Origin: Burkholderia pyrrocinia
Lineage (GTDB): Bacteria > Pseudomonadota > Gammaproteobacteria > Burkholderiales > Burkholderiaceae
NCBI RefSeq assembly: GCF_003330765.1
Contig: NZ_CP024903.1
Coordinates: 1,736,001-1,800,000, forward strand
Direction: 5' to 3'
DNA length: 64,000 nucleotides
The position numbers and the translations under genes are program-made. Position 1 is the stretch's first letter; each line of letters begins with the position of its first letter. The notes beneath the pieces were generated by a model. It saw only the letters and a program-made list of their open reading frames with translations, had not been told where the DNA came from and ran no database searches. This document shows positions 1-64,000 of the stretch, one piece after another.

Positions 1-173
1 CCGCCCACGTTAGCCGGTCGAGCCCAACCGGCCGTAACGATTCCCCGCCTGGCCTGGCATGCCGACGCGCAACCACCCTGTATCGCCAGCCGAATACGTC
101 CGGTGCGAACCACCGGACGTGCGCAGCTCCAGACATCATCCGAACAACCGGCAATACGATCATGGAGAGCAAC

Positions 174-2375
174 ATGCGGGACACATTCTGGCCGGCCGTC
201 GTGCTGGCAGCGACCCTCTGCACCACCGCCTACGCGGGCAACGCCGACTTCAACTCGCAGGGCGACGCCACCGATGCGTTCGCGTCGGCCGCCGCACAAC
301 GGCGCGCCGACCTGCTCGTGCGCAAGATGACGCTCGACGAAAAACTTCAATTCATTCATTCGCAATACGAAATGTCGAAGGTGCCGGGCGGCGGCGCCGG
401 CTACATCCAGGGCGTGCCGCGGCTCGGCATTCCCGATCTCAACATGGTCGATTCGGCGACGGGTTCCGGCAGCACGTCGCAGGCCAGCACGACGTTCCCC
501 GCGACGATCGCCGTCGCCGCGAGCTGGGATCGCCGCCTGTCGTACGACTACGGCAAGCAGGTCGCGATCCAGTTGCGCGCGCAAGGGTTCGGCATGGGCC
601 TCGCCGGCGGCACCAATCTCGCGCGCGAGCCGCGCGGCGGCCGCCTGTTCGAGTATCTCGGCGAGGATCCGCTGCTCGCCGGCGACCTGCTCGCCGAACG
701 CACGCTCGCCACGCAACGGCAGAAAGTCATCGCAACCATCAAGCACTATGCCGGCAACGAACAGGAGCACGGCCGGATGGGCGGCAACACGCAGATCGAC
801 GAACGCACGCTGCGCGAGCTCTACCTGCTGCCGTTCGAGATCGCCGCGAAGCGCGGGCGGCCGGGCAGCGTGATGTGCAGCTACAACCGCCTGAACGGTA
901 CGTACGCGTGCGAAAACAATCACCTGCTGAACGACGTGCTGAAGAACGAATGGGGCTTCCAGGGCCAGGTGCAGTCCGACTGGGGCGCCGCGCACAGCAC
1001 TGCCGCCTCGATCAACGCCGGGCTCGACGAGGAAGAAGACGTCGGGCCGACCGTGTACCTGACGCCGGCGGCCGTCAAGCAGGCGATCGCGAACGGCTCG
1101 GTGTCGACCGCCCGCCTCGATGACATGGTGCGCCGCAAGCTCGCCGTGATGATCCGCGTCGGCGTGATGGACGATCCGGCCAGGGGCGGCGGCACGATCG
1201 ATTTCGCGGCCGCGAACCGGTTCGCGCAGGCGGCCTCCGAACAGTCGATCGTACTGCTGAAGAACGACGGCAACCAGTTGCCGCTTGCCGCGTCGGCGCT
1301 GTCGCATATCGCCGTGATCGGCGGCCATGCCGATGCGGCCGTGCTGTCGGGCGGCGGCTCGGGCAACACGCGTGACCCGGTGACGGGTTCGTTCGCGGGC
1401 TGCGGTGGCCTGACGTTCGGCGCGTCGACGGGCTGCAGCTGGTGGCGCAATCCGTGGCTGAAGGTCGACGTGCCGATCGTCGCGGCGATCCGCGCGCTCG
1501 CACCGGCCGCGCAGGTCACGTACGCGGGCAACAGCGACCAGCAGTCGCCGTTCCGCGCGTATACGCAGCAGGAGATCGACCAGGCCGCGGCGCTCGCGGG
1601 CCGCTCGGATGTCGCGATCGTCGTGGTCGCGCAGCCGGCCGGCGAGGATTTCGGCGACCTGCAGAGCCTGAGCCTCGCGAACCCGTCGAACCAGGATGCG
1701 CTCGTCGAAGCCGTCGCGCGTGCGAATCCGCATACGATCGTCGTGGTCCAGAGCGGCAATCCGGTGCTGATGCCGTGGAAGGATCAGGTGTCCGCGATCG
1801 TCGAGGCGTGGTATCCGGGCGAAGCCGGCGGCAAGGCGATCGCGAACGTGCTGTTCGGCGCGGTCAATCCGTCCGGCAAGCTGCCCGTCACGTTCCCCGC
1901 GCGCGACCAGGATTCGCCGACCTGGGGGCAAAACGGCGCGTTCGACAACGATCCCGTCTACGCGGAGAAGCTGAACATGGGCTATCGCTGGTATGACGCG
2001 CGCAACCTCAAGCCGATGTTCGAGTTCGGCTACGGGCTGTCGTATACGCACTTCGCGTATTCGGGGCTGTCGGTGTCGCGGCAATGGGACGGCTCACTGA
2101 GCGTCGCGTTTACCGTGCGCAACGACGGGCGCGTCGCCGGTGCGGAAACGCCGCAGGTCTACCTCGGCGTGCCGTACAAGGACGAGCCGCCGAAGCGGCT
2201 GGTCGGCTGGGAGAAGATCCGGCTGAATCCGGGCGAAGCGCGGCATGTGCGCGTCACCGTGTCACCGCGGATGCAGAGCGTGTGGGATACGTCGCACAAC
2301 GGCTGGCGGGTTGTGCCGGGCGGAACGGTGTATGTCGGCGCGTCGTCGCGCGATATCCGGCTGCAGGGTAACTGA
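174..2375 (+). CDS. Secreted beta-glucosidase-like glycoside hydrolase family 3
   Basis: A 733-residue protein with the GH3 layout: an N-terminal (beta/alpha)8 barrel, a middle alpha/beta sandwich and a C-terminal fibronectin-III-like domain (roughly the last 100 residues). The nucleophile motif is visible as QSDWGA, with Asp as the catalytic residue of the family. KHYAGNEQ is the usual GH3 substrate-binding segment. The N-terminus is a signal peptide (hydrophobic core ending at a TAYA-G cleavage site), so the enzyme acts in the periplasm or outside the cell, most likely removing terminal beta-linked sugars from plant glycosides. The start at 174 is preferred over the ATG at 162 because GGAGAG lies just before it. 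The gene stands alone and ends in a strong hairpin. Exact sugar specificity cannot be read from the sequence. Confidence 0.9.
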   Translation: MRDTFWPAVVLAATLCTTAYAGNADFNSQGDATDAFASAAAQRRADLLVRKMTLDEKLQFIHSQYEMSKVPGGGAGYIQGVPRLGIPDLNMVDSATGSGSTSQASTTFPATIAVAASWDRRLSYDYGKQVAIQLRAQGFGMGLAGGTNLAREPRGGRLFEYLGEDPLLAGDLLAERTLATQRQKVIATIKHYAGNEQEHGRMGGNTQIDERTLRELYLLPFEIAAKRGRPGSVMCSYNRLNGTYACENNHLLNDVLKNEWGFQGQVQSDWGAAHSTAASINAGLDEEEDVGPTVYLTPAAVKQAIANGSVSTARLDDMVRRKLAVMIRVGVMDDPARGGGTIDFAAANRFAQAASEQSIVLLKNDGNQLPLAASALSHIAVIGGHADAAVLSGGGSGNTRDPVTGSFAGCGGLTFGASTGCSWWRNPWLKVDVPIVAAIRALAPAAQVTYAGNSDQQSPFRAYTQQEIDQAAALAGRSDVAIVVVAQPAGEDFGDLQSLSLANPSNQDALVEAVARANPHTIVVVQSGNPVLMPWKDQVSAIVEAWYPGEAGGKAIANVLFGAVNPSGKLPVTFPARDQDSPTWGQNGAFDNDPVYAEKLNMGYRWYDARNLKPMFEFGYGLSYTHFAYSGLSVSRQWDGSLSVAFTVRNDGRVAGAETPQVYLGVPYKDEPPKRLVGWEKIRLNPGEARHVRVTVSPRMQSVWDTSHNGWRVVPGGTVYVGASSRDIRLQGN

Positions 2376-2391
2376 TCGGCGATGAACCGAC

Positions 2392-2430
2392 GGGGGAGCC
2401 GGGCATGTCATCCCCGGCTCCCCCGCGTTT
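2392..2430 (+). terminator. Terminator hairpin after the GH3 gene
   Basis: Perfect 12-bp arms, GGGGGAGCCGGG (2392-2403) and its complement (2413-2424), with a 9-base loop and a weak T tail (GCGTTT). It starts 16 bases after the GH3 stop codon. Confidence 0.7.
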
Positions 2431-2449
2431 GCCCATCCGCCGACAATCT

Positions 2450-2716
2450 TTACCGGAACAGCAGCGCCAGCAATGTCGCCAGCGCGGCGATCGCGACGAT
2501 CCCCGCCGCCACGCCTGCCAGATGCGCGGCAACCACGAGGCCAGCCGGCAATCGCATCGGCATCGCGCAGTTAGCGGTGCCCCGACGATCGACCGCGGTC
2601 AACGCGACGCCGCCGTCGCGCTGCAGCACGACAGCCAGCGGCTCGACGGCGAAACCATCCTGTCGGAGTCGTTCGGCTGGATGGCGGCGGCCGATTTCGA
2701 GTACCATCCGCCGCAA
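2450..2716 (-). CDS. Possible small membrane-anchored hypothetical protein
   Basis: The 690-base gap between the GH3 and yigZ genes has no clear gene. The best candidate is this leftward frame of about 88 residues, with good third-position GC and one hydrophobic C-terminal helix of about 25 residues (LVVAAHLAG through LLALLF). The start would be a TTG at 2716; an in-frame stop lies about 80 bases upstream. No ribosome binding site or family match supports it. Overlapping frames on the plus strand are equally long, so this may be a decayed gene or chance. Confidence 0.2.
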   Translation of the reverse strand: MRRMVLEIGRRHPAERLRQDGFAVEPLAVVLQRDGGVALTAVDRRGTANCAMPMRLPAGLVVAAHLAGVAAGIVAIAALATLLALLFR

Positions 2717-3067
2717 CCGCTGCGGCTCACGACGCAGGCTGAGCCCTGCAGCGTGCGCCGCATGGCGGTCGACGCGCGACGTGGTGGTCTACTCGAGCGC
2801 GACCGATGCGCGGGCCCGGCAGGCACTGCGCACGCTGGGCACGGCGCTTCGGTCGTCGGTCGGCATGCGCTGACGCTGCGCGGCATCGACGGATCGGCAT
2901 CGGCGCCGGATGCCGAACGGAAGCCCGTTCGCAGCACGTTTCGCCGCCCTCCCGCGTCGCACGCGGTATGCTTCGACACGCGCCGCGCGTCCGCCGCGGC
3001 CGAACCAGACAACACCCGAAATACGGGCAGGCGATTGCATCGATCGTGCTTGCCCCTGACGATCAAC

Positions 3068-3655
3068 GTGACCTACACCCTATCCGCTCCCCGCACGACC
3101 GAAATCGAGATCCGCAAAAGCCGTTTCATCGCGTTCGCGATTCCCGTCGACGACCGCGACGCCGCGATGCAGGTCCTGCAACGCCTGCGCAACGAACATC
3201 CGACGGCCACCCACGTCTGCTGGGCGCTGCTGGCGGGCGGCCAGTCGGGCATGTCGGATGACGGCGAGCCGTCGGGCACCGCGGGTCGGCCGATCCTCGA
3301 AGTGCTGCGCCATCACGATCTCGACGGCGTGCTGGGCGCGGTGGTGCGTTACTACGGCGGCGTGAAGCTCGGCGCGGGCGGGCTGGTGCGCGCGTACACG
3401 GATGCGATCGCGTCGGCGCTGCTCGATGCCGAGCGCGTCGAGCGCATCCGCCAGACGCGGCTCGCGATCGAGATCGGCTACCCCGAGGAGGCGCGCGTGC
3501 GCCGCTGGGTCGAGCAGGCCGGGTATGAACTGGTGGACAGCGCGTACGGGATGACGGTGAAACTCGTGATCAAGCTGCCGGAGACGGCCGAGGCCGATGC
3601 GAGAACCGAACTGTTCGATCTGACGCAAGGGCGGGCGGGCTTTCCGGTGCTGTGA
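3068..3655 (+). CDS. yigZ: YigZ/IMPACT family protein
   Basis: About 195 residues, the usual length for bacterial YigZ. The IMPACT-domain signature is clear: the start KSRFIAFA, then ATHVCWALL, the SDDGEPSGTAGRPIL loop, and VVRYYGGVKLGAGGLVRAY. A C-terminal DUF1949-like ferredoxin-fold domain follows from about residue 125. The family binds nucleic acid or ribosomes and its exact role is unsettled. The frame stays open far upstream, to 2405, but that stretch shows no conservation, so I place the start at the GTG at 3068 just before TYTLSAP. No strong Shine-Dalgarno is visible, so the start is uncertain by a few codons. Confidence 0.85.
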   Translation: MTYTLSAPRTTEIEIRKSRFIAFAIPVDDRDAAMQVLQRLRNEHPTATHVCWALLAGGQSGMSDDGEPSGTAGRPILEVLRHHDLDGVLGAVVRYYGGVKLGAGGLVRAYTDAIASALLDAERVERIRQTRLAIEIGYPEEARVRRWVEQAGYELVDSAYGMTVKLVIKLPETAEADARTELFDLTQGRAGFPVL

Positions 3656-3707
3656 CGCGCGGGCGAAGCGCCTGCCTTTCCCCGCATGGCCGGCCCCGAG
3701 CCGGCAA

Positions 3708-3729
3708 GCGCGCCGCCCGCGCGGCGCGC
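3708..3729. terminator. Hairpin between convergent yigZ and ppk2
   Basis: Perfect 9-bp arms GCGCGCCGC / GCGGCGCGC around a 4-base loop in the gap between two convergent genes. There is no T tract, so it is a structural block or weak bidirectional terminator at best. Confidence 0.4.
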
Positions 3730-3749
3730 ACACCGGATGAATGCCGGCG

Positions 3750-4700
3750 TCAGTAGGTATCCGGCACGATCATGGTGTCCGGCACCGGACGGCGAATGTA
3801 ATCCTCGTGATGCTCGCGCTGCGGCAGATCGATCGTCGGGCGCGGCACCTCGTGATACGGCACCTGGTTCAGCAGGTGGTGGATGCAGTTCAGCCGCGCG
3901 CGCTTCTTGTCGACCGCCTGCACGACCCACCACGGCGCCTCGGGAATATGCGTGCGCTGCAGCATCTCTTCCTTCGCGGCCGTATAGGCCTCCCAGCGGC
4001 GACGGCTTTCGAGGTCCATCGGGCTCAGCTTCCACTGCTTGAGCGGATCCAGGATCCGGCTCTGGAAGCGCAGCTCCTGTTCATGATCGGTGATCGAGAA
4101 CCAGTACTTGACGATCTGGATCCCGCTGCGCACGAGCATCTTTTCGAACTCGGGTACCGAACGGAAAAACTCCTCGTACTCGTCGTCGGTACAGAAATTC
4201 ATCACGCGCTCGACGCCCGCACGGTTGTACCAGCTGCGGTCGAACAGCACGATCTCGCCGCCGGCCGGCAGGTGCGCGACGTAGCGCTGGAAGTACCATT
4301 GCGTGCGCTCCCGGTTGTTCGGCGCGGGCAACGCGGCCACCCGGCAGACACGCGGGTTCAGCCGCTGCGTGATGCGCTTGATCGCGCCGCCCTTGCCTGC
4401 CGCGTCGCGCCCCTCGAAAATGACGACCAGCCGGTGCCCGGTGGTCACGACCCAGTCCTGCAGCTTCACGAGCTCGCCCTGCAGCCGGAACAACTCGCGG
4501 AAATATTCCTTGCGCGCCTCGCGACGCTCCGGCGAGAACAGCAGCTCCTCGTCGCTGTCGAAGCGGCGGTCGTCGAGCTCCATCTCGAGCTCTTCGTCAT
4601 ATGCGTCGACGAGATCTTCCTCGAATCGGCGCTGACGCTCTTCCATCGATGCCAGATCGGTGCGGTTGTCGGTCTCGGTGCGGGTATCGTTGTCGCCCAT
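3750..4700 (-). CDS. ppk2: Polyphosphate kinase 2 (PPK2)
   Basis: A 316-residue PPK2-family kinase, which transfers phosphate between inorganic polyphosphate and nucleotides in the cytoplasm. Walker A is GRDAAGKGG (about residues 97-105). Walker B and lid are in LFDRSWYNRAGVERVMNF. The block QWYFQRYVAHLPAGGEIVLFD is typical of the family. The first 50 residues are acidic and low-complexity, as in many single-domain class I PPK2s. The start at 4700 is chosen because GGAAGGAGGC lies 4 bases before it; an ATG 10 codons upstream has no such site. The gene is monocistronic and converges on yigZ. Preference for ADP, GDP or AMP as acceptor cannot be read directly. Confidence 0.92.
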   Translation of the reverse strand: MGDNDTRTETDNRTDLASMEERQRRFEEDLVDAYDEELEMELDDRRFDSDEELLFSPERREARKEYFRELFRLQGELVKLQDWVVTTGHRLVVIFEGRDAAGKGGAIKRITQRLNPRVCRVAALPAPNNRERTQWYFQRYVAHLPAGGEIVLFDRSWYNRAGVERVMNFCTDDEYEEFFRSVPEFEKMLVRSGIQIVKYWFSITDHEQELRFQSRILDPLKQWKLSPMDLESRRRWEAYTAAKEEMLQRTHIPEAPWWVVQAVDKKRARLNCIHHLLNQVPYHEVPRPTIDLPQREHHEDYIRRPVPDTMIVPDTY

Positions 4701-4844
4701 GGGGCCTCCTTCCATCATTGACGCATCCAAACTCCGGCATTATCCCAGTGTCGCGCGTCAAATTGATGAAAAACGCCTGTCATGCCCGTCAGAAGCGGAA
4801 CGCGAGCAGCACACTGGCCGAGCGCGTCGGTGTGCGTCGTTACG

Positions 4845-5294
4845 TCAATCAGGCGGCGGCAGCACGACCGTGTCCTCCGGCCCGAGCACGCGCCCGTCCT
4901 GCGACCGAAGCTCCAGTTTCCTGACCGGCAGCCCGGTCCTCCTGTCAACGAGCAGCACGTGCGCCTCGTCCGGTTCGAAACAGAAATCCTCGCCCCATTG
5001 CCGCAGCGCGACAAGCAGCGGAAACAGACCGCGCCCCTTCTCGGTCAGCACGTATTCGTGATGCGCGCCACCGTCCGCGGCCGGCACGATGTCCATGATC
5101 CCGTGCGCGACCAGGTTGCGCAGGCGCGCCGCCAGGATGTTCTTCGCAAGGCCGAGGTTCTTCTGGAACTCGCCGAACCGGCGCAGCCCGTCGAACGCGT
5201 CGCGGACGATCAGCAGCGACCACCAGTCGCCGATCGCATCCAGCGGGCGGGCAACGCCGCATGGGGAATCCTCGTGCGTGGTTCGTCTGTTCAT
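4845..5294 (-). CDS. HxlR-family transcriptional regulator
   Basis: A 149-residue winged-helix protein. The HxlR signature is present: IGDWWSLLIVRDAFDGLRRFGEF, then the recognition helix around LAKNILAARLRNLVAHGI, then the wing (HHEYVLTEKGRGLFPLLVAL). HxlR proteins are dimeric repressors or activators that answer to aldehydes, quinones or oxidative stress, usually controlling a neighbour. This gene is divergent from the hydrolase at 5647. A palindrome in front of it matches two in front of the hydrolase, which suggests autoregulation and control of that neighbour. The C-terminal 35 residues, after the DNA-binding domain, are longer than in minimal HxlR proteins. Confidence 0.88.
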   Translation of the reverse strand: MNRRTTHEDSPCGVARPLDAIGDWWSLLIVRDAFDGLRRFGEFQKNLGLAKNILAARLRNLVAHGIMDIVPAADGGAHHEYVLTEKGRGLFPLLVALRQWGEDFCFEPDEAHVLLVDRRTGLPVRKLELRSQDGRVLGPEDTVVLPPPD

Positions 5295-5360
5295 CGATGC
5301 GCTTGGCGATGCCGCTCCCGGAATGCGGGCCGAACGGCAGTCGGTTCCGTTAAATTAAAC

Positions 5361-5377
5361 GGTTTCAATATAAAACC
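5361..5377. promoter_or_regulatory. Operator-like palindrome upstream of the HxlR gene
   Basis: GGTTTCAATATAAAACC, centred at 5369, shares the left half GGTTTCAA exactly and 6 of 8 right-half bases with the palindromes at 5562 and 5600. It lies 67 bases upstream of the regulator start codon, in an AT-rich patch that stands out from the GC-rich surroundings. Confidence 0.55.
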
Positions 5378-5561
5378 TATTTGCCAAAAGATCAATCGCG
5401 CGAGCCCGACTGTTCGCGATCGATGAACGGAACTGATTTAGCGGCCCGAATTGGCGCACAGATTCACAACTTTAGAGCGACAGATCCAGGCACGGTCCCA
5501 TTCCATTGCTTAATCGCGCGCAGCCGACTTCGCCATTCAGCAGCCGTCGGGTCATTCCTTC

Positions 5562-5578
5562 GGTTGCAACTTGAAACC
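5562..5578. promoter_or_regulatory. Operator palindrome 1 upstream of the hydrolase
   Basis: GGTTGCAACTTGAAACC, one mismatch from the perfect palindrome GGTTTCAA-n-TTGAAACC. Its centre (5570) is 38 bp from the next copy. The likely binder is the divergent HxlR protein. Confidence 0.65.
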
Positions 5579-5599
5579 TCATGGTCTACGCTTCCATCC

Positions 5600-5616
5600 A
5601 GTTTCAACTTGAAACC
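5600..5616. promoter_or_regulatory. Operator palindrome 2 upstream of the hydrolase
   Basis: AGTTTCAACTTGAAACC, again one base from the perfect palindrome, ending 30 bases before the hydrolase start. It would overlap the core promoter or early transcript, which suits a repressor. The rest of the 350-base gap between the two genes is AT-rich promoter sequence. Confidence 0.65.
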
Positions 5617-5646
5617 AAATGATCCGACTACCCGAAGGAGCGCTCG

Positions 5647-6570
5647 ATGATCCGGTCCGACGCCACGTTCGACGGCACCTTTCCATTCACCCCGCATTTC
5701 GACGATGCATCCGGCTTCCGGATGCACTACGTGGACGAAGGCCCGCGCGACGGCGAAACCGTCCTGTGCCTGCATGGCGAACCCACCTGGGGTTATCTGT
5801 TCCGCCATCTGGTTGCGGCGTTGAGTCCAACGCATCGCGTCGTCGTCCCCGATCACATGGGGTTCGGCAAAAGCGCAACGCCGCAGGACCGCAGCTACTG
5901 GCTACAGGACCATATCGACAACCTCGAGCGTTTCGTACTCGCGCTCGACCTCGATCGCGTGACGCTCGTGATGCACGACTTCGGCGGGCCGGTCGGCATG
6001 GGGCTCGCCGCGCGGCATCCGGCCCGCATCCGGCGCATCGTGTCGGCGAACGGCCCGACGCCGTTCGGCCAGCCCGACCTTGTCGAGCGCCTGACCGCGA
6101 ACGGTCGCGATGCGCCGTGGTTCCAGTGGATCATGCGCACGGCGGCGGACGGTACGCTCGAAACGGTGCTCGGGCAGCTCGGCTTCAACATCCTGAGCAC
6201 GCTGAAGCTCAACGGCTTCGAGAATCACGCGATCATCACCGACGCGTGGATCGCCGCATACGGTGCGCCGTTCGCGCAACCGGCCGACTGTCTCGGCGCG
6301 ATCGGATGGGCACGGGGGTTTGCCGCCGGCATGCACCGGTTCGAGGAACCCGATGCGGCGGCGATCCGCACGATACGCGCAACACCCGCGCTCGCGATCT
6401 GGGGAGACGCCGATCGAACGCTCGGCGCCGAACACTTCCTGCCGCTCTTTACCGCGCTGTTTCCGTCCGCGCCTGTCGAGCGGCTGGCGGGCGTCGGGCA
6501 CTACTGCTTCGAGGATGCGCCCGAAGCGGTTGCGGCCCGGATCGCCGGATTCATCCGGACTGCCCCCTGA
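5647..6570 (+). CDS. Alpha/beta hydrolase, haloalkane dehalogenase-like
   Basis: A 307-residue alpha/beta hydrolase. HGEPTWGYLFR (residues 43-53) is the oxyanion motif characteristic of haloalkane dehalogenases. The nucleophile elbow is MHDFGG with Asp111, so the enzyme uses Asp chemistry as in dehalogenases and epoxide hydrolases, not Ser. The catalytic His is in VGHYCFED. In true haloalkane dehalogenases the residue after the nucleophile is a halide-binding Trp; here it is Phe112, so activity may be altered (epoxide hydrolase, fluoroacetate-type dehalogenase or another ester). A GGAG-type site (CGAAGGAG) precedes the ATG. It is divergent from, and probably controlled by, the HxlR regulator. 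Confidence 0.82.
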   Translation: MIRSDATFDGTFPFTPHFDDASGFRMHYVDEGPRDGETVLCLHGEPTWGYLFRHLVAALSPTHRVVVPDHMGFGKSATPQDRSYWLQDHIDNLERFVLALDLDRVTLVMHDFGGPVGMGLAARHPARIRRIVSANGPTPFGQPDLVERLTANGRDAPWFQWIMRTAADGTLETVLGQLGFNILSTLKLNGFENHAIITDAWIAAYGAPFAQPADCLGAIGWARGFAAGMHRFEEPDAAAIRTIRATPALAIWGDADRTLGAEHFLPLFTALFPSAPVERLAGVGHYCFEDAPEAVAARIAGFIRTAP

Positions 6571-6574
6571 GCGC

Positions 6575-6610
6575 GTTCCGCAGCCGGGCCCGAACGCCCG
6601 GCTGCGGAAC
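6575..6610. terminator. Strong bidirectional terminator-like hairpin
   Basis: Perfect 15-bp arms, GTTCCGCAGCCGGGC (6575-6589) and its complement (6596-6610), with a 6-base loop, between the convergent hydrolase and ggt genes. No T tract on either side. Confidence 0.6.
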
Positions 6611-6654
6611 GGCGTGCGCGGCCGCTGTCGCAAACGCGCACGCGTCACTTCACG

Positions 6655-8376
<1,722 letters not shown>

Positions 8377-8774
8377 TGCATGTCCCCCATGTGGATCTCC
8401 TTCAGGCAGGAAAAGCACCTGATCCGCTTACAGCCGCTGGCGCGCCGACGGCCATATGCCGATTTCGTAGTATAGGGGGACAAAAAGGGTCGAACACGCG
8501 GCACGCCACGAATGCGTGCCGGTTATGTAGCCCGGTCACGCGGCGGTGCCGAAGCACGCACGCGGATCGGTCGAAATTGCATGCCGCACGCGTCATCGCG
8601 CAATGCACAAATCGGAAAGTTGCAAACTGCGCTGCCTGCAACGCAGCATACGCAAAAAATCTGCGGACGAACCACCCGCTGCGCAGGCCGATCTGAGAAG
8701 ATAGCGCCCCGCTTTCGCGCCGCATCATTTTCTTTCGATCACGCGCTGCTTCACGTTTTTTCGTCTCGCTCCCT
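8377..8774. other. Intergenic gap between ggt and the DUF457 gene
   Basis: About 400 bases without a convincing gene. It is less GC-rich than its flanks and must hold the divergent promoters. A TATACT -10-like hexamer for ggt can be read on the minus strand at 8469-8474, without a good -35. Confidence 0.4.
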
Positions 8775-9299
8775 ATGGCATCACACAACGCGCATCATGC
8801 GTCCGGCTTCGCGGCCGGCGTCGCCGCCGCCGTCCTCGTTGCGCAGACCGGCGCCACGGGCCCGTGGCACGCGGGCCTGCTCGCCGCGTTCGCGGCCGGC
8901 GTCGCGGGCGGCACCGCGCCCGACTGGCTCGAAGTCGCATGGTGGAGCCGCAAGCGCCGCCTGTGGATCACGCACCGCACCGTCACGCACTGGGGCATCG
9001 GCTGGATCGCGCTGCTCGCGCTCGGGTGGCACGGGCTCATCCACCATCCGCATCCACTGTGGGCCGCGCCGCTGTTCGGCTTCGCGTGCGGCGGCGTGAT
9101 GCACCTGCTCGCCGACTGGCCGAACCCGCTCGGCGTGCCGTGGATCTGGCGGCGTCACTCGCTCAACCTCTGGAACAGCGGGCATTGCGACCTGATCGTG
9201 GTGGCCGCCGCATGGGGCGGCACGCTGTGGCTCGCGCAGTCGTTGTGGGCACGCGCGCCGCTGCTCGAACACTGGCTCGGCTGGCTGCATCGCGTGTAG
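8775..9299 (+). CDS. Inner-membrane metal-dependent hydrolase-like protein (YdjM/DUF457 type)
   Basis: A 174-residue membrane protein with about four hydrophobic segments. It carries the conserved polar motifs of the YdjM/DUF457 group: GGTAPDWLE near the first helix, HRTVTHWGIGW, and GGVMHLLADWPNPLGVPW. The His and Asp residues look like metal ligands. E. coli YdjM is SOS-induced and often labelled a LexA-regulated inner-membrane hydrolase, but the biochemical function of the family is unknown. No LexA box is visible here. It lies just upstream of the lhr helicase, in the same direction, about 200 bases away. Confidence 0.75.
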   Translation: MASHNAHHASGFAAGVAAAVLVAQTGATGPWHAGLLAAFAAGVAGGTAPDWLEVAWWSRKRRLWITHRTVTHWGIGWIALLALGWHGLIHHPHPLWAAPLFGFACGGVMHLLADWPNPLGVPWIWRRHSLNLWNSGHCDLIVVAAAWGGTLWLAQSLWARAPLLEHWLGWLHRV

Positions 9300-9500
9300 T
9301 TGCAATTCGACGCAATTCGACGCGCTATCGCCGTGCCGGCGCGCACGCAACTTTCCGTCCGTTGAAAGTGCGGTGCAGGCCCCCATCTCGATCTGAAGCG
9401 TCGTCGCGCGTGCCCGGCACGCACGCGCGACGTCTGGCACACTGACGATTCGATTCGCGCGCGATGCGTCCGCACGCTCGCACCCCATTTCAACGCTCCG

Positions 9501-12500
9501 ATGGACGTCACAGCTACCCGCCCTGCCGCCAGTGCGCTCGACGTGTTCCACCCGGCCGTCGCCGCGTGGTTCCGGCGTACGTTCGCCGCGCCGACCGGCG
9601 CGCAGGCGCTCGCGTGGCCGCACATCAAGGCCGGCCGCTCGACGCTCGTCGCCGCGCCGACCGGCTCCGGCAAGACGCTCACCGCGTTCCTGTGCGCGCT
9701 GGACGATCTGGTGCACGATGCGCTGTCGCACGACGGCACGCTTCCCGACACGACGCTCGTCGTCTATGTGTCGCCGTTGAAGGCGCTGTCGAACGACATC
9801 CACGTGAACCTCGACGCTCCGCTCGCCGGCATCGCCGAATCGCTCGCGCAACTCGGCCTGCCGGTACCGGCGATCCGCACCGCCGTGCGCACCGGCGACA
9901 CGACGCAAGCCGAGCGTGCCGCGCTGCGCAAGCGCGCGCCGCACATCCTCGTGACGACGCCCGAATCGCTGTACGTGCTGCTGTCGTCCACATCGGGGCG
10001 ACAGATGCTGTCGAACGTGCGCTCGGTCATCGTCGACGAAATCCACGCGCTCGCGTCGTCCAAGCGCGGCAGCCATCTCGCGCTGTCGCTCGAACGTCTC
10101 GACGCGCTGGCCGGTCACGCGCTGCCGCGCATCGGGCTGTCGGCGACGCAAAAGCCGATCGACGCGGTCGCGCGTTTCCTGGTCGGCGGCCCGGCCGACG
10201 CGCCGCGCGACTGCACGATCGTCGACACGGGCCACACGCGCGAGCGCGACCTCGCGCTCGAACTGCCGAACGTGCCGCTCGAGCCCGTGATGGCGACCGA
10301 CGTGTGGGAACAGGTGTACGACCGGATCGCGGGGCTCGCGGCCGTGCATCGCACGACGCTGGTGTTCGTCAACACGCGGCGCACCGCCGAGCGCATGGCG
10401 CGCCATCTCGCCGATCGGCTCGGCAAGGAAGCGATCGCCGCGCATCATGGCAGTCTCGCGAAAGAGCACCGCTTCGATGCCGAGCAGCGCCTGAAGCGCG
10501 GCGAACTGAAGCTGCTCGTCGCGACCGCGTCGCTCGAGCTCGGCATCGATATCGGCGACGTCGATCTCGTCTGCCAGATCGGTTCGCCGCGCGGAATCGC
10601 GCCGTTCCTGCAGCGCGTCGGCCGCTCCGGGCACCATGTCGGCGGCGTGCCGAAGGGCCGGCTGTTCCCGCTGTCGCGCGACGAACTCGTCGAATGCGCG
10701 GCGCTGCTCGATTGCGTGCAACGCGGCGAACTCGACGCGTTGCGGATTCCCGAAGCGCCGCTCGACGTGCTCGCGCAGCAGATCGTCGCCGAAGTCGCGT
10801 GCGCGGAATGGCAGGAAGACGCGCTGTACGCGAGCTTCACGCGCGCGGCGCCGTACGCGCGCCTGACGCGCGAGCGCTTCGACGAAGTGATGAAGATGCT
10901 CGCCGAAGGCTTCACGAGCCGCCGCGGCGTGCGTGGCGCGTACCTGCATCGCGACGTGGTCGGCGGCACGGTGCGCGGGCGCCGCAACGCGATGATGACC
11001 GCGACGACGTCGGGCGGCACGATCCCCGACATGGCCGACTATGCGGTGCTGCTCGAACCGCAGGGCATCCAGGTCGGCACCGTCAACGAGGATTTCGCGA
11101 TCGAGAGCCTTGCCGGCGACGTGTTCCAGCTGGGCAACCAGTCGTACCGGATCATTCGCGTGGAAACGGGCCGCGTGCGCGTCGAGGACGCGCAGGGCCA
11201 GTCGCCGAACATTCCGTTCTGGCTCGGCGAGGCGCCGGGGCGCAGCGACGAGCTGTCGGCGGCGGTCGGCCGGCTGCGCGCGCGGCTCGACGGGCTGTTC
11301 GCCGACGGCGACCGGCAGGCCGATGCCGGCGGGCGCAAGCGCGCGGGCGGTCACGCCGCGAGCCAGGCAGCTGCCAAAGCGACAACCGCAACAGGCACCG
11401 CTATCGCCCCCGCCGAAAGCCGCCTCGCGCCGGCATTGCGCTGGCTCGTCGACGATCTCCGCCTGTCGCCCGACGCCGCGCGCCAGATCGCCGACTACCT
11501 GGCACGCACGCGCGCCGCGCTCGGCGCGCTGCCGACGCAGGACACGCTCGTGATGGAGCGTTTCTTCGACGAATCGGGCGGCACGCAGCTCGTGATCCAT
11601 TCGCCGTTCGGCAGCCGCATCAACCGCGCGTGGGGGCTCGCGCTGCGCAAGCGCTTCTGCCGCAGTTTCAACTTCGAGCTGCAGGCCGCCGCGACCGACG
11701 ACGCGATCATCCTGTCGCTGTCGCTCGCGCACAGCTTCGCGCTCGACGAAGTGTGGCGCTACCTGCGCTCGACCAGCGCCGAGCACGTGCTGGTCCAGGC
11801 ACTGCTCGACGCGCCGCTGTTCGGCGTGCGCTGGCGCTGGAACGCGACCACCGCGCTCGCGCTACCGCGCTTCACGGGCGGCAAGCGCACCGCGCCGCAA
11901 CTGCAGCGGATGAAGAGCGAGGATCTGCTCGCGACCGTCTTTCCGGATCAGGTCGCGTGCCTCGAGAACATCGTCGGCGAGCGCGAGATACCGCACCATC
12001 CGCTCGTCGACCAGACGCTCGACGACTGCCTGCACGACGCGATGGACACCGACGGCTGGCTCGCGCTGCTGCGCCGGATCGAAAGCGGCGCGATCGAGCT
12101 CGTCGCGCGCGACCTGCCCGCGCCGTCGCCGCTCGCGGCCGAGATCCTGAACGCGAAACCCTATGCGTTCCTCGACGATGCACCGCTCGAGGAGCGCCGC
12201 ACGCAGGCCGTGCAGTCGCGCCGCTGGAGCGATCCCGAATCGACCGACGATCTCGGCGCGCTCGATGCCGACGCGATCGACGCGGTGCGCGACGAAGCAT
12301 GGCCGCTCGTGCGCGACGCCGACGAAATGCACGACGCGCTGCTGACGCTCGCGTGCGTCGCCGACAGCGAAGCACACGCACACGAAGGCTGGCCCGACCG
12401 GCTCGCGGAACTCGCGGAACGCCGCCGCGCGACGAAACTCGTCGCGCCGGGCGGCGCCGCGCTGTGGGTGCCGGTCGAACGGCTCGTGTGCATGCGCGCG

Positions 12501-13955
12501 TTGCACCCCGACGCGCGCACCGCGCCGGCGCTCAAGGTACCGGCCGCCTGCGCGCAACCGTGGGAAGCGGATGCCGCGCTCGTCGACGTGATCCGCGCAC
12601 GGCTCACCGGCTTCGGGCCGCTTGCGCTCGACGCGATCGCGACGCCGCTCGGCCTGCCGCCTGCGGCGATCGCGACGGCACTCGCGGCGCTGGAGCGCGA
12701 AGGCTATGTCATGCGCGGCCGGTTCACGCCGGGCGCGACGACGGACGAATGGTGCGAACGCCACTTGCTCGCCCGTATTCATCGCTATACGGTGAAGCGG
12801 CTGCGCCGCGAGATCGAACCGGTCGAGCGCGCCGATTTCATGCGCTTCCTGTTCCACTGGCAACACCTGACGCCCGACACGCGCGGCGCGGGCCGCGACG
12901 CACTCGCGGCCGTGGTCGAACAACTCGAAGGCTACGAGGCCGCGGCGAGCGCATGGGAAGACGCGCTGCTGCCCGCGCGGCTCACCGACTACATGGCGGG
13001 CGGCCTCGACGAGCTGTGCCGCTCGGGCAAGCTCGTGTGGACGCGTATCGGCGCGCCGGCGCGCGCGGCCGGCACGCCCGTGAAGACGACGCCGATCGTG
13101 CTGCTGCCGCGCCGCCATCTCGCCGCCTGGCAGGCGTTGCGCGACCCCGACGCGCAGCCGGCGCTGTCCGCGCGGGCCACGCAGGTGCGCGACACCCTCG
13201 TCGCGCACGGCGCGATGTTCTTCGATGCGTTGCTCGACGACCTGCACATGCTGCCCGTCGAACTCGAACAGGCGCTCGGCGAGCTCGTGTCGGCCGGCCT
13301 CGTGAATGCGGACAGCTACGCGGGCCTGCGCGCGCTGCTGAAGCCGGCCGTCAAGCGCAGCGCGACCTATGCGCCGCGCACGCGACGCGGCGGCGCGCTG
13401 ATCGGCGGGATGGACGACGCGGGCCGCTGGGCGCTCGTGCAGCGCCAGGCACCGTCGAACGATGCGCCGGCGCCGAAACGCGGCCCGGCCGCGACCGATC
13501 CCGACGCGCTCGAACATATCGCGTGGACGCTGCTGCGCCGCTATGGCGTCGTGTTCTGGCGGCTGCTCGAACGCGAGGCCGACTGGCTGCCGAGCTGGCG
13601 CGAGCTCGTGCGCGTGCTGCAGCGCCTCGAAGCGCGCGGCGAGATTCGCGGCGGACGCTTCGTCGCCGGGCTCGCGGGCGAGCAGTTCGCGCTGCCCGAG
13701 GCGATCCCGATCCTGCGCGAACTGCGGCGGCAACCGGACGACGGACAATACGTATGCGTGACGGGCGCCGACCCGCTGAATCTGGCCGGCACGCTGCTGC
13801 CCGGCGACAAGGTGCCGGCGCTGGCCGGCAATCGCGTGCTGTTCCGCGACGGCATGCCCGTTGCGTCGCTCGTGTCGGGGTCGTTCCACTACGCCCCCGA
13901 ACTGTCGCCCGCCACGCGCGAGGATGCGCGCCTGCGGCTCGCGCGCTACTGCTGA
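9501..13955 (+). CDS. lhr: Large helicase-related protein Lhr (DEAD/DEAH helicase)
   Basis: A 1484-residue superfamily 2 helicase, near the length of E. coli Lhr (about 1540). Walker A is APTGSGKT (residues 52-59) and Walker B is DEIH (179-182). SATQKP (motif III) and GRSGHHVGG (motif VI region) follow. The first 900 residues hold the Lhr core; the C-terminal third is the extra Lhr-CTD found in the long bacterial form. Lhr is a 3'-5' DNA/RNA translocase linked to DNA repair. A linker around residues 610-640 rich in Ala and Thr is the least conserved-looking part. It is transcribed alone, upstream of an APC carrier. Confidence 0.93.
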
Positions 13956-14090
13956 CACCGACTGACACGCGGCGCAGCGCAGACTACTGATCGCCGCGCC
14001 GCGCTGTCGCCATCGTTCGGGTAGCATCCAACGATTTACCGCGCGGGCTCCCGCGCCCGAACAAAACAAGACTTCCGGAGACTGCCGCCG

Positions 14091-15365
14091 ATGCCCTCGC
14101 ATGCCGACTCGCCCGCCGCCCATCACGCGGGCTCGCTGACGATTTTCCAGGGTGCCGCGCTGTATATCGGTGCGGTGCTCGGCACCGGCGTGATCGCGTT
14201 GCCGGCGCTGGCCGCCGAGGTCGCGGGCCCGGCATCGCTGCTCGCGTGGGCCGCGCTCGTCGTGCTGTCCGGGCCGCTCGCGGCCACCTTCGCCGCACTC
14301 GGTGCGCGTTATCCCGACGCGGGCGGCGTATCGACCTATGCGCGGCGCGCATTCGGGCCGAAAGCGGCGGCGATCGTCGGCTGGTGCTTCTACTTCGCGG
14401 TGCCGGCCGGCGCGCCGGCCGCCGCGATGTTCGGCGGCGCATACGTCGCGGCCGTCACGGGCGGCGGGCACACGACGGTCATCGTCACGGCGGCCGCGCT
14501 GATCGCGGCCGTATCGGCCGCGAATGCATTCGGCGTTACCGTTTCAGGTCGCATGCAGCTCGTGTTATCAGCGCTGCTCGTCACGCTGCTGCTCGCCGCG
14601 GTGCTCGCCTCCGCGCCGCATGCGCGCACCGCGAACCTGCATCCGTTCGCGCCGCACGGCTGGCTCGCGGTCGGCCAGGCTGCCGCGCTGCTCGTGTGGA
14701 GCTTCGCGGGCTGGGAAGCGATCACGCATCTCGCGGCCGAATTCCGCCGGCCCGCGCACGACATGCCGCGCTCGGCCGGCATCGCGGTCGTGGTCGTCGG
14801 GTTTCTGTATCTGTCGGTCGCCGCCGCGAGCGTGACGGTGCTCGGGCCGTCCGCGGGCGTATCGGGCGCGCCGCTCGCCGAACTGATCGCCGGCGGCATC
14901 GGTGGTCATGCGCAGGTGCTGGCCGCCGCGGCCGCGCTGCTGCTCACGCTCGGCACGATGAACGCGTATTTCGCGGGCGCGGCCAAGCTCGGCGCGGCGC
15001 TCGGGCGCGACGGCGCACTGCCTGCGTGGCTCGCGCAAGGCAGCCAGGTCGGCGGCGTCCCGCGCCGCAGCCTCGGCGTGATCGCCGTGCTCGCGGCCGT
15101 CGCGCTGGCCGCGACGACGATCTCGGACGTCGGACCGAAACCGCTTGTGCTCGTGACGTCCGGGTGTTTCGTGATGGTGTACGGGCTCGGCGCGGCCGCC
15201 GCGCTGAAATTGCTGCCGCGCGGCGGCATCGCTTACCGCTGCGCATGGATTTCGCTGGTCGCGGTCGCCGGGCTGTTCCTGACGACCGGATGGTATTTGC
15301 TGTGCCCGCTGTTGCTTGCAGGTGGTGCGCTGCTTTATCTGCAGGTAACCGGGCCGCGCAAATAA
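14091..15365 (+). CDS. APC-superfamily amino acid permease (YjeH-like)
   Basis: A 424-residue inner-membrane carrier with 11-12 predicted helices. The first helix contains GAVLGTGVIALPAL, the glycine-rich unwound substrate site of APC transporters. The length and the VWSFAGWEAITHLAAEF segment resemble YjeH, an exporter of methionine and branched-chain amino acids in E. coli, but the substrate here is not proven. CTTCCGGAG precedes the ATG. The gene sits 135 bases after lhr. Confidence 0.82.
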   Translation: MPSHADSPAAHHAGSLTIFQGAALYIGAVLGTGVIALPALAAEVAGPASLLAWAALVVLSGPLAATFAALGARYPDAGGVSTYARRAFGPKAAAIVGWCFYFAVPAGAPAAAMFGGAYVAAVTGGGHTTVIVTAAALIAAVSAANAFGVTVSGRMQLVLSALLVTLLLAAVLASAPHARTANLHPFAPHGWLAVGQAAALLVWSFAGWEAITHLAAEFRRPAHDMPRSAGIAVVVVGFLYLSVAAASVTVLGPSAGVSGAPLAELIAGGIGGHAQVLAAAAALLLTLGTMNAYFAGAAKLGAALGRDGALPAWLAQGSQVGGVPRRSLGVIAVLAAVALAATTISDVGPKPLVLVTSGCFVMVYGLGAAAALKLLPRGGIAYRCAWISLVAVAGLFLTTGWYLLCPLLLAGGALLYLQVTGPRK

Positions 15366-15416
15366 CCCGGCACGTGCGCGTGGGCTGACGCCCCCGCCCG
15401 CTCGCGGCGATGCGTC

Positions 15417-15464
15417 GCCGAATCGCAGGCCGAATCGCAGGCCGAATCGCAGGCCGTATCGCAG
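15417..15464. repeat. 12-bp tandem repeat, four copies
   Basis: GCCGAATCGCAG repeated four times end to end; the last copy has one change (GCCGTATCGCAG). It lies in the convergent gap between the APC carrier and the antitoxin gene. Confidence 0.9.
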
Positions 15465-15542
15465 CAGAACGCCGGCCAATTCGCGGCGCGCATCACGCGG
15501 ACGACCGCGGCAATCCGGCCGCGCGCCGTTGCTTCACACCGG

Positions 15543-15839
15543 TCAGGCCGGCACCAGCTCGAAGCTGAGTCGTTTGCCGAGCGCGGCGGCCGCGCTCGCG
15601 AGTGTCGCCAGCGTGAGGCTCGTGTCGGTTTCGTCGAGCAGCCGGTTGAGCGCGGCACGGCTGGTTTTCATCCGTGCGGCCATCGCGGTTTTCGTGATGT
15701 GCTGCGCCTTCATTTCCTGCCCGATCTGCCACGCGATCACGCGCTTGATCGCGGTGGCGGTGGCCGCTTCGAGATTGCCGTCCTCTTCGAGGAAGGTATC
15801 GAAGTCGCTGCCGATATGCGGGTTGTTCGTGGTCGTCAT
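15543..15839 (-). CDS. HTH antitoxin (HigA/XRE-like)
   Basis: A 98-residue protein with an XRE-type helix-turn-helix in its second half (MKAQHITKTAMAARM through SRAALNRLLD). This matches the short antitoxins encoded behind Gp49/HigB-type toxins. It lies 73 bases downstream of the toxin gene on the same strand, the toxin-first order typical of higBA. It is expected to bind and neutralise the toxin and to repress the shared promoter through the inverted repeat at 16286-16307. No separate ribosome binding site of note. Confidence 0.8.
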   Translation of the reverse strand: MTTTNNPHIGSDFDTFLEEDGNLEAATATAIKRVIAWQIGQEMKAQHITKTAMAARMKTSRAALNRLLDETDTSLTLATLASAAAALGKRLSFELVPA

Positions 15840-15912
15840 GTCGTACTCCAGTGCATGGCGTTGCCGGCGGCCCGACCGTCGGAGACGGTGCGTTCCGGCG
15901 CAACCGGGAAAT

Positions 15913-16272
15913 TCAGATGGCGTGCGTCAGCGCTTTCAGGCGCGCGACGGTGACGTCGAGATCGTCCGACGGCGTGGCCCGCGACTGCTTGAAGAAGCCG
16001 TGCAGCAGGACCATCGTGTCGCCGACGACCGTGAACAGCACGCGGGCGCTTCGCCCCGGCAGCATCACGCGGATCTCCCACAGATCCTTCGCCATCTTCC
16101 GGACCAGCGGCATGCCGAGCGGCCAGCCGAGTTGAACGGTCTTGATCTCTTCGCCGATCACTCTTCGCTCCGCTTGCCCGAGCGCCCTGAGCCATTCGCG
16201 CACCGGCTCGTTGCCACGGGCCGTCCGGAAGAACCGGACGCCGAGCGTGACCTGAATCTGCTGTCTCGCCAT
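15913..16272 (-). CDS. RelE/HigB-type toxin (phage Gp49-like)
   Basis: A 119-residue basic protein with the Gp49/HigB-like fold signature: VREWLRALGQAERRVIGEEI, then MAKDLWEIRVMLPGRSARVLF, then VVLLHGFFKQS-like strand and C-terminal helix. Members are ribosome-dependent mRNA interferases. The start at 16272 is preferred because the frame upstream runs into the promoter and operator. It forms a two-gene unit with the HTH protein at 15543. Confidence 0.8.
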   Translation of the reverse strand: MARQQIQVTLGVRFFRTARGNEPVREWLRALGQAERRVIGEEIKTVQLGWPLGMPLVRKMAKDLWEIRVMLPGRSARVLFTVVGDTMVLLHGFFKQSRATPSDDLDVTVARLKALTHAI

Positions 16273-16285
16273 CGTCTTGTCACCA

Positions 16286-16307
16286 ATCGTACCAAAAACG
16301 ATACGAT
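16286..16307. promoter_or_regulatory. Toxin-antitoxin operator
   Basis: Inverted repeat ATCGTA-N10-TACGAT, starting 14 bases upstream of the toxin start codon. This is the expected site of autorepression by the HTH antitoxin. The sequence is clearly less GC-rich than the surroundings. Confidence 0.55.
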
Positions 16308-16399
16308 ATGCCAAGGACCACGAGGTCCGCTACTGACCGAATGGCCAATCCACCAGCAGGGAAAGGGATTGAGCCGGGCTTGCCGCCCGGCCCGATAGA

Positions 16400-17386
16400 T
16401 CAACGATCGCCGCGAGCCGGCTTGCGCGCGGCGCGTGGCGTCCGGTGCGGGCGCGTGTCGCCGAACCGCGACCGCGCGATGTCGCGCACGGCATCGATCA
16501 GCGTCCGCGCGACCGGCGACGGCTGCGCATCGGTGCGCAGGACGAGCCCGACCGGTTCGTCGGTGCCCGCGGACGGCAGCGGCAGGCGCGCCAGCGCACC
16601 GGCCGACAGATCGTATTCGGCCGCATAGAGCGGCACGAACCAGACCGCGTCGTTCTCGAGCGCCAGCGCGCGCGCGACCGATACCGACAGCACTTCGATG
16701 AACGAATCCAGCGGCGGCACGCCGCATGCGCCGAGCAGTTGCTCGGCCGACTGGCGGATCAGCGTGCCGAACGGCGGCAGCACGACCGGATAGCGCGCGA
16801 GCTCGGTGGCCGGCGCCGCGCTCGCCAGCAGCGGATGCCCGGCGCGCACGACCGCAACGAGCGGCTCGTTGTACAACTGCTCGAACGCGAGCCCGATCAT
16901 CCGCTCCGGCTCCGACAGCCGCCCGATCGCGCATTCGATCGCGCCGGACTTCAGGCGCTCGAGCAGGTCGGCGTTCGCAGCCGTCGCGATCCGTACGACG
17001 ATGCGCGGCCAGCGGGCGGCCAGTGCCTTCATCAACGCGGGTGCGAGCGATGCCGCGACGGTCGGCAGCATGCCGATTTCCAGCGTCGCGGCGGCGGCCC
17101 CGCCCTCGCGCGCGAGCAGCCCGACGCCCTGCCGCAGCGCCAGCACGCACGCGTTCGCGTGCGGCATGAACAACTGCGCTTCGCGGGTCGGCTGCGCGCC
17201 CTGCCGGCCGCGCTCGAACAGTTTCACGCCGAGGATCGCCTCCAGTTCGGCGATCGTCTTCGAGACGGCCGGCTGCGTGATCGACAGGCTTTCGGCCGCC
17301 TTCTGCACGCCGCCCAACTGCGCGACCGCGAGAAAACACTGCAGGTGCCGGAACTTGACGCGACCGTCGGCGATACGATTATTCAT
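16400..17386 (-). CDS. pcaQ: LysR-type activator of protocatechuate genes (PcaQ)
   Basis: A 328-residue LysR regulator with an N-terminal winged helix (FRHLQCFLAVAQLGGVQKAAE, then SITQPAVSKTIAELE) and a periplasmic-binding-protein-like effector domain. The sequence is PcaQ/GbpR-like, and the pcaHG genes lie 1.7 kb away facing the other direction. PcaQ responds to beta-carboxy-cis,cis-muconate. Its start codon overlaps a palindrome ATAAC-N5-GTTAT that is repeated upstream of pcaH, so it should repress itself and activate pcaHG. The direct pcaQ-pcaH divergent neighbourhood seen in relatives is interrupted here by two unrelated genes. Confidence 0.85.
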   Translation of the reverse strand: MNNRIADGRVKFRHLQCFLAVAQLGGVQKAAESLSITQPAVSKTIAELEAILGVKLFERGRQGAQPTREAQLFMPHANACVLALRQGVGLLAREGGAAAATLEIGMLPTVAASLAPALMKALAARWPRIVVRIATAANADLLERLKSGAIECAIGRLSEPERMIGLAFEQLYNEPLVAVVRAGHPLLASAAPATELARYPVVLPPFGTLIRQSAEQLLGACGVPPLDSFIEVLSVSVARALALENDAVWFVPLYAAEYDLSAGALARLPLPSAGTDEPVGLVLRTDAQPSPVARTLIDAVRDIARSRFGDTRPHRTPRAARKPARGDR

Positions 17387-17399
17387 AACGGGCGGTTAT
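17385..17399. promoter_or_regulatory. PcaQ operator at the pcaQ start codon
   Basis: ATAACGGGCGGTTAT, a LysR T-N11-A palindrome, overlapping the pcaQ ATG. An identical arrangement (ATAACGAACGGTTAT) precedes pcaH. Confidence 0.75.
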
Positions 17400-17418
17400 G
17401 CGAGTGTCGATGAAATGC

Positions 17419-17441
17419 CATTTTGCATAACTTTCCGGATT
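17419..17441 (+). promoter_or_regulatory. Orphan copy of the pcaHG core promoter block
   Basis: A 23-bp block beginning CATTTTGCATAAC and ending TTCCGGATT is identical to the one at 19073-19095. It lies at exactly the same offset (34 bases) from its PcaQ palindrome. It points rightward, but the next gene (17448) runs leftward and the -10 (TAAAGT) found in the functional copy is absent. It therefore looks like a broken relic of the pcaHG promoter. Confidence 0.7.
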
Positions 17442-17447
17442 CCCGCG

Positions 17448-18185
17448 TCACACATCGCGCCGCAACGCGTGGAAACCCGTCGGCTCCCAGACCCGCTTCG
17501 CGATCAACAGCCCCGTCCCGCGCTTCTGCCCGAGCGGTGCGGACGACGATTCCGCGTGCAGCGCAGCCGCCTTGCTGCGCAGCCGGCGCAACTCCAGTTC
17601 GAGTTCCGCGGCGGCGGCTTCCGTCAGCATCCCCTGCGAAAACGTCATCGTTTCTCCCGGCCCGTCGAAACGGCTGTCGAGAAAATCGCCAAGCGCATGT
17701 TCGTGGAAATAACGGCGAATCGGCCCGCCCGGCAGCCAGTCGAAATCGCGCGCGACGCGCAGGCGAATCCGGTCGCCCGGCAGCAGCGCAACGACGTTCA
17801 TCCGGTCGAGCATCAGCAGGTATTTCACGCACTCGGCCTTCGTCACGCGATAGGCCGACACGATGTCCTGCACGGTCCAGTAATTGATCGCGCAAACGGC
17901 GACGAGCAGCAGCTTCTCGTCCGACACGAGCAGCGCCTCCTGCGGCTCGGTCAGCACGCGCAGCCGCGGCGCCGACGCGGACGCCTCCTGCACGAGCTCG
18001 GCCAGCGTGTAGCCGAGCAATTGCGCGATCTCGACGATGCGCTCCAGCGTGAAGCGGCCGCTCGCGAACAGCCGCTTCACGCTGGTCTCGGACACGTCGA
18101 GTGCACCCGCGACATCGCGGTAGGTCATTCCCTGCGCCTTCAACTGGCGCTTCAGCGTTTCGATGAGTTGGGCGGTCTCGGTCAT
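17448..18185 (-). CDS. XRE-family HTH regulator with long C-terminal domain
   Basis: A 245-residue protein. An XRE helix-turn-helix fills residues 10-65 (MTYRDVAGALDVSETSVKRLF, then LERIVEIAQLLGYTL). The remaining 170 residues have a helix-rich domain (SDEKLLLVAVCAINYWTVQDI) and a charged C-terminal tail. This two-part layout is common in proteobacterial regulators of unknown ligand. Its stop lies 7 bases from the orphan pca promoter block. It is divergent from the papain-like gene at 18307, which it may control. Confidence 0.75.
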   Translation of the reverse strand: MTETAQLIETLKRQLKAQGMTYRDVAGALDVSETSVKRLFASGRFTLERIVEIAQLLGYTLAELVQEASASAPRLRVLTEPQEALLVSDEKLLLVAVCAINYWTVQDIVSAYRVTKAECVKYLLMLDRMNVVALLPGDRIRLRVARDFDWLPGGPIRRYFHEHALGDFLDSRFDGPGETMTFSQGMLTEAAAAELELELRRLRSKAAALHAESSSAPLGQKRGTGLLIAKRVWEPTGFHALRRDV

Positions 18186-18306
18186 TTTGGTATCGAAAAA
18201 TGATGCTCAAGGTCAGATATTAGGCTACCAGCACATGCAGATGAACACTTTCGGATACTTGTCTGCATAATCCGCTCCGTCCTGTCCACACAACGACGGA
18301 GCCGAA

Positions 18307-18873
18307 ATGGCCCCCCGAACCGAAGCCGCCGCCTACGAACCGCACCACACCGCACCGCGCGATGCACGCGATACGGATCGCACGATGCCGCTCGCGACCG
18401 TTCGCACGCTGGCCGCCGGCGCGCATGTCGGCGATCTGGTGTTCATCCGCGTGATTGCGCATGCGCCGCGCGACGCGGCGGGCCCGGCGGGCGCGTGGGC
18501 CAATCGCTTCGGCATCGTCGTCGATACGTCGGGCGACGAACCCGTGATCGCCGAGCCCGCGTTTGCGTGGACGAAGCTCACGCCGCTGTCGCGCTTCGTC
18601 ACCCGTACCGACGGCGGACGCATCGCGCTGGCGCGCCGCGTCGCGGCACCGACCGTCGACGCGCAGCGCCAGGTTCAGGCGACGGCCGAACAGCGGATCG
18701 ACGCACTGCTCGGCAACCGCTTCAACCTGCGGGCGCGGCGCGGGTTCTGCGCGCAGTACGTGAGCGACGTGCTCGGCGCCGATCGGGCCGCGACACCGGC
18801 CGCCCTGCTGCGCAGCGGCACGCTGTCGCTCGAATTCGACGGGATCGTGTTCGATCCTGGCCGTCAGTCATAA
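18307..18873 (+). CDS. Permuted papain-like (YebB/YiiX, NlpC/P60-type) protein
   Basis: A 188-residue protein with the layout of circularly permuted NlpC/P60 enzymes: AHVGDLVFIRV, then NRFGIVVDTSGDEPVIAEPA, and late RRGFCAQYVSDVLGA holding the candidate catalytic Cys. In relatives a His stands just before the GIVV strand; here the position reads Asn-Arg, so the usual dyad may be broken or the activity changed. No signal peptide. Relatives are thought to act on peptides, amides or lipids; function is unproven. It is divergent from the XRE regulator and followed by a strong terminator. Confidence 0.6.
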   Translation: MAPRTEAAAYEPHHTAPRDARDTDRTMPLATVRTLAAGAHVGDLVFIRVIAHAPRDAAGPAGAWANRFGIVVDTSGDEPVIAEPAFAWTKLTPLSRFVTRTDGGRIALARRVAAPTVDAQRQVQATAEQRIDALLGNRFNLRARRGFCAQYVSDVLGADRAATPAALLRSGTLSLEFDGIVFDPGRQS

Positions 18874-18988
18874 CGGGCGCTCAGGGAGACCGGATAACAA
18901 CAAGAACAAACGACAAAAAAGCAGCGACGGGCTGGCTGGAGGGCCGTGCACGGGGTCGTCACCGACGACGCGAAGCCCGATCGCTTTC

Positions 18989-19023
18989 TCCGCCGGACAG
19001 GCATCCTGTCCGGCGGAATTTTC
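18989..19023 (+). terminator. Terminator after the papain-like gene
   Basis: Perfect 13-bp arms TCCGCCGGACAGG / CCTGTCCGGCGGA with a 3-base loop, followed by ATTTTC. It isolates this gene from the pcaHG promoter that begins 16 bases later. Confidence 0.75.
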
Positions 19024-19038
19024 ATTGGTGAGATGAAC

Positions 19039-19104
19039 ATAACGAACGGTTATACGTCTCGCGAAAAAAGGTCATTTTGCATAACTTTCCGGATTGGCTA
19101 AAGT
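19039..19104 (+). promoter_or_regulatory. PcaQ-activated promoter of pcaHG
   Basis: The PcaQ palindrome ATAACGAACGGTTAT (19039-19053) is followed by -35 TTGCAT (19077-19082), a 16-bp spacer and -10 TAAAGT (19099-19104). The palindrome is centred about 65 bases before the expected transcription start, the classical position of a LysR recognition site. The weak -35 fits an activator-dependent promoter. Confidence 0.75.
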
Positions 19105-19145
19105 CGTGCCATCCAGTTCGCGAAATACCTATCAGGAGACGCCCG

Positions 19146-19853
19146 ATGGATTCCCCCACGATCCTCACCCCGCGCGACTGGCCGTCGCATCCGGCCTATG
19201 TCCACCCCGAGTACCGTTCGTCCGTGAAGCGCGGCCCGACCCGCCCGTTGATCCCGCTGAAGGACAAGCTGCGCGACCAGTACGCGCCCGTCTACGGCGC
19301 TGAGGATCTCGGCGCGCTCGACCACGACCTGACGAAGAACGCCGTGAAGAACGGCGAGCCGCTCGGCGAGCGCATCGTCGTCACGGGCCGCGTGCTCGAC
19401 GAAGGCGGCAAGCCCGTGCGCAACACGCTCGTCGAGGTGTGGCAGGCGAACGCGGCCGGCCGCTATGTGCACAAGGTCGATCAGCACGACGCGCCGCTCG
19501 ACCCGAACTTCCTCGGCGCGGGGCGCTGCATGACCGACGACAAAGGCTGCTACCGCTTCCTGACGATCAAGCCCGGCGCGTATCCGTGGGGCAACCATCC
19601 GAACGCGTGGCGCCCAAATCACATCCACTTCTCGCTGTTCGGCGACTACTTCGGCTCGCGTCTCGTCACGCAGATGTACTTCCCCGGCGACCCGCTGCTC
19701 GCGTACGACCCGATCTTCCAGGGCACGCCCGAGGCCGCGCGCGATCGCCTGGTCTCGCGCTTCTCGATGGACATCACCGAAGAAGGCTATGCGCTCGGCT
19801 ACGAATTCGACATCGTGCTGCGCGGCCGCGACGCTACCCCGATGGAGCGCTGA
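19146..19853 (+). CDS. pcaH: Protocatechuate 3,4-dioxygenase beta subunit
   Basis: A 235-residue intradiol dioxygenase beta chain. With PcaG it opens protocatechuate between the hydroxyls to give beta-carboxy-cis,cis-muconate in the beta-ketoadipate pathway. The four Fe(III) ligands are visible: Tyr107 (GRYVH), Tyr146 (GAYPW), and His159 and His161 (NHIHFS). AGGAG precedes the ATG at 19146; the frame is open slightly upstream but that would remove the leader. The stop is 3 bases before pcaG. The other pca genes are not in this window. Confidence 0.96.
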   Translation: MDSPTILTPRDWPSHPAYVHPEYRSSVKRGPTRPLIPLKDKLRDQYAPVYGAEDLGALDHDLTKNAVKNGEPLGERIVVTGRVLDEGGKPVRNTLVEVWQANAAGRYVHKVDQHDAPLDPNFLGAGRCMTDDKGCYRFLTIKPGAYPWGNHPNAWRPNHIHFSLFGDYFGSRLVTQMYFPGDPLLAYDPIFQGTPEAARDRLVSRFSMDITEEGYALGYEFDIVLRGRDATPMER

Positions 19854-19856
19854 ACC

Positions 19857-20450
19857 ATGACGACGCTGAAGCAAACCCCTTCGCAGACGGTCGGCCCGTA
19901 CTTCGCATACGGCCTGTGCCCGCAGCAATACGACTACGACCTGAAGAGCCTGTTCACGCCGACGATCGCCGCGACGCACGTCGAAGGCGAGCATGTGCTG
20001 CTGGTCGGGCAGGTGTTCGACGGCGACGGCAAGGTCGTCAACGACGCGGTGCTCGAATTCACGCAGGTGGACGGCGCGGGCCGCTACCCCGCGTCGCGCG
20101 ACGACATCGCGAAATCCGGCTTCACGGGCTTCGCGCGGGTCGGCACGGGCACCGATGCGCAGCACCGCTTCGTCGTCGAAACGGTGAAGCCGGGCCGCAT
20201 CGCCGCCGACGACGCGCCGCACATCAATGTGACCGTGATGATGCGCGGGATCCTCACCCATGCGTTCACGCGCGTGTACTTCGATGACGAAGCCGCCGCG
20301 AACGCGGCCGACCCCGTGCTCAACGCGGTGCCGGCCGAGCGCCGCGCGACGCTCGTCGCGAAACGCGACGCGCAGCCGGGCCGTCCGATCGTCTACCGCT
20401 TCGACATCCGCATGCAGGGGCCGGACGAAACGGTGTTCTTCGACGTGTGA
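19857..20450 (+). CDS. pcaG: Protocatechuate 3,4-dioxygenase alpha subunit
   Basis: A 197-residue alpha chain, with QTVGPYFAYGL near its start and the HINVTVMMRGILTHAFTRVYF strand pair of the family. It lacks the full Fe ligand set, as expected for the non-catalytic subunit. It is co-transcribed with pcaH and closed by a strong intrinsic terminator. Confidence 0.95.
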   Translation: MTTLKQTPSQTVGPYFAYGLCPQQYDYDLKSLFTPTIAATHVEGEHVLLVGQVFDGDGKVVNDAVLEFTQVDGAGRYPASRDDIAKSGFTGFARVGTGTDAQHRFVVETVKPGRIAADDAPHINVTVMMRGILTHAFTRVYFDDEAAANAADPVLNAVPAERRATLVAKRDAQPGRPIVYRFDIRMQGPDETVFFDV

Positions 20451-20491
20451 CGCACGCGCCGGCGCACGCCGGTTTCGGATGCAACCGCACC

Positions 20492-20539
20492 GCCGCGTGA
20501 CGCGATACCGACAGGGATCGCGCCACGCGGCTTTTTTTT
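20492..20539 (+). terminator. Intrinsic terminator of pcaHG
   Basis: A 15-bp stem with one mismatch (GCCGCGTGACGCGAT pairing with ATCGCGCCACGCGGC) followed by eight Ts. Confidence 0.88.
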
Positions 20540-20737
20540 CGTGTTCCGTTGCAATCATTCGATGCTGCGCCGCATCGCGCCTGGGCACGGTTGCCGATGC
20601 CTATTGTCCGGGGCTTCTTCCCCCACATCGAACGCGCGATTGAAACGCATGCTGCGACAGCACATCAATCGTCGGGCCAGCACGATATCGTTTGCGCGTT
20701 ATGCGGCGTATGCTCCGTTATCCGCTACGATCCGACA

Positions 20738-20810
20738 TGATTACATCGGAATAGGCAACAATTCCGCAAGCAACGCGCGACACCGCCCGCTGGCGGTGCG
20801 CGCATTTTTT
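20738..20810 (+). ncRNA. Candidate small RNA in the pcaG-AraC gap
   Basis: In a 469-base gap, an independent terminator (stem around CACCGCC / GGCGGTG, then ATTTTTT, 20775-20810) lies 240 bases beyond the pcaG terminator, so it needs its own transcript. A -10-like TACGAT sits at 20726-20731. The putative 73-base RNA has a 5-bp hairpin, GGAAT (20748-20752) with ATTCC (20761-20765), before the terminator stem. No small reading frame fits well. The start point is a guess. Confidence 0.4.
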
Positions 20811-20828
20811 CTGACCGAGTGCCTTTAA

Positions 20829-20865
20829 ACGCGTCTGACCGAATGTGGCAGGCGCGTATTTTTTT
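20829..20865 (+). terminator. Second terminator in the gap
   Basis: Stem ACGCGTCTG with CAGGCGCGT (one G-T pair), 11-base loop, then seven Ts. It lies between the candidate small RNA and the convergent AraC gene. Confidence 0.65.
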
Positions 20866-20919
20866 GCCGCTTCGACGAGCGAACGAGCGTGGCACGCGCC
20901 GCCCGCCGATTCCTTTCGG

Positions 20920-21699
20920 CTAGCGCCGAATTTCCAGATACCGGCTCGGCGTTTCACCCAGAATGCGGCGAAACGCCGACGTGAACGCGCTTGCGCTCGC
21001 GTACCCGAGATCGAGCGCGACACGTGTCACCGGCTGCCCGTCGCTCAGGCGGGCAATCGCCGCGAGCATGCACACCTGCTGACGCCACGCGGCAAAACTC
21101 ACGCCCGTCTGCGCACGGAACTGCCGCGTGAACGTGCGCCGGCTCACGCCCGCGTCGGCGGCCACCTGGTCGAGATCGGCCGCGATCGACGGCGACGCGA
21201 ACAGGTGCCGGCACACCTTCGCCAGCCGTGCGTCGGCCGGCAGCGGCGCATGCAGCGACAGACGCGGCATCGTCGCGATTTCCGCGATCAGCAGCGCCAT
21301 CAGCTTGCCCGCGCGGCCGTCGACGTCGTACAGGGCCGGCAGGTCGATCGCATCGTCGATCAAGTGCCGCAGCAGCGCGGACACGCCATACACGCCGCAC
21401 TGCCCGGGCAGGCCCGCCGCCTGCGCGGCGTCGCCGGACACGAACGTGTTGAGCATCGTGACCGGCCCGGTCATCGTCATTGCGTGCCGCACGCCGGCCG
21501 GCACCCAGCACGCACGCTGCGGCGGCACCAGCCATCGCCCGTGCGGCGTCGACACGCTGATCGTGCCACGCGACGCGAACGCGAATTGCCCGCGCCCGTG
21601 CGCGTGCTCCGGAAACGTCGTGCCCGCCGCAAAGTCGTTGGCGGTCACGACCACGCTCCGGGGAAGGTGTTCGTAGGGATCTAACAGCGTATTTCTCAC
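20920..21699 (-). CDS. AraC-family transcriptional regulator
   Basis: About 259 residues from a GTG at 21699. It has an N-terminal cupin domain (PEHAHGRGQFAFASRGTISV, with the metal-type His pair) and a C-terminal pair of helix-turn-helix motifs (IAADLDQVAADAGVSRRTF and TRVALDLGYASASAFTSAFRR). This is the AraC subgroup that senses small molecules through a cupin. The frame stays open to 21843, but that would overlap the divergent hydrolase start, so a downstream start is preferred; GGAATTCGGG precedes the GTG. It probably controls the adjacent hydrolase. Confidence 0.82.
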   Translation of the reverse strand: MRNTLLDPYEHLPRSVVVTANDFAAGTTFPEHAHGRGQFAFASRGTISVSTPHGRWLVPPQRACWVPAGVRHAMTMTGPVTMLNTFVSGDAAQAAGLPGQCGVYGVSALLRHLIDDAIDLPALYDVDGRAGKLMALLIAEIATMPRLSLHAPLPADARLAKVCRHLFASPSIAADLDQVAADAGVSRRTFTRQFRAQTGVSFAAWRQQVCMLAAIARLSDGQPVTRVALDLGYASASAFTSAFRRILGETPSRYLEIRR

Positions 21700-21841
21700 G
21701 GCCCGAATTCCATCATCAATGACCCGACATCGAAGGCGGGTCTCCTTCGATCGATCTACGATCCGCTCCACCCTTGCGCGACCTGACGGCCGCAAGACCC
21801 GTCGGCCTGATCGGCCGGATTGCAACATCATCGGAGCGGAC

Positions 21842-22621
21842 ATGCCGAATACGTTTTATCGCGTGGGGGACGGCCCCCACCCTGTTCTCGTGCTGCACGG
21901 CTGGTTCGGCGACGCCCGCGCGTTCGAACCCGTCGAAGCGTGGCTGTCGCGCGAACGCTTCAGCTATGTATTCATGGACTACCGCGGCTACGGCCGCATG
22001 CGCGAAGCACGCGGCGACTACACGATCGACGAGATCGCCGCCGACACGCTCGCGCTTGCCGACGCGCTCGACTTCCCGACCTTCAGCCTTGTCGGCCATT
22101 CGATGGGCGGCATGGCGATCGAGAGGATCGCCGCCGTCGCGCCCGAACGCGTGCGCGCGCTGGTGCCGATCGCGCCCGTGCCTTGCGGCGGCCTGCCGTT
22201 CGACGCGGCGCGACGCGCGCTATTCGAGCGCGCCGCCGACCACGTCGCCGATCGCAGGACCATCATCGATCGCAGCACCGGCGGCCGGCTGCCCGCCGCC
22301 TGGGTCGAGTGGAAAGCCGCGTATTCGGCAGCCTGTTCGTCCGCGCATGCGTTCGGCGCGTACTTCCGCGCGTGGGCCGATACGGATTTCAGCGACGAGA
22401 TCGCGGGCGTGCATCCGGTGAAAGTGCTGATCGGCGAGCACGATCCGGCGTTCGACGCGGCGCTGATGGCCCGCACCTACCTGCGGCGCTATCCGCTCGC
22501 CACCGTCGACGTGCTGCGCAATGCGGGCCACTATCCGATGAACGAGACGCCGCTCGCGCTGGTCGCGGCGATGGAAGCGTTCCTGCCCGCCGCGACGGCA
22601 AGCCCCGTCGGCAACGGCTGA
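21842..22621 (+). CDS. Alpha/beta hydrolase
   Basis: A 259-residue alpha/beta hydrolase with the Ser nucleophile elbow GHSMGG (Ser87), oxyanion HGWFGDAR, an acid in GEHDPAF and catalytic His in NAGHYPMNE. This resembles esterases and C-C bond hydrolases; substrate unknown. GGAGCGGAC precedes the ATG. It is divergent from the AraC regulator and converges, with only 35 bases between, on the peptidase operon. Confidence 0.8.
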   Translation: MPNTFYRVGDGPHPVLVLHGWFGDARAFEPVEAWLSRERFSYVFMDYRGYGRMREARGDYTIDEIAADTLALADALDFPTFSLVGHSMGGMAIERIAAVAPERVRALVPIAPVPCGGLPFDAARRALFERAADHVADRRTIIDRSTGGRLPAAWVEWKAAYSAACSSAHAFGAYFRAWADTDFSDEIAGVHPVKVLIGEHDPAFDAALMARTYLRRYPLATVDVLRNAGHYPMNETPLALVAAMEAFLPAATASPVGNG

Positions 22622-22656
22622 CCCGTCGCGCGCAAGCGCCATCATGGCGGCGCGCA

Positions 22657-23484
22657 TCACCGCAGCATGAACGACATCGCCGACAGGCTGTTCAGCGTGC
22701 GCACCACATGCTCGACCGAAGGCCCGTCGAAACGCAGCGTCACCGCATCGACACGCTCGAGCGACGGCAGCACGCAGAACAGGTCGGCCAGCGCGGCCGT
22801 CTGCACGCGCAGCGTGCACGCGGCCGGCGCGGGCCGATGGGCACCGGCGCGCAAGCCTGCCGACAGCGCCCGCGCAACCGTGTCGCGTGCGGCGGTCGCG
22901 ATTCGGGCACACGATGCGGCGGGCGTGAGCGTGTCGCCGCTCGATGCGCCGCCGGCCGTCTTGACCGTCTCGAAACACGCATCCGGAAACAGCGGCTGCG
23001 TTTCCTCGGCGAACACGTCGTCGCCCGTTGCCAGCGCGACGTGCGCGCCATATTCGCGCGCCAGCGCGCCGTACAGCCCGGCTTCGCCGAGTTCGACGCC
23101 GTTCAGCCACACCTGCGTGAACGCGAAGCTGTTGATCGTGTGCGCGAGCACGCCGCGCGTCTGCGATTTCGCGTGATAGCCGATCATGAACACGAGGTCG
23201 GGCTGCTGCTCGAGGCCCGCCATCATCCCGAGCGTGCGCGGCTTGCCGAGCACGACGCGCGTGCGCGCATCGAGCCCGTCGGGCAGCAGGTTGCGAAAGC
23301 CGCCATGCGAGTCGTTGATCCAGACGGCCTGCGCGCCGCCCGCGAACGCGCCTTCGATCGCCGCGTTCGCCTCGGCGGTCATCCAGCGGCGCGCCCGCTC
23401 GTATTCGGGATTGCCAGCACGCGTCTGCTCGGTGGCGAACACGCCGGCGACACCCTCGATGTCGGTCGAGATCAGGATCTTCAT
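22657..23484 (-). CDS. dppA: D-aminopeptidase (M55, DppA family)
   Basis: A 275-residue zinc peptidase. The M55 features are the start MKILISTDIEGVAG with the metal-binding Asp-x-Glu, VWINDSHGG, and MIGYHAKS. The family founder, Bacillus DppA, removes N-terminal D-Ala and D-amino acids from short peptides. The start at 23484 makes a 4-base ATGA overlap with the upstream peptidase gene, a clear translational coupling. This is the last gene of the eight-gene operon. It should not be confused with the E. coli peptide-binding protein also called DppA. Confidence 0.88.
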   Translation of the reverse strand: MKILISTDIEGVAGVFATEQTRAGNPEYERARRWMTAEANAAIEGAFAGGAQAVWINDSHGGFRNLLPDGLDARTRVVLGKPRTLGMMAGLEQQPDLVFMIGYHAKSQTRGVLAHTINSFAFTQVWLNGVELGEAGLYGALAREYGAHVALATGDDVFAEETQPLFPDACFETVKTAGGASSGDTLTPAASCARIATAARDTVARALSAGLRAGAHRPAPAACTLRVQTAALADLFCVLPSLERVDAVTLRFDGPSVEHVVRTLNSLSAMSFMLR

Positions 23485-24563
23485 GAATGGGTCAGACGTC
23501 CTTCGTTGCCTTCGTTGAACAACCGGTCGAGATCGGGCACGGCGTCGCGCAGCGATTGCCGCACGTGGCCGTCGCGCCCGGCAACCGTCACGGCCTGCAG
23601 CAGCGCATCGGCGATCGCGTGCTCGACGCTTTCGGCCGCGGCCATGAACAGCGGATCGAGCGCCGCATCGGCTACGAGGGCCGGCAGCGCGACAGTCGAC
23701 GCCTCGTGCGCGATCGTGTACGCGGTCGAGAATGCGAGTGCGATGTCGCCGCTGCCGTGCCCGTAGACGGAACCGGTGCGGGCCAGCCCCGCGCCCGCGC
23801 GGCGCGCGAGCCGCGACAACTGCCGCGTGTCGAGCGGCGCATCGGTGGCCAGCAACAGGATGATCGAGCCCTGCTCGGGCGGCGCCGCGTGCGCGGCCCC
23901 GGCCGCGCGCCGTTGCGCGACGATGCGTCCGAGCGGCACGCCGCCGAGCGCCAGCATCGGCAGCCGGCCAAAATTCGCGAGCACGAGCGCGCCGACCGTA
24001 TAGGGCCTGCCGGCTGCGACGGCGACGCGCGACGCCGAGCCGATCCCGCCCTTCAGGTCGAAACACGACATCCCGCGCCCGGCGCCCACCGCGCCGCGCA
24101 CGACGTCGCGCGACGCCGCGCGGCACGCGTCGTCGTAATGCGCAGCCGTCACCGCGAACGCCTGGAGATCGTTCAGATAACCGTCGTTGCACTCGAACAC
24201 GAGCGGGTTGACGGTCGGCCAGTCGCGGCCGATCTGCGGATTCGCCGCGATCGCCGCACGGATCTGCGCGTGCGCGACCGCGCCGACGCTGAACGTGTTG
24301 GTCAGCGCGATCGGCGTATCGAGCGTGCCGAGTTCATCGACCTGCACCAGCCCGACGCTCTTGCCGAAGCCGTTGATCACGGCCGCGCCGGCCGGCACCT
24401 TGCTGCGGTACACATCGCCCGGATGCGGCCTCACGACGGTCACGCCCGTCTGCACGTTGCCGGCGGCGAGCGTGCAATGGCCGACCGTCACGCCCGGCAC
24501 GTCGGCAATCGTGCCACGCGGCCCGGCCGGCAGCGTCGCGGCCCGCATCGGTGCAGCGCGCAT
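23481..24563 (-). CDS. P1 family (S58) aminopeptidase, DmpA/BapA type
   Basis: A 360-residue peptidase of the P1/S58 family. The recognisable blocks are DVPGVTVGHCT, GFGKSVGLVQVDELG, PLVFECNDGYLND, CFDLKGGIGSASR and YTVGALVLANFG. Relatives autocleave into two chains and release N-terminal residues, including D-Ala (DmpA) and beta-amino acids (BapA). In those enzymes the nucleophile is a Ser at the head of the second chain; the corresponding stretch here appears to begin with Thr in TVGALV, though I cannot confirm the alignment. The start overlaps the gsiD stop (TGATG) and the stop overlaps the M55 start, so all three are coupled. No signal peptide, so it acts on imported peptides. Confidence 0.85.
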   Translation of the reverse strand: MRAAPMRAATLPAGPRGTIADVPGVTVGHCTLAAGNVQTGVTVVRPHPGDVYRSKVPAGAAVINGFGKSVGLVQVDELGTLDTPIALTNTFSVGAVAHAQIRAAIAANPQIGRDWPTVNPLVFECNDGYLNDLQAFAVTAAHYDDACRAASRDVVRGAVGAGRGMSCFDLKGGIGSASRVAVAAGRPYTVGALVLANFGRLPMLALGGVPLGRIVAQRRAAGAAHAAPPEQGSIILLLATDAPLDTRQLSRLARRAGAGLARTGSVYGHGSGDIALAFSTAYTIAHEASTVALPALVADAALDPLFMAAAESVEHAIADALLQAVTVAGRDGHVRQSLRDAVPDLDRLFNEGNEGRLTHS

Positions 24564-25456
24564 CAGCGGCGCTCCAGCTTCGGATCGAGCGCGTCGCGCA
24601 AGCCATCGCCGAGCAGGTTGAACGCGAGCACGGTCAGGAAGATCGCGAGGCTCGGGAAGACCGCGATGTGCGGCGCCGTCACCATGTCGGCGCGGGCCTC
24701 GTTGAGCATCGCGCCCCACTCCGGCGTCGGCGGCTGCGCGCCGAGCCCGAGAAACGAAAGGCTCGCGGCCGTGATGATCGACGTGCCGATCCGCATCGTG
24801 AAGTAGACGACGACCGACGACACCGTGCCGGGCAGGATGTGCCGCATGATGATCGTCCAGTCCGACGCGCCGATGCTGCGTGCGGCCTCGACGTAGGTCA
24901 TGTGCTTGAGCATCAGCGTGTTGCCGCGCACGAGCCGCGCGAACGCCGGGATGCTGAAGATCGCGACCGCGCAGATCACGTTGATCATCCCGTTGCCGAG
25001 GATCGCGACCACGCCGATCGCGAGCAGGATGCCCGGGAACGCGAACAGCACGTCGGCCACGCGCATCGTGATGCGGTCCCACCAGCCTTCGTAGTAGCCG
25101 GCGAGCAGCCCGAAGAACGTGCCGATCAGCGCGCCGAGCGCGACCGAGAAGAAGCCGGCCGCGAGCGAGATGCGCGTGCCGGCGATGATCCGGCTGAAGA
25201 TGTCGCGACCGAGCGAATCGACGCCGAACCAGTGCACGGCCGACGGCCCCGCGTTCAGCGCGTCGTAGTCGAAATAGTTCTCCGGATCGAACGGCACGAT
25301 GTGCGGGCCGACGAACGCCAGCACGACGAGCGCCAGCACGAAGCCGCCCGCGACGAGCGCGACGGTCTGCTTGCGGAACTTGCGCCAGAATTCGCGCCAC
25401 GGCGTGCGGATCGTGTTCGGCGCGGCCGGCGCCGCGGTCTGGACAGTCGCGTTCAT
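24563..25456 (-). CDS. gsiD: Peptide/glutathione ABC permease GsiD
   Basis: A 297-residue BPD-family permease with an N-terminal helix followed by a long periplasmic segment ([15 protein letters not shown]) and the [13 protein letters not shown] coupling loop that contacts the ATPase. It is the DppC/GsiD type. It follows gsiC by 7 bases and pairs with it to form the membrane channel. Confidence 0.9.
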
Positions 25457-25463
25457 GTGCGCC

Positions 25464-26384
25464 TCACTTGAACCGGATGGTCGGGTTGATGACCGCGTAC
25501 AGCACGTCGACGGTCAGGTTGATCAGGATGAATTCGAGCGAGAACAGCAGCACGATCGCCTGGATCACCGGGTAGTCGCGCATCGTCACCGCATCGACGA
25601 GCAGGCGCCCGAGCCCCGGCCAGTTGAACACCGCCTCGACGACGATCGAGCCGCCGAGCAGGAAGCCGAACTGCAGCCCCATCATCGTGACGACCGGGAT
25701 CATCGCGTTGCGCAGGCAGTGCTTGAGCACGACCATCGGCTCGTGCACGCCTTTCGCGCGCGCGGTACGCACGAAATCCTCGTTCAGCACCTCGACGAAC
25801 GACGCGCGCGTGAAGCGCGCCATCACGGCCGCGACCGCCGCGCCGAGCGTCAGCGACGGCAGCACGTAGCTCTTCCACGTGCCGTCCGGCACGACCGGCA
25901 GCCAGCCGAGCTTCACCGAGAAGATCTCCATCAGCAGCATGCCGAGCGCGAACGCGGGAAACGAGATGCCCGACACCGCGATCGTCATCCCGAGGCGGTC
26001 GGGCCAGCGATTGCGCCACACCGCGGACGCGATCCCGATCGCCATGCCGAACAGCGTTGCCCACACCATGCTGACGAGCGTCAGCATCAGCGTCGGCATG
26101 AAGCGCTCGCCGATCTCGGTCGATACCGGCCGCTTGCTGCGCGTCGACATGCCGAAATCGCCGTGCGCGATCTTCACGAAGAAGTTCGCGAACTGCGCGG
26201 GCAGCGGCCGGTCGAGCCCGAGATCGGCGCGCACGAGCGCGACCGTCGCGTCGTCGGCTTCCGGCCCGGCCGCGAGCCGCGCCGGGTCGCCCGGCAGCAG
26301 GTGCACGAACAGGAACACCAGCACCGCGACGATCGCGAGCGTGGGCAGCAGGCCGAACAGGCGTTTGACGAGGAAATTCAGCAT
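25464..26384 (-). CDS. gsiC: Peptide/glutathione ABC permease GsiC
   Basis: A 306-residue DppB/GsiC-type permease. Its first helix is followed by the periplasmic [18 protein letters not shown] segment, and the coupling loop is [18 protein letters not shown]. It is the partner of GsiD. 67 bases separate it from gsiB. Confidence 0.9.
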
Positions 26385-26451
26385 GGGGCACCGGTCGGGT
26401 CAATGCGCCGGCGGACTGCTCCGCCGGCGCTGCATGGCAGGTGGCGCGCTG

Positions 26452-28014
26452 TCACTTCAGCGAGATCTCGTCGAAGTTGAACGAGCCGTCCGGCATCACG
26501 TACATCCCGTGCAGACGCTTGCTGCGCGCGTAGACGATCTTCTCCTGCACGAGGAAGATCCACGGCGCGTCGGCCCAGATCTGCTTCTGCGCGTCGGCGT
26601 AGAGGGTGCCCTTCTTCGTGCGGTCGGTCGTGGCGAGCGCCTGCGCGAGGTCGTCGTCGACAAGACTGTTCTTGTAGTACGCCGTGTTGTACAGCTTCGG
26701 CGGTGCCGACGCCGAAGCAAGCAGCGGCGACAACGCCCAGTTCGCCTCGCCGGTCGACGCCGACCAGCCGCTGTAGTACATCCGCACCGGTGCCTTCGCC
26801 GGATCCTGGGCACTCTCCACCCGAGCGACCCGCTCGCCGGCCTCGAGCGCCTGCACCTGCACCTTCACGCCGACCTGCGCGAGCTGCTGCTGGACGAACT
26901 GAATCAGCTTCTGCGCCGTCGTGTGATTGTAGGCGGACCAGAGCGTCGATTCGAAGCCGTTCGGATAACCGGCTTCCTTCAGCAATGCGCGTGCCTTCGC
27001 CGGGTCATACGGCCAGGGCCCGAGTTTCGTTGCGTATTCGACGCCCATCGGCGCGACCCCCGTCTCCGGTGTCGCGTAACCGGCGAACACGACCTTCGCG
27101 AGCGCATCCTTGTTGACCGCGTAGTTCAGCGCTGCACGCACCTTCGGGTTATCGAACGGCTTTTGCTGCGTGTTCAGCGAAATGTAGCGTTGAATGATCG
27201 ACGGCGCCTCGATCAGGTCCACCTTCGGACTGCTTTTCAGATCGTTCGCCTGCTCGAACGGAATCGTGAATGCGAAATCGGCCTCGCCGGTCTTGATCAG
27301 CGCGGCGCGCGTGTTGTTGTCGACCACCGGTTTCCAGTCGATCGCATCGATCTTCGGATAGCCCTTCTTCCAGTAACCGGTGAATTTCTTCACCTTCATG
27401 TCGTCGGTCTGCTTCCATTCGACGAACTCGAACGGCCCGGTGCCGACCGGATGCAGCGACACGTCGCGCCCCCACTTCTTCAGCGCGGCCGGCGAAATCA
27501 TCACCGCGGACGGGTGCGCGAGCGTGTTGATGAACGCCGAGAACGGTTCGCGCAACGTGAACCGCACCGTGGTCGGATCGACCACTTCGGTCTTCTCGAT
27601 CACCCGGAACAGGCCGTAACGCTTCAGCTTGTTCGCCGGATCGGTCACGCGGTCGAAATTCGCCTTCACCGCAGCGGCATTGAAATCGGTGCCGTCTTGG
27701 AATTTCACGCCCTGGCGCAGTTTGACCGTATACACCTTCGCGTCCGGCGACGCCGTGTAGCTGGTCGCGAGCACGTTGACGAGCTTCATGTCCTTGTCGA
27801 AACCGAACAGGCCTTCGTAGAACGACTTGACGACAGCCTGCGACACCGTATCGTTCGCGTCGTACGGGTCCATCGTCGTAAACGTCGAGTACACGGCGAC
27901 CACGACGTTCTGCTGCGCGAACGCGGGCACCGCGGCCGACAACGCGAGCGCGCCGGCACCCGCAGCGAGCAGCGCGCGCGGACGGAACATCGGGAACGAA
28001 TGCGGTTTGTTCAT
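26452..28014 (-). CDS. gsiB: Periplasmic peptide/glutathione-binding protein GsiB
   Basis: A 520-residue family 5 solute-binding protein with a signal peptide ([14 protein letters not shown] through AFA-Q). It captures short peptides or glutathione and hands them to GsiCD. The segment [21 protein letters not shown] is typical of the family. AGGAG precedes the ATG at 28014. It is closest in layout to GsiB because gene order matches E. coli iaaA-gsiABCD. Confidence 0.9.
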
Positions 28015-28143
28015 CTTGCTTGGCTCCTGTGGATGGTTCGGTGACGCGTGGTGGGATTCGCGGCGGGACTGCACCCGCTCGGGGAAATAGCGCCTTTGCC
28101 TGGCGCGTGCGCAACTGCGGTCCATGATCGGCCCCTCGCGAAA

Positions 28144-30045
28144 TCAGTACGCGCCGCCGACGCGATGCGTCGCGACGTAATGATCGGGGCCGACCGCGAC
28201 GAGCGGTGCGACGACCGGCTCGTCGCCGGCCGCGCGGATCGGGCTCGGGATCTCGTCCGCCGCGAGCTGGCGCGGCGCATGCCGGCGCGCGGGGTCGGCC
28301 ACGGGCACCGCGCTCATCAGCTTCTTCGTGTACGGATGCTGCGGCGCCTCGAACACCGCGCGGCGCGGGCCGATCTCGACGATCTGGCCGAGATACATCA
28401 CCGCGACGCGATGGCTGATGCGCTCGACGACGGCCATGTCGTGCGAGATGAACAGGTAGGCGACGCCGAGCTCGCGCTGCAGGTCGAGCATCAGGTTGAC
28501 GATCTGCGCCTGCACCGACACGTCGAGCGCGGACACCGACTCGTCGGCGATCACGACCTTCGGGTTCAGCGCGAGCGCGCGCGCGATCGCGATCCGCTGG
28601 CGCTGGCCGCCCGAGAATTCGTGCGGATAGCGGCGCGCGGCCTCGGGCGGCAGGCCGACCTTGTCGAGCAGCCAGTCGACGCGCGCCTGCGCTTCGCGGC
28701 CGCTCGCGACGCCGTGCACGAGCAGCGGTTCCATGATCGAGAAGCCGACAGTCAGGCGCGGATTCAGCGACGCGAACGGATCCTGGAAGATGAACTGGAT
28801 GTTCCGGCGCAGCGCCTGCAGGTCCGGGCCCTTCAGCGCGCTGATGTCGCGACCGTCGAATTCGATCGAGCCGCTCTGCGATTCGACGAGGCGCAGCAGC
28901 GAACGGCCGGTGGTCGACTTGCCGCAGCCCGATTCGCCGACGAGCGCGAGCGTCTCGCCCGCGCGCAGCTCGAAGCTCACGCGCTCGACCGCATGCACGA
29001 ACTGCGACACGCGGCCGAACACGCCGCTCTTCACCGGAAAGCGCGTGACGAGGTCGCGCACGCGCAGGATCGGCGCCGCCGCCTGATCGACGGGCGGCTG
29101 CGCATCGTCGTTCGCCGCAGACGCAGACGCTGGTGCCGCCGCACTCGCGCCGTCCGCCTTCAGCAGCGGGAATTTCTCGGGCACGTCGGTGCCCTGCATC
29201 GCACCGAGCCGCGGCACAGCCGCGAGCAGCGCGCGCGTGTAGCGATGCGCGGGCGCCGCGAAGATGCGCTCCGACTCGCCCTCCTCGACCTTCTCGCCGC
29301 GATACATCACGAGCACGCGGTCGGCCACTTCGGCCACCACGCCCATGTCGTGCGTGATGAAGATCACGCCCATGTTCATTTCGTCCTGCAGCCCGCGAAC
29401 CAGTTGCAGGATCTGCGCCTGGATCGTCACGTCGAGCGCGGTCGTCGGCTCGTCGGCGATCAGCAGCGCGGGCCGGCACGACAGCGCCATCGCGATCATC
29501 ACGCGCTGCCGCATCCCGCCCGACAACTGGTGCGGATAGCGCGCGAACACGCGGCGCGCTTCCGGAATGCGCACGAGATCGAGCAGCCGCAGCGCTTCCG
29601 CGCGCGCTTCGGCCGCCCCCTTCGACTGGTGCAGCGCGATCGCCTCGCTGATCTGGTCGCCGACCGTGAACACCGGGTTCAGCGACGTCATCGGCTCCTG
29701 GAAGATCATCGCGATGTCCGCGCCGCGGATGCCGCGCATCGTCGCGGCGCTCGCCTGCGCAAGATCGACGAACGCGCCGCCGCGGCGCCGGAACGCGATC
29801 CGGCCGCCCGTGATCTCGCCGCCGCCATGCTCGACGAGCCGCATCAGCGCGAGCGACGTGACGGACTTGCCCGAGCCCGATTCGCCGACGATCGCGAGCG
29901 TCTCGCCGCGATCGACGTGAAACGACACGTTGCGCACCGCGTCGAACGTCGCGCCTTCGCGGCGGAACGTGACCGACAGGTCGTCGACGGCGACGACGCG
30001 CTGCTCGGGCAGCGCCAGGCCGGACGGGTTTCGGCTCGAAGTCAT
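28144..30045 (-). CDS. gsiA: Peptide/glutathione ABC transporter, dual ATPase GsiA
   Basis: A 633-residue fusion of two ATPase domains, as in E. coli GsiA. The N-terminal half has Walker A GESGSGKS and signature LSGGMRQR; the C-terminal half has GESGCGKS and FSGGQRQR. A variable Ala-rich linker ([15 protein letters not shown]) joins the halves. It drives import through GsiCD. GAGGAGA precedes the ATG. A 129-base gap separates it from gsiB; I see no terminator there. Confidence 0.93.
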
Positions 30046-30072
30046 GGGTGGGTCTCCTCGTGCGATCCGGAA

Positions 30073-31077
30073 TCAGGCCGCGTCGTCGCGATAGATGCCG
30101 ACGACGGGCGCTTCGCCGACGCGCGCGTAGCCGCGATACATCCCTTCGGTGTTGAACGGCATCGCAACGTTGCCGTGCGCGTCGACCGCGACGATCCCGC
30201 CGCGGCCCGCCAGGCGCGGCAGCTTGTTCATCACCACGTCGTGCGCGGCGTCGGCGAGCGACGCGCCGCGATACGCGATCTGCGCGGCGACGTCATACGC
30301 GGTCGCGAGCCGGATGAACATCTCGCCGGTACCCGTCGACGACACCGCGCAGGTTGCATCGTCCGCATAGCAACCGGCACCGATGATCGGCGAATCGCCG
30401 ACCCGCCCCGGCTGCTTGTTCGTGATGCCGCCGGTCGACGTCGCCGCCGCGATATGGCCGTGCAGGTCGCACGCGACCGCGCCGACCGTGCCGTGCTTGC
30501 GGTCCGGATCGAGCGGTTCGGCCGGCTGCGGCTGCGACTGCGGCTGCGATGAGCCGAACGTGAACGTCGCCGCATCGTGGTCGAGCATCGTGCCGGCCGC
30601 CGCTCGCGCCTTGATCCACTGCGCATGACGCGATTCGGTGCCGAAGTAACCGGGTTCCGCGAGTTCGAGCCCCTGCGCGGCCGCGAACGCATCGGCGCCC
30701 GCGCCGGCGAACAGCACGTGTTCGCTCGCCTCCATCACGCGCCGCGCGGCGAGGACGGGATTGCGCACGCGCGTCGCGCAGCAGATCGCGCCGGCGCCGA
30801 GCGTCGCGCCATCCATCACCGCCGCGTCGAGTTCGTGCTTGCCTTCGGCCGTATACACGGCGCCACGCCCGGCGTTGAACAGCGGACAGTCCTCGAGCAT
30901 TCGGACCGCGACGGTGACGGCGTCGAGCGCGCTGCCGCCGTCGGCCAGCACCTGCTGCGCGGCCTGCAGGATCGCGGTCAGTTCGGCGCGGTACTGGCGT
31001 TCGGTATCGGTATCCATCGCATTGCGCAGGATCGTGCCTGCACCACCGTGAATCGCGACGATCGCGGGAGAAGTCAT
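30073..31077 (-). CDS. iaaA: Isoaspartyl peptidase / L-asparaginase (Ntn-hydrolase)
   Basis: A 334-residue plant-type asparaginase. The motif HGGAGT opens the protein. The catalytic Thr is Thr197 in HGTVGAVA, which becomes the first residue of the small chain after autocleavage. TSTGGITNKQPGRVGDSPIIGAG and GTGE follow. It hydrolyses beta-aspartyl (isoAsp) dipeptides and asparagine in the cytoplasm. A 12-bp tandem duplication (30526-30549) encodes SQPQSQPQ in the linker just before the cleavage point. Its start overlaps the rpiR stop by 4 bases (ATGA). Confidence 0.93.
   Translation of the reverse strand: MTSPAIVAIHGGAGTILRNAMDTDTERQYRAELTAILQAAQQVLADGGSALDAVTVAVRMLEDCPLFNAGRGAVYTAEGKHELDAAVMDGATLGAGAICCATRVRNPVLAARRVMEASEHVLFAGAGADAFAAAQGLELAEPGYFGTESRHAQWIKARAAAGTMLDHDAATFTFGSSQPQSQPQPAEPLDPDRKHGTVGAVACDLHGHIAAATSTGGITNKQPGRVGDSPIIGAGCYADDATCAVSSTGTGEMFIRLATAYDVAAQIAYRGASLADAAHDVVMNKLPRLAGRGGIVAVDAHGNVAMPFNTEGMYRGYARVGEAPVVGIYRDDAA
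30526..30549. repeat. 12-bp tandem duplication inside iaaA
   Basis: CTGCGGCTGCGA twice in a row (plus-strand reading). It adds four residues per copy to the disordered linker ahead of the iaaA cleavage site. Confidence 0.85.
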
Positions 31078-32018
31078 GATTTTTTCGGACGGGGGGAAGA
31101 AGGGTTGGCGGCCGGCAGCGCCGCTTGCGGCTGCACGAGCCACGGCAGCAGGAATTCGGTCATCTCGGCGGCGGACTTCGCGGACCGGTGCGTGCGCAGC
31201 GCGACCGCGTCGATCAACGCCTCGATCATCGCGAGCACGGCCGCTTCCGACGTGGCCGCGAAGCGCCGCTCGGCCTTGACGTACAGGTTCAGCGACGCGA
31301 TCGGCGCAAGCGGCGATTGCGGGCCGTCGGAAATGCCGAGCACGCGCGCGCCGCGCGCCGCCGCGCGGCGGGCCAGCTCGATCGTGTCCTTCACGTAGCG
31401 CGGAAACGCGAGCGCGATCACGAGATCGCGCGAGTCGGCCGTATACAGGCGCCGCGCCGCGTGCGAAGGGCCGCCAAGCAGCGCCAGCGACTGCACGCTG
31501 TCGTGGCACACCGACAGCCCGTGCTCCATCAGCCCGGAGAGAAACGCGCTCGACCCCGCGCCGAGGATCAGCACGCGCCGCGCGCCGACAATCGCCTCGA
31601 CCGCGGCCTCGACATCGGCCGCGTCCAGTTGCGCGCGCGTGTTCTCGATGTTCGCGACGGCCTGGTCGAACACCGCGTCGATCCATGCGGCGCCGCGTAC
31701 GCCAGGCTCCTGCTCCTGCGCCGAGCGCAGCCGTTCGACCGGCCCGAGCGTCGCCTCGAAACCGCGCACGAGCGCCGCGCGCATCGCCGGATAACCGTCG
31801 AAGCCCAGCGCCTTCGCGAAGCGGTTCGCGGTTGCGATCGACGCATTCACGGCCTGCGCGAGTTCGTCGATTCGCATCGTCGCCGCGCGAAACGGATTCG
31901 CGAGCACGAACTCGCCCATGCGCCGGTGAATCGGCGTCATCAACGGCATCGCCGACGCGATCCGCTCGGCGATCGCGGGTTCGTCGTGACTGGCGTCGTG
32001 CGAAACGAGAGGCGTCAT
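31074..32018 (-). CDS. RpiR-family regulator of the peptide operon
   Basis: A 314-residue protein with an N-terminal RpiR helix-turn-helix (FVLANPFRAATMRIDELAQAV, then SIATANRFAKALGFDGY) and a C-terminal SIS domain (RRVLILGAGSSAFLSGL), which binds phosphosugars in most members. It is the first gene of the operon and overlaps iaaA by 4 bases, so regulator and enzymes are coupled. The start at 32018 is preferred; the frame upstream is AT-rich promoter. Inverted repeats just upstream (32040-32091) are likely its own operator. Why a SIS-domain regulator controls peptide use is unclear; muropeptide-type ligands are one possibility. Confidence 0.85.
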   Translation of the reverse strand: MTPLVSHDASHDEPAIAERIASAMPLMTPIHRRMGEFVLANPFRAATMRIDELAQAVNASIATANRFAKALGFDGYPAMRAALVRGFEATLGPVERLRSAQEQEPGVRGAAWIDAVFDQAVANIENTRAQLDAADVEAAVEAIVGARRVLILGAGSSAFLSGLMEHGLSVCHDSVQSLALLGGPSHAARRLYTADSRDLVIALAFPRYVKDTIELARRAAARGARVLGISDGPQSPLAPIASLNLYVKAERRFAATSEAAVLAMIEALIDAVALRTHRSAKSAAEMTEFLLPWLVQPQAALPAANPSSPRPKKS

Positions 32019-32039
32019 GCGAAGGGTCGTTGCAAGGAT

Positions 32040-32091
32040 GATGAAAATCAATTTACACAATCCGGACCCAGAAAAGAAATAAATTTTCATC
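32040..32091. promoter_or_regulatory. Probable RpiR operator
   Basis: Arms GATGAAAAT (32040-32048) and ATTTTCATC (32083-32091), perfectly inverted, in a strongly AT-rich stretch starting 22 bases before the rpiR start codon. Confidence 0.55.
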
Positions 32092-32264
32092 AGGGTTGTC
32101 ACGCCCCATCCGGCGCCCACCGAGCGCTCGGCCATCGCTCAGCCCCACCGCACGGTGCCTTCGGCATGCGACCGCCGTACGTCTCCGCGCGCGCCGCCAC
32201 TCTTCCATCGGGAAAACCCCGAGCAAGTTCGTTCGAACGCAAATTCACGTTGACCGGATTCGCA

Positions 32265-32285
32265 TTCGAACATAGGATGTTCGAA
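32265..32285. promoter_or_regulatory. Perfect palindrome upstream of the MFS-GH31 unit
   Basis: TTCGAACAT-AGG-ATGTTCGAA, 9-bp arms with a 3-base centre. A second shorter palindrome CGTTCGAACG lies at 32230-32239. They sit in the 468-base gap between the rpiR and MFS genes, about 200 bases before the MFS start. The regulator is not identified. Confidence 0.5.
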
Positions 32286-32486
32286 AATGATCAGTCGTCA
32301 GATAACTTCCGTATTCAATGACGACGGAATGTTCGCTTGAACACCGATATTTCGATATAAACCGGAAAATCCGGCGCCCATCAAGATCGGACATCGTACA
32401 AATCGACAAGACAAGCCATCCCGGACGGATGGCCCTCATGGATCGGGCAGGCGCCGCGCGCCTGCCCTGCCCGACAGGAGACAGCA

Positions 32487-33758
32487 GTGAAGACAGTCAA
32501 GGCGTTGCGCTGGTGGATCATCGTGCTCGTATGTGTCGGCACGATCCTCAACTACCTCGCGCGGAATTCCCTCGCGGTGCTCGCCCCCGAGCTGAAGCAG
32601 GTATTCGCGATCTCGACGCAGCAGTATTCGTACATCGTCGGCGCATTCCAGATCGGCTACACGATCATGCAGCCCGTGTGCGGGTTCGTCGTCGACCTGA
32701 TCGGGCTGCGGCTCGGGTTCGCGCTGTTCGCGATGCTGTGGTCGGTGGTCGGCGTCGCGCACGGCTTCGCGTCGGGCTGGCTGTCGCTCGGCATCCTGCG
32801 CGGCTTTCTGGGGCTGTTCGAGGCCGCCGCGATTCCGTCGGGGATGAAGGCCGTCGCCGAATGGTTTCCCGATCGCGAGAAATCCGTCGCGGTCGGCTAC
32901 TTCAACGCGGGCACGTCGCTCGGCGCCGCGATCGCACCGCCGCTCGTCGTGTTCCTGTCGATGCGGTTCGGCTGGCAGGCCGCCTTCATGGCCACCGGCG
33001 CGCTCGGGTTCGTGTGGGCCGCGCTCTGGTACACGCAATACCGGTCGCCTGCGGATCATCCGCGCATCACGCCGCAGGAGCGTGCGCTGATCCGCGATGG
33101 CCAGACGACGATGCCGCCCGTGTCGAAGCGCCGCATTCGCGACGTCGTCACCGCGCGGCGCTTCTGGGCCATCGCGCTGCCGCGCTTCTTCGCCGAACCC
33201 GCATGGCAGACCTTCAGCTTCTGGATTCCGCTGTACCTCGCGACCGAGCGCCACATGGCGCTCGCGCAGATCGCGATCTTCGCGTGGATGCCGTTTCTCG
33301 CGGCCGACCTCGGCGGCATCGCGGGCGGCTACCTGTCACCGTATCTCGTGAAACGATTCAAGCTGCCGCTCGTGTGGTCGCGGGTCGCCGGCGTCGCGCT
33401 CGGAGCGGTGCTGATGCTCGGGCCCGCGCTGATCGGGCTCGTGTCGTCGCCGTACACGGCCATCGCGCTGTTCTGCGTCGGCGGCTTCGCGCACCAGATG
33501 ATCTCCGCGCTCGTCAACACGCTGTCGGCCGACGTGTTCGATGCCGAAGAAGTCGGCACCGCGAGCGGCTTCGCCGGGATGGCCGCGTGGATCGGCGGGC
33601 TCGGTTTCTCGCTGCTGGTCGGCGCGCTCGCCGACAAGATCGGCTATGCGCCGCTGTTCGCGTGCCTCGGCCTGTTCGACATCATCGGCGTCACGCTGCT
33701 CGCGGTGCTGATCCGCGGGCAGTCGAAGCAGGAACGCCTGCTCGCCCAGCACGCCTGA
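32487..33758 (+). CDS. MFS transporter, anion:cation symporter type
   Basis: A 423-residue major facilitator with 12 predicted helices. Helix 1 ends NYLARNSLAVLAPEL and the loop between helices 2 and 3 is DLIGLRLG, the pattern of the ACS family (ExuT, glucarate, phthalate carriers). AGGAGA precedes a GTG start. It is followed after 25 bases by a GH31 glycosidase, so the substrate is probably a small glycoside or sugar acid. Confidence 0.82.
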   Translation: MKTVKALRWWIIVLVCVGTILNYLARNSLAVLAPELKQVFAISTQQYSYIVGAFQIGYTIMQPVCGFVVDLIGLRLGFALFAMLWSVVGVAHGFASGWLSLGILRGFLGLFEAAAIPSGMKAVAEWFPDREKSVAVGYFNAGTSLGAAIAPPLVVFLSMRFGWQAAFMATGALGFVWAALWYTQYRSPADHPRITPQERALIRDGQTTMPPVSKRRIRDVVTARRFWAIALPRFFAEPAWQTFSFWIPLYLATERHMALAQIAIFAWMPFLAADLGGIAGGYLSPYLVKRFKLPLVWSRVAGVALGAVLMLGPALIGLVSSPYTAIALFCVGGFAHQMISALVNTLSADVFDAEEVGTASGFAGMAAWIGGLGFSLLVGALADKIGYAPLFACLGLFDIIGVTLLAVLIRGQSKQERLLAQHA

Positions 33759-33783
33759 CCTTCGCTCTCACAGGAACACCTTC

Positions 33784-36204
33784 ATGACTTCGCTTCTTCA
33801 TCCGCCCGTGTTCCGCCTCGCCGGCCGGCACGCGAACCGCCTGCTGCTCGCGTCCGATGCGGGCGCAACCGTCGAGATCTTCGTGCTCGAGGACGACATC
33901 GTGCGTGTGCGCGTGCTGCCCGATGCGACGGCGCGCAACCCGCGCACGTGGTCGATCGCGCCGGGCCTCGACGACGTACCGCTCGACGGGCGCGACCGCG
34001 TCGACCTGACCGGCTTCGCGCTGCCCGCGTACGATCTCGCCGAAGACGACGACGGCCTGCGCGTCGAAACCGCGCAGATCCGGCTCGCGGTGCGCTGGCA
34101 AGGCGGCCATTGCACGTGGTCGATGCGCGGCGCGGACGGCGCGTGGCGCGTCGCGCTCGCCGACCGCGCGACGCAGGCGTACAACTTCGGCTGGTGGGAC
34201 GATCGCGCGTATCACTACGTCGCCCGCGAGCGCGGCGACAAGGTGTTCGGCCTCGGCGAACGCGCGGGCGACCTCGACCGCACGGGCGCGCGCTTCGAGA
34301 TGCGCAACATCGACGCGATGGGCTACAGCGCGAAGCACACCGACCCGCTGTACAAGCACATCCCGTTCTACATCACGTGGTCGCCCGACGCATGCCAGGG
34401 GTTCGGCCTCTTCTACGACACGCTGTCGGACTGCGCGTTCGACATGGGCCGCGAGCTCGACAACTATCACGGCCCGTACCGCTACTTCGTCGCCGAGCAC
34501 GGCGATCTCGACTACTACTTCATCGCGTCGCCCGACACGCCGCTCGCGGCCGCGCGGCGCTTCACGTGGCTCACCGGGCGCCCCGCGCGCACGCCGAAAT
34601 GGGGGCTCGGCTATTCGGGCTCGACGATGAGCTACACCGATGCACCGGACGCGCAGCAGCAGATGAACCAGTTCGTCGAGCAGTGCGACGCGCACGACAT
34701 CCTGTGCGATTCGTTCCACCTGTCGTCGGGCTATACGTCGATCGGCGCGAAGCGCTACGTGTTCAACTGGAACCGCGACAAGTTTCCCGATGCGAAGGGT
34801 TTCGTGAAGCACTACCGCGACCACGGCATCCGCCTGTGCGCGAACATCAAGCCGTGCCTGCTGCGCGACCATCCCGCGTTCGACGACGCCGCGCAGCGCG
34901 GGCTGCTGATCCGCTCGGCATCAGGCGAGCCCGCATGGGTGCAGTTCTGGGACGAGGTCGGCGCGTATCTCGACTTCACGCAGCCTGACGCCTACCGCTG
35001 GTGGCGCGAGCAGGTCACGTCGGCGCTGCTCGAATACGGGATCGAATCGACCTGGAACGACAACAACGAATACGAGATCTGGTCGCCCGACGCGATCGCG
35101 CACGGCTTCGGCCAGCCGTTCCCCGCGCGCGAGGCGAAAGTGCTGCAGACGATGCTGATGATGCGCGCGTCGCGCGAAGCGCAGCGCACGCATGCGCCGA
35201 CGCAGCGACCGTTCCTCGTGTCGCGTTCCGGCGGCGCCGGCATGCAGCGCTACGTGCAGACCTGGTCCGGCGACAACTTCACATCCTGGGAAACGCTGCG
35301 CTACAACCTGAAGATGGGCCTCGGGCTCGCGCTGTCGGGCGTGTCGAACATCGGTCACGACATCGGCGGCTTCTCCGGGCCCGCGCCGTCGCCCGAGCTC
35401 CTGCTGCGCTGGGTGCAGTTCGGCATCTTCATGCCGCGCTTCAGCATCCATTCGTGGAACGACGATGGCACCGTCAACGAACCGTGGATGTATCCGGAGA
35501 TCACCGCGCAGATCGCATCGCTGATCAAGCAGCGCTACCGGCTGCTGCCTTATCTCTATCACCTGTTGTGGCTGTCGACGACGCGCTACGAGCCCGTGCT
35601 GCGGCCGACCCTCGCCGATTTCCCCGGCGACGCGCGCTGCTACGACGAGTGCGACGACATGATGCTCGGCGACGCGCTGCTCGTCGCGCCGGTCGTCGAT
35701 CCCGGCCGCGCGGAGCGCACGGTGTACCTGCCGTCGGGCGCACGCTGGATGTGCTGCGCGAGCGCGCAATCGTTCGACGGCGGCGCGAGCGTGACGCTGC
35801 CCGCGCCGCTCGACACGCCGGTGATGCTGCTGCGCGAAGGCCGCGTGCTGCCGCTGAACGTCGCGGAACAGCATTTCGGCGCACGTGCCGACACGCGCGG
35901 CTTCCTCGTCGCGCCGCGCATCGAGGACGGCGTCGCGTACGGCGAATGCGTCGAGGACGACGGCGAGACTGAAGCGTGGCGCGACGGCGAATACGGACTG
36001 TGGCGGATCGAGACCGGCCGCGAGGCGTCGGGCGTGCTCGGCGTGTCGGTCCGCTGGGACGGCCGCCCGGGCCGCCCGGCCGACCGCGTCGAGATCCTGC
36101 TGCCCGCGTCGCTGCAAGGCCCGGTCGCCGTCCGCGGCGCGCGCGTCGAGCAGGACGCGCAGGACGGCGCATGGCGCCGCATCGTCGTCGCGTTCGCTGG
36201 CTGA
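33784..36204 (+). CDS. Glycoside hydrolase family 31 (alpha-glycosidase)
   Basis: An 806-residue GH31 enzyme. The nucleophile is the Asp in ESTWNDNNEYEIW, and the acid/base Asp is in TWSGDNFTSW. N-terminal GH31 sandwich to about residue 230, barrel to about 610, then two C-terminal beta domains. No signal peptide, so it acts on imported substrate. The neighbours (ACS-type MFS and porin) support uptake of an alpha-linked glycoside. Specific activity (glucosidase, xylosidase, sulfoquinovosidase) cannot be assigned from what I can see. Confidence 0.88.
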   Translation: MTSLLHPPVFRLAGRHANRLLLASDAGATVEIFVLEDDIVRVRVLPDATARNPRTWSIAPGLDDVPLDGRDRVDLTGFALPAYDLAEDDDGLRVETAQIRLAVRWQGGHCTWSMRGADGAWRVALADRATQAYNFGWWDDRAYHYVARERGDKVFGLGERAGDLDRTGARFEMRNIDAMGYSAKHTDPLYKHIPFYITWSPDACQGFGLFYDTLSDCAFDMGRELDNYHGPYRYFVAEHGDLDYYFIASPDTPLAAARRFTWLTGRPARTPKWGLGYSGSTMSYTDAPDAQQQMNQFVEQCDAHDILCDSFHLSSGYTSIGAKRYVFNWNRDKFPDAKGFVKHYRDHGIRLCANIKPCLLRDHPAFDDAAQRGLLIRSASGEPAWVQFWDEVGAYLDFTQPDAYRWWREQVTSALLEYGIESTWNDNNEYEIWSPDAIAHGFGQPFPAREAKVLQTMLMMRASREAQRTHAPTQRPFLVSRSGGAGMQRYVQTWSGDNFTSWETLRYNLKMGLGLALSGVSNIGHDIGGFSGPAPSPELLLRWVQFGIFMPRFSIHSWNDDGTVNEPWMYPEITAQIASLIKQRYRLLPYLYHLLWLSTTRYEPVLRPTLADFPGDARCYDECDDMMLGDALLVAPVVDPGRAERTVYLPSGARWMCCASAQSFDGGASVTLPAPLDTPVMLLREGRVLPLNVAEQHFGARADTRGFLVAPRIEDGVAYGECVEDDGETEAWRDGEYGLWRIETGREASGVLGVSVRWDGRPGRPADRVEILLPASLQGPVAVRGARVEQDAQDGAWRRIVVAFAG

Positions 36205-36308
36205 CGCGCCCCATACCGATCGGGCGGGCCGTTCGTGCGGCCTGCCGCTCAACCACAGAGGAGGCTTGCAGCCTCCCGCCCCCCTTTGATGAGACTTGGA
36301 GATCTACA

Positions 36309-37496
36309 ATGAAATCACCTTGCAATCGATATGCAATCCTGATTTTTTCGGCCGCATCGCTCGGCGCATCCGCCGCCCATGCGCAAAGCAGCGTGACGCT
36401 ATACGGCGTCGTCGACGATTCGCTCGCGTACGTGAACAACCAGCAGGGCCACTCGAACGTGTACATGCGCGACGGCAACCTGTATGCGTCGAAGTTCGGG
36501 CTGCGCGGCGACGAGGATCTCGGCGGCGGCACGCATGCGATCTTCGACCTGCAGTCCGGCTTCAACCTGAACAACGGCGCGCAGGCCGCCGCCGGCACGA
36601 TGTTCAATCGCCAGGCATTCGTCGGCCTGCGCAACGATCGCTACGGCACGCTGACGGCCGGCCGCCAGTACACCCCCTACTTCCTGCTCGTCGGCCCGTA
36701 CGCGTCGAGCAGCTGGCTGACCGGCGCGACGGGCGCGCATCCGGGCGACATCGACGGCCTCGACACGACGATCCGCGTGAACAACTCGGTCACCTATACG
36801 TCGCCGACCTTCGCCGGGCTGACCGCGAGCGCGATGTACGCATTCGGCGGCATTGCCGGCGCGACCGGCAAGGGCAACACGTTCAGCGCCGCACTGCGCT
36901 ACGCGAACGGGCCGATCGGGATCGCGGCGGGCTACCTGCGCATCAACAGCTCGGGCTCGTCCGCGGGCTTCCTGAACCCGGCCACCGCGTCGTCGGGCAG
37001 CTTCGCGGTGTCCGTGCTGAACCAGGGCTACCTGACCGCGAAGGCTGTCGAACAGATCGCGGCGGCCGGCAACTACACGCTCGGCGACCTGACGATGGGC
37101 GTCAACTATTCGAACGTGAAGTACCTGCCCGGCAACGGCTCCGCATTCACGGACACGGTCGTGTTCAACACCTACGGCGCGCTCGCCGCGTACCGCTTCA
37201 CGCCGACGTTCTCGGTGGCCGGCGCGTTCGCGTACACGCTCGCGTCGAAAGCGAACGGCGTCGCGAGCGCGGCCCGCTACCAGCAGGTTTCGCTGAAGGA
37301 GTCGTACAGCCTGTCGAAGCGCACGACGCTCTATGCGCTGCAGGCCTACACGCATTCGAGCGGGCAGACGCTCGGCGCGCAAGGCGCCGGCCACGTCATC
37401 GACGCGGCGCCGATCGTCGGCGATTCGCAGCAGCTCACGCCGTCGACGACGCACGGCCAGTTCGTCGGCATGGCCGGGATCGCCGTCACGTTCTGA
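36309..37496 (+). CDS. Outer-membrane porin (OmpC/Gram-negative porin family)
   Basis: A 395-residue porin. The signal peptide ends AHA-Q, followed by SSVTLYGVVDDSLAY, the standard first strand of Burkholderia porins, and SKFGLRGDEDLGGG. The last residue is Phe, as required for Bam-mediated insertion. TTGGAG precedes the ATG. It follows the GH31 gene by 104 bases in the same direction and may serve its substrate. Confidence 0.92.
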   Translation: MKSPCNRYAILIFSAASLGASAAHAQSSVTLYGVVDDSLAYVNNQQGHSNVYMRDGNLYASKFGLRGDEDLGGGTHAIFDLQSGFNLNNGAQAAAGTMFNRQAFVGLRNDRYGTLTAGRQYTPYFLLVGPYASSSWLTGATGAHPGDIDGLDTTIRVNNSVTYTSPTFAGLTASAMYAFGGIAGATGKGNTFSAALRYANGPIGIAAGYLRINSSGSSAGFLNPATASSGSFAVSVLNQGYLTAKAVEQIAAAGNYTLGDLTMGVNYSNVKYLPGNGSAFTDTVVFNTYGALAAYRFTPTFSVAGAFAYTLASKANGVASAARYQQVSLKESYSLSKRTTLYALQAYTHSSGQTLGAQGAGHVIDAAPIVGDSQQLTPSTTHGQFVGMAGIAVTF

Positions 37497-37614
37497 ACCC
37501 GCACGGCAGTGCCTTCAGCGCGCTGCCTCTGCCCCGGACGATGCGCATGCCGTGCGCGCCGTCCGGGCACCCGATGCACGGCCGCCGCAGCGTTTTCCGC
37601 GTCCCGTCCGCCCG

Positions 37615-37636
37615 CCGCGCAAGTCGCGCGGGTTTT
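37615..37636 (+). terminator. Weak terminator after the porin gene
   Basis: Six-bp stem CCGCGC / GCGCGG, 5-base loop, then TTTTC. It is the only T-tailed hairpin in the 309-base gap before the BCCT gene. Confidence 0.4.
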
Positions 37637-37805
37637 CTCGATCAGCCCGATACCTTACAATTCGTCAGGTTTATCTCTTCTGCATGCCCCTTCTTGCAGT
37701 CCTGACACCGCGGTACACTCGACGCACGCCGTATCAGGGTCCGACGCGCAACGAAGCGCGCCGGGCGGCGTCGCGCCTCGTTGCGCCCACAACTGGATGC
37801 CAGCC

Positions 37806-39827
37806 ATGCCAGATTCCCGTTCCTCGCCCCGCACAACATTCAAGCCGCAGGTCGTCGTGCCCGCGCTCGCGGTCATCGGCGCGCTGCTTGTCGTGTGCGC
37901 GCTGCGCCCGAGCGAAGCCGGCGCGCTGTTCTCCGCCGGCCAGCAATGGGTCATCGCGCGCTTCGACTGGTTCTACGTGCTGGTCGTCACCGGCTTCCTC
38001 GTGTTTCTCGTGCTGATCGCCGCGAGCGATTTCGGCAACATCCGGCTCGGCCCCGACGACGCCGAACCCGAATTCAGCTTCGTGTCGTGGACGGCGATGC
38101 TGTTCGCGGCCGGCATGGGCATCGGCCTCATGTACTTCGGCGTCGGCGAGCCGATGCAGCATTTCCTGAAACCGCCGACCGTCGACCCCGGCACGCCCGC
38201 CGCCGCGCGCGAAGCGATGCTGATGACTTTCTTCCACTGGGGCTTCCATGCGTGGGCAATCTACGGGCTGATGGGGCTCGTGCTCGCGTACTTCGGCTTT
38301 CGCTACAACCTGCCGCTGACGTTGCGCTCGGGGCTGTATCCCGTGCTGCGCGAGCGCATCAACGGCTGGATCGGCCACACGGTCGATGCGTTCGCGCTGG
38401 TCGGCACGGTCGCCGGCATCGCGACGACGCTCGGCTACGGCGTGATGCAGCTGAGCGCGGGCCTGCATACGGTCGCCGGCTGGGACACGGGCAGCAACGT
38501 GTTTCGCATCGGGCTCGTCGCGGTCGTCGTGATCCTCGCGGGCGTGTCGGCCGCGACCGGCCTCGACAAGGGCGTGCGGCGGCTGTCCGAACTGAACCTG
38601 CTGCTCGCGTTCCTGCTGCTCGCATTCGTGGTCGTCGCGGGCCCGACGGCATTCCTGCTGCGTGCGCTCGGCGACAACATCGGCCAGTACCTGTCGAGCC
38701 TCGTCGACCTGTCGTTCCGCACGTACGCCTACGCGCCGCCGCGCGAGGAAGGCTGGTTCGGCGGCTGGACGATCCTCTACTGGGCGTGGTGGATATCGTG
38801 GTCGCCGTTCGTCGGCATGTTCATCGCGCGCATCTCGCGCGGCCGCACGATCCGCCAGTTCGTGATCGGCGTGCTGCTCGTGCCGACCGCGTTCAACCTC
38901 GTCTGGATGACCGTGTTCGGCAACAGCGCGATCTGGCTCGATACGCACGGTGCGGCAGGCGCGCTCGCGCAAACGGCCACCAACGTCGACGCGCTGTTGT
39001 TCCGCTTCTTCGATTTCCTGCCGCTGCCGCAACTGCTGTCGATCGTCGCGATCGTGCTGATCGCGGTGTTCTTCGTGACGTCCGCCGATTCGGGCGCGTT
39101 CGTGATCGACCAGATCGCGACGCGCGGCAACGCGCACTCGCCCGTCTGGCAGCGGCTGTTCTGGGCCGCGCTGCTCGGCGTGACGGCCTCGGTGCTGCTC
39201 GTCGCAGGCGGGCTCGGCGCGCTGCAGGCGATGACGCTGATCGCCGCGCTGCCCGTCGCCATCATCATGCTTGCGCTCTGCTACGGGCTGTGGCGCGGGC
39301 TCGCGGCCGACCGCGCGCACTACTCGCAGGACGTCGCGCCCGCGACAAGCTTCTGGACCGGCCAGCACTGGCGCCACCGCCTGACGCACATTCTGCGGCA
39401 GACGACCGAGGTCGAGGCGCGCCAGTTCGTCGCCGAGACGGTCGAGCCCGCGCTGCGCAAAGTCGCCGATGAACTGCGCGCGAGCGGCGTCGATGCGCAC
39501 GTGCAACGTGACAGCGACGACGCCGTGCGGCTCACCGTGCCGACCGCCGAACACCGCGATTTCGTGTACGGCGTGCGCGTAACGGTGAAATCCGCGGCCG
39601 CGTTCCTGGTGCGCGAGGCGGCCGAGCCGAAAGCGGCGCGTGCGCACGTGTACGGAATCGTCACGTTCTTCGAGGACGGGCGGCTCGGCTACGACGTCGA
39701 ATACCTGCGCGGCGACGAAGTGATCGCCGACGTGCTGCGCCAGTACGAACGCTACGTGTCGCTCGCGGCCGACCAGCGCACGCATCTGCTGAGCCGCGCG
39801 CCGGGGCACGCGACGGAGGCCGAGTGA
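37806..39827 (+). CDS. BCCT-family transporter (BetT-like)
   Basis: A 673-residue betaine/choline/carnitine transporter. The family signature on helix 8 is present: WTILYWAWWISWSPFVGMFIARISRGRT. Helix 3 reads FAAGMGIGLMYFGVGEP, the glycine stretch used for Na+/substrate binding. A cytoplasmic C-terminal extension of about 150 residues, as in BetT, follows the last helix and probably senses osmotic state. I start at 37806, where the residues match the family N-terminus; the frame is open upstream. Confidence 0.9.
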   Translation: MPDSRSSPRTTFKPQVVVPALAVIGALLVVCALRPSEAGALFSAGQQWVIARFDWFYVLVVTGFLVFLVLIAASDFGNIRLGPDDAEPEFSFVSWTAMLFAAGMGIGLMYFGVGEPMQHFLKPPTVDPGTPAAAREAMLMTFFHWGFHAWAIYGLMGLVLAYFGFRYNLPLTLRSGLYPVLRERINGWIGHTVDAFALVGTVAGIATTLGYGVMQLSAGLHTVAGWDTGSNVFRIGLVAVVVILAGVSAATGLDKGVRRLSELNLLLAFLLLAFVVVAGPTAFLLRALGDNIGQYLSSLVDLSFRTYAYAPPREEGWFGGWTILYWAWWISWSPFVGMFIARISRGRTIRQFVIGVLLVPTAFNLVWMTVFGNSAIWLDTHGAAGALAQTATNVDALLFRFFDFLPLPQLLSIVAIVLIAVFFVTSADSGAFVIDQIATRGNAHSPVWQRLFWAALLGVTASVLLVAGGLGALQAMTLIAALPVAIIMLALCYGLWRGLAADRAHYSQDVAPATSFWTGQHWRHRLTHILRQTTEVEARQFVAETVEPALRKVADELRASGVDAHVQRDSDDAVRLTVPTAEHRDFVYGVRVTVKSAAAFLVREAAEPKAARAHVYGIVTFFEDGRLGYDVEYLRGDEVIADVLRQYERYVSLAADQRTHLLSRAPGHATEAE

Positions 39828-39894
39828 ACGCGCACGCTGCAGTCGCAGCCGCGACTACGCCGCGCCGGTTTGCCGTGCCCGACGGAGCCGCGCG

Positions 39895-40206
39895 ATGAAC
39901 GGGCTTCTGCACGATCGCGCCGCCGACGTCGTCGCGCTCGGCACGCTCGCCGTGCTCTACCTCGGCGGAGCCGGCGTCGCGCTGTGGCGGATCCGGGCCG
40001 CGGCGCCGAGCGCCAAGGTCTACTGGATCGTCTGCATGGCGCTGCTGGCCGGCGGCGCCATCGCGATGGGCGGCAACCTGTCGCCCGTGCCGAACAGCGG
40101 CGAAATGCCGCCCGGTTTCGCGCTCGGCGTCGAAGCCGTCCTGCTCGGCCTCGTGCTGGTTGCCGCGGGTTGCGCGTGGCTGATGCTGCGCGCGCGGCGA
40201 CGCTGA
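39895..40206 (+). CDS. Small three-helix membrane protein, unknown
   Basis: A 103-residue protein with three hydrophobic helices: LGTLAVLYLGGAGVALW, VYWIVCMALLAGGAIAMGG and LGVEAVLLGLVLVAAGCAWL. It ends in a basic tail (RARRR). No domain recognised. It lies 67 bases after the BCCT carrier on the same strand and could be an accessory to it. Confidence 0.6.
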   Translation: MNGLLHDRAADVVALGTLAVLYLGGAGVALWRIRAAAPSAKVYWIVCMALLAGGAIAMGGNLSPVPNSGEMPPGFALGVEAVLLGLVLVAAGCAWLMLRARRR

Positions 40207-40311
40207 CGGGTGCGCGTCGCGCGGCCCGGCTTCGTCACGCGCGAACGGCAACGTGCGGGGCGAACAGGCGGCCGCCGCCCCTTTTCTTTATTCGCTTTTT
40301 ATCGCAACGCC

Positions 40312-41160
40312 TCATGCGGACGTCGCGCGCGCCGTCACCAGCCAGCACGCCGCGTCGAAGCGCACCTCCGCGCCGTGCAGGTAACGCTCGAACGCGGCAC
40401 GCACCGTATCGACCACGCGCCGCCGCGTCGCTGCGTCCGTCTCCAGCAGCGCGAGCCCGACCGGGCCCAGCCGCGCGATGTAGTCGTCCAGCGCGGGCTC
40501 GGGCAGCGCGCACGCCCTATCGACCGGCTCGATTGCCACGTCGGCCCAGCCGCTGTCCGACAACACCGCCGCGATCCGCTGCCGGTCGCCGAACGCGAAC
40601 TGCCCCGGCGCGCCGGGCCGCCGCGCGGACAGGTTCGGCAGCAACGGCGCGGCGGCCCGCTCGGCGGTCGTCATGAACGGGTTGTCGGCCGCGCTGCGCC
40701 ACGCGACGAACCGCATCTGCGCGTTTGGCCGCGCCGCGTGCCGCAGATTCGCGAAAGCCCGGACCGGATCGTCGAAGAACATCACGCCCAGGCGCGACAC
40801 GATCAGGTCGACGCTCGCGGGCGCGAACGCATGCGTCTGCACATCCGCGCGCACGAAGCGGGCGCGAAGGCCGCTGCGTTCCGCGCGTGCCTGCGCGGCG
40901 TCGATCATCCAGGCCGAAATATCGATGCCCGAGCATTGCGCGTTCGCGCCGAGCCGCCGCGCGATCGCAAGCGTGACCGCGCCCGTGCCGCAGCCGACGT
41001 CGAGCACGCTGCGCGCAGACGACGCAGTCGCCGCATCCGCAAGCAGCGTCTCGAACGGCTCGAACATCCGGTCGATCGGCGCCTGTGCATCGACCCATGC
41101 ACGCCCCGACGGGCCGTTCCACAGCGCGGCTTGTTCGTCGTTGGGCCGGTTGGTTTCCAT
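40312..41160 (-). CDS. SAM-dependent methyltransferase
   Basis: A 282-residue class I methyltransferase. Motif I is VLDVGCGTGAVTLA and motif II is the GIDIS acidic end that binds the SAM ribose. VSRLGVMFFDDPVRAFANL is the post-III region of the ubiE-like group. Substrate unknown. It is monocistronic, divergent from the metallophosphoesterase, behind a SoxR-type box. Confidence 0.85.
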   Translation of the reverse strand: METNRPNDEQAALWNGPSGRAWVDAQAPIDRMFEPFETLLADAATASSARSVLDVGCGTGAVTLAIARRLGANAQCSGIDISAWMIDAAQARAERSGLRARFVRADVQTHAFAPASVDLIVSRLGVMFFDDPVRAFANLRHAARPNAQMRFVAWRSAADNPFMTTAERAAAPLLPNLSARRPGAPGQFAFGDRQRIAAVLSDSGWADVAIEPVDRACALPEPALDDYIARLGPVGLALLETDAATRRRVVDTVRAAFERYLHGAEVRFDAACWLVTARATSA

Positions 41161-41206
41161 CGTCGATTCCCCTTCTGGTTCATTGATCCTGAACCGGACT
41201 GTGCTG

Positions 41207-41228
41207 CTTCAAGCCGGCTTGAGGTCAA
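41207..41228 (-). promoter_or_regulatory. SoxR-like operator in the methyltransferase promoter
   Basis: On the minus strand, TTGACC (-35) runs into CCTCAAGCCGGCTTGAAG, a near-perfect dyad matching the SoxR consensus CCTCAAG-4-CTTGAGG. With a 19-bp spacer the -10 would be CACAGT, the long spacing typical of MerR-family promoters. No soxR gene lies in the window. Confidence 0.6.
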
Positions 41229-41347
41229 GGCCCGGCCGCAATCCGCCGCCGCAATGCCCGGCGCCCGGCCCTTATGCGAGCGCCCTGCTTTTCATATTTC
41301 TTACATTCGTGTTGCGTATCGTTGACGACTTTCCTACGGTGCCTCCC

Positions 41348-42811
41348 ATGCGACGACTCCTCCCGCGCGCACTGCTCGCGCGCTGCGCCCCCCTTGTTGC
41401 CCTCGCCGCGCTGTCCGCTTGCTCGAATCACATCGATACGCCGGCCGATCCAGCCAGTGCGTCGATCAACGTCCAGGCCGCATGGGTCGAGATCGGCGAC
41501 GCGAATCAGGCGATCGCGCGCGTCATCACGAACTACAGCCCCGTGTCGACGAGCGAGCCGCTGTGTCCGCAACTGACCGTCGACGGCAAGCTGTCGCGCA
41601 TGGCGCTGCGCGCAGGCGCCGCGACCCTGGCCCAGCGGCCGACCGCCAGCGACCCTTCCGATTCGAAGCCGTCGAGCTTCCCGGTATCCGTGTGCGAGGC
41701 AACGTTGCCGGCCGATGCGCAGGCGGCGAGCGTCGCGGGCCGCACGTTGCCGCTGCCGAAGGCGCAGCCGCAGCGCATCGCGATCATCGCCGACACGGGC
41801 TGCCGGATGAAGAAGGCCGACAACGCATGGCAGGCGTGCAACGACGCGACGGTCTGGCCGCTCGACACGATCGCGGCCAGCGTCGCGAAGCTGTCGCCCG
41901 ATCTCGTGCTGCACATCGGCGACTACCACTATCGCGAGAACGCTTGCCCGCCGGACATCGCCGGCTGCAAGGACAGCCCGTGGGGCTATGGCTGGGATAC
42001 GTGGCAGGCCGACCTGTTCCGCCCGGCCGCGCCGTTGCTCGCGAAGGCGCCGTGGGTCGTCGTGCGCGGCAACCACGAGGAATGCGCGCGTGCGGGCCAG
42101 GGCTGGTTCCGCTTCCTTGATCCGCGCCCGTATTCGGCCGCCCGCTCGTGCGACGATCCGGCCAACGACAACGACGCAAACTACTCGGAACCCTATGCGG
42201 TGTCGCTCGGCAGCGGCTCGCAGGTAATCGTGTTCGACACGGCGAAGGTCGGCCGCACGCCGCTCAAGACGACCGACGCGCAATTCCGCATCTACCAGAA
42301 GCAGTTCCAGACGGTGGCGTCGCTCGCATCGAAGGCCGGCATGACGACGACGATCTTCACGAACCATCATCCGATCCTCGCGTTCGCGCCGATCGCCGGC
42401 AGCACGCCCGCGCCGGGCAACCTCGCGCTGCAGTCGGTGATGTCGAGCCTCAACGCGCAGGCGTACTACCCGCCCGGCGTGCACGTCGCGCTGCACGGGC
42501 ACGTGCACGACTTCCAGGCGATCAACTTCTCGTCCGGACACCCGGCGACGATCGTGTCCGGCAACGGCGGCGACAACCTCGACGTCGCGCTGCCCGACCC
42601 GTTCCCGGCCGGCCTGACGCCCGCACCGGGCGCCGTGATCGAGCGGCTGTCGCACAACAACAGCTTCGGCTTCCTGATCATGGAGCGCCGCGCCGCACCG
42701 GCGACGGGCTGGGTGTTCCATGCGTATTCGGCGGCAGGCAAGCTGCTCGCGTCGTGCAACCAGTCGGGCACGACGCTCGCCTGCGACAAGACGGGGTTCA
42801 TTGCGCCGTGA
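41348..42811 (+). CDS. Metallophosphoesterase lipoprotein
   Basis: A 487-residue protein. The lipobox LSAC (after LVALAAL) marks it as a lipoprotein. The calcineurin-like motifs are visible in order: ADTGC, GDYHYREN, RGNHEE, TNHHPI and GHVHD, giving the two-metal centre of purple acid phosphatase-like enzymes. It probably hydrolyses phosphoesters in the periplasm. It is followed by a cytochrome peroxidase after 29 bases. Confidence 0.85.
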   Translation: MRRLLPRALLARCAPLVALAALSACSNHIDTPADPASASINVQAAWVEIGDANQAIARVITNYSPVSTSEPLCPQLTVDGKLSRMALRAGAATLAQRPTASDPSDSKPSSFPVSVCEATLPADAQAASVAGRTLPLPKAQPQRIAIIADTGCRMKKADNAWQACNDATVWPLDTIAASVAKLSPDLVLHIGDYHYRENACPPDIAGCKDSPWGYGWDTWQADLFRPAAPLLAKAPWVVVRGNHEECARAGQGWFRFLDPRPYSAARSCDDPANDNDANYSEPYAVSLGSGSQVIVFDTAKVGRTPLKTTDAQFRIYQKQFQTVASLASKAGMTTTIFTNHHPILAFAPIAGSTPAPGNLALQSVMSSLNAQAYYPPGVHVALHGHVHDFQAINFSSGHPATIVSGNGGDNLDVALPDPFPAGLTPAPGAVIERLSHNNSFGFLIMERRAAPATGWVFHAYSAAGKLLASCNQSGTTLACDKTGFIAP

Positions 42812-42840
42812 GTGACAAGGTTCGACGGGATGGCGGTTTG

Positions 42841-44271
42841 ATGCGTGCGGTCGATTGGCGCGCGCTGACGGTGGAAACACGGCAGCGCACAGGTTCGGTT
42901 CCGGCTTCGGGTTCCGCTGCCGCGCGCAGCCGGCGAACGGTCCGCACGCTTGCGGCCGCGACGCTCGCCTGCCTGGCGCTCGCGGCCCACGCCGCGCCGT
43001 CCGAAACGGTTCTGCTCCCCGGCGCGCCGCCGTCGCGCGTCGTCGACACGATCGGCAACGGCACGCCGCAGGTAACGGGCAAGGTCGATGCGGCCACCGC
43101 GCGCTTCGCACCCGACCCGACGCTCGTCGCGCTCGGCCGCCGGATCTTCTTCGACCCGCGGCTGTCCGAGCCGCGCGGCATGTCGTGCGCGGGCTGCCAC
43201 GATCCGGGCCGCGCGTTCGCGCCGTCGCTGTCGGCGGCTTCGCTCGCGGGGCCCGGCGTGCCGGAAGGCAGCCGGCGCGGGCGCTTCAGCCAGCGCAATG
43301 CGCCGTCGCTGCTCTATGTGCGCTACGTGCCGCGCCGCCACTTCTATCAGGACGACGATGCGCCCGCGCCGTCGCCGTTCGGCGGCCTGTTCAGCGACGG
43401 CCGCGCGGATACGCTCGCCGAGCAGATCCGCGGGCCGCTGTTCGATCCGAACGAGATGAACAACCGGTCGCCGGCCGCGCTGCTGCGCAAGGTCAATGCA
43501 ACCGAACTCGCGCCCGATCTCGCCGCACGCTTCGGCGCGCCGGTGCGGCGCGATCCCGAGCAACTGGTGCGCGCGCTGGGTTCGGCCGTCGAGGCCTATC
43601 TGCAGAGCGACGAGATGGCGCCGTTCACGTCGCGCTTCGATGCGTTCCTGCGCACGCGCAAGCCGCTCGCGCCGGCCGAGATGCGCGGCCTCGCGCTGTT
43701 CCGGAATCCGGACAAGGGCAACTGCATGACCTGCCACACGCTGTCGGAGACGTCGAGCCGCCCGGAGCGCTCGCTCTTCACCGATTTCGGCTACGACGCG
43801 ATCGCGGTGCCGCGCAACCGCGCGCTGCCGGCGAACCGCGATCCGCGCCATTTCGACAACGGGCTGTGCGACACCGCGCGGCGGCTGCGCTGGCCCGAGC
43901 CGACGCAATGGTGCGGCTACCTGCGCACGCCGGGGCTGCGCAACGTCGCGGTCAAGCAGACGTTCATGCACAACGGCGTATTCACGACGCTGCGCGATGC
44001 GGTCGCGTTCTACAACACGCGCTCGACCGACCCCGGCTTCTGGTATCACGGCGCCGGGACGTTCGACGACGTGCCGGCCGCCTATCGCGGCAACATCAAC
44101 GTCAACTCGACGCCGATGAACCGCCGGCCCGGCACGCCGCCCGCGCTGTCCGACGCGGAAATCGACGACATCGTCGCGTTCCTCGGCACGCTGACCGACG
44201 CACGCTATACGGGCATCGCCGCCGCGGCGCCCACCGCCCGGATCACCCGAACCGCCGCGCAGGCGCGCTGA
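42841..44271 (+). CDS. Dihaem cytochrome c peroxidase / MauG family
   Basis: A 476-residue secreted dihaem protein. Two haem c motifs are visible: CAGCH (116-120) and CMTCH (295-299), near the spacing of CcpA/MauG. FMHNGVFTTLRDAVAFYN is the conserved MauG/peroxidase C-terminal block. The N-terminal signal (LAAATLACLALAAHA) directs it to the periplasm, where it may reduce peroxide or oxidise a partner protein. It forms a probable operon with the metallophosphoesterase. A GTG slightly upstream is an alternative start. Confidence 0.87.
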   Translation: MRAVDWRALTVETRQRTGSVPASGSAAARSRRTVRTLAAATLACLALAAHAAPSETVLLPGAPPSRVVDTIGNGTPQVTGKVDAATARFAPDPTLVALGRRIFFDPRLSEPRGMSCAGCHDPGRAFAPSLSAASLAGPGVPEGSRRGRFSQRNAPSLLYVRYVPRRHFYQDDDAPAPSPFGGLFSDGRADTLAEQIRGPLFDPNEMNNRSPAALLRKVNATELAPDLAARFGAPVRRDPEQLVRALGSAVEAYLQSDEMAPFTSRFDAFLRTRKPLAPAEMRGLALFRNPDKGNCMTCHTLSETSSRPERSLFTDFGYDAIAVPRNRALPANRDPRHFDNGLCDTARRLRWPEPTQWCGYLRTPGLRNVAVKQTFMHNGVFTTLRDAVAFYNTRSTDPGFWYHGAGTFDDVPAAYRGNINVNSTPMNRRPGTPPALSDAEIDDIVAFLGTLTDARYTGIAAAAPTARITRTAAQAR

Positions 44272-44323
44272 CCCTGGCCGAACGGCCAGCCGCATGCGCG
44301 CCCGCTTGCGGTCGCCTCGAATA

Positions 44324-44357
44324 CTGGTTATATTTACAGTACTGTATTTATGAACAG
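44324..44357 (+). promoter_or_regulatory. Two tandem LexA (SOS) boxes
   Basis: CTGGTTATATTTACAG (44324-44339) and CTGTATTTATGAACAG (44342-44357), both fitting CTGT-N8-ACAG, the second perfectly. They are centred 18 bp apart, 11 bases before the start codon of the 91-residue gene. Confidence 0.82.
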
Positions 44358-44368
44358 TGAGGTGCGCG

Positions 44369-44644
44369 ATGGAACATCTGGTCCGTATCGTCAACGAAAC
44401 CGATCGCCAAGTGCTGGCGTGGCTTCGCACCCAGGTCGGCGACACCCGCGTCGAGCGCGCGGCTCGCCAGCTCGGGCATACGCGCAAGCCCTTTCCGTCC
44501 GCCGTATGCCGGTATCTGGGCATGAGTGCGCCGGCCACGCTGCGCCAGGCCGACCGGCCGCGCGCCGCCCGCGATTTCTCGGTCGGCGATCGTTACCTGT
44601 CGCTGATCCGCCAGCACCTCGCCACGCACTCGGCCGGCCGCTGA
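44369..44644 (+). CDS. SOS-regulated small protein of unknown function
   Basis: A 91-residue basic protein starting MEHLVRIVNETDRQVLAWL. A helix-turn-helix-like stretch can be read in VERAARQLGHTRKPFPSAVCRYLG. No family recognised. GAGGTG precedes the ATG. Its promoter holds two tandem LexA boxes, so it is expected to be strongly induced by DNA damage. It is not next to known SOS genes (imuAB, recA, sulA). Confidence 0.65.
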   Translation: MEHLVRIVNETDRQVLAWLRTQVGDTRVERAARQLGHTRKPFPSAVCRYLGMSAPATLRQADRPRAARDFSVGDRYLSLIRQHLATHSAGR

Positions 44645-44819
44645 AATGGCGGCGTCCGGCCCCGCCGCGGTGGCGCTGCAAGCCGGAGCGATCGCGAATG
44701 CGCGAGCCCGGCCGGCAGCCGCCGCGCTTACGCAGCAGCCGCGGCCTCGCGTATGAGGCGGCCGAGCGTTTCGACAGCCGCCACGACCGCCGCAGCCTGT
44801 CCGCCACGCGCGGCCACCC

Positions 44820-45242
44820 TCACCGCGCGTTTCGGTGGCGCTCGATCCACTCGAATACCGCCATCCCGACCAGCATCGCGACGACGAACACGATCCCCTT
44901 GGCCGCCCCGAAGCCGATCGACACGATCGCGGGCCCCGGGCAGAACCCGGCAATCCCCCAGCCGATGCCGAACATGGCACTTCCGGCGACCAGACGCACG
45001 GTAATCGCCCGCACGGCCGGCAACTGTATCGGCAAGCCGAGCCACGACCGCGTCCGGCGCTTCGCCCACGCGAACGCGAACACGGCCACGCCCGTCGCGC
45101 CGGCCATCACGAACGCGAGCGACGGATCCCAACTGCCCGCCAGGTCGAGAAAGCCGAGCACCTTCTGCGGATTGGCCATGCCCGACACGATGAGGCCGAC
45201 GCCGAACAGCAGCCCGGCCAGAAACGCGAATCCTGCCTGCAT
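44820..45242 (-). CDS. YeeE/YedE membrane protein (PmpB-like)
   Basis: A 140-residue half-size YeeE/YedE protein with three to four helices. MFGIGWGIAGFCPGPA holds the Cys-Pro-Gly motif near which sulfur-transporting relatives carry a functional Cys. It likely forms a heterodimeric sulfur-compound channel with the gene just upstream (one base apart, TGA-C-ATG). Confidence 0.78.
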   Translation of the reverse strand: MQAGFAFLAGLLFGVGLIVSGMANPQKVLGFLDLAGSWDPSLAFVMAGATGVAVFAFAWAKRRTRSWLGLPIQLPAVRAITVRLVAGSAMFGIGWGIAGFCPGPAIVSIGFGAAKGIVFVVAMLVGMAVFEWIERHRNAR

Positions 45243-45243
45243 G

Positions 45244-45678
45244 TCAGCCTCCCAGCACGTGCCGCCGCACGAATACGGTCACGAAGCCCGCGACCATGAA
45301 GGTCGCCGTCGCGACCACCGAACGCAGCGCGCCGCGCGACATCCCGCAAACCCCGTGGCCGCTCGTGCATCCGCCTGCGTACCGCGTGCCGATCCCGACC
45401 AGCAGCCCGGCCGCCAGCAGTTCGAACCAGCCCGCATCGACCTGCGGCGTCAGGCCGGCTCCGGCAATGCGCATCACGAACGGTGCGACGATCAGCCCGG
45501 CGACGAACGCGGCGCGCCAGTCGCGCTCTCCGGCGCCCGCCGTAAACAAGCCGCCGACGATGCCGCTGATGCCGGCAATCCGGCCGTTGAACGCGACGAG
45601 CCACGCGGCCGCGAGCCCGATCAGCACGCCGCCGGCCAGCGACAGCCACGGCGTGAAATGAAGCGCATCAAGCTGCAT
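45244..45678 (-). CDS. YeeE/YedE membrane protein (PmpA-like)
   Basis: A 144-residue half-size YeeE/YedE protein. GIGTRYAGGCTSGHGVCGMSRGA is the signature with conserved Cys residues implicated in thiosulfate or persulfide passage. The start at 45678 overlaps the bigR stop by 11 bases. With its partner it matches the pmpAB pair found in bigR operons. Confidence 0.8.
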   Translation of the reverse strand: MQLDALHFTPWLSLAGGVLIGLAAAWLVAFNGRIAGISGIVGGLFTAGAGERDWRAAFVAGLIVAPFVMRIAGAGLTPQVDAGWFELLAAGLLVGIGTRYAGGCTSGHGVCGMSRGALRSVVATATFMVAGFVTVFVRRHVLGG

Positions 45679-46018
45679 CGCGCCGCCCCTTCGCGGCCGG
45701 GCCGCAGAACTGTTCGTACAGCACACCCATCACCGCGATCGCGGCCGGGCTGTCGAGCGAGTAGTGGATGTTCTTGCCTTCGCGGCGCGTCCGGACCAGC
45801 GCGTTGTCCCGCAACACGCCGAGCTGCTGCGACAGCGTCGGCTGGCGGATGTCCAGCCTCGTCTCGAGATCGCTCACGCAGCACTCGCCCTGCGACAGTT
45901 CGCAGAGCAGCAGCAGCCGGTCGGGATTCGATAGCACCTTGAGCAGCGCGCAGGCCGATTCGGCGGCGGCGCGCATCTGGGCGGGCTCGGGCAGCCCGGC
46001 GGGAAGATCGTCGTTCAT
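45668..46018 (-). CDS. bigR: ArsR-family persulfide sensor (BigR/SqrR type)
   Basis: A 116-residue ArsR repressor with HTH around TLSQQLGVLRDNALVRTRREGKNIHY. Cys46 or Cys47 (GECCV) and Cys105 (YEQFCG) fit the two Cys that form a polysulfide bridge in BigR/SqrR, opening the repressor. It leads an operon with two YeeE/YedE proteins. The persulfide dioxygenase and TauE-like genes of some bigR operons are absent. Confidence 0.8.
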   Translation of the reverse strand: MNDDLPAGLPEPAQMRAAAESACALLKVLSNPDRLLLLCELSQGECCVSDLETRLDIRQPTLSQQLGVLRDNALVRTRREGKNIHYSLDSPAAIAVMGVLYEQFCGPAAKGRRDAA

Positions 46019-46043
46019 CAGCGCAGGAAGACAATTAAAGAAA

Positions 46044-46071
46044 CAATATTATATCACTTTATATAATATTG
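46044..46071. promoter_or_regulatory. BigR operator
   Basis: A perfect inverted repeat, CAATATTATAT (46044-46054) and ATATAATATTG (46061-46071), with a 6-base centre. It sits 26 bases before the bigR start in an AT-only island. This matches the AT-rich palindromes of known BigR sites. Confidence 0.8.
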
Positions 46072-46114
46072 CTTCCCGCTGCTTGCCCGTCGGCGACCTT
46101 GCGCCCTCCTTCGC

Positions 46115-47476
46115 TCAGGCTTGCTCGCCCGCGATCACATTGGCGGCCGACGCGCGCGTCGCATCGGCTCGAACCATGCCGAGCGCCAGCATCGCGATCG
46201 CCGCGATCATGCATGGCGCCGCGACGACGGCAAACGCGGTCGACAGCGGCACGCCCATCGCGAGCATCGCGCCACCCGCCATCGATCCGATGACCGAACC
46301 GCCGCGGCCGATCCCGTTCGCCCAGCTCACGCCGGTGGTCCGGCACTCGGTCGGATAGAACGCGGCCGACAGCGCGTTCGCGCCAACCTGCGAGCCCGAC
46401 ACGCAGAAGCCGGCCGCGAACACGGCAAGCGCCGCGCCCCACGGCGACGCGGCAAACACGCCGATCGCGGCAACGAATGCGCCGGCCGCCGCATAGCTGC
46501 AGGCCAGCACGCGATGCGGGTCGAAGCGGTCCATCAGCCAGCCGAGCACGATCGCACCGAGCGTACCGCCGACCTGGAACATCGCGGTCACGCGCGCGGC
46601 CGTCTGCAACGTCGCGCCGGTCGTGCGCAGCAGCGTCGGCAGCCAGCTCGACAGCAGGTAGATGACGAGCAGGCTCATGAAGAACGTCAGCCACAGCAGC
46701 AGTGTGCCGCGCAGCAGGTCGGCGGCGAACAGGCGGCCGAGCGGCGACCCGGCCGGCTTGCCGCCCGGTGCGATAAACGATGCGTGCGCGAGATGCGGAT
46801 CCGGCGCGATGCGGCCGAGCATCGCCGCGATCCGTGCGGAAGGCGCGCGCTGATTGACGAGATAGCGCACCGATTCCGGCAGCCGCCACGCGAGTACCGG
46901 CAGGAGCAGCAGCGGCGCGGCGCCGCCGACGACGAGCACTGCGCGCCAGCCGTGGTGCTCGATCAGCGACGCGGCCGCGAGCCCGCCGAGCGCGGAGCCA
47001 ATCGTGAAGCCGCAGAACATCGTCGTCACGAGCAGCGAACGGCGCCGCGCCGGACAGTATTCGGACGTCAGCGTAATCGCGTTCGGCATCGCGCCACCGA
47101 GCCCGAGCCCGGTGACGAAGCGCCACGCGATCAGTTCGGTCAGGCCGCCGGCGCTCGCCGACGCGGCGCTCGCGATGCCGAAGCACGCCACGCACGCGAG
47201 CAGCAGGCGCTTGCGGCCGAAGCGGTCGCCGAACGGCCCGAACACGAGCGCGCCGGCCATCAGCCCGGCCAGCCCCGCGCCGAACACGGGTGCGAGCCGC
47301 ACAGGCGACAAGCCCCATTCCGCGCGGATGACGGGTGCGATGAAACCGATCGACGCGGTATCGAAACCGTCGATCGCGACGATCAGAAAGCACAGTACGA
47401 CGATCGCGGCCTGAAACGGCGCGACGCGATGCCGGTCGATCCATTCGCTGACGTCGATGGGCAGCGTATTGGTCAT
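46115..47476 (-). CDS. MFS aromatic acid transporter (AAHS family)
   Basis: A 453-residue carrier of the aromatic acid:H+ symporter group; helix 1 holds DGFDTASIGFIAP, the family mark. Helix 2-3 loop is DRFGRKR. It is in the gentisate operon and probably imports 3-hydroxybenzoate or gentisate (the MhbT role). It is the last gene of the operon. Confidence 0.85.
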   Translation of the reverse strand: MTNTLPIDVSEWIDRHRVAPFQAAIVVLCFLIVAIDGFDTASIGFIAPVIRAEWGLSPVRLAPVFGAGLAGLMAGALVFGPFGDRFGRKRLLLACVACFGIASAASASAGGLTELIAWRFVTGLGLGGAMPNAITLTSEYCPARRRSLLVTTMFCGFTIGSALGGLAAASLIEHHGWRAVLVVGGAAPLLLLPVLAWRLPESVRYLVNQRAPSARIAAMLGRIAPDPHLAHASFIAPGGKPAGSPLGRLFAADLLRGTLLLWLTFFMSLLVIYLLSSWLPTLLRTTGATLQTAARVTAMFQVGGTLGAIVLGWLMDRFDPHRVLACSYAAAGAFVAAIGVFAASPWGAALAVFAAGFCVSGSQVGANALSAAFYPTECRTTGVSWANGIGRGGSVIGSMAGGAMLAMGVPLSTAFAVVAAPCMIAAIAMLALGMVRADATRASAANVIAGEQA

Positions 47477-47555
47477 GATGGTGTCTCCTCCAGGAAGGCG
47501 GTCGCGCGTCGTGTCGTTGAAATGCGCACCGCCGGAATCGGGCTGAACGCGTGCG

Positions 47556-48764
47556 TTACGCGCCGGACTTCAGGCAATCCTCCGCGCGCCAGCCGTGCAG
47601 CCAGTCGAGCGCGTCATAGAACTGCGCCTGCGTGCGGCCGGACCAGAGCCCGTTGCGCACCTGCCGCTCGACGCCCTTCGCGTGATAGATCCGCCCCATC
47701 TCGCGCGCCGAATACAGCACGCGCGCGGTGCGCGGAATCCGCACGCGCTCGTACAGCGCGAACGCGGCCTCGAAATCGCCATCGGCCAGAGCGACGGCCG
47801 CGCCGAGCGTCACCGCATCCTCGAGCGCCTGGCACGCGCCCTGCGCGAGGTATTGCGTCATCGGATGCGCGGCATCGCCGAGCACCGTCGCGCGGCCCGC
47901 GCTCCAGCGCTCGACCGGGTCGCGGTCGGCGGTCGCCCAGCGCTTCCACGATGTCGGGCGGTCGAGCATCTGCTTCGGCAGCGGATGGATGCCGTCGAAG
48001 TACGACAGCACTTCTTCCTTGTTGCCCTCGCGCACGCCCCAGGTCTCCTGTTCGCGGCTGTGGAACGTGACGACGAGGTTGTATTGCCGCCCGCCGCGCA
48101 GCGGATAGTGGACGAGATGGCAATGCGGGCCGGCCCACACGACCGGCGCGTTGATCCGCAGATCCCGCGGCATGTTGTCGACGTCGACTACCGCGCGATA
48201 CACGACGTGGCCCGTCACGCGATGCGCGTCGCCGATCAGCGCGTGACGGATCGCGGACTTCACGCCGTCGCAGCCGATCACCGCATCGGCGCGATAGCGT
48301 TCGCCGTGCTGGTCGGTCACGGCCACGCCGTTGCCGTCCTGCTCGAACCCGCACACCTGCGTGCTCGTCCGGAATTCGATCAGCGGGTGATCCTTGACCG
48401 CCTCGTAGATCGACAGGTGAATGTCCGCGCGATGGATCACCGCATACGGATTGCCGAAGCGCTCACGGTACGCGGCGCCCGTATCGACGCGCACGACCTC
48501 GCGCGCATCGACCGCATCCATCAGCTGCAGCCAGTCGGTGAACACCGCGCGGCCGCGCGCGGCCTCGCCGACGCCCAGCGCATCGAGCGCGTTGAAGGCG
48601 TTCGCGGCGAGCTGGATTCCCGCGCCGATCTCGCCGATCTGCTCGGCCTGTTCGAGCAGCTTCACGCGAATGCCCTGGCGCGCGAGCGCAAGCGCCGCCG
48701 CGAGCCCGCCGATGCCGCCGCCGATCACGAGCACGCGCCGGCCGTTGTTGTCTGTCTCGTCCAT
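47556..48764 (-). CDS. 3-Hydroxybenzoate 6-hydroxylase (FAD monooxygenase)
   Basis: A 402-residue class A flavoprotein hydroxylase with N-terminal GGGIGGLAAALALARQG, the DG motif GCDGVKSAIR, and GDAAHPMTQYLAQGACQALEDA. It fits 3HB6H, which converts 3-hydroxybenzoate to gentisate with NADH. GGAGAC precedes the ATG at 48764. Placement between the carrier and the isomerase in a gentisate operon supports the substrate; salicylate 5-hydroxylation would need a different enzyme type. Confidence 0.85.
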   Translation of the reverse strand: MDETDNNGRRVLVIGGGIGGLAAALALARQGIRVKLLEQAEQIGEIGAGIQLAANAFNALDALGVGEAARGRAVFTDWLQLMDAVDAREVVRVDTGAAYRERFGNPYAVIHRADIHLSIYEAVKDHPLIEFRTSTQVCGFEQDGNGVAVTDQHGERYRADAVIGCDGVKSAIRHALIGDAHRVTGHVVYRAVVDVDNMPRDLRINAPVVWAGPHCHLVHYPLRGGRQYNLVVTFHSREQETWGVREGNKEEVLSYFDGIHPLPKQMLDRPTSWKRWATADRDPVERWSAGRATVLGDAAHPMTQYLAQGACQALEDAVTLGAAVALADGDFEAAFALYERVRIPRTARVLYSAREMGRIYHAKGVERQVRNGLWSGRTQAQFYDALDWLHGWRAEDCLKSGA

Positions 48765-48783
48765 GTCTGTCTCCTTCTTCGTG

Positions 48784-49425
48784 TTACGCGACGTAATCCG
48801 GTTGCCGCTGCGGCTGCGCCGCGTCGAAAGCCGGCTCGCACCGCGCGTGTTCATAAACTGCGAGGCTGCGCGGATACGCGCTCAGGTCGCAATCCATCCG
48901 CAACGCGTTCGCAACCTGCGGCACGAGGCACACGTCGGCCAGCGTCGGCTTGTCGCCGAAGCACCACGGGCCTGCATCCGCGCGCGCGAGCAGCCGCTCG
49001 ACGCCGGCCATCCCATCCGCGATCCAGTGCCGGTACCACGCGCTCTTCTGCTGCGGCGTGACCTTCAGCTCGCTGTCGAGATAGCGCAGCACGCGCAGGT
49101 TGTTGACGGGATGGATGTCGCATGCAATCAGCGCCGCCAGTTCCAGCACACGTGCACGGCGCCTCGGTTCGAGCGGAATCAGCCGCGGTTCCGGATGGAT
49201 CTGGTCGAGGTAATCGAGGATCGCGACCGACTGGCCGAGACGGAAATCGCCGTCGACCAGCGCCGGCACCGACGCCGACGGGTTCACCTGCGCGACGTAG
49301 CCGGCCTCGCGATGCTCGCCGGTGCGGATGTTCACGGGCAGCGTGTCGTACGGCAGCCCTTTCAGTGCGAGCGCTATGCGCACCCGGTAGGATGTCGAAC
49401 TGTTAAAGAAGCTATGCAGTTGCAC
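48784..49425 (-). CDS. Maleylpyruvate isomerase (zeta-class GST fold)
   Basis: A 213-residue glutathione transferase-fold protein. SSTSYRVRIALALKGLPYD is the zeta-class active-site segment. QVNPSASVPALVDGD and QSVAILDYLDQ bind glutathione. It converts maleylpyruvate to fumarylpyruvate, as NagL does. Maleylacetoacetate isomerase is an alternative, but the neighbouring genes favour gentisate. Confidence 0.87.
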   Translation of the reverse strand: MQLHSFFNSSTSYRVRIALALKGLPYDTLPVNIRTGEHREAGYVAQVNPSASVPALVDGDFRLGQSVAILDYLDQIHPEPRLIPLEPRRRARVLELAALIACDIHPVNNLRVLRYLDSELKVTPQQKSAWYRHWIADGMAGVERLLARADAGPWCFGDKPTLADVCLVPQVANALRMDCDLSAYPRSLAVYEHARCEPAFDAAQPQRQPDYVA

Positions 49426-49449
49426 GATGGGACCTTTCGAGGAAACGCG

Positions 49450-50148
49450 TCAGACCACGCGCACGGTCAGTTCGCCGAGCCGCTCGACACCGACCTTCAT
49501 CACGTCGCCCGCGACCACCGCGCCGACGCCTTCGGGCGTACCCGTGAAGATCACGTCGCCCGGTTCAAGGCGGAAGAACTTCGACAGGTCGGCAACCGTT
49601 TCGGCGACCGACCAGATCAGGTGCGACACGTCGCTCTTCTGCTTCGTCGTGCCGTTGACGGTCAGCCACAGGCCGCCCTGCTCGAAATGACCAGCTTCGC
49701 TCGCCGGATGCACGGGCCCGATCGGCGCCGAGCGGTCGAACGCCTTGCCGATCTCCCACGGTCGGCCCATCTCGCGCATCTTCATCTGCAGGTCGCGGCG
49801 CGTCATGTCGAGGCCGACCGCGTAGCCCCACACGTGTTCGAGCGCGCGCTCGAGCGGGATGTCCGCGCCGCCCTTGCCGATCACCGCGACGAGTTCGGCT
49901 TCGTAGTGATAGTTCCGCGTCTGCGACGGATACGCGAGATCGAGCGTTTCGCCGTACGCGACCGGCACGATCGAATCGGCCGGCTTGCAGAAGAAGAACG
50001 GCGGCTCGCGATCGGGATCGAAGCCCATTTCGCGCGCATGGGCCGCGTAGTTGCGGCCGACGCAATAGACGCGGCGTACCGCGAACCGGGCGTCGCTGCC
50101 GGCGACGGGCAGCGCCACGGGCGCTTCGGGCGGGAAAACGAAAGTCAT
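49450..50148 (-). CDS. Fumarylpyruvate hydrolase (FAH family)
   Basis: A 232-residue fumarylacetoacetate hydrolase-family enzyme: YCVGRNYAAHAREMG, then PPFFFCKPADSIV, the Glu-rich metal site around YHYEAELVAVIGKGG, and GDVIFTGTPEGVGAV. It splits fumarylpyruvate into fumarate and pyruvate, ending the gentisate branch. The start at 50148 agrees with family length. Confidence 0.9.
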   Translation of the reverse strand: MTFVFPPEAPVALPVAGSDARFAVRRVYCVGRNYAAHAREMGFDPDREPPFFFCKPADSIVPVAYGETLDLAYPSQTRNYHYEAELVAVIGKGGADIPLERALEHVWGYAVGLDMTRRDLQMKMREMGRPWEIGKAFDRSAPIGPVHPASEAGHFEQGGLWLTVNGTTKQKSDVSHLIWSVAETVADLSKFFRLEPGDVIFTGTPEGVGAVVAGDVMKVGVERLGELTVRVV

Positions 50149-50232
50149 GAATGGCTCCAGCGTAGGCATGAACGAAGGGGCGCGCGCCACCACGGCGACG
50201 CACGAAAAACGAATCGATGAAACCGGCCGGCG

Positions 50233-51279
50233 TCAGTCGCGCGCTTCGCGCAACAGGTTCAGCGCGGACAGCACGGGCCGGTCGGAATAGCTGAACAGCA
50301 CGCTGTCGGACGATGCCGACAGCCGCACGGGCGCCCACGACGGCGCGACGAAGATGTCGTGCGGCTCGAACGCGAATGCGGTGCCGCCGATGTGCGCGGT
50401 GCCGCTGCCCTCGACGACGCAGTAGATCGTCGCATCGGTGCTGCGGTATGTACGGCCGTCGAAGCCGGCGGGCAGGAACTGCATGAAGGTCGCGATGGTC
50501 GGCATCGGCCAGCCGCCCGTCGCGGGGTTCACATAGCGCAGCTTCACGCCGTCCCACGCATCGAGCTCGCCGTTCCGGTACAGCGCGTCGAGCGCTTCTC
50601 GGGTGCGCGCATACGGATAGCTGAACACCGGCGACGTCGGCTCGCTCGCGCGATGCCGCACCGGCGCCATGTTGTGGCCGAAGCGCGCGAAACTGTCGCC
50701 TTCCGGGCGGCTCACGGGCTGCACGGCTTCCGGGTAGTTCTCCGCGAAACCCGCATCGAGGCTCGCGACGAGCGGAATGTCGAGCCCGTCGAGCCACACG
50801 ACCGGCTCGCCGCCCGCTTCCGCCGACGGATTGCCGTGGTCGTGCCAGGCCCACGACGGCGTGATGATGAAGTCGCCCGGATGCATCGTCGTGCGCTCGC
50901 CGTTCACGGCCGTCCATGCGCCGCACCCTTCGACGATGAAGCGCAGCGCCGACTGCGTATGCCGATGGCTCGGCGCGATCTCGCCCGGCAGGATCAGCTG
51001 CAGGCCCGCGTACAGGCTCGGCGTCATGCTCGACTTGCCGGGCAGCCCCGGGTTCTCCAGCACCAGCACGCGGCGCACGGCCTCTTCCGCGCTGATCACG
51101 CTGCCGGCCTGCATCACGAGGTCGCGCACCTGCGCATACTTCCAGATCGCGGCCTGCGCGGCCGGCTGCGGGGATGTCGGCACGAGGTTGTGCAGCGATT
51201 CCCACAGCGGTGCCAGGCGCTGCTCGGCGATCCTGGCGTAGTAGGCGGCGCGCGACGCGTCCGGATGGCGGGTCGTCAT
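50233..51279 (-). CDS. Gentisate 1,2-dioxygenase
   Basis: A 348-residue bicupin dioxygenase. The iron-binding motif [15 protein letters not shown] (His105, His107) is in the first cupin. A second cupin is near [15 protein letters not shown]. It opens the gentisate ring to maleylpyruvate using Fe(II). It is the first gene of the leftward operon, directly behind the promoter shared with the LysR gene. GGAGACATC lies upstream of the ATG. Confidence 0.92.
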
Positions 51280-51405
51280 GATGTCTCCTTGGCGTCGGCC
51301 GATCGGCGTCGGCGCTGTGTCGGGTCAGGTCGGGGACCGTGTTTCAGTCCGTTAGCCGATTTATATTCGACGCAGCCATACCCGGTAAAATGGTGAAATC
51401 ATCTG

Positions 51406-51423
51406 ATCCATATAATTCTGGAT
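51406..51423. promoter_or_regulatory. LysR-box candidate between the regulator and gentisate genes
   Basis: ATCCATATAATTCTGGAT, arms ATCCA/TGGAT with an 8-base AT-rich centre, in the 169-base divergent promoter. It ends 25 bases before the LysR start, a common place for autorepression plus activation of the divergent operon. Confidence 0.5.
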
Positions 51424-51448
51424 ATACCTTTTCGCGACGAGGCATGCG

Positions 51449-52393
51449 ATGGACTGGACCCACCGGCTGCGACTGCGGCATCTGCAGGTACTGCTGAGCC
51501 TTGCCGGCACCGGCAACCTGAGCCAGTCTGCGGTGGCGCTCGCGACCACGCAGCCCGCGCTGTCGAAATGGCTGAAGGAACTGGAGGAGGATGTCGGGCT
51601 GCCGCTGTTCGAGCGGCATGCGCGCGGCCTGCGGCCGACGCCCTACGGCGAAGCGCTGATCGAGCACGCGCGCCGCGTCGAAGCGCAGCTTGACGTCGCG
51701 CGCGACGACATGGCCGCGCTGCGGGAAGGCGGCAGCGGCCTCGTGACGATCGGCACGTCGGGGGTCGCGGCGGCCGACACGGTGCCGCTCGCGGTGTCGC
51801 AGTTGCTGAAACGGATGCCGCGCGCGCAGGTGCGGCTCACCGAAAGCACGATGAACCAGCTGATGCCGCAGCTCGCACGCAGCGAACTCGACATCGTCGT
51901 GGGCCGCTCGGGCTCGACGTCCGTCGATCCGCACCTGCAGGCCGAAGCGCTGTATGTCGATCCGGTCGTGTTCGTCGCGCGGCCCGGCCACGCGCTTGCC
52001 GGCGCGGCGTCGGTCGGCTGGGACGACGTGCTCGCCTATCCGTGGATCGTGTGGCCATCGGGCACGCCCGTGCACAATGCGCTGGAGGCCGCGCTGACGG
52101 CCGCCGGCCGCGTGCAGCCACCGCACTGCGTCGAATCGAATTCGTCGATCCTCAACCTCACGCTGCTGAACAACACCGACCTGCTCGGCGTCGCGTCGCA
52201 CCGCGCCGCGCGGCGCTTCGCGCAACTCAACGCGATCCGCATCCTGCCGATGGAGCTCGAGGGCCAGGGCGCCGTGTCGATGTACTGGCACCCCGACAGC
52301 ACGAACCGCGCGGCCGTGGCCGCGACGATCGAGTGCCTGCGTGCCTGTGCGGCGCCGCAGGTCGGCGGATGGGAGAACGTGTTGGTGGAGTGA
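51449..52393 (+). CDS. LysR-type regulator of gentisate operon
   Basis: A 314-residue LysR regulator. Winged helix in the first 65 residues (LRHLQVLLSLAGTGNLSQSA, then TQPALSKWLKELEEDVGL). It is divergent from the gentisate dioxygenase gene and most likely activates that operon in response to 3-hydroxybenzoate, gentisate or an intermediate. Confidence 0.86.
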   Translation: MDWTHRLRLRHLQVLLSLAGTGNLSQSAVALATTQPALSKWLKELEEDVGLPLFERHARGLRPTPYGEALIEHARRVEAQLDVARDDMAALREGGSGLVTIGTSGVAAADTVPLAVSQLLKRMPRAQVRLTESTMNQLMPQLARSELDIVVGRSGSTSVDPHLQAEALYVDPVVFVARPGHALAGAASVGWDDVLAYPWIVWPSGTPVHNALEAALTAAGRVQPPHCVESNSSILNLTLLNNTDLLGVASHRAARRFAQLNAIRILPMELEGQGAVSMYWHPDSTNRAAVAATIECLRACAAPQVGGWENVLVE

Positions 52394-52436
52394 ACGGGGC
52401 GGCCCGGCGCCAACCGGGCCGCTTCGCCGCACTGCG

Positions 52437-53705
52437 TCACGCGCCGTCGCAGGAGGCCGTGCCGTCCAGCATCAGCGTGCCGACCCGCGCGGGCACGAGC
52501 GGCGTGCGCGCCACCGGCGGCGTCCAGCCGAACAGCGCCTGCGCGGCCGCGCCGCATACGCGGCCCTGGCACGCGCCCATCCCGCAACGCGACTGCAGCT
52601 TCGCGGCCGTCCAGCCCGGCTCCTGCGCGACCGCGTCGAAGCGGACGTCCTCGCAACGACACAGCAGCGTATCGGGCCGCGCGAGCTGGCGGATCGGCTC
52701 GCGAATCGCGAAGCGCTCGCGCACCGCGTCCGCGAAGGCTTGCCAGTACGCACGACGCGCGACGAGCGCCGCGAGCAGCGCCGTCTGCCCGGTCGCCGCA
52801 TAGCCGGCGATCTCGCCTTCGACCATCGCCAGTTCGCTGCCGCCAACGCCGGTACACTCGCCGGCCGCGAAGTGCCCGTCGCGGCTCGTACGCTGGTGCG
52901 CGTCGACCGCCACCGCGCCGTTTTCGATCCGGCAACCGAGATGACCGGGCAGCACGGTGTTCGGCACAAGGCCGAACCCGCACGCGAGCCGGTCGCAATC
53001 GACGTCGAACTCGCGATCGCCGTGACGGATCCGCACGCGTTCGAGCCGCTTGTCGCCGAACGCTTCGACGACATGCGCATCGGGCCGGTAGGCAGCCGTG
53101 ACCAGCTTCGCAGCCTGCGCAAGCTTCGACGGCCAGCGCCACAGCCCTGCGCCGAAACCGGCCACGTCGCCCCACGCGGCCTGTTCGAGCACGTGCGACA
53201 CGCGCGCGCCGGCGTGACGGGCCGTCGCCGCGCTCGCCAGCAGCAGCGGCCCGCTGCCCGCGATCACCGTGCGCTGCCCGCGCACGTCGAGGCCGTACTT
53301 GATCAGCGCCTGCAAGCCGCCCGCGCCCGTGACGCCCGGCAGCGTCCAGCCCGGAAACGGCAGCAGCAGCTCGCGTGCGCCGCAGCAGAGAATCAGCGTC
53401 CGGTAATCGAGCAGCAGCCCGCGTTCGTCATCCTCGAGCAGCAACGTGCCCGGCTGCGTTTCGGCGACGATGCGCGTCGCCGCGAGATGCGTGACGTTCG
53501 GCTGCCGCAATACGGCGAGGCGTTCGGCGGCGGCTGGCACGGGCGTGGCAGCCACGGCCTGCCGCCAGATCTGCCCGCCTGCCCGCGGGTTGTCGTCGAC
53601 GATCGCGACCGTCGCACCGCTTTGCGCAGCGGCCCGCGCGGCCGACAGCCCGGCCGGGCCCGCGCCGACGATCGCGACATCGACGCTCAGTCGTTCCTGT
53701 TTCAT
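52437..53705 (-). CDS. D-hydroxyproline dehydrogenase, FAD/BFD-type subunit
   Basis: A 422-residue flavoprotein of the HcnB/OoxA type. The dinucleotide fold is VAIVGAGPAGLSAARAAAQ. The C-terminal segment LLCRCEDVRFDAVAQEP, then CGMGACQGRVCG, is a BFD-like [2Fe-2S] domain with four Cys. Such subunits join a DadA-like subunit and a small ferredoxin-like subunit to oxidise cis-4-hydroxy-D-proline to pyrroline-4-hydroxy-2-carboxylate. The start overlaps the ferredoxin stop by 4 bases, so the three subunits are translationally coupled. It is the last gene of the leftward unit. Confidence 0.85.
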   Translation of the reverse strand: MKQERLSVDVAIVGAGPAGLSAARAAAQSGATVAIVDDNPRAGGQIWRQAVAATPVPAAAERLAVLRQPNVTHLAATRIVAETQPGTLLLEDDERGLLLDYRTLILCCGARELLLPFPGWTLPGVTGAGGLQALIKYGLDVRGQRTVIAGSGPLLLASAATARHAGARVSHVLEQAAWGDVAGFGAGLWRWPSKLAQAAKLVTAAYRPDAHVVEAFGDKRLERVRIRHGDREFDVDCDRLACGFGLVPNTVLPGHLGCRIENGAVAVDAHQRTSRDGHFAAGECTGVGGSELAMVEGEIAGYAATGQTALLAALVARRAYWQAFADAVRERFAIREPIRQLARPDTLLCRCEDVRFDAVAQEPGWTAAKLQSRCGMGACQGRVCGAAAQALFGWTPPVARTPLVPARVGTLMLDGTASCDGA

Positions 53706-54013
53706 CGCGTGCGCTCCACCCGCATCCCGTCGCGGCACAGCGTCTGGCAAGCCAGCCGGCGGCGGCCGTCGATCGTCATCCTGCACTCCTGGCAGATGCC
53801 CATTCCGCAAAACGGCGCACGCGCCGCGCCCGTGCACGACACGCGCGTCGTGTCGTCGCCGCTCGCCGCGACGGCGGCCGCAACGGTCGCGCCGTCGGCC
53901 ACCGTCAGCGCACGGCCGTCCAGATGAATGATCAGCCTCCGCCGGGCCGCCCCAAGGAGGCTGACCGCCCCCGCGGGGGGCAGCGAACGAAGTGAGCGTG
54001 GGGGTCGTTTCAT
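53702..54013 (-). CDS. D-hydroxyproline dehydrogenase, small [2Fe-2S] subunit
   Basis: A 103-residue ferredoxin-like protein. Ligands Cys69, Cys74, Cys77 and Cys89 (APFCGMGICQECRMT, then RRRLACQ) fit the small HcnA/OoxC subunit. The first 26 residues ([15 protein letters not shown] and on) do not belong to the family: they are encoded by an intergenic repetitive element that reads through in frame. The true family N-terminus begins at LIIHLDGRALTVADG. Whether the extra segment is translated, or a non-AUG start near GGAGG is used, is unclear. Confidence 0.8.
   Translation of the reverse strand: MKRPPRSLRSLPPAGAVSLLGAARRRLIIHLDGRALTVADGATVAAAVAASGDDTTRVSCTGAARAPFCGMGICQECRMTIDGRRRLACQTLCRDGMRVERTR
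53946..54013. repeat. REP-like palindromic element inside the ferredoxin gene
   Basis: A GC-rich stretch containing the palindrome CCCCCGCGGGGG (53968-53979) flanked by CTG/CAG, followed by AGCGAACGAAGTGAGCGTGG. It resembles short dispersed intergenic repeats that I recall from Burkholderia and relatives. Here it supplies the first 26 codons of the ferredoxin subunit. Confidence 0.6.
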
Positions 54014-55137
54014 GTGAGCGCTCCGGCTACAGGGGACGCGGTCAGGAAGCGTCCCGGCAAATACGGTTCGATGTCGATGGGCGGCCGCTCGCCGGTCATC
54101 AGTGCGGCAACGAGCCGCGCGCTGCCCGGCGCGGTCGTCACGCCGAGCCCTTCGTGCCCGACCGCGAGCCACACGCCCGGCCGCGCCGGGTGCTCGCCGA
54201 GCAGCGGCAGGCCGTCGGGGCTCGCCGAACGGAATCCTGTCCATGCGCGGATCCCGTTCAGGTCGGCCAGATCGGGCAGATAACCGACCGCGCGGCGCAG
54301 CATGCGCGCCAGCACGGGCGGCTCGACGCGCGCGTCCTCGGTGTCGAACTGGCGCGACGAGCCGATCAGCAGCTGGCCGGTCGGCCGCGGCTGCACGTTG
54401 AACGCGACCGACGTGCCGTCGCTCGCATGCGCGCTCGCCGCATAGCCGAGCTCGACGAGCTGGTGCGACACCTGGCCCGGATAACGGTCGGTGATCAGCA
54501 GGTGGCCCTTTTTCGGGCGCAGCGGCAATTCGGGCAACAGCGTGCGCGCCGCGACGCCGTTCGCGACGACGACGCGTTCCGCACGCAATGTATCGCCGCT
54601 CGCAAGCGTCACGCCCGGACCGTCGACCGCCACGACCCTGTCGCGGCGCAACGTGATGCGCGACGCGCGCTGCAGCAGCCAGTTCGCGGTGACGGGCGCA
54701 TAGAGGATCGCGTCGCCGGGAATCTTCAGCGCGCCGCCAAGCCCCGCGCGCAGCATCGGCTCCAGCTGCGCGAGCGTCGCCGCGTCGATCAGTTCGCCGG
54801 CCACGCCGTGCGCGGCAAGCGTCGCCTGCTTCGTGCGGGCGAGATCCATCTCGTGCGCATCGGCCGCGAGCCACAGCGTGCCGCAGTTGCGGTACGCGCA
54901 GCCTGCCGGCATCTCGCCGCTCAACGCGCGCCACAGTTCGATCGAGTAATGGCTCAGCGCGAGTTCGGCCGCGTTGTCGTCCATCGCGACCAGGTGCCCC
55001 ATGCCCGCGCCGGTCGCCCCGCCGCTCGCGTCGTCGACGACGAGCACGCGCAGCCCGCGCTGCGCGAGTTCGTGCGCGCACGCCGCACCGACGATGCCGG
55101 CGCCGATCACGACGACGTCGGTCTTCGCTGCGCTCAC
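54010..55137 (-). CDS. D-hydroxyproline dehydrogenase, DadA-like FAD subunit
   Basis: A 375-residue D-amino acid oxidase-fold protein: [18 protein letters not shown] at the start, then [12 protein letters not shown], and C-terminal [18 protein letters not shown]. It is the catalytic oxidoreductase subunit. A GTG start at 55137 overlaps the epimerase stop (GTGA), which supports coupling. With the two following genes it forms the three-subunit dehydrogenase known from Pseudomonas. Confidence 0.88.
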
Positions 55138-56066
55138 GACACGATGCCCCAGCCGAACGGATCGTCTTCCTCGATCAGCAGCGTCGCTTCCGCGCTCAGG
55201 TGTGCGCTGCCGCGGATCGTCGGCACGATGCCGCCGTCGGCCTGCTCGTAGCGCGCGTGGAACACGCTGCCGATCACGCTCGCCTGCCGCCATACGGCGC
55301 CCGGCGCGAGCTTGCCGTCGGCCGCGAGGCACGCCAGCTTCGCGCTCGTGCCGGTGCCGCACGGCGAACGGTCGTACGCCAGGCCCGGGCACAGCACGAA
55401 GCTGCGGCTGTCGTGCTCCGGATCGTCGGCGAACAGCTCGATGTGGTCGATCTCGCCGCCGTTCGCGCCGGTGATGCCCGCGCGTTCGAGCCCTTCGCGC
55501 ACGGCCGACGAATACGCGGTGAGCGCCGCGACGTTGTCGCCGGCGACGCGCTGCCCGTGATCGCTGATCAGGAAAAACCAGTTGCCGCCCCATGCGATAT
55601 CGCCCTTCACGGGGCCGTAACCCGGCACGTCGACCGCGACGCCCTTCGCATGGCGATACGCGGGCACGTTGCGCACGCTGACCGACAGATCGTCGTGCAG
55701 CGTCGCCTCGACAGTGCCGACGGGCGTTTCGATCAGATGAATGCCGGGCCGGATGCGCCCCATGTGATGCAGCGTGCGCACGACGCCGATCGTGCCGTGC
55801 CCGCACATCCCGAGATAGCCGCTATTGTTGAAGAAGATCACGCCGGCCGCCGCGTCGGGCGACACGGGTTCGCACAGCAGCGCACCGACCAGCACGTCGC
55901 TGCCGCGCGGCTCGAGGATGCACGCGGTGCGATAGCGGTCGTGCTCGCGGGCGAGCACGTCGCGCCGCTCGGCCATGGTGCCGTTGCCGAGCGCGGGAAA
56001 ACCGGACACGACGAGCCGAGTGGGTTCGCCGCCCGTGTGCGAATCGATGATCTGGATGCGCTTCAT
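55134..56066 (-). CDS. lhpA: 4-Hydroxyproline 2-epimerase
   Basis: A 310-residue proline racemase-fold enzyme. Both catalytic Cys are present: Cys88 (GMCGHGT) and Cys236 ([14 protein letters not shown]). The Cys/Cys pair marks an epimerase and excludes the Thr-containing 3-hydroxyproline dehydratase. It turns trans-4-hydroxy-L-proline into cis-4-hydroxy-D-proline. It is the first gene of the leftward unit, divergent from the deaminase. An ATG one codon earlier (56069) is equally possible. Confidence 0.92.
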
Positions 56067-56148
56067 CATGAGCCGTCCGAAGTGGGGAAAGGAGCATAGC
56101 TTCCTCCGTCGCGCGTCCGTCCGCTTGTGGCTTTTCGATGAGGACGAC

Positions 56149-56221
56149 GACGAAATCGGCATAGCGCGAAGCGCCCGTCGCGCGCCGCGCGGCCGCTGTG
56201 CCGATTTCGTCATTTTGCCCC
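56149..56221. promoter_or_regulatory. Inverted operator pair in the divergent hydroxyproline promoter
   Basis: GACGAAATCGGCA (56149-56161) and its exact complement TGCCGATTTCGTC (56209-56221) lie 60 bp apart (about six helical turns) in the 250-base gap between the two divergent units. Such spacing suits a looping or tetrameric regulator. No regulator gene for the cluster is seen in this window. Confidence 0.7.
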
Positions 56222-56317
56222 GCGATACGACTCAAGCGTGATGGGCATTTGCGCGGCGATACTGGTTGCCACACCGACACACCTGTCGGCCGACCGATAC
56301 GAACGTAGGAGATTTCA

Positions 56318-57238
56318 GTGAGCCGAAACGCCATTAAGTGGACCGGGGTTTTCCCGGCCGTCAGCACCCAGTTCAAGCCGGACTTTTCCCTCGACATCGA
56401 CGCCACGCATCGCGTGGTGAAGAACCTGGTGAACGACGGCGTGTCGGGCCTCGTGGTTTGCGGCACGGTCGGCGAAAACACATCGCTGTCGACGAGCGAG
56501 AAGCTCCAGGTGATCGAGGCCGCACGCGACGCGGCCGGCGGCAAGATTCCGGTGATCGCCGGCATCGCCGAATTCACGACCGAATTCGCACGCAACACGG
56601 TGCGTGAAGCCCAGCGCGTCGGCGTCGACGGCGTGATGGTGATGCCCGCGCTCGTCTACTCGGCAAAGCCGCACGAAACCGCCGCGCACTTCCGCGCGGT
56701 CGCGACAAGCACCGACCTGCCGGTGATGGTCTACAACAACCCGCCGATCTACAAGAACGACGTGACGCCCGACGTGCTGATCGCGCTGCAGGATTGCGAG
56801 AACATCGTCTGCTTCAAGGATTCGTCGGGCGATACGCGCCGCTTCATCGACCTGCGCAACGCGGTCGGCGATCGCTTCGTGCTGTTCGCGGGCCTCGACG
56901 ACGTCGTGGTCGAGAGCATCGCGGTGGGCGCGGAAGGCTGGGTGTCGGGCATGTCGAATGCGTTCCCGAAGGAAGGCGAGACGCTGTTCCGCCTCGCGAA
57001 GCAGAAGCGTTTCGACGAAGCGCTCGCGCTGTACCGCTGGTTCATGCCGCTGCTGCATCTCGACGCGCGCCCCGACCTCGTGCAGTGCATCAAGCTGTGC
57101 GAAGAGCTGGTCGGCCGCGGCAGCGCGATCACGCGTCCGCCGCGCCTCGCGCTGCAGGGCGACACGCTCGCGGAAGTGAAGGCGATCGTCGCAAAGGCGC
57201 TCGAAACGCGCCCGGCGCTGCCCGACGTCGGTCTCTGA
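56318..57238 (+). CDS. lhpC: Pyrroline-4-hydroxy-2-carboxylate deaminase (DHDPS family)
   Basis: A 306-residue class I aldolase-fold lyase. Schiff-base Lys167 (IVCFKDSSGD), Tyr139 (VMVYNNPP) and the GTVGENTSLS loop are present. In this cluster it fits the deaminase that makes alpha-ketoglutarate semialdehyde. GGAGATTT precedes a GTG start. Other DHDPS-like lyases look similar; the assignment rests on context. Confidence 0.85.
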   Translation: MSRNAIKWTGVFPAVSTQFKPDFSLDIDATHRVVKNLVNDGVSGLVVCGTVGENTSLSTSEKLQVIEAARDAAGGKIPVIAGIAEFTTEFARNTVREAQRVGVDGVMVMPALVYSAKPHETAAHFRAVATSTDLPVMVYNNPPIYKNDVTPDVLIALQDCENIVCFKDSSGDTRRFIDLRNAVGDRFVLFAGLDDVVVESIAVGAEGWVSGMSNAFPKEGETLFRLAKQKRFDEALALYRWFMPLLHLDARPDLVQCIKLCEELVGRGSAITRPPRLALQGDTLAEVKAIVAKALETRPALPDVGL

Positions 57239-57249
57239 TCGACTCCCCC

Positions 57250-57355
57250 GGCGGCGGCGCACCGGCTTTCCCGGCGTGCCGCCGCCTCCGGTCCGGCATG
57301 GCCCGCGGGCCCGTTCGCACCGGCGCCAGCCCGCGCCGCTCGCGAACGGCCCGCG
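57250..57355 (+). other. Two stem-loops between deaminase and permease genes
   Basis: GGCGGCGGC pairs with GCCGCCGCC (57250-57286). A larger stem, 57304-57318 with 57342-57355, has 14 pairs and one bulge. No T tract. They may slow or stabilise the transcript between lhpC and the permease gene. Confidence 0.45.
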
Positions 57356-57467
57356 TCCCGCCCCGGTCGTTCGAACCGGGCGACGCCGGCCGGCAGGCGT
57401 GCGCGCTGCTCCGTCGGAGCGCGCGCTCATGACGCCTGCACCGACATTCCCCCCAGGAGACAAGCCC

Positions 57468-59093
57468 ATGCCAGGCCAAGGCAACGCTCACCCGTCCGTC
57501 CCGCTTTCCCGTTCCGCGCACCCCGACGCGGGTCACGGCAAGTTCAAGAAACAGTTGTCGCTGACCGATCTCACCTTCATCGGTCTCGGCGCCATTTTCG
57601 GTTCGGGCTGGCTGTTCGCCGCGAGTCACGTATCGACGATCGCAGGCCCGGCCGGCATCTTCTCGTGGCTGCTCGGCGGCTTCGCGGTGCTGCTGCTCGG
57701 CATCGTCTACTGCGAACTCGGCGCCGCGCTGCCGCGCGCCGGCGGCGTGGTCCGCTACCCGGTGTTCTCGCACGGCCCGCTGCTCGGCTATCTGATGGGC
57801 TTCATCACGCTGATCGCGTTCTCGAGCCTGATCGCGATCGAAGTCGTCGCCGCGCGCCAGTACGCGGCCGCGTGGTTTCCGGGCCTGACAGTCGTTGGGT
57901 CGAGCGACCCGACGACGCTCGGCTGGCTCGTGCAGGCCGCGCTGCTCTGCTTCTTCTTTTACCTGAACTATTCGAGCGTGAAGACGTTCGCGAAGGCGAA
58001 CAACATCATCAGCATCTTCAAGTTCATCGTGCCGCTCGCCGTGATCGGCGTGCTGTTCACGTTCTTCAAGCCCGCGAACCTGACCGTGCATGGCTTCGCG
58101 CCGTTCGGCATGCCCGGCATCGAGATGGCCGTGTCCGCGGGCGGCATCATCTTCGCGTACCTCGGGCTCACGCCGATCGTGTCGGTCGCGAGCGAGGTGC
58201 GCAATCCGCAGCGCACGATCCCGATCGCGCTGCTCCTGTCGATCCTGCTGTCGACGCTGATCTACGTGCTGCTGCAGCTCGCGTTCATCGGCAGCATCCC
58301 GACGGCCATGCTCGCCGCCGGCTGGCATGACGTGAGCAAGGCGTTCTCGCTGCCGTACCGCGACATCGCGCTCGCGCTCGGCGTCGGCTGGCTCGCGGTG
58401 ATGGTCGTCGCCGACGCGATGATCTCGCCGAGCGGCTGCGGCAACATCTACATGAACGCGACGCCGCGCGTCGTCTACGGCTGGGCGAAGACAGGCACGT
58501 TCTTCAAGGTGTTCACGCGCGTCGACGAAGCGTCGGGCATCCCGCGCGCGGGTCTGTGGCTCACGTTCGGCCTCGCGATCTTCTGGACGCTGCCGTTCCC
58601 GTCGTGGGAAGCGCTGATCAACATCGTGTCGGCCGCGCTGGTGCTGAGCTATGCGGTGGCCCCCGTGTCGGTCGCGGCACTGCGCCGCACCGCGCCCGAC
58701 CTGCCGCGGCCGTTCCGCGCGAGCGCGTTCTGCATCACCGGCCCCGCGTCGTTCGTGATCGCCGCGCTGATCGTCTACTGGTCGGGCTGGAGCACGGTGT
58801 CCTGGCTGCTCGGCCTGCAGATCGTGATGTTCGTCATCTATCTCGCGTGCCGCCGCTGGGTGCCGACCGCGCACCTGAGCCTCGCCGAACAGGTGCGCTC
58901 GTCCGCGTGGCTGATCGCGTTCTATGCGGCAATGATCGTCCTGTCGTATCTCGGCGGCTTCGGCGGCACGGGCCGGCTCGCGCATCCGTACGACACGTTC
59001 GTCGTCGCGGCCGTCGCGCTGGTCATCTACTACTGGGGCGCCAACACGGGCGTCCGCTCCGACAAGCTGCAGCTCGACGACGACGAGGACTGA
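57468..59093 (+). CDS. APC-family amino acid permease (hydroxyproline uptake)
   Basis: A 541-residue permease with about 12-14 helices. IGLGAIFGSGWLFAA is the APC helix 1 substrate motif. A long N-terminal polar tail precedes it. Position between two hydroxyproline enzymes suggests it imports hydroxyproline or proline. CAGGAGAC precedes the ATG at 57468. It ends at a strong terminator. Confidence 0.82.
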   Translation: MPGQGNAHPSVPLSRSAHPDAGHGKFKKQLSLTDLTFIGLGAIFGSGWLFAASHVSTIAGPAGIFSWLLGGFAVLLLGIVYCELGAALPRAGGVVRYPVFSHGPLLGYLMGFITLIAFSSLIAIEVVAARQYAAAWFPGLTVVGSSDPTTLGWLVQAALLCFFFYLNYSSVKTFAKANNIISIFKFIVPLAVIGVLFTFFKPANLTVHGFAPFGMPGIEMAVSAGGIIFAYLGLTPIVSVASEVRNPQRTIPIALLLSILLSTLIYVLLQLAFIGSIPTAMLAAGWHDVSKAFSLPYRDIALALGVGWLAVMVVADAMISPSGCGNIYMNATPRVVYGWAKTGTFFKVFTRVDEASGIPRAGLWLTFGLAIFWTLPFPSWEALINIVSAALVLSYAVAPVSVAALRRTAPDLPRPFRASAFCITGPASFVIAALIVYWSGWSTVSWLLGLQIVMFVIYLACRRWVPTAHLSLAEQVRSSAWLIAFYAAMIVLSYLGGFGGTGRLAHPYDTFVVAAVALVIYYWGANTGVRSDKLQLDDDED

Positions 59094-59123
59094 CGCGCCC
59101 GCGCCCTTTCGCATCATCCCTTC

Positions 59124-59156
59124 GGCCGGGCGCCCCACGCCCGGCCCCTGCTTTTT
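59124..59156 (+). terminator. Intrinsic terminator after the permease gene
   Basis: Perfect 9-bp arms GGCCGGGCG / CGCCCGGCC, 5-base loop, then CCTGCTTTTT. It may reduce expression of the next gene relative to the permease. Confidence 0.75.
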
Positions 59157-59168
59157 CCGAGGAAAACC

Positions 59169-60761
59169 ATGCAACTCACAGGTCAACTCCTGATCGGCCA
59201 GTCCGCCGTCGCCGGACAGAACGGCACCCTCCACGCGATCGCCGCCGCGACCGGCGAACGGCTCGACCCCGCTTTCGGCGGCGCGAGCCTGCACGACCTG
59301 GAAACGGCCTGCGCGCTCGCCGACGACGCGTTCGACACGTATCGCGAAACGGGTCTCGATGCGCGCGCTGCGTTTCTCGACGCGATCGGCCGCCACATCA
59401 TGGCGCTCGGCGACGACCTGGTCGAGCGCTGCGTCGCCGAAACGGGCCTGCCGCGCGCGCGCGTCGAGGGCGAGCGCGGCCGCACGGTCGGCCAGCTCGC
59501 GCTGTTCGCGTCGCTCGTGCGCGACGGCGGTTTCCTCGACGCGCGGATCGATCCGGCGCGCCCCGAGCGCAAGCCGCTGCCGCGCGTCGACCTGCGCCTG
59601 CGCAACGTCCCGGTCGGGCCCGTCGCCGTGTTCGGCGCGTCGAACTTCCCGCTCGCGTTCTCGGTCGCCGGCGGCGATACGGCATCGGCACTCGCGGCCG
59701 GCTGCCCGGTCATCGTCAAGGCGCATTCCGCGCACCCGGGCACGTCGGCGCTGGTCGGCCGTGCAATCCAGCAGGCCGCGCGCGAATGCGGGATGCCGGC
59801 CGGCGTGTTCTCGCTACTGTTCGACGCATCGCGCGAAATCGGCCAGGCGCTCGTCGCCGATCCGCGCATCAAGGCCGTCGGCTTCACCGGCTCGCGCCGC
59901 GGCGGCGTCGCGCTGATGCACATCGCGGCCACACGCCCCGAGCCGATTCCCGTCTATGCGGAAATGAGCTCGATCAATCCGGTGCTGCTGTTTCCCGCCG
60001 CGCTCGACGCGCGCCACGCTGCGATCGCGCCGCAGTTCGTCGGGTCGCTCACGCTCGGCGCCGGCCAGTTCTGCACGAACCCGGGCCTCGTGCTCGCGGT
60101 CGACGGCCCCGCGCTGCGCGCGTTCGAAGCCGCGGCGGCCGATGCCGTGCGCGCGGCGGCCGCGCAGACGATGCTGACGCCGCCCATCCACGCGAGCTAT
60201 ACGCAAGGCGTCGCGGCGCTGCGCGATCACGATGCGGTCGAACTGCTGGCGGAAGGCGCCGAAGGCGGCCGCTACCAGGCCCGCGCGGCGTTGTTCGCGA
60301 CGTCGGCCGACGCGTTCGTCGCGCACCCCGAGCTGCGCGACGAAGTGTTCGGCCCCGCGTCGCTGATCGTGCGCTGCCCGGATGCCGACACGCTGCATCG
60401 CGTGCTGAAGTCGCTCGAAGGCCAGTTGACCATCGCCGCGCATCTCGCCGACGGCGACGCGTCGCTGTTCGCCGCGCTGCGCCCGACGCTCGAGCGCAAG
60501 GCCGGCCGCATTCTCGTCAACGGCTTCGGCACGGGCGTCGAGGTCGGCCATGCGATGGTGCACGGCGGCCCGTTCCCGGCAACCTCCGACACGCGCACGA
60601 CCTCCGTCGGCGCACGCGCGATCGAGCGCTTCCTGCGCCCCGTGTCGTACCAGGACCTGCCGGACGCGCTGTTGCCGGAAGCGATCCGCAGCGGCAATCC
60701 GCTGAACGTGCCGCAGCGGATCGACGGTGTGCCCGCGCCGCGGGAGATGAACCATGTCTGA
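59169..60761 (+). CDS. Alpha-ketoglutarate semialdehyde dehydrogenase
   Basis: A 530-residue aldehyde dehydrogenase. Catalytic Cys302 ([10 protein letters not shown]) and Glu265 (AEMSSINPV) are clear. The length and N-terminus match the type III KGSADH used in hydroxyproline breakdown. It gives alpha-ketoglutarate, which enters the TCA cycle. The stop overlaps the next gene by 8 bases. Confidence 0.9.
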
Positions 60762-61776
60762 GCAAACCACCGAAGTCGTCCTGTCGCTCGATGAAGTCCA
60801 CGCGCTCGCGCTGCGCGTGCTGACGCACAACGGGATGTCCGACGCGCATGCGCACGCCATCGCCAACGTGATTACGCAGGGCCAGCGCGACGAATGCCAT
60901 TCGCACGGCGTGTACCGGCTGCTCGTCTGCGTGCGATCGCTGCGCAAGGGCAAGGTCGATCCGCAAGCCGTGCCGACACTGCGCCGGCTGTCGTCGTCGA
61001 TTGTCGCGGTCGACGCGCATCGCGGCTTCTCGCTGCTGAGCTTCGAAACCGGGCTGCCCGTGCTCGTCGAGATGGCGAAGCAGCACGGGATCGCCGCGAT
61101 GGCGATCAACCACTGCTACCACTTCTCCGCGCTGTGGCCCGAAGTCGAGGCGATCGCGGCCGAGGGGCTGGTCGGCATCGCGATGAACCCGAGCCACAGC
61201 TGGGTCGCGCCGGAAGGCGGCAAGGAGCCCGTGTTCGGCACCAACCCGATCGCGTTCGCGTGGCCGCGCCCGGGCGGCGAGCCGTTCGTGTTCGATTTCG
61301 CGACGAGCGCGATCGCACGCGGCGACATCGAGCTGCACGCGAAGCAAGGCAAGGCGATTCCGCCGCACTGGGCGATCGACGCCGACGGCCAGCCGACCAC
61401 CGACCCGAAGGCCGCGCTGCAGGGCGCGATGCGCACGTTCGGCGGCCACAAGGGTTCGGCGCTCGCGGCAATGGTCGAACTGCTCGGCGGCGCGCTGATC
61501 GGCGACCTGACGAGCCGCGAGTCGATGGACTTCGACGAAGGCGTCGGCGCGACGCCGTGCCACGGTGAACTCGTGATCGCGTTCGATCCGAAGGTGTTCC
61601 TCGGCGACGATCTCGACGCCGGGCTCGCGCGCGGTGAGCGGATGTTCGAATCGATCGTCGCGCAGGGCGCGCGGCTGCCGTCGCAACGGCGCTTCGACGC
61701 CCGCGCGCGCAGCATCGCGAACGGCGTGCGGATTCCGAAGGCGCTGTACGACGAGATCCTTGCGCTGCTCGATTGA
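60754..61776 (+). CDS. Pyrroline-2-carboxylate/piperideine-2-carboxylate reductase (malate/lactate dehydrogenase fold)
   Basis: A 340-residue Ldh2-type NAD(P)H oxidoreductase: SHGVYRLLV near residue 50, [13 protein letters not shown] with a candidate catalytic His, and [15 protein letters not shown]. In hydroxyproline clusters such enzymes reduce pyrroline-2-carboxylate to L-proline, linking the 3-hydroxyproline side route. The 3-hydroxyproline dehydratase itself is not in this window. It overlaps the previous gene, so they are co-transcribed. Confidence 0.85.
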
Positions 61777-62132
61777 GCCGATGCCGGAGCGTGGGGTCGG
61801 CGGGCGTGCCGCGACGCTCGGCCGCCCGACGTTCCGCGCTGCCCGTCTCTGCGCGGGAAGACGCGCATCCGCCCCGCACCGGGTACCTGCGCAACGCATC
61901 ATCCTCTCGCCGCCCGAAACGGCCGGACCGGATCCGGCGCCCGGCTATCCGGCCCGGATTCGGGCGTGGTGCGTACTCGCGGCAAGCCCTGCGGGCACCA
62001 CGTCCCCGTGCGGTATGGGATAATCGCCCGGTTTGCCCAGGGCGCAGCTCAAGAGGTTGTTCGCACGGGCGCGAGAGGGGCCTTTATTCCCGTGCCTCCA
62101 CCCTTTTCCGCGATATTTCTTCAGCAACCACA
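61777..62132. other. Gap between the hydroxyproline cluster and ilvD
   Basis: 356 bases with no convincing gene or terminator. GC-rich at first, then more AT-rich before ilvD, where its promoter should lie. I see no leader peptide or clear attenuator. Confidence 0.5.
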
Positions 62133-63992
62133 ATGCCCACTTACCGTTCCAAAACCTCCACCGCCGGCCGCAACATGGCAGGCGCGCGCTCGCTGTGGCG
62201 CGCCACCGGCATGAAAGACGACGATTTCTCGAAGCCGATCATCGCGGTCGTCAACTCGTTCACCCAGTTCGTGCCCGGGCACGTGCACCTGAAGGATCTC
62301 GGCCAGCTCGTCGCGCGCGAGATCGAGGCCGCCGGCGGCGTCGCGAAGGAATTCAACACGATCGCGGTCGACGACGGCATCGCGATGGGCCACGACGGCA
62401 TGCTCTATTCGCTGCCGAGCCGCGACATCATCGCCGACTCGGTCGAATACATGGTGAACGCGCACTGCGCGGACGCGATGGTGTGCATCTCGAACTGCGA
62501 CAAGATCACGCCGGGGATGCTGATGGCCGCGATGCGCCTCGACATTCCGGTGATCTTCGTGTCGGGCGGCCCGATGGAAGCCGGCAAGACGCGCCTCGCG
62601 AACCCGGTCACCAAGACCCTCGAACTGAAGAAGCTCGACCTCGTCGACGCGATGGTGATCGCGGTCGACCCGTCGTATTCCGACGCCGAAGTCGCCGAAG
62701 TCGAACGCTCGGCCTGCCCGACCTGCGGTTCGTGCTCGGGCATGTTCACCGCGAACTCGATGAACTGCCTGACCGAAGCGCTCGGCCTGTCGCTGCCCGG
62801 CAACGGCACGGTGGTGGCCACGCACGCCGATCGCGAACAGCTGTTCAAGCGCGCCGGCCGCCGCATCGTCGAACTGACCCGCCAGCACTACGAGCAGGAC
62901 GATGAACGCGTGCTGCCGCGCTCGGTCGGCTTCAAGGCGTTCGAGAACGCGATGACGCTCGACATCGCAATGGGCGGTTCGACCAACACGATCCTGCACC
63001 TGCTGGCGATCGCGCAGGAAGCCGGCATCGACTTCACGATGAAGGACATCGACCGCCTGTCGCGTACCGTGCCGCAGCTGTGCAAGGTCGCGCCGAATAC
63101 GAACAAGTACCACATCGAAGACGTGCACCGCGCCGGCGGCATCATGGCGATCCTCGGCGAGCTCGAGCGCGCCGGCAAGCTGCACACCGACGTGCCGACC
63201 GTGCACGCACCGACGCTGAAGGACGCGCTGGACCAGTGGGACATCGTCCGCACGCAGGACGAAGCGGTTCGCACGTTCTACCTGGCCGGCCCGGCCGGCG
63301 TCCCGACGCAGGTCGCATTCAGCCAGGACACGCGCTGGCCGAGCCTCGACCTCGACCGCGCCGAAGGCTGCATCCGCTCGTACGAGCATGCGTTCTCGAA
63401 GGAAGGCGGCCTCGCCGTGCTGACCGGCAACATCGCGCTCGACGGCTGCGTGGTGAAGACAGCCGGCGTCGACGAGAGCATCCTCGTGTTCGAGGGCTCG
63501 GCGCACGTGACCGAATCGCAGGACGAGGCAGTCGAGAACATCCTGAACGACAAGGTCAAGGCCGGCGACGTGGTGATCGTGCGCTACGAAGGCCCGAAGG
63601 GCGGCCCCGGCATGCAGGAAATGCTCTACCCGACCAGCTACATCAAGTCGAAGGGGCTCGGCAAGGCATGCGCGTTGCTGACGGACGGCCGCTTCTCGGG
63701 CGGCACGTCGGGCCTGTCGATCGGTCACTGCTCGCCGGAAGCGGCAGCGGGCGGCGCGATCGGCCTCGTGCGCGACGGCGACAAGATCCGCATCGACATC
63801 CCGAACCGCACGATCGACGTGCTGGTGTCGGACGAGGAACTGGCGCGCCGCCGCGACGAGCAGAACGCGAAGGGCTGGAAGCCGGCGCAGCCGCGCCCGC
63901 GGAAGGTGTCCGCGGCGCTGAAGGCGTACGCGAAGCTGGTCATGTCGGCCGACAAGGGCGCTGTGCGCGACCTGTCGCTGCTCGACGACTGA
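62133..63992 (+). CDS. ilvD: Dihydroxy-acid dehydratase
   Basis: A 619-residue IlvD. It dehydrates dihydroxyisovalerate and dihydroxymethylvalerate in valine and isoleucine synthesis. Fe-S ligands are in [10 protein letters not shown] and [34 protein letters not shown] and the C-terminal beta-barrel follow. The length equals E. coli IlvD (616). The frame is open 120 codons upstream, but the family start is [10 protein letters not shown]. The gene ends 8 bases before the window edge. Confidence 0.96.
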
Positions 63993-64000
63993 CGGGGTGG

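Follow-up and report, generated by a model that had tools for sequence, protein, structure and literature searches.

A divergent pcaQ/pcaHG promoter split once in a Burkholderia clade, with two PcaQ modules retained around an XRE-C92 gene pair

The PcaQ consensus in Burkholderiales is ATAAC-N5-GTTAT, and in Paraburkholderia (Burkholderia) xenovorans LB400 there is a single pcaQ/pcaHG divergent region with one module (PMC3572157, part of the text). PcaQ of A. tumefaciens has been reported to be autorepressed (PMC12285266, in part). For B. cenocepacia promoters a −35 TTGCC, a −10 TAnAAT and a 5′UTR length peaking at 21-30 nt are given (PMC4603805, in part). The locus analyzed here lies in a window of 64,000 nucleotides from Burkholderia pyrrocinia. 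It resembles LysR-type divergent regions, which have an upstream palindrome, a weaker site near −35, a divergent regulator gene and an expected autorepression (PMC5002191, in part, and general knowledge), but the shared region is here physically split, and regulator and target have no common overlapping promoter. At variance with LB400, two modules flank a pair of genes, one for an XRE regulator and one for a papain-like protein of the C92 family, and the left module lacks the pcaHG −10. A literature search, with most subscription papers outside its scope, gave no doubled PcaQ module or split pcaQ-pcaHG promoter in Burkholderia.

The gene for the LysR-type activator of protocatechuate genes, pcaQ, is located at 16400..17386 on the minus strand (NCBIfam TIGR02424 TF_pcaQ, 392.5 bits, cut-off 303.8). 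Its start codon (ATG 17386-17384) is overlapped by the left predicted PcaQ operator, ATAACGGGCGGTTAT at 17385..17399, which matches the consensus. It is followed by the left block CATTTTGCATAACTTTCCGG (17419..17438), which is conserved across 51 two-module genomes and contains both a putative half-site TTGCATAAC (17423-17431) and a predicted leftward pcaQ −10, CAAAAT (17425-17420). The left block is placed between the stop codon of the XRE (HTH_3) gene (17448..18185, minus strand, 245 aa, Pfam PF01381) and the start of pcaQ, both genes being read leftward. A divergent intergenic region (18186..18306; 120-122 long in 43 genomes) separates XRE from the gene for a short-form C92 (YiiX/YebB-like) permuted papain-fold protein (18307..18873, plus strand, Pfam PF05708, 36 bits, cut-off 27). 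Between C92 and the right module there is an intrinsic-terminator-like hairpin on the plus strand with 13 pairs and a T-rich tail (18989..19017); it is one of 2 terminator-like sites found in the window where 1.9 are expected, and in 43/51 two-module genomes its arm TCCGGCGG lies no more than 60 bp ahead of the right operator. Upstream of pcaHG the consensus ATAAC-N5-GTTAT is present as the right predicted operator, ATAACGAACGGTTAT at 19039..19053, which is also part of the direct repeat described below. The predicted pcaHG promoter with CATTTTGCATAACTTTCCGG (19073..19104, plus strand) has its half-site at 19077-19085, a −35 TTTGCA at 19076-19081 and a −10 TAAAGT at 19099-19104. The genes for the beta and alpha subunits of protocatechuate 3,4-dioxygenase, pcaH (19146..19853, TIGR02422) and pcaG (19857..20450, TIGR02423), follow on the plus strand.

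We defined a PcaQ module as ATAAC-N5-GTTAT with TTGCATAAC 38 bp past the operator start, and searched for these 19 fixed bases allowing at most three mismatches. The pattern matches at two sites only in the window (and in none of 100 shuffles), 1654 bp apart on either side of the XRE and C92 genes, and the same search of the whole 8.0 Mb genome found no module beyond these two. A third genomic ATAAC-N5-GTTAT (C1:3049717), which adjoins another LysR-like gene, was excluded because it has no half-site at +38. Comparing the window with itself gave a gapless direct repeat of 58 nt with 81% identity (17384-17441 and 19038-19095), in which a shared 23-mer begins 34 bases past the operator start in left and right copy alike. 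A preliminary description of this DNA had reported the palindrome and a block twice with this spacing, which the repeat and the module search confirm. It had also taken operator and 23 bp to be identical. This is true for the operator arms, but the 5-base spacers are GGGCG to the left and GAACG to the right, and the 23 bp are in part a coincidence. The shared block in relatives is typically 20 bp, CATTTTGCATAACTTTCCGG (37/51 left and 42/51 right copies). In the window's left copy 16 bp are missing after CCGGAT when it is aligned with nine near relatives (junction 17440..17441), and GGATT appears to be shared because the base after this junction happens to match. The deletion took out CCCAAGC, which contains the leftward TTGGG, a putative pcaQ −35.

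Of the 79 named relatives whose locus includes pcaH, 50 have one module, the distance from pcaQ to pcaH being 101-140 bp, and 29 have two (at most four mismatches allowed; L034, which has no pcaH, excluded). The genus genomes with pcaQ, a set partly overlapping with the named loci, have one module in 13/64 and two in 51/64, and in the latter the left module always sits at the start of pcaQ. The 51 two-module genomes are monophyletic in a midpoint-rooted pcaQ+pcaH tree, in which several nodes have weak support and recombination is visible (G010). The two-module layout thus has a single origin, and because of the single-module outgroups and this monophyly we conclude, judging from the sequences, that a single split separated the overlapping divergent promoters of pcaQ and pcaHG, with ~67 bp duplicated. 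The preliminary description had proposed such an ancestral promoter split by the XRE and C92 pair, and the split not to be recent; distribution and tree bear out both points. A two-copy layout in all relatives at deep divergence, which it had named as speaking against a split, is not what is seen; the layout is shared deeply, but within one clade only. Its expectation that strains without the pair have one merged promoter is correct for the outgroups, but the gene pair is gone in 8/51 two-module genomes (no C92; XRE wholly or mostly gone), and all eight have kept both modules. The limits of the duplication can be read by comparison with the single copies: the resemblance of right copies to them sets in precisely at the first operator base, identity rising from 0.31 over the five preceding bases to 1.00 over the initial five operator bases, and left copies match them from within pcaQ to ~+54. 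Concerted evolution of the two modules was considered and rejected, since the identity within genomes is 45.14/60 against 45.09 for shuffled pairs and 758/2000 shuffles were as high.

Both copies have kept what looks like a complete PcaQ site. At operator +38, TTGCATAAC is found in 50/51 left copies, 45/51 right copies (the remaining 6 have TTTCATAAC) and 13/13 single copies; the ATAAC-to-ATAAC distance is 42 bp, giving a recognition site and a phased second site near −35, which PcaQ would use. The conservation is site-specific. Counted over the two-module genomes except G000, the Fitch changes per column in the left copy are 0.4 and 0.0 in the operator arms, 0.25 in CATT, 0.11 in TTGCATAAC and 0.71 in CCCAAGC. 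For comparison, the operator spacer has 8.8 changes per column and the five columns directly preceding CCCAAGC have 11.0; at 246 fourfold sites, a yardstick which is itself biased in GC-rich genes, the figure is 3.07. It speaks against a leftward promoter that the resampling p is no lower than 0.014 for CCCAAGC and is 0.12 for the left TTTCCGG.

The pcaHG −10 is absent from the left copy in 51/51 two-module genomes, in agreement with the preliminary description of the window, and in 46/51 TAAAGT has become CCAAGC. In the right copy it is TAAAGT (47/51) or TACAGT (4/51), and the single copies have TAAAGT in 12/13 genus genomes and 49/50 named loci. On the leftward strand the top-scoring pair is TTTAGC-17-CAAAAT in 11/13 single copies and TTGGG[N]-17-CAAAAT in 46/51 left copies, with a predicted pcaQ leader of ~27 nt (counted by hand). 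TTGGG-17-CAAAAT is plausible as the pcaQ promoter reading leftward. It should be noted that the left copy gains nothing in generic sigma-70 score on this strand: the means are 8.65 for left, 8.90 for right and 9.14 for single copies. The promoter scan of the window, where the −35-like element is deleted, reported no leftward pcaQ promoter, and CATTTTGCATAAC by itself is no proof of one because the right copy conserves it too. The preliminary description had regarded a genuine leftward pcaQ promoter in the left block as contrary to the split; the evidence points towards such a promoter, and this refines the split model without refuting it.

The explanation which we consider probable is that the copies of the split promoter have specialized, the left one serving pcaQ and its control by PcaQ and the right one pcaHG. 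The ancestor would have had one compact pcaQ/pcaHG region in which a PcaQ operator covered the start codon of pcaQ, TTGCATAAC formed a second half-site at a distance of four helical turns from this operator, and the divergent promoters overlapped fully, the pcaHG −10 TAAAGT lying on the pcaQ −35 (TTTAGC, opposite strand). In a single event basal to one Burkholderia clade, the XRE and C92 pair would have become enclosed by this region, with ~67 bp duplicated on either side. The right copy would have retained the pcaHG promoter; the left copy would have lost the pcaHG −10 (TAAAGT to CCAAGC) and retained a complete PcaQ site and the leftward TTGGG-17-CAAAAT pcaQ promoter, where bound PcaQ would repress pcaQ. 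Four points of this scheme are what we infer: that PcaQ binds, that pcaQ has this leftward promoter, that PcaQ represses its own gene, and how the duplication came about. In duplication-degeneration-complementation (subfunctionalization) the duplicates come to divide the ancestral task between them. Here, too, there was one ancestral copy and a single duplication, and the losses are complementary, the left copy being without the −10 and the right without its place beside pcaQ, while both are constrained; each promoter copy appears to retain a complementary part of the task, but what was duplicated is a stretch of ~67 bp from a bidirectional promoter in a bacterium, not a gene.

Neither gene of the pair matches a transposase family, and none of the 25 inverted-repeat pairs listed, out of 29, bounds the insert; transposase, terminal inverted repeats and a short fixed duplication, as in a transposon-type insertion, are not what is found, the duplication being ~67 bp. 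The XRE gene has a median dN/dS of 0.12 (37 genomes). The XRE/C92 intergenic region presumably holds the pair's own promoters, to judge from one promoter-like site (18242-18271) in the window and from GTATCgAAAAA and TACTTgTCtGCATAAT in the consensus of 43 genomes. C92 belongs to the same Pfam family as the YiiX/YebB proteins (2if6, PF05708). The catalytic His is retained in six long copies of the 43 in the genus, which keep the His and Cys sites (one long form aligned to YiiX 2if6), and is Arg in 37/43. The window's protein is among the latter; it is a short form, 37 residues shorter, which keeps the Cys but does not have the catalytic His + Cys of an active C92 amidase. Outside the pca site 19 XRE matches were found, and the 17 remaining without the partial matches G189 and G215 have a C92-like neighbour in 7 cases; the pairing is therefore not obligatory. 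Their surroundings vary (8 loci, by eye). No PcaQ module occurs within 6-10 kb around these 17 homologues elsewhere in the family, the best match having 7-8 of 19 bases wrong, and a donor locus carrying the promoter was rejected on this count (0/17).

The preliminary description had allowed for a pair arriving with the promoter, and nothing shows this. Single-crossover integration of a circle with its own promoter copy is known to leave direct repeats around the insert (general knowledge), but the absence of modules near the 17 XRE homologues, and the fact that a tandem duplication with a later insertion would give this layout as well, make us consider it unlikely. This alternative concerns the origin of the duplication only and is compatible with specialized copies.

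That the left copy is what remains of the split promoter, decaying and without present role, might be read from the missing −10 in 51/51 genomes and the 16-bp deletion in the window, but operator arms and half-site are near-invariant while adjacent columns change often, and the left copy is retained in 8/8 pair-less genomes; such a relic is very improbable, and on this pattern we take the left copy not to be one. Its main role could instead be that of an additional, remotely acting PcaQ site, either a decoy or a partner of the right module in a loop spanning the XRE and C92 pair. Full PcaQ sites are kept in both modules and LysR-type regulators can work as dimers of dimers (PMC5002191, in part), but the module spacing varies from 171 to about 2220 bp among two-module genomes, so the geometry is not fixed, and the conserved CCCAAGC, outside any PcaQ site, is left unexplained; we find this rather improbable. 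Conservation for the XRE 3′ end, as terminator or antisense control, would suit the place of the block between XRE stop and pcaQ start. It is hardly credible, as operator arms and half-site are kept in four genomes with no detectable XRE (G013, G020, G024 and G060, one base of the left operator differing in the last), CCCAAGC is intact in two of them (G013 and G060) and differs by a single base in the other two (G020 and G024), and the window has no terminator-like site at the left block.

Returning to specialized copies, we suggest tentatively that the duplication may have been a natural escape from a promoter conflict. In the single copy the same bases would have served as pcaHG −10 and pcaQ −35; the left copy would thus have been free to swap TTTAG for TTGGG, which is nearer to the Burkholderia −35 TTGCC, silencing the rightward promoter. 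If this reading is true, regulator and target are tuned independently via twin PcaQ sites, even after loss of the insert. Overlapping divergent promoters of regulator and target are common in bacteria, and the reason why they stay overlapped is hard to tell. Here one split clade of 51 genomes stands next to 13 genomes of the genus in which the promoter is unsplit, and the uncoupling of a LysR regulator from its target is therefore testable on matched natural promoters. The locus also indicates that a short promoter duplication can outlast the gene insert that accompanied it.

The locus is arranged as pcaQ (16400-17386, minus strand; PcaQ by NCBIfam), the gene for an XRE regulator (17448-18185, minus), the gene for a papain-like C92 protein (18307-18873, plus) and then pcaH and pcaG. 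Two modules that share one orientation occupy 17385-17431 and 19039-19085. Both consist of the operator ATAAC-N5-GTTAT, 23 bases and then TTGCATAAC; no further copy was found in the 8.0 Mb genome at up to 3 mismatches. The left operator covers the start codon of pcaQ. Since XRE and pcaQ run in the same direction, 61 bases apart, the region upstream of pcaQ is the left module. A third exact ATAAC-N5-GTTAT palindrome, without the half-site, occurs elsewhere in the genome (locus L001, 1501-1515; G000 C1:3049717), flanked by the gene for an MFS-like transporter and a further LysR-like gene, both named by eye. Downstream of pcaQ, at 15543-16266, a Gp49-like gene of the HigB type and a small HTH gene are likely a toxin-antitoxin pair.

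For the named pcaQ loci, the 80 best among 103 relatives were taken, and exclusion of L034, in which no pcaH was seen, left 79. Two modules were present in 29 of these and one in 50, the latter with a gap of 101-140 bp and at most 1 mismatch per module. The genus set, which overlaps with the named one, comprised 65 genomes; pcaQ was missing only from G057 (82% complete), and all 64 pcaQ regions were examined, 51 with two modules and 13 with one. The 51 are monophyletic in a midpoint-rooted tree of pcaQ plus pcaH, with the single-module genomes outside. XRE and C92 are both present in 43/51; the other eight lack C92, four with XRE undetectable (G013, G020, G024, G060) and four with an XRE fragment (G009, G012, G044, G051), and on the same tree, where some nodes are weak, these losses amount to about five events. 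In the family search 112 of 299 genomes (41 of the 299 from this genus) had a module match at up to 2 mismatches; among the matches listed, close pairs were confined to this genus and single perfect modules were also found in genus g20. Some loci deviate. In L034 and L169 (G040) pcaQ has no pcaH found alongside, and the single module of G040 has TAAAGC as its -10. G038 (L179) has one in-frame TGA in the pcaQ frame; this genome and G042 have the operator about 48 bp farther from the pcaQ start. The left module and long C92 of G010 (L153) resemble those of G062/G063 while its pcaQ plus pcaH groups elsewhere on the tree, a sign of recombination.

Compared with single copies, the identity of right copies rises from 0.31 directly before the operator to 1.00 over its first five bases, stays at 0.45-1.00 per five-base bin until about +75 and is then at most 0.37. 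For left copies the match begins inside pcaQ, is 0.78-0.92 per bin until 5 bases before the operator and reaches about +54; the -10 region is half shared (0.59), followed by 0.26. By these profiles a segment of about 67 bp, operator through -10, is present twice, and the left and right flanks are each still in their ancestral place. As possible origins of the duplication, a tandem duplication followed by insertion and a single-crossover integration fit equally well.

Parsimony changes per column were counted in both copies (left without G000, the window genome, owing to its deletion) and set against a reference value of 3.07 from 246 fourfold-degenerate positions in pcaQ and pcaH. The first operator arm has 0.40 changes on the left and 0.00 on the right, the spacer 8.80 and 9.00, the second arm 0.00 and 0.00, bases 15-33 6.05 and 2.58, CATT 0.25 and 0.00, TTGCATAAC 0.11 and 0.56, TTTCCGG 1.57 and 1.14, bases 54-58 11.00 and 1.40, and bases 59-65, which are CCCAAGC in left copies and the -10 in right copies, 0.71 and 1.14. 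By resampling, the left copy is slow in the operator arms (p 0.013 and 0.0015), CATT (0.017), TTGCATAAC (<0.0001) and CCCAAGC (0.014); the slowness of left TTTCCGG is not significant (p 0.12). Judged by these counts the left copy has the profile of a binding site and a heptamer that are both retained, not of decay.

Among the 51 two-module genomes, that of the window is alone in lacking a CCCAAGC-like heptamer in its left copy. When it is aligned with nine near relatives, a 16-bp deletion is seen after CCGGAT, at 17440-17441, which removes CCCAAGC. The preliminary description had the two copies share a 23-bp block; owing to the deletion, this block measures 23 rather than 20 bp. In this strain pcaQ may therefore rely on a weaker -35 or on read-through from XRE. 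The deletion is treated as a strain peculiarity; the comparison covered one genome per species.

With a median dN/dS of 0.12 over 666 pairs the inserted XRE gene is conserved; C92, at 0.36, is so to a lesser degree. Six genomes, one of which (G062) was used for an alignment to E. coli YiiX (2if6), carry a long C92 (225 aa) with His and Cys sites; in 37 others, including the window, it is short (185-194 aa) with Arg replacing His, and a simple pattern finds the Cys-site motif in 34 of the 37. The window protein, which has 37 residues fewer than the long form and no catalytic His, is probably inactive as an amidase. Homologues of XRE (E up to 1e-15) occur in 49 of 299 family genomes, 31 of the 49 in the genus. 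Of 19 XRE places outside the pca site 17 were examined; seven lie next to a C92-like gene, in one case a weak match, and none of the 17 has a PcaQ module. The surroundings of eight such places, judged by eye without a family search, look mostly unrelated to each other. One genome with the pca-site pair, G003, also carries a second XRE (L189, C2:567-1298), 60% identical and with a weak C92-like neighbour. Between XRE and C92 (18186-18306), TATCGAAA and TTCGGATA form an imperfect inverted pair near both gene starts. They may be an operator for XRE; of the two copies, only that on the side of XRE is well conserved.

Among single copies, 12 of 13 from the genus and 49 of 50 from the named loci have TAAAGT as the -10 hexamer; right copies have TAAAGT (47/51) or TACAGT (4/51). 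Left copies have CCAAGC (46 genomes), CCAAGT (2), CAAAGC (1) or CGAAGC (1) at this position, and in the window it is deleted. On the opposite strand 11 of 13 single copies read TTTAGC-17-CAAAAT and, in register with them, 46 of 51 left copies read TTGGG[N]-17-CAAAAT. An improved leftward pcaQ promoter in left copies is a suggestion only, because a score with generic E. coli-type weights is not higher there (8.65, against 8.90 in right and 9.14 in single copies). From TTGGG[N]-17-CAAAAT the pcaQ mRNA would, by hand count, start about 27 nt before the ATG, within the leader-length peak of 21-30 nt given for B. cenocepacia in PMC4603805. The B. cenocepacia consensus given there is TTGCC for the -35 and TAnAAT for the -10; TTGGG of left copies agrees with this -35 in 3/5 bases and TTTAG of single copies in 2/5. 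With the predicted promoter, the pcaQ leader would contain the operator and the half-site would overlie the pcaQ -10, a layout which would fit autorepression, as reported for A. tumefaciens PcaQ in PMC12285266.

We hold firmly to the evolutionary course drawn from the sequence counts: one split, after which both copies were kept, with the left copy constrained and its -10 lost. In the best reading, which we consider quite probable, the left copy would be the pcaQ promoter under PcaQ control and the right copy the pcaHG promoter.
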